Shown here: positions 1-23,833 of the stretch, piece after piece
Layout of the letters: each line of letters begins with the position of its first letter
Position numbering within the stretch: the first letter of the stretch is position 1
IMG/VR virus record: IMGVR_UViG_3300030646_000038
Coordinates: 1 to 23,833 of that record
Strand: one strand, 5' to 3'
Length of the DNA: 23,833 nucleotides
Origin: a virus
Program-made: the position numbers and the translations under genes
Notes under the pieces: model-generated
The model's database searches: none
Told to the model about the DNA's origin: nothing
Seen by the model: the letters and a program-made list of their open reading frames with translations, nothing else

Positions 1-75
1 GCCGTTCAGGTCGGGGAGGTCGGCGAGAACATTGCCGGTGAGGACTTCCACAGCCACCCAGGACAGGACGGGCAT
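1..75 (-). CDS. Minor tail protein, 5' end only (cut by window edge)
   Basis: An ATG at 75 opens a frame that stays open to the window edge (25 codons seen), starting MPVLSWVAVEV and containing a LADLPDL stretch. The ATG follows the TAA of the upstream 318-aa gene directly (TAAATG), so translational coupling is likely. No clear Shine-Dalgarno is visible. Short N-terminal sequences of this style are common in minor tail/baseplate proteins encoded after the tape measure gene of actinobacterial siphoviruses. Position supports a tail role, but the exact product cannot be named from 25 residues. Confidence 0.6.
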   Translation of the reverse strand, partial: MPVLSWVAVEVLTGNVLADLPDLNG

Positions 76-1032
76 TTACCAGCCGATCGCGGTGAAGTAG
101 TACACGACGGTCTGCCCGGATGCGGTGCCCGGTACGACAGCCTGGAACAGTGCAGTGGTGAGCGAGTCGCTGTTCAGCACCGGAGCCACCGATGAGCCGT
201 TGCCCGCGGTGAGTTGCAGCGACGCGACACCGTTCGGGAACGCGAAGGGAAATGTGAAGTTCGGGAGAACACCGGACGCACCGGTCACTGCGGACACGCG
301 ACCTGTCTGGATAATCGGCTGTGCGGTTGCGGGCATCGCCGATGTTTTGCCACTCGCCGCCTGGATGAGCGGTGCGACCTTCCACCATGCCGGCGTGGAT
401 GCTGCCGCATTCCACCAGTACAGGCCGTTGTTCGTCGCCACGGGATCGGCGATGACCTCAGCCATCATCCCCGGCAACCCCACAGTTGGCAGCAGCGCGT
501 AAGTGGCGCAGGGAAGGACACCGCCCGCCGCAACCGAATACGACGGTGTCCAGTTGACCGTGGGTGACCCGCCACCGGAGGCGGGGACGTTGATGGTGCA
601 CAGCCGGAACGACCGTGCCGTAAGCGCAGGTGCGGTTGCGGTACCCACCGCGTAAACGATCGCGATACCGGGGGTTGAGGTGCCATCCGACTGGGATGGG
701 TCGGAAACTTGCACATCGAGAGCGTCAATCCGTGCCGTACCACCAGCAGCCGTCATCGAACCCGTCTGGGCGGTGTCGAACGAGAACGGGTACGGCCCAG
801 CGATCGCCGCTGCTTCCCCATCAATCACACCCGAGAACGGGTTCACCGTCCATGTCGTCGTCGTCGCAGTGACAGTCGTCGACGGTGTACCAGGTCGCAC
901 ACCGGAAAGAGCACCCAAAGGTCGCGTGGAGGCACCCATCTGGAAACCGATGCCGAAGAACTGACGCAACGCCTGCCCAACGAACGAGGGCGCACCTGCG
1001 ACAGCATCAACCCAACCCAGACGAGCAGCCAT
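76..1032 (-). CDS. Minor tail protein with tail-fibre-tip-like C-terminus
   Basis: 318 aa. Translation starts at ATG 1032 after an AGGAG ribosome site that overlaps the stop of the upstream gene. The body (about residues 30-240) is rich in Thr, Ala, Gly and Pro, with alternating polar/hydrophobic stretches that look like beta structure. The last 70 residues contain TFPFAFPNGVASLQLT and end in YYFTAIGW. This resembles the Gp53-like C-terminal fibre domain, in which an aromatic/AIG ending closes a trimeric beta tip. Gene order (tape measure, distal tail, this gene) fits a baseplate or receptor-contacting protein. The tail role is well supported by position; receptor binding is inference from the C-terminal pattern. 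Confidence 0.7.
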   Translation of the reverse strand: MAARLGWVDAVAGAPSFVGQALRQFFGIGFQMGASTRPLGALSGVRPGTPSTTVTATTTTWTVNPFSGVIDGEAAAIAGPYPFSFDTAQTGSMTAAGGTARIDALDVQVSDPSQSDGTSTPGIAIVYAVGTATAPALTARSFRLCTINVPASGGGSPTVNWTPSYSVAAGGVLPCATYALLPTVGLPGMMAEVIADPVATNNGLYWWNAAASTPAWWKVAPLIQAASGKTSAMPATAQPIIQTGRVSAVTGASGVLPNFTFPFAFPNGVASLQLTAGNGSSVAPVLNSDSLTTALFQAVVPGTASGQTVVYYFTAIGW

Positions 1033-1041
1033 AAGAGTCTC

Positions 1042-1899
1042 CTATTTCCAAGCCGGTGTGGCTGTGACGGTGAGCTGCGACGCAGCATTGAAAGCGGACG
1101 CGGCGAACGCCCACACGTTCACGCCAGGGTCGAACTGTGACCAACCCCGCGACGTGATGTAGCTCGAGCGGGATGCTTGGTCGTTGCCCAACGCGGTCCG
1201 CTTATCCATGTCGATCGTCAACCACTCACCCACCCCCAGTGAGAGCGAGCTCGAGAACACCAGTGAGGAACCGACAGCACCCGAATGGGTGATCACAGGT
1301 CCGGTGCAGGGTCCGTCGATCCGCAGTTTGACGGGTCCTTCTTCGTTGCCGGGGTTGGTCAACGTGACCTGCCCGGAAACGATGGTGGAAGTGATCGCGA
1401 ACGGCACCGTGATCGGCAGGACAAGACCACCCGTCGACGCCGGCAGCAAGGTCACACCAGTGAGCGGTGTGCCAAGTTTCCGGGGGTCTACAGCGACCAC
1501 CTGAATCGAGAAAGCAGCGATCAGGTTGGTGATCTTCGGGGTGAGCGTCTCACCCTGCTTACGGACCGTCGTCGACCGAGTGAAACCATTCTCAGTAACG
1601 CTCAGCACGAATCCAGCGTTCGTGACAGCCGTCAACAGGTTATCGATCGAGGAATTCAGCAACGATGGCGACGGCGCGGTTATGGTCCCAGCGATCGTCA
1701 TCGTGCGAAACACATTGAACGCGTCCCCAGCCCACGCACCCGACTGTCGCGGTTTCTGCGTTGGCGACAGGGTCGAAGCGGGCTCACCCCATCCGGTGAA
1801 ACCATCGGGGTTGACTCTCCAAAGAACACCGTTGCCATCAACGGAGTTGAGCGTAAGCAGACCGCCAAGAGAAATGGTGGTACTGCCGCTGATTGTCAC
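1042..1899 (-). CDS. Phage tail protein, distal-tail (Dit)-like
   Basis: 285 aa, starting at GTG 1899 directly after the TAG of the tape measure gene (no gap). It sits immediately downstream of the tape measure protein, where siphoviruses encode the distal tail protein that joins the tube to the tip. The N-terminal part (TISLGGLLTLNSVDGNGVLW, about 8-27) and the SGAWAGDAFNVFRTMTIAG region (about 53-71) resemble the sipho_tail/Dit family, whose first domain forms a hexameric ring. The C-terminal half is beta-rich, with a jelly-roll-like alternation and a TIDMDKRTAL turn near residues 228-237. Family assignment is by pattern and position. It could also be described simply as a minor tail protein. 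Confidence 0.72.
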   Translation of the reverse strand: MTISGSTTISLGGLLTLNSVDGNGVLWRVNPDGFTGWGEPASTLSPTQKPRQSGAWAGDAFNVFRTMTIAGTITAPSPSLLNSSIDNLLTAVTNAGFVLSVTENGFTRSTTVRKQGETLTPKITNLIAAFSIQVVAVDPRKLGTPLTGVTLLPASTGGLVLPITVPFAITSTIVSGQVTLTNPGNEEGPVKLRIDGPCTGPVITHSGAVGSSLVFSSSLSLGVGEWLTIDMDKRTALGNDQASRSSYITSRGWSQFDPGVNVWAFAASAFNAASQLTVTATPAWK

Positions 1900-4584
1900 C
1901 TAAGCCCCCAATAGCGAAAGACGACGAATACCGTCCTGGACAGCGGCTTGCGGGTCCGACTGCGTGATGATCTGCCAGTGATGGTGAACCTGCTTCCCGC
2001 TAACAGATGAAAGCGCAGCAGCCGGATTCGCATTGAATGCTTTGAGAAAGGGTCGAGCTTGACCAGCCGAGGAAGCCTTGATGACTTCCTCCCCGCGCGA
2101 AAGACGCACAAGATTGGAATCGGAGGTCGAAGACCCAGCACCACCGACCGTTCCACCGGCCGCATGCGCTTCAACCCCGTTCGCCCACTTGATCGTGAGA
2201 GCCCCAGTAGACGCATCGACATGCACCGTCTTAGTCGTCTCAAGTGCATCGAATTGGGCTTGAAGTGCTGCGACCTTCGCTGCGGCAGCGGACGTGTCCG
2301 CGTCCAGCTTCGTCGGCGGGACTTTCAGATTCGCGACGTCATAAAGCTGGTTTATGTATGCCTGAACTCCAGCAGTGAGATCCCCTTGTGCTTGCAGCTG
2401 GTTTTCGAGCGCAGTTTTCGAAGCCTCGTACGAGGCAACCGCATCTTTCGATGAACCTGTCTGTTTGCCGATCGCTTCTGCTGCTGCCTGCGCAGCGGAT
2501 ACCTGCGACTCAAGCGCCTGCTGGTTGGCAACAGCCGCTGCCGTCGTGCCATCGATGACCTTGCCATTTTGCTTAAACGAGTCTGACAGGGCGTTGTTCG
2601 CAGCAGCGACACCGGTCTGCGCTTGGGCGACATCAAGCGACCCGCCATTGAGGAGAGTGAAAGCATTGGTGAGGAGCGTGGCCGCATCGTTCTCGAGTTG
2701 CAATTGCAGGGTCGTCGCGGCCGCCTGCGCTGCTGTCTTCTGGTTCGCGGTCACCGCGCCTTCGTAGGCAGAAACCGATGTGCCGTACTGCTGCGCCAGA
2801 TCATCCTGCGCTTGCAGTTGCTCGCGAGTACTGATTGTTGCGCCGCCCTGTGCGCGCTGCAAATCGTTGTACGCCTTGATGGCTGCCTGAATGGCGGTGG
2901 CGTTGTCCTCGATCGCATCCTTGGCCGCGTGATACGCCACAGACGCATCTGCTTGCGCCCCGATTCCGAGCATGTCGCTGTTAGTAGCGCTTTTGGATGC
3001 CTTGTCATGAGCTTCTAAAGCGTTCGCGCCCGCAAGAATCTGCGCATTGACTTGCTTACGTGCTGCGGCATCGCCCAGGGCCGCGTCGACAGCTTTGTTC
3101 GTTGCAACTCCGAGCTTGTCAAGAATCGCGAGTGAGCCACTGTCCTGCAGATTCTTAGCGAGCTGGAGTTTGACATTCTGCCCGATGACGCCATTGTCTG
3201 CTTCTACCGCTGACGCGTAGCTTGCGACTGCGTTTGTAGCGGATTCCGTTGTGGCGAGGGATACGCCGAGAATTGCGACCAATGCCGAGACTCCGGCGAT
3301 CACGAGACCGATCGGACCGAGAGAGGCTTGTTCTGCCACACCAAGTCCTGTGACGGCTTCGGTAACTGTCTGGATCAAGGGTGTGATCGACCCGAATAGT
3401 TTGAATGCCGTGTATCCGGCAGTAGCACCCGCAACTACGATTGCGAATCCGGGACCGAAACCGGAAAGGAAATCGAGGACGTTCGCGATGATGTTCAGGA
3501 ACTGCACCATCGCCGTCCCCGCGGGAGCTAATGCTTCGACAATGTTCAATGCCGAGGTAGCGAGATTTCCGAGCAGGGAAGCGACCTGAGGCAGCGATCG
3601 CTCTGCATATGCGGCGAACTTTTGCAGACCGCCATCCGAAGTCCACTTCTCGAACCCGAGCGCCAAAGCACCGACGTACATACCTGCCTGCACGAACAAA
3701 GGGTTCAGCACCCGAAGCGACGCAACGGCGCCTGTGAGGGCGGCGTTACCAGTTCCGCCGAGGATGCCGGCGAACGCACTGACCTCGGAGTTCAGTTGTG
3801 GCATTGCGCCTTGCAGGGTTGCGAGTGCCCAGTTGAATGAGCCGAGCATCTTCGTGGCCGCAGTCTGCGAGAGCTCGTCAAGATCGCTTTTGAGCGCCTG
3901 AACACCAGCCGAGTATTCGCGACCTGTCTCCGTGCCCTCAGCCATAGCGTTCTTGATTCCGAGCACTGCAAGGACACCAACGACACCCATGCTGAGAAGA
4001 CCGCCCCCGACTGCGGCAGAGTATGCAGCGAGTGGCCCTAGAAGCGGGATTAGCGCAGCGACAGCGGCCACAATTGCGCTGATGCGCTTGAAGCCTTCGT
4101 TTTTGATGTCGTTTCCACGGTTTTCTTCTTCATCTTCGACGCCTTCGCTAGCTGCGAGCGCATCGGTGACGGCAAGTAGTTTCATGCGCGCCGCCGCCAA
4201 CGAATCGTCGGCGGCAATCGCTTTCTCCGCAGCAGCATCAGAACGTTCGGTTGCCTGCTGTAGTGCGAACTCAGCGGCTGCGACCTGATAATCGGTGCGA
4301 CCGCGCGCATTCTGTACGTCGTTGAGTCGCATCTGCGCGAGAATTGCCCGCTGCGTTGCCGCATCCGACGCCGCATTTGTGGCCTGCAGTTTCTTCTCGG
4401 CAGCATTAACCGATTCGAGAGCTGCGATTGCGTCCGCGACAGACGCTTTGACCTTGATGGTGGGGTCGAGCGCTTCAAACTCCTTTGCTCGCGCCTCAGC
4501 AGCGTCAAGCCGTGTGTTGAGGTCTGAGTCGTCGAGTTTTAACTGCCCGACGATGGAACCGACTGTGGTGGGACCATCAGCCAT
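1900..4584 (-). CDS. Tape measure protein
   Basis: 894 aa from ATG 4584 (MADGPTTVGSIVG). This start was chosen because GGAGG lies 7 nt upstream; an in-frame start at 4602 lacks such a site. It is the longest gene in the window. Ala- and Gln-rich helical/coiled-coil stretches cover about residues 40-150 and 540-760. Hydrophobic segments near 165-205 (IVAAVAALIPLLGPLAAYSA), 380-395 and 420-445 are typical of tape measure proteins that set tail length and enter the host membrane during DNA injection. The C-terminus has a HHHWQIITQSDPQAAVQDGIRR ending common in this family. It lies directly after the frameshifted tail assembly chaperones, the canonical position, and overlaps them by 8 nt. Confidence 0.95.
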   Translation of the reverse strand: MADGPTTVGSIVGQLKLDDSDLNTRLDAAEARAKEFEALDPTIKVKASVADAIAALESVNAAEKKLQATNAASDAATQRAILAQMRLNDVQNARGRTDYQVAAAEFALQQATERSDAAAEKAIAADDSLAAARMKLLAVTDALAASEGVEDEEENRGNDIKNEGFKRISAIVAAVAALIPLLGPLAAYSAAVGGGLLSMGVVGVLAVLGIKNAMAEGTETGREYSAGVQALKSDLDELSQTAATKMLGSFNWALATLQGAMPQLNSEVSAFAGILGGTGNAALTGAVASLRVLNPLFVQAGMYVGALALGFEKWTSDGGLQKFAAYAERSLPQVASLLGNLATSALNIVEALAPAGTAMVQFLNIIANVLDFLSGFGPGFAIVVAGATAGYTAFKLFGSITPLIQTVTEAVTGLGVAEQASLGPIGLVIAGVSALVAILGVSLATTESATNAVASYASAVEADNGVIGQNVKLQLAKNLQDSGSLAILDKLGVATNKAVDAALGDAAARKQVNAQILAGANALEAHDKASKSATNSDMLGIGAQADASVAYHAAKDAIEDNATAIQAAIKAYNDLQRAQGGATISTREQLQAQDDLAQQYGTSVSAYEGAVTANQKTAAQAAATTLQLQLENDAATLLTNAFTLLNGGSLDVAQAQTGVAAANNALSDSFKQNGKVIDGTTAAAVANQQALESQVSAAQAAAEAIGKQTGSSKDAVASYEASKTALENQLQAQGDLTAGVQAYINQLYDVANLKVPPTKLDADTSAAAAKVAALQAQFDALETTKTVHVDASTGALTIKWANGVEAHAAGGTVGGAGSSTSDSNLVRLSRGEEVIKASSAGQARPFLKAFNANPAAALSSVSGKQVHHHWQIITQSDPQAAVQDGIRRLSLLGA

Positions 4585-4918
4585 TGGGCACCTCCGGTTC
4601 ATCGTCTGAGAAGTAATGGGCGAGCGGAGTGTCCGTGGCGAGGAACATGCGGATGCGTGCGCTGAACCAGCGCCAGGTCACAGAAGGCCAGATCGGCTCA
4701 AGATCGACGCCAAGTATCTGGTGGAAGCAGTACTCGACCAGCGACCACTGTTCGGCAATCTGCGCCCAAGAGACCGAGGGGCCAGCTTTGCCTGCTAACT
4801 CTTTTGGGAGGTTGTAGCCTTCGTAGAACCCTGTGACGGGATCTTTTTCGCCCCACCCGTACTGCTCGAGCGCCGCGAGGCCCGATTCAGGTTCTTGCTC
4901 ACGTAGGACGTCAGTGCT
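4577..4918 (-). CDS. Tail assembly chaperone, frameshift extension (GT-type product)
   Basis: This reading frame is most likely made only as the C-terminal part of a fusion. Ribosomes on the 143-aa chaperone slip back one base on C CCA AAA (4924-4918) and continue here, giving about 216 aa in total. The extension (about 113 aa) starts STDVLREQEPESGLAALEQY. It carries an aromatic helical region (WAQIAEQWSLVEYCFHQILG and WRWFSARIRMFL) unlike the low-complexity end of the short form. A free-standing start at ATG 4942 exists, but no convincing ribosome site precedes it. In lambda, gpG and gpGT are made this way and guide the tape measure during tube assembly. The frame ends at 4577, overlapping the tape measure start by 8 nt. 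Confidence 0.88.
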   Translation of the reverse strand, partial: STDVLREQEPESGLAALEQYGWGEKDPVTGFYEGYNLPKELAGKAGPSVSWAQIAEQWSLVEYCFHQILGVDLEPIWPSVTWRWFSARIRMFLATDTPLAHYFSDDEPEVPNG

Positions 4919-5226
4919 TTTGGGTCGCCGTTCGTCTCCCACATGATCTCTGCCGCCGCACGTCCTGACTTGAACTCAGCGAGAGCGGTGATCGCGGCGC
5001 GGGAAACTGCTGTTTCGGGTACGTTATCGGCAAGCATTTCGTCATACGCCGAGCCGAGAAACACACGCTTGAATTCGTCATCTGACCATGTCTCCTCGGC
5101 GCCGCTTTTGAGCACACCGGAAAACCGGAGCCCATCAGCTGCCCCAAGCGGGGGGATTGTGTAGTTCTTGCCGTTTATCGGCAAAACGAGAGGGTCAGCG
5201 AAAACGGCGAAGTCTTTGAACGGCAT
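4795..5226 (-). CDS. Tail assembly chaperone, short form (G-type)
   Basis: 143 aa from ATG 5226 (MPFKDFAVFADPLVLPINGK). The first 103 residues are shared with the frameshift product and look folded (WSDDEFKRVFLGSAYDEML near 47-65). Beyond the slip site the zero-frame tail turns into a Ser/Thr/Lys-rich, probably disordered end (RASRRSSSTGG, GSTKATTSQKS), as in lambda gpG-type proteins. Location between the major tail protein and the tape measure gene is diagnostic. The ribosome site is weak (an A/G-rich AAGAAAAGAA about 8 nt upstream). An inverted repeat separates it from the major tail gene and may lower its expression relative to the tube protein. Confidence 0.88.
   Translation of the reverse strand: MPFKDFAVFADPLVLPINGKNYTIPPLGAADGLRFSGVLKSGAEETWSDDEFKRVFLGSAYDEMLADNVPETAVSRAAITALAEFKSGRAAAEIMWETNGDPKALTSYVSKNLNRASRRSSSTGGAKKIPSQGSTKATTSQKS
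4918..4924 (-). promoter_or_regulatory. Programmed -1 frameshift slippery heptamer CCCAAAA
   Basis: On the minus strand the zero frame reads GAC CCA AAA GCA. C CCA AAA fits the X XXY YYZ rule, so both tRNAs can re-pair after a one-base backward slip (CCA to CCC, AAA to AAA). The new frame is exactly that of the downstream 4577 frame: codon starts move from coordinates divisible by 3 to coordinates that leave remainder 1. The position near the end of the first chaperone gene is as in known tail chaperone pairs. Confidence 0.85.
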
Positions 5227-5265
5227 CGTGGGGATTCTTTTCTTCGGGGATCTTTTGGGGATGGA

Positions 5266-5302
5266 CCCGGCCCGCGCTGATCCCCATCACGCGCGGGCCG
5301 GG
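5266..5302 (-). terminator. GC-rich hairpin between major tail and chaperone genes
   Basis: Arms at 5266-5277 and 5291-5302 are perfectly complementary (12 bp, CCCGGCCCGCGC with GCGCGGGCCGGG) around a 13-nt loop. It begins 10 nt after the stop of the major tail gene. No T-run follows on the minus strand, so it may be an attenuator, an RNA-stabilising 3' end, or a terminator of the low-T type seen in high-GC genomes. It would favour tube protein over downstream chaperone and tape measure transcripts. Confidence 0.6.
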
Positions 5303-5311
5303 AGTTGGTTA

Positions 5312-6013
5312 CTACGTGGTGCGGGTGTAGTTGAATGCTGTGGATGCGCCAGTCGCGTTCGTGACAATGACCGGGGTCGTTCCTGCGGCGCCAGCCGGAA
5401 GAACGGCAATGATCTGGTTGTCGTTGATGAACGAGAACGAGGTGGCGTTCGTGCCGTTGAATTTCACACCCGTGGTTGCGACCACGCCTGTGAAGAACGA
5501 GCCGAAGATCGTGACGGCACCGCCAGCACCGATGCCGGAGGGGGTAATCGATGTGATGACAGGCACCACTGCGACGCTGTACGGGTTGGTGATCGAGGCG
5601 AAGGTGCCGTCAGCGGTGAAGGTGACGGTGATTTCTTCGACGTCCGCGACACCTGTTTTGGAAGGCTCCCACTCCACGAGGCCATACCCGCCGTAAGCAT
5701 CTGCGGCGCCGTTCTTGTCGAACCAGCGGAAGTAAATACGTGCTGATGCGCCGAACTGGAAGCGAGTCGCCCGGATCAGCTCCTGACCTGGGTCGTACAC
5801 GCCGCCGTTCACGGGGCGAAGGAATTTGGCGACAATCTTCGGGCCGATCATCGTCTTCTCGAACGCGTTTACACCGTTGGTGTCGTACGTGTCCGCGCCG
5901 ACGATAGTCGGGTTCTCGGAAGGGTTCAGGTCATCGACGCCCTTGACGTTCAGCCAAGTTGCATTGTCGACAGATACCTGCAGTTGGTACTTGCGGGCGA
6001 GTGCCACGGTCAT
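5312..6013 (-). CDS. Major tail (tube) protein with C-terminal IPT/TIG domain
   Basis: 233 aa from ATG 6013, preceded by a very strong GAGGAGG ribosome site 5 nt upstream, fitting an abundant structural protein. Residues 1-145 form the tube-protein domain: KYQLQVSVDNATWLNVKGVD at the start, then an FEKTMIGPKIVAKFLRPVN region, RATRFQFGASARIYFRWFD and an ITVTFTADGTFASITNP end. Residues 151-230 match an IPT/TIG immunoglobulin-like fold (PVITSITPSGIGAGGAVTI, then FNGTNATSF, then TTPVIVTNATGAS). Such surface domains decorate many siphovirus tubes and are thought to help weak attachment to cells or other surfaces. It sits between the tail terminator and chaperone genes, the standard order. Confidence 0.92.
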   Translation of the reverse strand: MTVALARKYQLQVSVDNATWLNVKGVDDLNPSENPTIVGADTYDTNGVNAFEKTMIGPKIVAKFLRPVNGGVYDPGQELIRATRFQFGASARIYFRWFDKNGAADAYGGYGLVEWEPSKTGVADVEEITVTFTADGTFASITNPYSVAVVPVITSITPSGIGAGGAVTIFGSFFTGVVATTGVKFNGTNATSFSFINDNQIIAVLPAGAAGTTPVIVTNATGASTAFNYTRTT

Positions 6014-6030
6014 GATTGCCTCCTCAGGCG

Positions 6031-6097
6031 TTGGGGCATGGTGATGAGCCCCAAACCACGGAGGGTGTGGGGTTTTGGACGCATCCGGTTAGATGCG
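6031..6097 (-). repeat. Two inverted repeats in the leader of the major tail gene
   Basis: The 98-nt gap 6014-6111 holds a 7-bp inverted repeat (TTGGGGC 6031-6037 with GCCCCAA 6048-6054, 10-nt loop). It also holds a 6-bp one (CGCATC 6080-6085 with GATGCG 6092-6097, 6-nt loop). They lie between the end of the tail terminator gene and the strong ribosome site of the tube gene. They may be a transcript processing or termination site, or leader structure. I see no convincing -35/-10 pair. Confidence 0.4.
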
Positions 6098-6111
6098 GTC
6101 TGTGGAGGGGA

Positions 6112-6555
6112 TCATGATGGGCGAGAGGTTGTCGCCGGGAAACCGCAGTCGAGGTAGTACTTGTCGACGCGTTCTATTCGAGTTGACTGGTCTTGACCCA
6201 TGGGGATGACGTTGTTTCGGTTCATCTGTTCCACAGTGACTGAGCCGAGCACGAGACTGACGGAACCGTGAAACAGGGAGAAGAAACTGTCGGCTAGGTC
6301 ATCAACGTCGAGGTTGTTATTCGGTGCGCCACGGAAGGCGAACTGCACCATGACAAGGCCCTGGGGTACGTTGACGACGTCCGTGAGCGGGACTGCGTTG
6401 ATGACCGCGCACCGGTCAGGTGAGACAGGCATGATGTTCATGACAATTGCGGTTTCGCCGGCCAAGTAGTTGCTGCCATCAGATCTGTACACGCCGAGTC
6501 CTGCATTTGCGGCCATGGTCGCGAGCCCGGTCTTTAGGTCTCGCATCGCACCCAT
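6112..6555 (-). CDS. Tail terminator-like protein
   Basis: 147 aa from ATG 6555, which overlaps the upstream stop by one base (TAATG) and has GGAG 7 nt upstream. The length, an alpha/beta composition (MRDLKTGLATMAANAGLGVY, ETAIVMNIMPVSPDRCAVIN, GLVMVQFAFRG, LADSFFSLFHG) and a position just before the major tail gene match tail terminator proteins. These form a hexameric ring that caps the finished tube and docks it on the head. The region around residues 75-95 (RGAPNNNLDVDDLADSFFSL) resembles the DUF3168/minor-capsid family helix. Assignment is by gene order and pattern; a generic minor capsid name is the alternative. Confidence 0.72.
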   Translation of the reverse strand: MGAMRDLKTGLATMAANAGLGVYRSDGSNYLAGETAIVMNIMPVSPDRCAVINAVPLTDVVNVPQGLVMVQFAFRGAPNNNLDVDDLADSFFSLFHGSVSLVLGSVTVEQMNRNNVIPMGQDQSTRIERVDKYYLDCGFPATTSRPS

Positions 6556-6914
6556 TAGCCATCTCCGTATAGTGCTTCGTCCATGACTTTGAAGATGTTG
6601 TCGGCTTCCTGCACCATGGGGCGCTCGAGGAAGAAGGATTCACCATGCGTGTGAGTCAGTGGGGCGCCGAATTTCCCGTGCCGGTAATAAACGCCCTCAT
6701 GCTGGTACAGGGCGTACGGTCCAGGGATGAAGATTTCGCCCATGTCGTCGTAAACGGTGATCCCGATCGAGCCGACAAGGTTGCCTGTCTGCACCGGCAC
6801 GAGCGGGGTGACAACCGACCGCAAATATTCGAGCCCTCGCGCTAGTGCGATTGGCTTGCGTTCCTCTAAGGCTTCGCGGAATGCATCGAGGTTGAAGGTT
6901 CCACGAACAGCCAT
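6555..6914 (-). CDS. Tail completion / neck protein, HK97 gp10-like
   Basis: 119 aa from ATG 6914 with an AGGAG ribosome site. The segment VTPLVPVQTGNLVGSIGI (about 36-53) followed by IFIPGPYALYQHEG (about 61-74) is the hallmark of the HK97 gp10-like family: a helix, the P-x-x-TG-x-L turn, then a Y-A-x-x-x-E strand. These proteins connect the head and the tail terminator at the neck. It overlaps the tail terminator gene by one base and follows the head-closure gene by 8 nt, as expected for this module. Confidence 0.82.
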   Translation of the reverse strand: MAVRGTFNLDAFREALEERKPIALARGLEYLRSVVTPLVPVQTGNLVGSIGITVYDDMGEIFIPGPYALYQHEGVYYRHGKFGAPLTHTHGESFFLERPMVQEADNIFKVMDEALYGDG

Positions 6915-6922
6915 CGGTTCTC

Positions 6923-7261
6923 CTAGGTGAGTGAAACCGCGATGTGATCCGGTAATCCGAGTGACCCAGACTCGTGATATTCAATTCCGAGGACACGAGA
7001 GACAGCGGTTTTGTAGGTAACGCGTGAGTTCACGGTGAACGCAGCCGCGTTCTCAGGCTCCGTATAGAACGTCGACGATGAGACGACTTGCTCACCATCC
7101 GAATCGCGGACAAGTTTCCGGGCACCGTCGTAGAAGCCCACGACGTTCTGCGCGGTCGCGAAAGTGTCCCCGTTCGAGCCGGCCCCTGTAAAGGGTTCTA
7201 CAGAGACGGTCTGCTGGTAGAACAGGGCGAGCGCCTGCTTGGCGTTCACCCGGTCACCCAC
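6923..7261 (-). CDS. Head closure / head-tail joining protein
   Basis: 112 aa from GTG 7261, or 108 aa from GTG 7249, which would give the 4-nt GTGA overlap common in this genome; the sequence does not decide between them. The first strand FYQQTVSVEPFTGAGSNGDTF, then VVGFYDGARKLVRDSDGEQVVSSSTFYTEP, and the C-terminal RVLGIEYHESGSLGLPDHIAVSL, form the short beta-barrel pattern of siphovirus head-closure connectors (SPP1 gp16 / head-tail joining type). The gene lies between the adaptor and the gp10-like neck protein. Function is inferred from fold pattern and order. Confidence 0.72.
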   Translation of the reverse strand: MGDRVNAKQALALFYQQTVSVEPFTGAGSNGDTFATAQNVVGFYDGARKLVRDSDGEQVVSSSTFYTEPENAAAFTVNSRVTYKTAVSRVLGIEYHESGSLGLPDHIAVSLT

Positions 7262-7671
7262 GGTTGCGACGGGGTCAACCCAGCATCAGCGAGAATCCGG
7301 CGCGCCTCGGGACATATCCCGTTCATGGCATCCGTTTTCGCTAAAGCGGCTTGTGCTGCATCGGCGAAGCCGACACGGCCGGAACCGATCGCGACAGCAT
7401 CCAGCACACCAGCAACAAGCACACCGCCCGCGTTCGGGTCAATGCCTTCCGAGTTGAGGAATGCCGCCTGGGAGCAGGTGGCATCGTTGAACGCCTGCAG
7501 AGTGGGTGTGTCAATCGGGAGACCGGTGGTGTCGGCGTTGAAGAAACAGAGCTCGGTCGCTTCCCTCACCGCGAGGGAAGCAGACCGAAGCAACTGGGCG
7601 ATGTTCGTTGGAGCGGTCGTCAGTCCTGTCCATGCCAGAAAATCTGCTTGAGCGGCGTAGACGAGGACCAT
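7246..7671 (-). CDS. Head-tail connector adaptor, gp6-like
   Basis: 141 aa from ATG 7671, with AAGGAG 7 nt upstream inside the end of the previous gene. The N-terminus (YAAQADFLAWTGL) and the helix IAQLLRSASLAVREATEL are typical of adaptor proteins of the HK97 gp6/SPP1 gp15 group. These are small helical proteins that bind the portal as a 12-mer. The middle TLQAFNDATCSQAAFL and the C-terminal AQAALAKTDAMNGICPEARRILADAGL add two more helices. The position just downstream of the capsid genes and upstream of the closure gene supports this. Confidence 0.75.
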   Translation of the reverse strand: MVLVYAAQADFLAWTGLTTAPTNIAQLLRSASLAVREATELCFFNADTTGLPIDTPTLQAFNDATCSQAAFLNSEGIDPNAGGVLVAGVLDAVAIGSGRVGFADAAQAALAKTDAMNGICPEARRILADAGLTPSQPWVTG

Positions 7672-7674
7672 CAG

Positions 7675-7965
7675 TTACTCCTTGGCAGATTCGGCCTGCT
7701 CGGCGTGGATCTCGGCGAGCAGTTTCTTGCGGTTCGCAGCTCTCACGAGCTCGTCATCGGTGAGGACAACACGCGGGTCGGGGACACCGAACAACTGCGG
7801 GTTGCGTTTCTTCGCCTCAGCGGCCGTGAGTTCCTTGTACCCGTGAAGGAGGTAGGTGCGGCCAGCGTTGGTGGTTTCCTGCAGGTACGCCTCGAAATGC
7901 TCGAGCGTGACCGCGGTGACACCGCCAGCCTCGTTCTCGATGTACTTCGTGGTGTCGTCGCTCAC
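7675..7965 (-). CDS. Small structural-region protein of unknown function
   Basis: 96 aa from GTG 7965, overlapping the upstream stop by 4 nt (GTGA). Mostly charged and helical; the last 35 residues (LTDDELVRAANRKKLLAEIHAEQAESAKE) look like an amphipathic helix. The middle HFEAYLQETTNAGRTYLLHGYKELT is compact. I do not recognise a family. Its place between the major capsid and adaptor genes is where actinobacterial siphoviruses often carry one or two short conserved virion-region genes, so a capsid-associated or assembly role is possible but unproven. Confidence 0.75.
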   Translation of the reverse strand: MSDDTTKYIENEAGGVTAVTLEHFEAYLQETTNAGRTYLLHGYKELTAAEAKKRNPQLFGVPDPRVVLTDDELVRAANRKKLLAEIHAEQAESAKE

Positions 7966-8192
7966 TTAGCGTCCTCGGGGAAGTTGCCGTGCTTGAAATG
8001 CGTCTGCCCGTCTTCGGGAACCTTGGACAGGTCCGACTTCACCTCAGGACCGTCCTCGTACCCTGCAGGGACACCTTCGGGGAACTCGACCGGTTCACCG
8101 TGCGTGTCCGCCGAGAAACCCTCGATCGGCTTGCCGGGGGTGATGACAGACGGGGTGTCGGGGATCTCGTTGGGGTCTGTTGCCTTTGCCAT
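7962..8192 (-). CDS. Small acidic protein of unknown function
   Basis: 76 aa from ATG 8192 with an AAAGGA ribosome site about 7 nt upstream. It is Pro-, Glu-, Asp- and Gly-rich (PNEIPDTPSVITPGKPIEG, EFPEGVPAGYEDGPE), with no predicted hydrophobic core, and so is probably largely disordered. It directly follows the major capsid gene and overlaps the next gene by 4 nt. The composition would suit a flexible capsid accessory or a small decoration/linker protein, but no family is recognised and the function is unknown. Confidence 0.72.
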   Translation of the reverse strand: MAKATDPNEIPDTPSVITPGKPIEGFSADTHGEPVEFPEGVPAGYEDGPEVKSDLSKVPEDGQTHFKHGNFPEDAK

Positions 8193-8207
8193 GATGATTC
8201 CTTTCGT

Positions 8208-8259
8208 TTGAAACGCCTAGCTGGCGCAGAACCCTTCACGCCGTCATATGCGTGAAAGG
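8208..8259 (-). terminator. Paired hairpins downstream of the major capsid gene
   Basis: The 78-nt gap after the capsid stop holds a stem TTCACGC (8235-8241) with GCGTGAA (8250-8256), 8-nt loop, extended by CC/GG beyond one mismatch. A shorter CGCC/GGCG stem lies around 8215-8227. No T-run follows on the minus strand. A partial terminator or mRNA-stabilising element after the most highly expressed gene is the likely role. Confidence 0.4.
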
Positions 8260-8270
8260 AACTGTGCTGC

Positions 8271-9182
8271 CTAGGTGAGTACCTGGAAGCCCTTCGCGTC
8301 GCGGAGGATCGAAACACCGTAAAGGGTGTCGATGGTGACCTGCGTGCCGAGGTTGTCGTTGTTGTACGACATCGTCACCCGCAGCACGAGCCCCGAGTTG
8401 GGGTCGGTCACAGTTGCCTGCGCTGTGCCTTCACCGGTGGGTGCCTGCGGCAGCGCACGGGACGCGAGGATGATCGCGCCCGGGTCGAATGCGAGGTCGT
8501 GGGTGGCGATCGGTGCGGAACCGGTCGTCGGGACAAGCTGCGACTCGTGAAGCTGCAGACCGAAGATGTCCTGCGACACGAGACCGTTGCTGATGTCACC
8601 ACGGCTCGACGAGTTGTACGCGAAGTAGTTCGACAAGGTCGAGTCCGCGAGGAGCGCCGCCGTGTCCTTCGTCGAGATCAGCATGTGCCGGTTCTGGCGA
8701 GGAACAAGGTTGTCGGTGAACTTCTTGTTCACCGCACGCAGAGTTGCAGCGGACAGGTCGGTGCCGGCCGTTCCGAGTGAACCCGAGAAACCCGAGTACA
8801 GGGCGATGATGTCGGTTTCCACCTGGGTGGCGATCGCCGCGACCTGCGCGCCGATGTACGACTTCATCAGGTACGGGAGCGCCTGAGCCTTCGCGAAATC
8901 CTCCACGAGGATCGTCGCCTCGAAGTGCCTGTTCAGCGTGACCGTGGTCGACGTCGAGGTGGGCACCTGCTTGGTGACCGGGGTGTTCGCGACCTTCGCG
9001 TTCGCCGCCAGAACACCCGGGTACGGGATGGACAGAATGTTTCCTACCTCGAACGTGGCAAGGTCGCTGTCACGGGTGACCAGCGGTGCCATGACGTAGT
9101 TCGGGCGCAGGATCTCGAGGGCCTCGTTGGCCCAAATGGTTGGGATGAAGGGTGCTGCTGAGGTACCAGTGACGTTAGCCAT
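8271..9182 (-). CDS. Major capsid protein (HK97 fold, P22-coat-like family)
   Basis: 303 aa from ATG 9182, with AAGGAAG about 10 nt upstream. The N-terminus FIPTIWANEALEILRPNYVMAP, followed by a GNILSIPYPGVL strand and the RHFEATILVEDFAKAQAL segment, is the standard start of the P22-coat/gp5-like branch of HK97-fold shells. The long helix AAIATQVETDIIALYSG (about 110-130), the FTDNLVPRQNRHMLISTKDTAALL region and the C-terminal strand TIDTLYGVSILRDAKGFQVL complete the pattern. The scaffold gene lies just upstream and connector genes follow, as expected. About 415 copies would build a T=7 shell if this is an ordinary siphovirus. Confidence 0.93.
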   Translation of the reverse strand: MANVTGTSAAPFIPTIWANEALEILRPNYVMAPLVTRDSDLATFEVGNILSIPYPGVLAANAKVANTPVTKQVPTSTSTTVTLNRHFEATILVEDFAKAQALPYLMKSYIGAQVAAIATQVETDIIALYSGFSGSLGTAGTDLSAATLRAVNKKFTDNLVPRQNRHMLISTKDTAALLADSTLSNYFAYNSSSRGDISNGLVSQDIFGLQLHESQLVPTTGSAPIATHDLAFDPGAIILASRALPQAPTGEGTAQATVTDPNSGLVLRVTMSYNNDNLGTQVTIDTLYGVSILRDAKGFQVLT

Positions 9183-9197
9183 GCTGGTTCACTTCCT

Positions 9198-9773
9198 TTA
9201 CGGGGTGATGCGCGGAGCTCCCGGTTCGGCCTGTGCTGCGAGGATCGCGTCGCGGTTCTCGACGTAGTAGGCGTGATCGGATTGCATCCGTGCTTGCGAA
9301 TATGTCTTCGGCTGGCCTTGGCCGCCGTTGATGTCCGCGCCACCTGAACGAGCTGCTGTGGTGGTTGAGCCTTTGAATGCGAGTGCTGCCTGCGCGGACG
9401 CTTCCATGTCCTCGGCTGTTGCACCGTGGATGAGCTCGGAGGGGACACCGGTTTTACTGGCGATGTCCGCACGGAGAGCGCGTGTTTCGGCTTCGGCAGC
9501 TCGTGCCTCGGCCGCTGCGGCGCGGTCCTGTACCTTCTGGAGCTCGGTTTTGTTCGCTTCTTCGAACTCGTCCCACTGCTTGGCCTTCGACTTGAGCGGT
9601 CGCAGTTCGCGAAGCTCTTCCTTCTGGGCGGCGAGTGCCTTGACCAGCGGGTGGTCAGCGGGCAGGTTGGTGAGATCGAGCGTTGATGTTTCGGCAGCTG
9701 CCTGCTGTGCTTCGGTGGCGGCCGTTTCGGTCGCTGCTGTCTGCTCAGTAGTCGCTTCTGTGGTTTCGGACAT
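9198..9773 (-). CDS. Capsid scaffolding protein
   Basis: 191 aa from ATG 9773, with a GGGAG site about 10 nt upstream. Residues 1-30 are a Thr/Ala/Glu-rich low-complexity lead. Residues 45-105 form a long charged coiled coil (LAAQKEELRELRPLKSKAKQ, KVQDRAAAAEARAAEAETRA). A short Gly-rich linker follows, and the basic/aromatic C-terminal section (TYSQARMQSDHAYYVENRD) likely contacts the coat protein. Size, coiled coil and position immediately before the major capsid gene are those of siphovirus scaffolds, which shape the procapsid and then leave. No protease motif is visible. Confidence 0.85.
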   Translation of the reverse strand: MSETTEATTEQTAATETAATEAQQAAAETSTLDLTNLPADHPLVKALAAQKEELRELRPLKSKAKQWDEFEEANKTELQKVQDRAAAAEARAAEAETRALRADIASKTGVPSELIHGATAEDMEASAQAALAFKGSTTTAARSGGADINGGQGQPKTYSQARMQSDHAYYVENRDAILAAQAEPGAPRITP

Positions 9774-9811
9774 TGGTCTGTTGCTCCCATTTCGGGTTTG
9801 GTGGGGAACTA

Positions 9812-9824
9812 CGCCGTTTCGGCG
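9812..9824. repeat. Short hairpin carrying a repeated CCGTTTCGGCGC string
   Basis: CGCCG (9812-9816) and CGGCG (9820-9824) flank a TTT loop in the gap before the scaffold gene. The 12-nt string CCGTTTCGGCGC (9814-9825) recurs exactly at 14707-14718, just upstream of the small terminase start. Both copies lie outside genes. It may be a shared RNA element or chance in G+C-rich DNA. Confidence 0.35.
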
Positions 9825-9839
9825 CAGGCTTGTGGGCCG

Positions 9840-10973
9840 CTATTGCGGGGTGGGGAGTTTGATGCGCCCGTTCGACAGGTCGGGTTGCTCGCGGCGTGAC
9901 TGCCGTTTCAGACCGTGCTCGGCGATATGCGCGCGGAGGTTCGCCTGCTGGCGTCGCACATCCGCGAGAGCATCCGTCTTCACATCCGTGTCGAGGGCGT
10001 GCTGGGCGACGAGTTTGTTCTTCCTGATGTCGCGTTCGATCGCACGCTGCTTCTGCGTCGCGTTGTACGCGGCAGCATGCTCAGGCGTCCATTCCTGCAC
10101 CGGGGGAAGTTTCGTAACCCCGGGAATGACGGCAACCCAGGTGTGCCGGCAGTTCGGATGATGCAGACCAGCAGCGACAGCATCCGCAATGGTCGGTGTG
10201 CCGAGCCCATCCGGTGAGATCGCCAACACACGGTTCTGCCAGGGAAGGCACAACGGGCACGGATGCCCATCGTCGGTGACCGTCACATATTTGATGCCCA
10301 CCGCGGTCATGCGTGCCAGATGGGAAGCGTTGAACGCCCGCAATGACGCTGTGCGGACGGCCATCTCCGTGTATGCGGACAGTGACCAGTTCCGGCCAGC
10401 CTTATCGGTGAACCCCGTGATGCCTTTCGACACGAACACCCGCCACGCGACCGCTTGCGCGTGCGCCGGGGTGAAACCGTTGTCGAGGACCTGGCCGATC
10501 CCGCCGTGCGGTGCGATCGCCTTGTAGATGTCGTCCGGGAGTCGGGTGAGACGGAAACGGACATCCTGCAACTCGGAGGTGATGTCATCCCGGATTGCCT
10601 GCGCGGCACGTTCCGAATGCGGCATCGACAGGTCAAACGGTGTGTCGTCGAACAGACGCTCGAGCGAACTGCCAGGCGGTGGAGGTGGTCCACCAGCAGC
10701 GGCAATGGCACCGTCCGCGGCTTTCTCACCCTCACTGACAGCGGCGGTGATCATCTTCTGCACCAGCGGGTTCGTCTGGTACACAAGCCGAGAAACAATG
10801 TCGTTGGTGACCCGGCGAATCTGAATCCGCGCCACCTGCTGTGAGGCAAGATCCGGGAAAGTCCGGCGAAGGATCGCGGTGACTCGTTCGAAGATCAGTT
10901 GCTGCGCGAGCGCGTAGATGGCGGCGAGTTGGTTCGCGTACCCGTCAGACTCAGGCGTCGGCTCCTGCGGCAT
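9840..10973 (-). CDS. MuF-like minor capsid protein (phage minor capsid 2 type)
   Basis: 377 aa from ATG 10973 (MPQEPTPESDGY), chosen because GGAGG lies 7 nt upstream; an earlier GTG at 11006 lacks such a site. The first 60 residues are helical. A Pro-rich break (GGPPPPPGSS, about 94-103) precedes the core. The core has WSLSAYTEMAVRTASLRAFN, then a putative zinc site DDGHPCPLC (Cys239, Cys242) and HHPNCRHTW (Cys275, His277). This Cys/His pattern is typical of the MuF/SPP1 gp7-like head-morphogenesis fold, whose members bind the portal and enter the capsid. It overlaps the portal gene by 23 nt. No toxin or protease domain is fused to the C-terminus, which is a basic helical tail. Confidence 0.85.
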   Translation of the reverse strand: MPQEPTPESDGYANQLAAIYALAQQLIFERVTAILRRTFPDLASQQVARIQIRRVTNDIVSRLVYQTNPLVQKMITAAVSEGEKAADGAIAAAGGPPPPPGSSLERLFDDTPFDLSMPHSERAAQAIRDDITSELQDVRFRLTRLPDDIYKAIAPHGGIGQVLDNGFTPAHAQAVAWRVFVSKGITGFTDKAGRNWSLSAYTEMAVRTASLRAFNASHLARMTAVGIKYVTVTDDGHPCPLCLPWQNRVLAISPDGLGTPTIADAVAAGLHHPNCRHTWVAVIPGVTKLPPVQEWTPEHAAAYNATQKQRAIERDIRKNKLVAQHALDTDVKTDALADVRRQQANLRAHIAEHGLKRQSRREQPDLSNGRIKLPTPQ

Positions 10974-12660
10974 CGTCGTCCTCCGGCGTTCCGGTGTCCT
11001 CGACACCCTGGATGGCCTTCACATTCACGCCGCCCGTGTTCGAACCGTTGCCAGCGACGGCAGCCCACAGGTTCTTCTCTGACGGGTCAGGCAGCATCGA
11101 GTAGTCCTCGCGGATCTGCGCAACCTCCGCTTTGATCTGCACCTCGGTCCAGTCCTCGTGCAGCATCTGCACACGGGTTTCGATCGACGCGGACTCCGAC
11201 AGGTTGAGGGCCTGCAACGTGTCGGCAAGGATTTTGGGGTCTTGCGCGGCAGCGTCAGCGAACTCGATCTGCGGCATAGCGTCACCGCGGCCGGGACCTG
11301 AGAACACGAACTCGTCAACATCCATGAGGGCTGCGAGAATCGTGGACAGTTGCGGACGCCAGTACAGGATCTTCGCCTGCCGGGTCAGGATGGTGAGTTT
11401 CTCCCGCGCCGTCACCTCGGTTGCGGTGATCTGCGACGAATCGCCACCAGCGTCACCGAACGACTGCGGTGAGAACCCACACGCGGCGTAGATGCGTGCC
11501 AGCAGGTGCACGACCGCGTCCATGTGGTCTTGGGTGCGGATCGAGGGCTGGAAGTACTCGAACGAGGACTCGTTGTCCTTCACCGACGATGGTGCGGTGG
11601 TGGCGGGTTCGACGAACACTTCCTGGTCGGCGTTGAACGTTGATCCTGAACCGGTTGTGCCGACCTGCAGGAAACCCTTCGGGACGATCATGCGAGCTTT
11701 ACCGAGACGGATGTCACGCATCCATGCCGTGTACACCTCATCCAACTGGTCCATGAGGTCTTCGACGCCGAGGTAATCGCTGCGACCGAGCGCGGACGCG
11801 CCAGGCAGTTTCCGCCAAGCACCGTTCGGGGCAATGTTCGGAATGTAGACGGCAGTCAGCAGGTCAGAGCCCGTGTCGACACCAGCATCCGAATCGACAA
11901 CGTCAGCAAGATATTCGGTGTCTGGGTGGTCGGCGAGCGGCTGAACGAAACCAAGACCCTTGGAATCGGGTGCTTCGTACAGGCCGTACTCGATGCGGCC
12001 GCGGGAATGGCACTCGAGCAGACGCCACGTCGACTTCGAACCCGCTTTCGGTGCGAGCTCACGCCAGAAGATCACAGATTGGAGGCGGTTCATCCAGAAC
12101 TGTGGGACAGCGCAATCCGCCGCGACCACATCAAGGAGCGGTTTGTCTGGGACCACGTCGGCGTTCCAGATGACCCGCAAGTACGAACCACCATGAGCGG
12201 ACGCATACTCGGCTCCGGCGAGCAGGGCGGCGTGTGCAGAGTCGTCGAGGATGTCGCTGAGACGTTCCGTGCTGATCTGTGTGGGTGTTGGCGGTTTCGG
12301 CTTGTCACCTTCGACGGGGATCTCGTCGTCCGTTGCCTCAGCATCGGGTTCCTCGAATGACACGTCCGGCATTTGTCCGAACAGGATCTGCGACGACATC
12401 CGGGAAACCTCAGCCGCGACCGGGACATGCATTTTCACGGGACGCTGCGACGTCAGACCCGGTGTTGGTGTTCCCCAGAACCGTCTTTTCAACTGCCCCC
12501 AGATGGAGGTGGTGACGTTCTGCGGTGACGTGTCCGAGTACAGGCGCGACAGGGTGTCGGTGTCGGAGGTGTACCAGGCGTCGAAGAGTTGGAATGACTC
12601 GTATGGGGCTGCGAGGTTCTCGGGCGGCCAGATTGTGAGACCGTTGGCGGGAAGCGGCAC
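10951..12660 (-). CDS. Portal protein
   Basis: 569 aa from GTG 12660, with GGAGG about 6 nt upstream. Key parts: an N-terminal LYSDTSPQNVTTSIWGQLKRRFWG segment, VPVAAEVSRMSSQILFGQMP (wing/clip region) and the long acidic insertion near 105-125. Later come DYLGVEDLMDQLDEVYTAWMRDIRLGKARMIVP (about 306-338) and the stem/crown helices SSQITATEVTAREKLTILTRQA. The C-terminus is acidic (EDTGTPEDDDAAGADA). This is the SPP1 gp6-type portal, a dodecamer forming the DNA channel at one capsid vertex and the docking site for terminase and connectors. It sits between terminase and MuF genes as expected. Confidence 0.92.
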   Translation of the reverse strand: MPLPANGLTIWPPENLAAPYESFQLFDAWYTSDTDTLSRLYSDTSPQNVTTSIWGQLKRRFWGTPTPGLTSQRPVKMHVPVAAEVSRMSSQILFGQMPDVSFEEPDAEATDDEIPVEGDKPKPPTPTQISTERLSDILDDSAHAALLAGAEYASAHGGSYLRVIWNADVVPDKPLLDVVAADCAVPQFWMNRLQSVIFWRELAPKAGSKSTWRLLECHSRGRIEYGLYEAPDSKGLGFVQPLADHPDTEYLADVVDSDAGVDTGSDLLTAVYIPNIAPNGAWRKLPGASALGRSDYLGVEDLMDQLDEVYTAWMRDIRLGKARMIVPKGFLQVGTTGSGSTFNADQEVFVEPATTAPSSVKDNESSFEYFQPSIRTQDHMDAVVHLLARIYAACGFSPQSFGDAGGDSSQITATEVTAREKLTILTRQAKILYWRPQLSTILAALMDVDEFVFSGPGRGDAMPQIEFADAAAQDPKILADTLQALNLSESASIETRVQMLHEDWTEVQIKAEVAQIREDYSMLPDPSEKNLWAAVAGNGSNTGGVNVKAIQGVEDTGTPEDDDAAGADA

Positions 12661-12669
12661 AGCAGCCTC

Positions 12670-12885
12670 CTACAGCTTGATGAAAGGGATGGCGACGGAC
12701 CCGGTGAGGAAGTGGTCGCCGCTGATCGCGGGTTTGCCGTTAGGGGTGCGAACCAGGTGCGAAACGACGACCTCGTGAGGGGTGATCGTGACGGAGAGGA
12801 TGTCTCGTGCGACTTCGGTGCTGATGCCGAGCGCTTTCAGGGCGGCGTCGCGGCGTGCGGAGGCGATGGCTTCGGGGAGTTCCAT
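12670..12885 (-). CDS. Small protein of unknown function between terminase and portal
   Basis: 71 aa from ATG 12885; the ribosome site is weak (AAGG 9 nt upstream). An N-terminal helix (LPEAIASARRDAALKALGIS) precedes a beta section (ILSVTITPHEVVVSHLVRTPNGK) and a FLTGSVAIPFIKL end. I do not recognise the family. Small genes at this site are frequent in actinobacterial siphoviruses. Reading-frame quality and tight spacing (9 nt to the portal gene, 10 nt after terminase) support it as real. A packaging or portal accessory role is only a guess. Confidence 0.72.
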   Translation of the reverse strand: MELPEAIASARRDAALKALGISTEVARDILSVTITPHEVVVSHLVRTPNGKPAISGDHFLTGSVAIPFIKL

Positions 12886-12895
12886 GGGGATGGCC

Positions 12896-14224
12896 TTAGT
12901 TGATGAGTTGACGCCAGACGGTTTCGGTGGTGACGATCGCGTACCGGAAAGCGTCTAACCAGTGGTCGGCGACTTTCACCGGTTTGTCTTCGCCCTTATC
13001 GGTCGCTTTCGTGTCCCACGAGTAGCCGGGGATTTCCTGATTCAGCGACGGTGTCCGTGTGGTGGTGAACAGGTGACCGGATGCGAGCAGGGAAGCGACA
13101 GTGCCGATGCCGTAGCTGACTGAGTTGTCGGCGTGCCGCAGGTTCCTGACGCCGTCCTCTTGAAGCTGCACTTGGAACGATGCTGCGGCAGGGTCGAGGA
13201 ACACCCATTCGGGTTCAAGCGCGGTCTTGTACGGCAGGTGCTCGCCTGCGAGCCAGGTTCGGAAACCTTCGGATAGTTGCTGATCAGTGAGACGTGTCGA
13301 CGTTTGCGCCGGGTTGTGGCCCCACTCATCGACCGCGTACAGTCTGCAGTCGACACGGCGACCGTAATCGTCGAGGACGTCAGCGATACCGAGGATGACG
13401 GCTGCGGTGGGGTTCGTGGTGCCGTAGTCGACACCGACCGCGAGGAGCCGGCGCATCGGCGGTAGATCCTGCCATGGGACAACGTGGATGTCTTGATCCC
13501 ACATCGAGTAAATGGCACCCTCAGCAGCAACCCATTCACCTTGGATGAACCTGCGGTACCAGAGCCCCGTGAACTCGCGTGAGATCGACTCAATGTATTC
13601 GGGTGTCAGTGAAGGGTTGTCTTTGAGAGTGAAGTGGAAGCGACGCCAATCCGTCAACTCGGTGATGCGGTCGAGGAAACGGCGTTTCAGCCAGTGCGCC
13701 GGATTGTCGGGGTTGGTGGTGCCGAAAAGTTGCGCACCCTTCACCGACATGCGACCAAGCAGTTGGGTGAAGAACTCCTCAGGAATGACGGTGATCTCAT
13801 CCACATACGCACCAGCGACAGTGAGACCGCGGAGCACCTTCTCCGACTTCGCATCCGAAGCGCCGATGACGTAGACGGTGCGTCCCAGGATGGTGCCGGA
13901 TGGTGCACCGGCCGTGTAACGGACCTGTGAGGCGACGATGCCGAACAGTGACTCGTCCTGCAATGGTGCGAACACGTTCCGTGCTGCAGTGTCACGGGTG
14001 CGGGCGATGACAACGAGTTGGCCGCCCGCGGGTGCGGTGGCGACGAATATCAGGAACCGGATCAGCGACCCGAGCGTTTTGCCGGACCGGATTGATCCTT
14101 CCCAAATGCAGACTCGACCATCGGAATCTTTCACCGAATCGAGTTGCGCATCGGAGAGGAAAACGTCTAACCCCGTGTTTTCTGGCACCCAACCGACCTG
14201 TCTACTGGTCTGGGCCTTTGACAC
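12896..14224 (-). CDS. terL: Terminase large subunit
   Basis: 442 aa from GTG 14224, overlapping the small terminase gene by 23 nt; a GTG at about 14191 is an alternative start. ATPase motifs: Walker A GSIRSGKT (43-50), Walker B AYVDEI (139-144) and the coupling motif GTTNPDNP (168-175). The RNase H-like nuclease carries acidic residues in GVDYGTTNP (Asp266), FLDPAA (Asp344) and DHWLDAFRYA (Asp420/Asp424). It is a Terminase_3/PBSX-like packaging motor that translocates DNA through the portal and cuts the concatemer. All catalytic residues appear intact. Confidence 0.95.
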   Translation of the reverse strand: MSKAQTSRQVGWVPENTGLDVFLSDAQLDSVKDSDGRVCIWEGSIRSGKTLGSLIRFLIFVATAPAGGQLVVIARTRDTAARNVFAPLQDESLFGIVASQVRYTAGAPSGTILGRTVYVIGASDAKSEKVLRGLTVAGAYVDEITVIPEEFFTQLLGRMSVKGAQLFGTTNPDNPAHWLKRRFLDRITELTDWRRFHFTLKDNPSLTPEYIESISREFTGLWYRRFIQGEWVAAEGAIYSMWDQDIHVVPWQDLPPMRRLLAVGVDYGTTNPTAAVILGIADVLDDYGRRVDCRLYAVDEWGHNPAQTSTRLTDQQLSEGFRTWLAGEHLPYKTALEPEWVFLDPAAASFQVQLQEDGVRNLRHADNSVSYGIGTVASLLASGHLFTTTRTPSLNQEIPGYSWDTKATDKGEDKPVKVADHWLDAFRYAIVTTETVWRQLIN

Positions 14225-14690
14225 CGAGCATCGAAGCGATCCCCGTCAACAGTGAAACGGCGGCAGCCTCGCCAGGATTCGAACCCTCAGTCGCCTTCGT
14301 GGCCTTATCGAACGCGATCGCCGCCGTCGTCACCGCATTACGGACCACCTCAACAGGTGGCCGGTCGAGAAGATGCTCGTTGTAGTCGTTGTCTTTGCCG
14401 CCGAAGTTGTACACCAGATACTCGCCATCAAGCGAATGCAGCAGATCCCGAGCCGCAACAATCATCAGCTGCGCGAGCTCCAAACGGTCAGCAGCCAGAT
14501 CAATGGTGTGCGCCCGAACAGCGATCGCAGTCTGAGAACGGTCGAACGCGAGCCCGTTGTCCTTCGCCCACCGCGAAACAGTCGACGGCGCAACATTCAG
14601 CTTCGCCGCGATCTGCCGGCACGAATGCCCATCATCGAACAGCGCACGAGCTTCATGACCGCGTTTGACGTCGAACGTTGCAGCGGCCAT
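14202..14690 (-). CDS. terS: Terminase small subunit (HTH)
   Basis: 162 aa from ATG 14690, with GAGGTGA 4 nt upstream. Residues about 10-45 form a helix-turn-helix (ARALFDDGHSCRQIAAKLNV, then PSTVSRWAKDNGL) of the type that binds the packaging start site. The rest is helical (ELAQLMIVAARDLLHSLDGE) and ends with an Ala-rich region and the GIASMLGVKG tail that may contact the large subunit. The gene lies directly downstream of the structured 14691-15059 region, which is a natural candidate for its DNA target. The role is assigned from HTH plus position; sequence conservation of small subunits is low in general. Confidence 0.87.
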   Translation of the reverse strand: MAAATFDVKRGHEARALFDDGHSCRQIAAKLNVAPSTVSRWAKDNGLAFDRSQTAIAVRAHTIDLAADRLELAQLMIVAARDLLHSLDGEYLVYNFGGKDNDYNEHLLDRPPVEVVRNAVTTAAIAFDKATKATEGSNPGEAAAVSLLTGIASMLGVKGPDQ

Positions 14691-14723
14691 GGTTCACCTC
14701 GTTGCACCGTTTCGGCGCGTGTG

Positions 14724-14738
14724 GAGGCGTTTCGCCTC
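14724..14738. repeat. Perfect 6-bp hairpin GAGGCG-TTT-CGCCTC
   Basis: Arms 14724-14729 and 14733-14738 are perfectly complementary with a 3-nt loop, 34 nt upstream of the small terminase start. On the minus strand it would fold in the leader of the terS transcript. Confidence 0.45.
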
Positions 14739-14832
14739 GTGGTTTGGTTGTTGGTGCGACGTGAGGCTAGACGCGCTCTCTGCTGGGAAACTCGGTGCGT
14801 CGTCGGCTTACCGGCGTCTTGACCAACGGGGG

Positions 14833-14905
14833 TTCGCGATTCGGTGGCCTGCTACCTAGTTGCTGCTGGTCGCCCTTGGTCGGTCCACCGATGCCGAATC
14901 GCGAA
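14833..14905. repeat. 12-bp inverted repeat with 49-nt spacer
   Basis: TTCGCGATTCGG (14833-14844) is exactly complementary to CCGAATCGCGAA (14894-14905). A secondary pairing CGGTGG (14842-14847) with CCACCG (14885-14890) overlaps it, so two alternative folds are possible. A GACCAA/TTGGTC pair (14821-14826, 14877-14882) adds another. Confidence 0.6.
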
Positions 14906-14914
14906 GAATGTTGA

Positions 14915-14947
14915 ATGCCCGGGACGATTGTGGTCGTCTTCGGGCAT
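14915..14947. repeat. Hairpin ATGCCCG/CGGGCAT with inner GACGA/TCGTC stem
   Basis: Outer arms 14915-14921 and 14941-14947 (7 bp) enclose an inner 5-bp stem (14923-14927 with 14934-14938), separated by a one-base asymmetry. The result is a stable stem with a TTGTGG loop. Confidence 0.5.
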
Positions 14948-14968
14948 AGTAATGCGAAGTGGCTAAAG

Positions 14969-15002
14969 CATAGCTTCTGGCCTATATAGGTTGCAAGCTA
15001 TG
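14969..15002. promoter_or_regulatory. 34-bp dyad with inner palindrome CCTATATAGG (operator candidate)
   Basis: CATAGCTT (14969-14976) and AAGCTATG (14995-15002) are exact inverted copies centred at 14985.5. The perfect 10-bp palindrome CCTATATAGG (14981-14990) has the same centre. Twenty-six of 34 bases pair. A further GCATAG copy lies at 14944-14949. A weak minus-strand promoter match (TTGCAA, 18 nt, TATGCT) runs through it. It looks like a binding site for a symmetric protein; the partner is unknown. Confidence 0.55.
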
Positions 15003-15022
15003 AAGTGGGTGTGTCATCAGCT

Positions 15023-15054
15023 GTTCCGGGAACGCAACTCTGTGTTCCCGGAAC
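15023..15054 (-). terminator. 11-bp hairpin after the early block
   Basis: GTTCCGGGAAC (15023-15033) pairs with GTTCCCGGAAC (15044-15054); C-G and G-T pairs extend the stem to 13. It begins 5 nt after the stop of the last early gene (15060). No T-run follows on the minus strand. Each arm is itself a palindrome around one central base, so a protein-binding site is the alternative. Confidence 0.5.
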
Positions 15055-15059
15055 GTTGC

Positions 15060-15731
15060 TCATGCGACTTCCTCGTGGGTTTCGATGTCGAAGCGGAGTT
15101 CGCGGAGTGCTGAGCGGCCGTGCCAGACGTTCGCGCAGGACCGGCATAGTCCGGTGGCTTTGTCGAGGGTTTCAGCGCCCACGTTGCGGTATTCGATGAT
15201 CAGGGCACCTATCTGGTCGCCTGTCCTCGGATCGAATGCCCACCGTTCCCCACAGATCGGGCATGGGGAGGTGATTTCGAGGGTCACGGGTGGGTCGAAC
15301 ATCGCGGAGATGTTTCGTGCCCACCCTTCGACGAGTTTGAGGGTGTCGGCTTCCATTGATTCGGTGATCTTGCCGGCGCGGCGGCGGTTCTCGTAGTCGA
15401 CGTACCATTCCCGGAGGCGTTCCCAGATGTACTTGTGTTCGCGTGGCGCGGGGAGGGCCCTGTGCCAGGTGTTGATCTGCTTCACGATGGCATCCCACAT
15501 TTCGACTGCTGCGGGGTTGATGGGGAGGAATGAGCTACCGGAGGTTGCACCGTTCTTCCCGTCGTTACCGGTCGCTACAGCGTCGCGGAGCATACGTAGC
15601 AGGGGTGCGTGGTCGACGTCGGAGATGCAAGCTATCTCGAGGTCCCCGACCTGCTTCGTTTGCAGGACTTTGGTGATGTGGTTCAGGGTGAGTCGGTCGA
15701 TTGAGTCCAGGAGGAAGTTGTCGTCTTTCAT
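15060..15731 (-). CDS. Zinc-binding-like protein of unknown function
   Basis: 223 aa from ATG 15731 (MKDDNFLLDSIDRL), which overlaps the HNH stop by ATGA. A longer in-frame opening to 16232 was rejected because it runs antisense-like through the HNH gene and has a Thr/Gln/Arg-rich composition. CPIC (157-160) and CRSC (196-199) with GERWAFDPRTGDQ between them look like a split zinc ribbon. Residues 75-115 are helical and aromatic (VEMWDAIVKQINTWHRAL, YIWERLREWYVDYE). Proteins of this type (possibly the DUF7341 group) occur just before terminase in actinobacterial phages, but the function is not known. It is the last gene of the early block. Confidence 0.8.
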   Translation of the reverse strand: MKDDNFLLDSIDRLTLNHITKVLQTKQVGDLEIACISDVDHAPLLRMLRDAVATGNDGKNGATSGSSFLPINPAAVEMWDAIVKQINTWHRALPAPREHKYIWERLREWYVDYENRRRAGKITESMEADTLKLVEGWARNISAMFDPPVTLEITSPCPICGERWAFDPRTGDQIGALIIEYRNVGAETLDKATGLCRSCANVWHGRSALRELRFDIETHEEVA

Positions 15732-16036
15732 TCCGAACCCCCAACAGCCAACTGGAGTCGCGTTGCTCGTCGTTTTTTCTTCCCCGGTGGAATCCAGCCT
15801 TCGCGTGGGCCTTCGATGGTTGTGCCCATCCGTCTGTGGCGTGTCCGCGATTGGGTGCATGTTTTGCATAGGCAGGTGGGCCATTTGTTGCCTTTGCGGG
15901 AGTTGCATCGGACGCACGCTGGTACTTTGTTCCATCCGCTGTCTTCGCCGCCTTTGCTGAGCGGGACGATGTGATCGACGGTGTGATTGTCGCGACCTAG
16001 TTTCGCTTTGCAGTAGTGGCATTTCTCGTCGGTCAT
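15728..16036 (-). CDS. HNH endonuclease next to the terminase module
   Basis: 102 aa from ATG 16036. CHYC (6-9), DHIVPLSKGG (21-30, catalytic His22) and CVRCN (41-45) make a complete HNH fold with a zinc-binding Cys4. After it comes a second Cys cluster, CLCKTC (55-60), and a very basic tail (RTRHRRM, GKKKRRATRLQL). In HK97-type phages an HNH protein beside terminase (gp74-like) is needed for cutting at cos. The same role is plausible here, though a homing-type or free nuclease is possible. It overlaps both neighbours by 4 nt. Confidence 0.88.
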   Translation of the reverse strand: MTDEKCHYCKAKLGRDNHTVDHIVPLSKGGEDSGWNKVPACVRCNSRKGNKWPTCLCKTCTQSRTRHRRMGTTIEGPREGWIPPGKKKRRATRLQLAVGGSE

Positions 16037-16284
16037 TCGTTTCCGTCTTTCGTGTTGTCGGGTACTGCCCGGTAAGGGTTGTCGCTGGGAACGAGTTGCA
16101 GGTGGATCGAATCGACTGGTCCGCGTTCGTCGAATCCCCAGATCGCGCCTTCGTCCCAGGCGTCGGCTTTCGCTGTTTCGAGGATGTCGATGAGGTCATC
16201 GCGGACATGCAGTTTGCCGAGTACGAGATCACCTGAGGTCCACAGTTCGTTGAGTGCGTCCATGATTTTTTCGGCGTCGCTCAT
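16033..16284 (-). CDS. Small protein of unknown function
   Basis: 83 aa from ATG 16284 (MSDAEKIMDALNELW), chosen for the GGAG 7 nt upstream and the ATGA overlap with the previous gene. Acidic and helical at the N-terminus; ILETAKADAWDEGAIWGFDE in the middle resembles the AWDEG motif found in many short early proteins of actinobacterial phages. Family and function are unknown. Confidence 0.72.
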   Translation of the reverse strand: MSDAEKIMDALNELWTSGDLVLGKLHVRDDLIDILETAKADAWDEGAIWGFDERGPVDSIHLQLVPSDNPYRAVPDNTKDGNE

Positions 16285-16562
16285 GCTGTTTCTCCTTCGC
16301 GCGGTTTGTCGGGTTCTGAGGCAGCGCGACCAGCACGCCACACAGCACGCAGACCCGCGTGATGCCAATGCACGTTGGTCCCGCGAGCTTCCTTGGCTGT
16401 AGCGATGTAGAGGGTGTCCAACTTGCCGTCGCTGGGTTCGTCTGTTCTGTCTGTCAACTGGGCGATACGATCAGCCGCCTCAGTGAGTAGAACCCATGTG
16501 TCGCTTCTACCGTCCGCTCCGGCGCGGTTTTGCAGTTCGGCGATCAGTTCGTCGTCAGTCAT
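16281..16562 (-). CDS. Small protein of unknown function
   Basis: 93 aa from ATG 16562, overlapping the previous gene by 8 nt. The N-terminal helix MTDDELIAELQNRAG and TWVLLTEAADRIAQL are followed by TLYIATAKEARGT and an HWHHAGLRAVWRAGRAA stretch. The LRAVWRAG ending resembles the ASGLRAVFNAGKLA segment of the 202-aa protein at 17289-17897. The two may therefore share a short module, or be related by duplication. Confidence 0.68.
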   Translation of the reverse strand: MTDDELIAELQNRAGADGRSDTWVLLTEAADRIAQLTDRTDEPSDGKLDTLYIATAKEARGTNVHWHHAGLRAVWRAGRAASEPDKPREGETA

Positions 16563-17013
16563 CGCTGGCCCCGCTTTCGGATGAAGTCGAGGCAGCCGAG
16601 TGCTCGAACTTCAAATCGAGTGCAGCATCAAGTTCCTGAGCGTCTTGCACTCGACCACCGAGACGGTCATAGCGAGACCACGCATCCCGCGCCATCACAA
16701 GTTGCTGGCGCAGAAGTTCAACCTCGCCTAATGGCTCAGGGGTAATGGGCGGTATATGCACATCGCCGCAACGCGGACATTCATGTGCGGTCGTCGCCCA
16801 GTCGTTTTCAGTCATTTTCGTCTCCTTTGAAGCCCCAGCAAATCGACCATGCGCCCATGCGTTCGACAACATTTCACCTTCGCGTCTCGTCGCCGCAATG
16901 TGACCGGGGCCAGCCAGTGCGCACTCTCTAACCGCTGTTTTCAACGTTGGCGGGGTGACGTTCCAAACGACACCCGTCGCCTCTTCATAGACGCGGTACT
17001 CTTCTTGGCTCAT
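16555..17013 (-). CDS. Protein of unknown function with Cys pair and internal start
   Basis: 152 aa from ATG 17013, 3 nt after the previous stop. An internal ATG at 16815 (MTENDWATTAHECPRCGDVH) has a strong AAAGGAG ribosome site 6 nt upstream and would give an 86-aa product. Either both forms are made, or two ancestral genes were fused by loss of a stop. The N-terminal 66 residues (EEYRVYEEATGVVWNVTPPT) look like a compact beta unit. The rest has a CPRC pair and a helical LLRQQLVMARDAWSRYDRLG stretch. No family is recognised. Confidence 0.62.
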   Translation of the reverse strand: MSQEEYRVYEEATGVVWNVTPPTLKTAVRECALAGPGHIAATRREGEMLSNAWAHGRFAGASKETKMTENDWATTAHECPRCGDVHIPPITPEPLGEVELLRQQLVMARDAWSRYDRLGGRVQDAQELDAALDLKFEHSAASTSSESGASDD

Positions 17014-17016
17014 GAC

Positions 17017-17292
17017 TTAGCAACCTGCGATCAGGTCATCGAGCATTAGCGCGCCATTCGCAACGTCAGCGGCGAGTTCTCGAACGAGTTCCCAGTTCTG
17101 CTCCTTGATCGCGGTCGCCATCTTCGCGTTGTGCCACGCAATTTCAGACCACGCTTGTCGTACTGTCATCGCTCGCCAACCGGCTTGATCGCCTTTGCCG
17201 CGATTCGCCCACAGTTCGGCGCGCATCTTCACCGCGAACGCATCAACCTCTGGGTATCGTTCGCGTAGCTTCTCATCAGTCGGTTCGCTCAT
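17017..17292 (-). CDS. Small helical protein, possibly MazG-like
   Basis: 91 aa from ATG 17292 (MSEPTDEKLRERYPEV), chosen for the GAGG site and the ATGA overlap. Residues 45-85 (RQAWSEIAWHNAKMATAIKE, then ELVRELAADVANGALMLDDL) form two amphipathic helices. Their E...H..K and E..AD.AN pattern recalls the four-helix MazG/dUTPase-like nucleotide pyrophosphohydrolases. The exact ExxE...ExxD metal motif is incomplete, so enzymatic function is only a suggestion. Similar short proteins are common in early regions of actinobacterial phages. Confidence 0.72.
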   Translation of the reverse strand: MSEPTDEKLRERYPEVDAFAVKMRAELWANRGKGDQAGWRAMTVRQAWSEIAWHNAKMATAIKEQNWELVRELAADVANGALMLDDLIAGC

Positions 17293-17897
17293 TTGTCCTC
17301 TTCCTTCACCGTGTTGGCTACACCCTGCATGTGCGGGTACTTGGAGGGGTCCTGCTCGTACTCGGGCCTCGGGGCAAAGCCCTTGTGCCAGTGGTCTGAC
17401 CATGACTGACGAACATGACCAACCGGCGTTTCCGCGTCACCCCAAGTCCACGGTGTCGGGTCGAGGTCTTTGGGTGTGTCGGCTACACCCGAAGAACGCG
17501 CCACCAGGAGATCGGGCTCAGCGATATCTCCGGCCAGATGCGGGAACCGTTTCGCGTACCGGTCGAGCAGATCGGCTATCTGGTTATGGGTGACACGACG
17601 AATGCTGTCGTTCTCGTTGCCCTTGAAGCGTTGCGCTCGCTCACGGAGCATGATCGCTCGGCGGTGAATGATTCGGCGCACATCGTTTACCGAGAATGTC
17701 GGTTCGGTGTTGTCTCCTGTGTTGTCGGCACCCGAAGAACGGGCCAACTTGCCCGCATTGAAGACAGCGCGCAGACCAGACGCCAGGACCTGTTCGGGGG
17801 TCGCCTTAGTACCAGCACCGCGATAACCCCAATCCGCGATAATCGCTTCTTCGTGAACTTCGATCAATTCGTCGTCGCTCGGTTCGTCATCAATCAT
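17289..17897 (-). CDS. Hypothetical early protein
   Basis: 202 aa from ATG 17897, joined to both neighbours by 4-nt overlaps. An acidic N-terminus (MIDDEPSDDELIEVHEEAI) leads to ATPEQVLASGLRAVFNAGKLA. A helical, basic segment follows (VNDVRRIIHRRAIMLRERAQ, then ITHNQ-like NQIADLLDRYAKRFPHLAG). The C-terminal 50 residues are Trp/Pro-rich (TPWTWGDAETP, QSWSDHWHKGFAPRPE). It looks like two or three short modules linked together. I recognise no family. Confidence 0.72.
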   Translation of the reverse strand: MIDDEPSDDELIEVHEEAIIADWGYRGAGTKATPEQVLASGLRAVFNAGKLARSSGADNTGDNTEPTFSVNDVRRIIHRRAIMLRERAQRFKGNENDSIRRVTHNQIADLLDRYAKRFPHLAGDIAEPDLLVARSSGVADTPKDLDPTPWTWGDAETPVGHVRQSWSDHWHKGFAPRPEYEQDPSKYPHMQGVANTVKEEDK

Positions 17898-18238
17898 TCG
17901 AATACTCCATCTTCAAATCGCGCTTCGGTGATCTTTTCACCGGCCGCGATGACCCGATTGATGGCTGATGAACTCAACCGTGATAGGTGCTCCAGCACTT
18001 CGCTTTCGAGAACCGAAATCAGGTGGCCCTCGGTTGGGAACGTGCATCCGTCGCCGTCGTAATGTCCTGGCGCGCAGATCAACTTGCTGCCTGTGTTGTC
18101 GGTTTCACGGATGAAACCAGCAGCGATCAGAGCACCCGCGATGCGTTCGGAATAGCGTCGGTTATCTCCGCGATCACGAACGATCGAAACTTCATCGACA
18201 GCTTCGGCTATCTGCTGGCGGATCGAATCAACAGACAT
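17894..18238 (-). CDS. Hypothetical early protein
   Basis: 114 aa from ATG 18238, which overlaps the previous stop by one base (TGATG). The N-terminal 40 residues are a helix pair ending in IAGALIAAGFI. A short Cys-containing strand region (LICAPGHYDGDGCTFP) follows, then a C-terminal helix (VLEHLSRLSSSAINRVIAAG). No family is recognised. The RYSERIAGALIAAGF motif resembles short phage proteins that vary greatly between relatives. Confidence 0.7.
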   Translation of the reverse strand: MSVDSIRQQIAEAVDEVSIVRDRGDNRRYSERIAGALIAAGFIRETDNTGSKLICAPGHYDGDGCTFPTEGHLISVLESEVLEHLSRLSSSAINRVIAAGEKITEARFEDGVFE

Positions 18239-18543
18239 CAGTGCCAGTCCTTTCCATTTGCCTCGGTCAAACGCTCTTCGGTTGGGATGTAGAAAAGTTC
18301 ATCGTCATTCGCTTCACCCCAGTCGAACGTTCCGAATGTCGGGTGCGTGATTTCTATCCAGATCGTTCGCTTGTCAGACTTCGGGCTTGCAGCCAGGTTC
18401 CATTCGCACCCAGATGCAAGGTAGGCACCAGCGACGGCTAACTGACTTTGCGCGCCGGGAGTGTCCCGATCGCGCCAGTTAGAGACCGGGACTACTCCGC
18501 GATGACACAGGTCGATCAGCGTGTCGGTATCTAGGGTGTTCAT
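18238..18543 (-). CDS. Hypothetical early protein
   Basis: 101 aa from ATG 18543 (MNTLDTDTLIDLCHRG), with ATGA overlap to the previous gene; a longer in-frame start at 18621 would run through the end of that gene and was rejected. The core has an aromatic alpha/beta look (GAYLASGCEWNLAAS, IWIEITHPTFGTFDWGEAND). Function is unknown. Confidence 0.7.
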   Translation of the reverse strand: MNTLDTDTLIDLCHRGVVPVSNWRDRDTPGAQSQLAVAGAYLASGCEWNLAASPKSDKRTIWIEITHPTFGTFDWGEANDDELFYIPTEERLTEANGKDWH

Positions 18544-18755
18544 GGTGTTTGTTTGTCCTTTCCGTCCAACAACCCCGCCGGTCTGAAACCGATATGAAAT
18601 TCGCGGCCCGAGGGTTGCCACGAAAGTTCAGCTGATGCGAATCCATCACGATGCTCGAATTGGAAACCTGAATCCTGGTTCTGGATCTCGGCTATCTCAG
18701 TTGTGCGTCGTTCCTTGGCACGCTCGGCAACTCGAGCTCGGATTCGACGGTTCAT
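18540..18755 (-). CDS. Small basic protein of unknown function
   Basis: 71 aa from ATG 18755 (MNRRIRARVAERAKERRTTE). The first 20 residues are strongly basic and helical, which could bind nucleic acid. The rest is a beta-like section (FQFEHRDGFASAELSWQPSG, EFHIGFRPAGL). ATGA overlaps join it to both neighbours. The longer frame reaching 18851 is a read-through into the upstream gene and was not used. Confidence 0.66.
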   Translation of the reverse strand: MNRRIRARVAERAKERRTTEIAEIQNQDSGFQFEHRDGFASAELSWQPSGREFHIGFRPAGLLDGKDKQTP

Positions 18756-19084
18756 GCCGTTGCCTTGCAGAAGCGACAACTGGGCGAACACGCGGGCCAC
18801 TTCTGACCATTCGCAGCTTCGAACTCTGCACGCTCTCGCTTCCAAGCCCAATGCAGCATGATCGGCAACGTGTCGCGAGTCAGCCAGAAGTAGAAGATCG
18901 CTGAAACCGGATACCCGGATGCGTAACCGAGCGCGATGTGGAACAGCCAGTTATTGCGGCCATTGCGTCGTTCCACACCCATGCCGAGGTTCAACCGATC
19001 ACCCGTGACCTCGCCATGACCACCACCGAATTTCAAATACGGCAGCGTTGTCTTTTCGGTTTCTCTACCAGGAACCAACATCAC
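18752..19084 (-). CDS. Hypothetical protein with one hydrophobic segment
   Basis: 110 aa from GTG 19084, or 109 aa from ATG 19081; both touch the previous stop (GTGATG). Residues 46-69 (WLFHIALGYASGYPVSAIFY and on) are hydrophobic and aromatic, long enough for one membrane pass, although Gly and Tyr could equally suit a buried beta sheet. The C-terminus has CSPSCRFCK (Cys99, 103, 106), a possible metal site. No family is recognised. Confidence 0.68.
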   Translation of the reverse strand: MMLVPGRETEKTTLPYLKFGGGHGEVTGDRLNLGMGVERRNGRNNWLFHIALGYASGYPVSAIFYFWLTRDTLPIMLHWAWKRERAEFEAANGQKWPACSPSCRFCKATA

Positions 19085-19458
19085 AACACCACCGACGCAG
19101 CTTGAGCGGCCCGAGTGAGCGCCAAACCCTCATCGTTCGACATCCCCCGGACAGTCCAACCAGTGATCCGCTCATGCCTCAACGCCTTCCCCTTCGAGAA
19201 CAGCATGTGCGCCGCGTCAGGAGTGAACACGTCAAGGTGCGTATCGCCACGCATCCACCCATCAGCGCGACCGTCCGGGTTGAACAGCACCCAACATTCA
19301 GGGACCGTCACGATTACGAATCCGTCTCGCTGCACACGACCAATCTGAGGCTCGGGTTGGGCGAGTCCGAACGCAGCAATCCATGCTTCACGCTCCGGCT
19401 CCGGGATTCTGCGTTTGACTGTTTCCGCCTCCACCACAGACAACGACGTTTCACTCAT
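19081..19458 (-). CDS. Hypothetical early protein
   Basis: 125 aa from ATG 19458 (MSETSLSVVEAETVKRRIPE), chosen because AAAGGA lies 7 nt upstream; an earlier in-frame start at 19488 lacks one. The middle is a beta-rich unit (RVQRDGFVIVTVPECWVLFN, GDTHLDVFTPDAAHMLF). The C-terminal 30 residues are helical. It is the first gene after a 26-nt gap in the operon. Function is unknown. Confidence 0.7.
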   Translation of the reverse strand: MSETSLSVVEAETVKRRIPEPEREAWIAAFGLAQPEPQIGRVQRDGFVIVTVPECWVLFNPDGRADGWMRGDTHLDVFTPDAAHMLFSKGKALRHERITGWTVRGMSNDEGLALTRAAQAASVVL

Positions 19459-19484
19459 AGGTGTTTCCTTTCGGGTAGATGTAC

Positions 19485-19832
19485 TCAACTGCCGAGCCTG
19501 TTCAACTCGCGAAACATGCGACCGTAATTACCGTCACCAGGACGCCACTTCAAATCCGGGAAATGCCGCCGCAACGTGTCATAACTGACCCCCACCGAGC
19601 GCATCACCTCACGCCGGGAAGCACCATCCTCAAGCAGCGCGCAGGCACGCTCGAGCCTGTCCGTGGTAATCGGTCGTGTCGCGAACGGCGAATCGCTGCG
19701 TTGCAGCAAACCCAGACGACCACGCCACCGCTGCACTGTCCGAGCAGTCACACCCATCCGCGCTGCGATCTGCGACGCACTCAGGCCCGACGATTGCAGG
19801 GACTTGAACAACTCCGCATCGAACTTCCTCAC
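19485..19832 (-). CDS. DNA-binding protein with two helix-turn-helix motifs
   Basis: 115 aa from GTG 19832, which overlaps the replication-protein stop by GTGA; an in-frame extension upstream was rejected as overlap. HTH 1 (about 10-41): KSLQSSGLSASQIAARMGVT followed by ARTVQRWRGRLGL. HTH 2 (about 62-92): ACALLEDGASRREVMRSVGV followed by SYDTLRRHFP. This pairing recalls resolvase/transposase-type HTH repeats, but there is no catalytic domain. It probably acts as a regulator or a replication/origin-binding partner of the coupled upstream gene. Confidence 0.8.
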   Translation of the reverse strand: MRKFDAELFKSLQSSGLSASQIAARMGVTARTVQRWRGRLGLLQRSDSPFATRPITTDRLERACALLEDGASRREVMRSVGVSYDTLRRHFPDLKWRPGDGNYGRMFRELNRLGS

Positions 19833-20611
19833 GATGCCACCGCCTGTGATCGCAGCCAGTCCGCACGCTCGAGCACCGCGGCATCGCACTCAGGACAATC
19901 GCCAACCTTCTTCTGGAACAAATGCACCGAGCAAACTCCGGCAGGCTCAGCACCTTCCACCGGGTGTGCATAACTTCGTCCTCGCGGGACCGCATCTTCT
20001 TTTGTAGATGTTGAGGTTGATGTTGCTGTTGCACGTTGCTGTTGTAGGCCACTGGTAAACGGCTTCTCGCCGTTACCAATAACGCTGGGTAAACCGGTGG
20101 GTAAATACATCTCAGACAGGTGGGTAAGGTCCGTGTCCATCTCCTTCGGATTAGCCGACTGCTGACGCAGAATCGTCTTCACTCCCGGCTTCTCCCACGC
20201 CGCCCAATCCGGATTTTCCTTCCGCAGCCGAGCAAGTTCCCAGACGATCGCAGCCCGAATTTTCCGCGACCCAATCGCCCCGTACTCCTTCGACATGGTC
20301 ACCGCGAGTCTCGGGTTTTTGAGGATCGGATCATGCCGCAGATATGACCGCACAAGGACTTCCTCCGTGTCTTCGTCAATGACGATGAAGAACGCGTAGG
20401 CGAGCTCCTGAGCCGCCAGCAAGGTTGCGTGGGTCGGATTCTCCGCGGCGCGCTGTGCGAGCTTCCCAGGACGCCAATCAGTGACCCCGCAGTAGGTGAG
20501 TGCGCCGTCGCCGAGCAGTGTCATGTAGAGGTGCTGCGCCGGGACGGTGAGGTTCAGCCAGTCGTCGTCGGACCACATGTCGTGGCGCAGTTGACCGTAT
20601 TCCTTAGCCAT
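19829..20611 (-). CDS. Replication initiator-like DNA-binding protein
   Basis: 260 aa from ATG 20611, with AAGGAGG 9 nt upstream. The N-terminal 100 residues (MAKEYGQLRHDMWSDDDWLN, LTVPAQHLYMTLLGD, YCGVTDWRPGKLAQRAAENP) match a winged-helix family common in actinobacterial phages and placed among phage replication initiators/helicase loaders. A Gln/Thr/Ser-rich linker (about 190-205) leads to a C-terminal Cys/His patch (CSVHLFQKKVGDCPEC) that may bind zinc. Neighbouring recombination, HNH and HTH genes fit a DNA metabolism operon. Biochemical role is inferred from family resemblance. Confidence 0.75.
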   Translation of the reverse strand: MAKEYGQLRHDMWSDDDWLNLTVPAQHLYMTLLGDGALTYCGVTDWRPGKLAQRAAENPTHATLLAAQELAYAFFIVIDEDTEEVLVRSYLRHDPILKNPRLAVTMSKEYGAIGSRKIRAAIVWELARLRKENPDWAAWEKPGVKTILRQQSANPKEMDTDLTHLSEMYLPTGLPSVIGNGEKPFTSGLQQQRATATSTSTSTKEDAVPRGRSYAHPVEGAEPAGVCSVHLFQKKVGDCPECDAAVLERADWLRSQAVAS

Positions 20612-21146
20612 CGGGGAGTGCCTCCTTGACCATGTTCAAAACGGTGCCGGCGAAGTAACGCCATTTGTCGACGCGCTCGACTCTCGGGTTGGCGAATGAG
20701 ACGGCGAGTGCGCGCTCGAGCAGGTGCATGGGAACGCCCATCGCACGCCATTTGGATAGTGACACCAGCGCGTCCACGGGCGGTTCGATGCGCCAGAACG
20801 AGGGCTTGAGGGCATTCCACATTTGGATGAACCTGTTGTAGTAGGCGACATCCAACTCGTAGGAGTCCGTCAATCCTTCGAGTGCCTGGCGGACAGTTGC
20901 GAGATACGCCATCTGCAAGGAACCAAGTTCAGCCACCTTCGAGTCACCCATCTGCGCGGAAGACTTGCCCGCGTTGCAGTCGCGACAGGCTGCCACCAAG
21001 TTGCTGGGATCGTCGGGGCCACCAAGCGATACAGGGATGACGTGATCAACTGTCAACTCGGTGTCGGGCGCTTGCAGTCCGCAGTACTGGCAGGTGAAGT
21101 TGTCGCGTTTGAGAACTTCGAATCGGGTGCGCTTGCTAACGGCCAT
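20604..21146 (-). CDS. HNH endonuclease with C-terminal helical domain
   Basis: 180 aa from ATG 21146 (MAVSKRTRFEVLKRDNFTCQ), with AAGGA 8 nt upstream; a TTG start at 21167 is less likely. Residues 10-61 are a canonical HNH domain: CQYC (19-22), TVDHVIPVSLGG (33-44, catalytic His35), Asn49, CRDCN (54-58) and GK. The C-terminal 110 residues are helical (MAYLATVRQALEGLTDSYEL, VPMHLLERALAVSFAN) and resemble a replication-module partner domain. In related phages this gene also precedes the replication initiator. It overlaps both neighbours. Confidence 0.88.
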   Translation of the reverse strand: MAVSKRTRFEVLKRDNFTCQYCGLQAPDTELTVDHVIPVSLGGPDDPSNLVAACRDCNAGKSSAQMGDSKVAELGSLQMAYLATVRQALEGLTDSYELDVAYYNRFIQMWNALKPSFWRIEPPVDALVSLSKWRAMGVPMHLLERALAVSFANPRVERVDKWRYFAGTVLNMVKEALPDG

Positions 21147-21612
21147 GATTGGTTCCTTCCTCGTCAATGCGAACGCGATCGCGTTCGCGTTCGACGGGAG
21201 CAGCGTACGGCGCGACCCCTTTCATCGTCAGGTTGCCTGCGACGCCGAGCAGTTCGGCGGCGAGGGAAGCACCTATCCAGGCGGTGTCGCCGTCCTCGGT
21301 AAGCAGCAACCAGTCGTGTGTGTTGCGGTCATAGACGGGAATCTCAGACGCTCGCATCTGCCCGCGGTTCCTGCGCAACTTCCAGCCCATGTGGAGGGCC
21401 CGTTCTTGCCCGTGAGCTTCACACGCAGCATTACAAGGCCCACAGAGGGTGATGAGGTCAGCTGCGGTCAGTTGGGGTGCTTTCGACCCACGACCGCCAG
21501 CGCCTGAGGCTTCTCGATGTTGGATGGTGAGACTGCTCGAGCCGCAGTCCAAGCAACGATGGTGGTCGCGTGTGTAGACGAGCTCACGGAGCTTCCGTGT
21601 CGGCGCGGTCAT
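21136..21612 (-). CDS. HNH-type endonuclease, second copy
   Basis: 158 aa from ATG 21612. CLDC (20-23), LTIQHREASGAGG (28-40) and CGPCN (57-61) outline an HNH fold in which the usual Asp-His is Gln31-His32. The catalytic His is kept but the residue before it is changed. The C-terminal half (VYDRNTHDWLLLTEDGDTAW, IGASLAAELLGVAGN) is a separate beta/alpha unit. It lies directly upstream of another HNH gene and overlaps it by 11 nt. A 20-bp perfect palindrome is embedded at its end (21169-21188). Confidence 0.82.
   Translation of the reverse strand: MTAPTRKLRELVYTRDHHRCLDCGSSSLTIQHREASGAGGRGSKAPQLTAADLITLCGPCNAACEAHGQERALHMGWKLRRNRGQMRASEIPVYDRNTHDWLLLTEDGDTAWIGASLAAELLGVAGNLTMKGVAPYAAPVERERDRVRIDEEGTNHGR
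21169..21188. repeat. Perfect 20-bp palindrome
   Basis: GCGAACGCGATCGCGTTCGC is its own reverse complement. It lies inside the C-terminal codons of the HNH gene (Arg-Glu-Arg-Asp-Arg-Val-Arg region), 23 nt upstream of the next HNH start. It may be a protein-binding site or a codon-bias coincidence. Confidence 0.5.
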
Positions 21613-21908
21613 GCGGATTCCTCCCAGTCCGGCTCGACAGACTGCTTCTCAAACGCAGACCAGGTCAGACGCGGGTGCGATGCCCACCATTCAACGAGTT
21701 CCTCCGATGCGTAGGCGTGAGCGCGGGTCTCGTTGCCGATGAATAGCGAGTAAGGGTCAATGCCCGCCCGCTTGCCACGTGCGTTCAGCAGGACGCCGTT
21801 GCAGGCGTCCGCAGCTTCGCTGTATGCGCTCTCTCGAACGGTCTCAAATTCGGCGCGCAGGGTTCGCCAATGACCGACCGCGAACTTGAAGATGATTGAT
21901 CCCGTCAT
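21609..21908 (-). CDS. Hypothetical early protein
   Basis: 99 aa from ATG 21908, coupled by ATGA overlaps on both sides. The N-terminus (MTGSIIFKFAVGHWRTLRAE) is followed by a helix with Tyr/Ala (SAYSEAADACNGVLLNARGK) and a C-terminal Trp-rich section (SEELVEWWASHPRLTWSAFE-type). No family is recognised. Confidence 0.7.
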   Translation of the reverse strand: MTGSIIFKFAVGHWRTLRAEFETVRESAYSEAADACNGVLLNARGKRAGIDPYSLFIGNETRAHAYASEELVEWWASHPRLTWSAFEKQSVEPDWEESA

Positions 21909-22198
21909 CGGTTGGCTCTCGCGTAACTCACGCGGACCGGGTTGCCGTCTAGGTCGTTACCGTGGCGTCCGCACTGGCAATTTCCTAGCTCAGCGCGGTG
22001 GCAGTCGAAAGAACCGCAGTGGCCCTTCACGCCGATTACGTCACGGCACTCAAGGGAGGCGACGGACAGCAGCGAAAGGACGACATGTGCTCCGTCGCGC
22101 GTGAGCGTCAGTTCGTTCGGAACCTCGAACTCGGGAGGGCAATAGATGTTCGCGCGAAGACCGTTCGCCGTCCCATACGTGTGGCCCTGATCCATCAC
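21905..22198 (-). CDS. Cysteine-rich protein of unknown function
   Basis: 97 aa from GTG 22198 (ATG 22195 also possible). Six Cys (20, 51, 61, 66, 74, 76) and several His (60, 67, 79) cluster in the C-terminal half: HCGSFDCHRAELGNCQCGRH. This suggests one or two zinc sites. The N-terminal ELTLTRDGAHVVLSLLSVAS is a strand/helix unit. No family is recognised. It lies next to a separate 54-aa zinc-ribbon gene. Confidence 0.72.
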   Translation of the reverse strand: MMDQGHTYGTANGLRANIYCPPEFEVPNELTLTRDGAHVVLSLLSVASLECRDVIGVKGHCGSFDCHRAELGNCQCGRHGNDLDGNPVRVSYARANR

Positions 22199-22359
22199 GA
22201 CACCCGCTCGGTCTGGCAGGTGAAGTAACCACGGTCATTTATCGATGGAGGAACGAAGTGAGGCTGGGGTGCGCCACATTTCGGGCAGCGCAGCACCGGA
22301 AGGCCCGCGCGCTCGCGCGCTGCAGCTTCTCGCTCGAGGCGCTCAGATTGGGCCGTCAC
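22195..22359 (-). CDS. 54-aa zinc-ribbon-like protein
   Basis: A short gene from GTG 22359 to TGA 22195. It opens with a GTGA overlap of the previous stop and ends against the next gene start (GTGATG). An Arg/Glu/Ala helix (SERLEREAAARERAG) is followed by RCPKCGAPQPHFV and GYFTCQTERV, giving three Cys and one His in a ribbon-like array. It fills an otherwise unexplained 158-nt gap exactly, which supports it as real. A nucleic-acid-binding or metal-sensing role is possible; function is unknown. Confidence 0.78.
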   Translation of the reverse strand: MTAQSERLEREAAARERAGLPVLRCPKCGAPQPHFVPPSINDRGYFTCQTERVS

Positions 22360-22619
22360 TTGTACGCCCTCGGCTTTCTAGCTCGAGCACGAATCTCGCG
22401 GTAGAAGGTTGCCCAATCGAGGCAGTCCACACGTCCACCCGAGCCGGGCATTTCAACCCAGCCCCACGAGAAGTACTCGTCGTCATCCACGATGTAGAAG
22501 GCGAGGTTGGTCATGTCGGAGTTCCTCACCCGGAAGCTGTATCTCCCATCGGTGAGGACAAGGAGACCAAGATCATCAACGTCCTCCAGGACAGTTCGGA
22601 GCTTTTCTGAGCGCATCAT
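22356..22619 (-). CDS. Hypothetical early protein
   Basis: 87 aa from ATG 22619, coupled by ATGA to the nuclease gene upstream. N-terminal acidic helix/strand (RTVLEDVDDLGLLVLTDGRY), then an aromatic beta patch (LAFYIVDDDEYFSWGWVEMP), then a basic C-terminal helix (YREIRARARKPRAY). No family is recognised. The position directly after a junction-resolvase-like nuclease hints at a role in DNA metabolism. Confidence 0.7.
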   Translation of the reverse strand: MMRSEKLRTVLEDVDDLGLLVLTDGRYSFRVRNSDMTNLAFYIVDDDEYFSWGWVEMPGSGGRVDCLDWATFYREIRARARKPRAYK

Positions 22620-22978
22620 CGGATGCCACCCTCAAGCAGCACAGCGAACGTCTCCAACGTCATCGAGACGTACTGGTCTGCCGGGTTCGCTGAGCCCCGC
22701 TTCTTATGCGCGACGACACCAATCACCGCGTCATCGTTTCCGCGCTCCACCTCCGCCTCACGAATCCATGCAGGCAGGTTGTCGCGGGCCGTGTCTTTCA
22801 CCTCAATGACGACACGTTGACCGTTCAACCGGACACCACCGATATCGCCGCGATCCTTCGCCCCCGTTTTTGCGCGCCGCTCGATCCGGTCATCAGCGAG
22901 ACGGAAGGCAAGGAAGTTGGCGACCAAGGATTCCTGGCGGGTGCCGGCGGCTTTCGCGGACGATCTGTTGCGAGTCAT
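22616..22978 (-). CDS. Holliday junction resolvase-like PD-(D/E)XK nuclease
   Basis: 120 aa from ATG 22978. Catalytic pattern of the Hjc/RecB-like fold: Glu16 in GTRQESLVANFLAFRL, Asp45 in KDRGDIGGV, and Glu59-x-Lys61 in VVIEVKD. These metal-binding residues all appear present. Such phage enzymes resolve recombination junctions or branched DNA, often before packaging. It sits two genes after the annealing protein, which makes a recombination module. A RecB-like exonuclease is the main alternative. Confidence 0.85.
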   Translation of the reverse strand: MTRNRSSAKAAGTRQESLVANFLAFRLADDRIERRAKTGAKDRGDIGGVRLNGQRVVIEVKDTARDNLPAWIREAEVERGNDDAVIGVVAHKKRGSANPADQYVSMTLETFAVLLEGGIR

Positions 22979-23316
22979 CGCGTCTGCCCCATCGCGATCT
23001 GCACAGCCCGGAGCTGGGTTTGCAGGTTGGATTGCTTCGACTCCAACTGGCGGACGGTCGCTTTCGCATAGTTCAGTGCCGCCTTCGCAATATCAAGACG
23101 GGTTTTCTCACTCGTGGTGAATCCGCGGGCTTGAATCTCCCGGTCCGCGACGGTGCCTTGGGCTTGGGCGTAACGGACATCCCATTCCTTCTGCCATGCC
23201 ATGAACGCCTGGTCGAATCTGACTTCGGCGTCACGGACTGTTTCGGGACCGTTATCAGCCATGTCCGCGATCTGCCGCAGTTCCGCGACGATCTGGTCGG
23301 GGGTGACGATGTTCAT
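22975..23316 (-). CDS. Coiled-coil protein of the recombination module
   Basis: 113 aa from ATG 23316, coupled by ATGA on both sides. It is almost all helix: VTPDQIVAELRQIADMADNG, FMAWQKEWDVRYAQAQGTVA, and a C-terminal coiled coil (RLDIAKAALNYAKATVRQLE, then SKQSNLQTQLRAVQIAMG). No enzymatic motif is visible. Its place between the annealing protein and the resolvase suggests an accessory factor, but the function is unknown. Confidence 0.75.
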   Translation of the reverse strand: MNIVTPDQIVAELRQIADMADNGPETVRDAEVRFDQAFMAWQKEWDVRYAQAQGTVADREIQARGFTTSEKTRLDIAKAALNYAKATVRQLESKQSNLQTQLRAVQIAMGQTR

Positions 23317-23833
23317 ACGGTCTCTCCTGGCAGTGGCGCTGCAGGATCAATGACTGCTTCGCGTTCGGGGAGTGTTTCCGCGAACTTCCGCAACTCCGCC
23401 GCGATAGGAGCCGAGACCCCCAACGAGACGACAGCGTTGTAGAGGGGACGCAGTTGCGCTTTCGTGGTGGCGCTGCGGGCCTCACGGATGGCATCTTCGA
23501 GCGCTTGCGGGTCGCGTTCGGCTTGACGGTTCTGCACCTCCGCAAGAGACGCGACACCACGTTTCGTATCAGCGGCGAGGACAGCGACGATCGCGCGACC
23601 CCATGCGGAGGTTTCCGCGTTCTGCAGCTCCGAGTTCTTTGTGAAGTTCGTCAGGCCGGGGACTCGCTCCCACGCTGTCCCGTGACCGGGACGCGGATCG
23701 TCAGGTGCCCTGTACGCGGCGGCGGTGTAAACAATCCACTCCACATTGGCGACGGTCACGAACTGCAGGGAAACCTGCTGCAAAGACCCACCAGGATGCT
23801 TCTCACCAAACTCAGCGATCCGTTCGGGGACGG
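23313..23833 (-). CDS. ERF/Sak-like single-strand annealing protein, 5' end missing
   Basis: The frame is open to the window edge (about 173 codons visible), and the TTG at 23783 is internal, not the start. The visible core runs VPERIAEFGEKHPGGSLQ, AAAYRAPDDPRPGHGTAWER, SELQNAETSAWGRAIVAVLA, and a KRGVASLAEVQNR end. The TSAWGRA...ASLAEV pattern is characteristic of the ERF/Sak annealing proteins that pair single strands during phage recombination. The C-terminal 60 residues (helical, Glu/Ala-rich) are a variable tail. It heads the recombination genes seen here. Confidence 0.82.
   Translation of the reverse strand, partial: VPERIAEFGEKHPGGSLQQVSLQFVTVANVEWIVYTAAAYRAPDDPRPGHGTAWERVPGLTNFTKNSELQNAETSAWGRAIVAVLAADTKRGVASLAEVQNRQAERDPQALEDAIREARSATTKAQLRPLYNAVVSLGVSAPIAAELRKFAETLPEREAVIDPAAPLPGETV

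Follow-up and report, generated by a model that had tools for sequence, protein, structure and literature searches.

Paired hairpins at the terS and scaffold ribosome-binding sites of actinobacteriophages suggest a common RNA switch that couples capsid assembly to DNA packaging

Background

What is the function of a gene-free, repeat-rich gap that lies directly in front of the small terminase gene of a phage in which the other genes are closely packed? The window (the whole stretch of DNA analysed here, 23,833 bases) is a fragment of an uncultured actinobacteriophage. All of its genes are on the minus strand, in the order: early genes (at high coordinates), the zinc-ribbon gene, the gap (14691-15059), terS, terL, portal, MuF, scaffold, major capsid and tail genes (Table 1). 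The question reaches beyond this fragment: how scaffold, capsid and terminase are kept in balance, when a single long late message encodes them all, is well understood for only a few model phages. The original prediction, made from the sequence of the window, offered a cos or pac site, late control, or a conserved structured leader.

Table 1. Genes and sequence elements of the late region discussed in the text
Feature	Positions	Strand	Basis
terS, small terminase, HTH, phrog_5536	14202..14690	-	
terL, large terminase	12896..14224	-	
Head scaffolding protein, phrog_1793/2592; candidate loop-binding factor	9198..9773	-	
Zinc-ribbon protein gene, phrog_1467, weak DUF7341; upstream of gap	15060..15731	-	
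Two GTTCC[GC]GGAAC palindromes at 21-bp spacing; two operator-like sites, or a single 14-bp hairpin	15023..15054	.	repeat search
Weak promoter-like pair TTGCAA-N18-TATGCT, 8/12 consensus matches	14967..14996	-	below promoter-scan threshold
Operator-like palindrome CATAGCTT-N4-CCTATATAGG-N4-AAGCTATG, overlaps promoter-like pair	14969..15002	.	repeat search
Leader hairpin ATGCCCG...CGGGCAT	14915..14947	-	RNA folds
Long leader hairpin TTCGCGATTCGG...CCGAATCGCGAA, without U-tract	14833..14905	-	repeat search and RNA folds
Hairpin 1 of terS leader, GAGGC-[GAAAC]-GCCTC	14724..14738	-	folds as hairpin
Hairpin 2 of terS leader, GCGCC-[GAAAC]-GGTGC, 2 nt before CGAGGTGA ribosome-binding region	14704..14718	-	covariation
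terS Shine-Dalgarno GAGGTGA	14694..14700	-	read from sequence; invariant in 19 aligned leaders
Scaffold-leader hairpin, same class, CTGCGCC-[GAAAC]-GGCGTAG	9809..9827	-	
Second scaffold-leader hairpin CCC-[GAAAT]-GGG, 3 bp, overlaps Shine-Dalgarno GGGAG	9786..9796	-	by analogy

Results

The gap is non-coding and strongly folded

No minus-strand open reading frame of 50 or more codons lies inside the gap. The inverted repeats, originally put at no fewer than five, number at least six: the repeat tool reported the pair 15023-15036/15041-15054, the palindrome 14969-15002 and the stem 14833-14844/14894-14905, to which we added the hairpin 14915-14947 and two 15-nt hairpins (14724-14738 and 14704-14718). 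The stretch 14685-14965 folds with -99.1 kcal/mol (z -3.8), a value not reached by any of 200 shuffles, and sub-stretches of the gap give z-scores of -5.1, -4.0 and -3.1. When the whole window was tiled on the coding strand (120-nt tiles), the gap was covered by three tiles, two of which ranked 4th and 5th of 198. GAAAC loops closed by a stem of at least 5 bp occur three times on the coding strand of the window, against a shuffle mean of 0.27 (0/300 shuffles reach three). An Rfam search of the window and 12 relative loci returned nothing at or above the gathering score except two tRNAs in one relative (L234), and a known RNA family was rejected on this ground; a tRNA search of the window found none. 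Elsewhere in the window, the roughly 80-nt gap that follows the major capsid gene (8193-8270, minus strand) contains a 10-bp hairpin, CCUUUCACGC...GCGUGAAGGG, with the strongest fold of all window tiles (z -4.8); it is possibly an mRNA stabiliser or a partial terminator.

Read 5' to 3' on the minus strand, the gap consists of the GTTCC palindromes, a low-GC stretch, the hairpin 14947-14915, the long hairpin 14905-14833, two small hairpins, the GAGGTGA motif and the ATG codon of terS. The GTTCC[GC]GGAAC palindromes are the only exact copies in the window. Besides an identical contig, a scan of viral contigs for the paired pattern returned six in which a similar pair is present (L200-L205); the pair is likely an operator for some regulator. 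Positions 14946-15015 tie as the lowest-GC 70-mer (44%, compared with 60% for the window), and the weak promoter-like pair lies in this stretch, within a nested palindrome. Judging from these motifs, the upstream part of the gap is a candidate late promoter/operator. Its long hairpins and repeats were seen in no relative found, save one identical contig (L002/L019/L206). The zinc-ribbon gene directly precedes the late operon, the position of Q in lambda. A scan detected it only in the identical contig and in one relative (L120), where it does not adjoin terS, and we rejected it as a Q analogue.

Covarying hairpins abut the ribosome-binding site of terS

The conserved part of the gap is confined to the last 48 nt next to terS, which contain two tandem hairpins. 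Relatives also have hairpins in this position, with loops that are lineage-specific (CAGGN, CTGGC, AAGAG or GCAY); in those identified by TerS the stem letters differ, and the wider range of relatives identified by TerL has tandem CTGGC/CAGGC hairpins upstream of terS. Because MAFFT did not bring the stems into register when entire leaders were aligned, covariation was counted on 23 distinct 15-mers with CAGGN, CTGGC, AAGAG or GAAAC loops, anchored on the loop and not on the pairing. In this set 92% of the cells are paired, against 57.6% in shuffles and at most 50% when the frame is slid, the covariation score is 0.83 (shuffles 0.19, sd 0.04), and both-side changes occur at all 5 stem pairs. 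The stems have changed in a compensatory manner beyond chance, as expected of a structured RNA. Aligning related phages in search of covarying stems had been proposed as a check of the original prediction, and it does reveal conserved stems, within these 48 nt only.

The location and orientation of the hairpins are equally specific. AAGAG loops with a stem of at least 4 bp are found in 15/21 terS leaders and at 1/135 places elsewhere in the same loci; CTGGC hairpins number 29 on the plus strand and 4 on the minus strand. In a held-out set of 15 loci from Microbacteriaceae genomes, none of which was used to define the motif, its density is highest in the terS leader, with 2.9 hits per kb, and falls to 0.29 per kb for the capsid zone, 0.05 per kb for the stretch separating the two sites and 0.02 per kb for the opposite strand, so the same place and strand are used in independent genomes. 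Hairpin 2 ends 0-8 nt from the Shine-Dalgarno sequence in most leaders; the hairpins overlap or abut the ribosome-binding site, as those of translational operators do.

The same hairpins precede the scaffold gene

The terS gap, described originally as the only long non-coding stretch, is real, but it is not the sole leader gap: a 66-nt gap in front of the scaffold gene (9774-9839) has the same hairpin. The second hairpin of this leader is equivalent to CCC-GAAAC-GGG-AG in two relatives (G028 and L247); 3-bp stems such as this one and that of G028 are counted as hairpins by analogy only, and the minimum-energy fold of the isolated scaffold leader favours another pairing. Hairpins at both terS and scaffold are present in the window, in G028, G021, G026, G027, G012, G018, G315, G080 and others, and in the cultured phages GMA1, TinyDot and REQ3. 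The loop is phage-specific and usually equal at the two genes (GAAAC/GAAAC, CTGGC/CTGGC, CAGGT/CAGGT, GCAY/GCAY). G026 has two CTGGC hairpins and G028 two GAAAC hairpins per site, G027 has CAGGC plus CAGGA at both, and GMA1 and TinyDot have GCAY loops at both genes, while REQ3 combines GCAC at terS with GAAY at the scaffold gene. Among the held-out loci, a strict scan finds one loop at both sites in G315 and G080 and one loop class at both in G256, and in G425 and G273 the loops match by eye. In the phages with AAGAG loops the two sites differ (AAGAG at terS, GCAGG at the scaffold gene), and one or both sites are absent from G016, G019 and 5/15 held-out loci. Eastland has three CAGGA hairpins, at the scaffold site only, which are the sole ones in its genome with a C-G-closed stem of at least 4 bp.

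A third GAAAC hairpin, with a changed stem, lies within the first scaffold codons of G028 (CGCCC-GAAAC-GGGCG; L246, scaffold start) and of L247 (966-982, GCACCC-GAAAC-GGGTGC). Kissing between the loops of the two sites was considered and rejected: CCAGG/CCUGG could pair, but GAAAC, AAGAG and GCAGG cannot.

The loop class follows the scaffold family

The class of the loop matches the family of the scaffold protein in 30/30 assigned phages. G[AC]A(A)Y loops accompany scaffolds of phrog_1793/2592/25524 in six of them (the window, G028, L247, GMA1, TinyDot and REQ3), and CWGG/GCAGG/AAGAG/CCGGC loops accompany phrog_8952/15186/22063 in the other 24. The naive probability of such perfect separation is 1.7e-6, a figure to be read knowing that the phages are related, that the classes were named after inspection and that the independent switches number two or three. 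On the TerL tree the loop and scaffold labels coincide, with three switches, at least two of which are forced by well-supported branches.

G020, the phage nearest to the window by terminase, is its sister on the TerL tree (100/100) and has another scaffold family and another loop at terS, while G028, which is farther by terminase, has the scaffold family and the loop of the window. Identities of the window to G020 and G028, respectively, are 69/54% for TerS, 80/71% for TerL, 52/53% for the portal and 63/67% for the major capsid protein. The window scaffold matches that of G020 over only the 40 C-terminal residues and that of G028 with 45% identity over 141 residues. Gene by gene, the window is about as close or closer to G020 than to G028, with the exception of the scaffold body. 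It is thus the scaffold, rather than TerS, TerL, portal, MuF or capsid, with which the loop at terS changes, and we therefore name the scaffold as the candidate reader of the loop. In the scaffold of G020 (L241 14352-15074) the body has been swapped and the C-terminal 40 residues are common with the window; this shared part is likely the coat-binding end.

Discussion

A model of the late leader and its alternatives

We propose that the gap is the start of the late mRNA, with a candidate promoter bearing operator-like palindromes, followed by a structured 5' leader. Its working part would be the paired small hairpins (a short GC-rich stem with a C-G-closed five-base loop) set against the ribosome-binding site of terS, with the same element and loop set against that of the scaffold gene farther down the operon. 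The element would act in the mRNA, most probably on translation of terS and scaffold. A phage protein, for which the scaffold is the best candidate, may read the loop: free scaffold could bind both leaders and repress its own synthesis and that of the terminase until it is taken into procapsids. We rate the chances that the gap begins the late mRNA, and that its hairpin pair sets terS and scaffold translation through a loop-reading phage protein, as about even. Repression of its own synthesis by the P22 scaffold, which is post-transcriptional, is a precedent, although to our knowledge scaffold proteins are not a hairpin-binding class. Taken together, the paired hairpins suggest that capsid building and DNA packaging are connected by a common RNA switch. 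As a tentative generalization, two-gene RNA operators read by the scaffold may be a feature of headful-packaging actinobacteriophages, in which unassembled scaffold would throttle scaffold and terminase synthesis, and loop and scaffold body would be exchanged together and co-evolve.

The main rival, which we consider rather unlikely, dispenses with the binder: the hairpins would act on the mRNA by themselves, insulating the ribosome-binding site from pairing with upstream sequence or protecting a processed 5' end, which would ensure good translation of terS and scaffold. In its favour are the closeness of hairpin 2 to the Shine-Dalgarno sequence in most leaders, the likeness of the CAGG, GCAGG and AAGAG loops to parts of that sequence, and some scaffold genes whose Shine-Dalgarno is inside a hairpin (GTCC-CAGGA-GGAC). 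However, a pure stabiliser would need no loop that is constant per phage, matched at distant genes and switching with the scaffold family, and the CTGGC and GAAAC loops do not match the anti-Shine-Dalgarno core.

Transcriptional control is less probable still. Here the reach of late transcription would be set by a promoter together with hairpins of the leader and sites for attenuation or antitermination (put- or boxB-like). The candidate promoter in the low-GC stretch agrees with this, as do G020, L003 and L004, where a promoter-like pair is followed, before terS, by a short hairpin and then by a GC hairpin whose tail is rich in T. Attenuation is possible because some scaffold-site hairpins carry T-runs, namely the first hairpin in G028 and L247, with T6 upstream of the scaffold gene. 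On the other hand, most hairpins are about 5 bp long, lack a T-run and abut the ribosome-binding site, and a strict terminator scan shows no enrichment before terS (0.20 vs 0.23 per kb), which led us to reject a general promoter-terminator leader there.

That the repeats act as double-stranded DNA, as a pac or another packaging or protein-binding site recognized by TerS or a repressor, appears improbable. The gap adjoins terS, TerS has an HTH, headful relatives need a pac somewhere, and the 21-bp-spaced GTTCC[GC]GGAAC pair and the palindrome 14969-15002 resemble DNA operators. In the 48-nt element, however, complementarity is conserved and half-sites are not, the loop has a single orientation with respect to the direction of transcription, and the scaffold gene has the element as well. 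The covariation of the stems, this single orientation and the contact with the ribosome-binding site lead us to prefer an RNA element of the late message to a site in the DNA.

A cos site, with terminase cutting the gap to leave cohesive ends, is the least credible explanation: the place of the gap, ahead of terS and two genes from an HNH gene, is that seen in HK97-like cos phages, but no conserved asymmetric cut sequence is seen in it and its repeats outside the hairpins are unconserved. It is unlikely because phages with homologous terminases are circularly permuted and so lack defined cohesive ends, both cluster BP (PMC9583777; TerS up to 37% and TerL 47-51% identical to the window) and Appa (PMC7302621; TerL 44%). 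A conserved cut sequence with terminase-binding repeats was not found before terS, where only the hairpins and the ribosome-binding site are conserved. Nor does the nearby HNH gene, cited in the original prediction, speak for cos: the window has three HNH genes, and the permuted phages Eastland and Appa have HNH genes too. Of the three options offered originally, the conserved structured leader and late control have stood, the former with covarying stems only in the 48 nt by terS, and cos has not. In the Streptomyces phages Raleigh (L016 5100-5250) and Eastland (L018, last 150 bases) a common CGGCGTGCCCGGAAAC element and a GC-rich hairpin precede terS.

The comparative evidence leads to a small phage-specific RNA signal at two late genes, with a named candidate reader. 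If the scaffold is that reader, unassembled scaffold would couple packaging to procapsid supply. The element is directly testable, because GMA1, TinyDot and Eastland, for which complete genome records and listed laboratory hosts exist, carry the hairpins. Loop/scaffold pairs could be used as RNA-protein tools, and the hairpins could help in annotating terS and scaffold starts.

Comparison with known systems

In the open full-text literature we found no description of this hairpin element and no equivalent of it. Like lambda boxB and HK022 put, it consists of short pentaloop hairpins in phage leader RNA, and boxB loops are likewise phage-specific and matched to a cognate protein. N-type antitermination combines boxA, boxB and a cognate N protein, and a position at the ribosome-binding site is atypical for it; the hairpins described here abut ribosome-binding sites instead of lying early in transcripts, and no boxA was noticed. 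The cos and pac sites of tailed phages are also located beside terS, but the related phages package by the headful mechanism, and what is conserved here resembles an RNA element and has a second copy at the scaffold gene.

The described elements nearest to it are repeats upstream of start codons in other actinobacteriophages, which are set apart by their sequence conservation, by the absence of covariation and by the class of gene that they precede. The phage-wide SAS of cluster K mycobacteriophages (GGG-N7-CCC), with its extended form ESAS, lies a few bases upstream of start codons and has a proposed role in translation initiation (PMC3203893). SAS is, however, a conserved sequence without covarying stems, confined to non-structural genes, and the ESAS repeats do not support RNA pairing (PMC3203893), whereas the present hairpins have covarying stems and occur at two late structural genes. 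The defining sequence GGGATAGGAGCCC, 3-7 bp before non-structural starts (PMC3203893), was not found in the leaders that we read, which carry other sequences and precede structural genes. Microbacterium cluster EG phages have 18-bp inverted repeats 14-22 bp upstream of start codons, but as 8-10 copies of one repeat at right-end genes (PMC7302621).

Autogenous translational operators (the MS2 coat/replicase hairpin, T4 gp32, RegA, the P22 scaffold) are also similar: there too, a structural gene of the phage's late message has a small hairpin beside its ribosome-binding site. The present element differs in that two genes, terS and scaffold, have a tandem pair in common, that the phages are double-stranded DNA phages of Actinobacteria, and that the loop varies with the family of the scaffold, the candidate binder.
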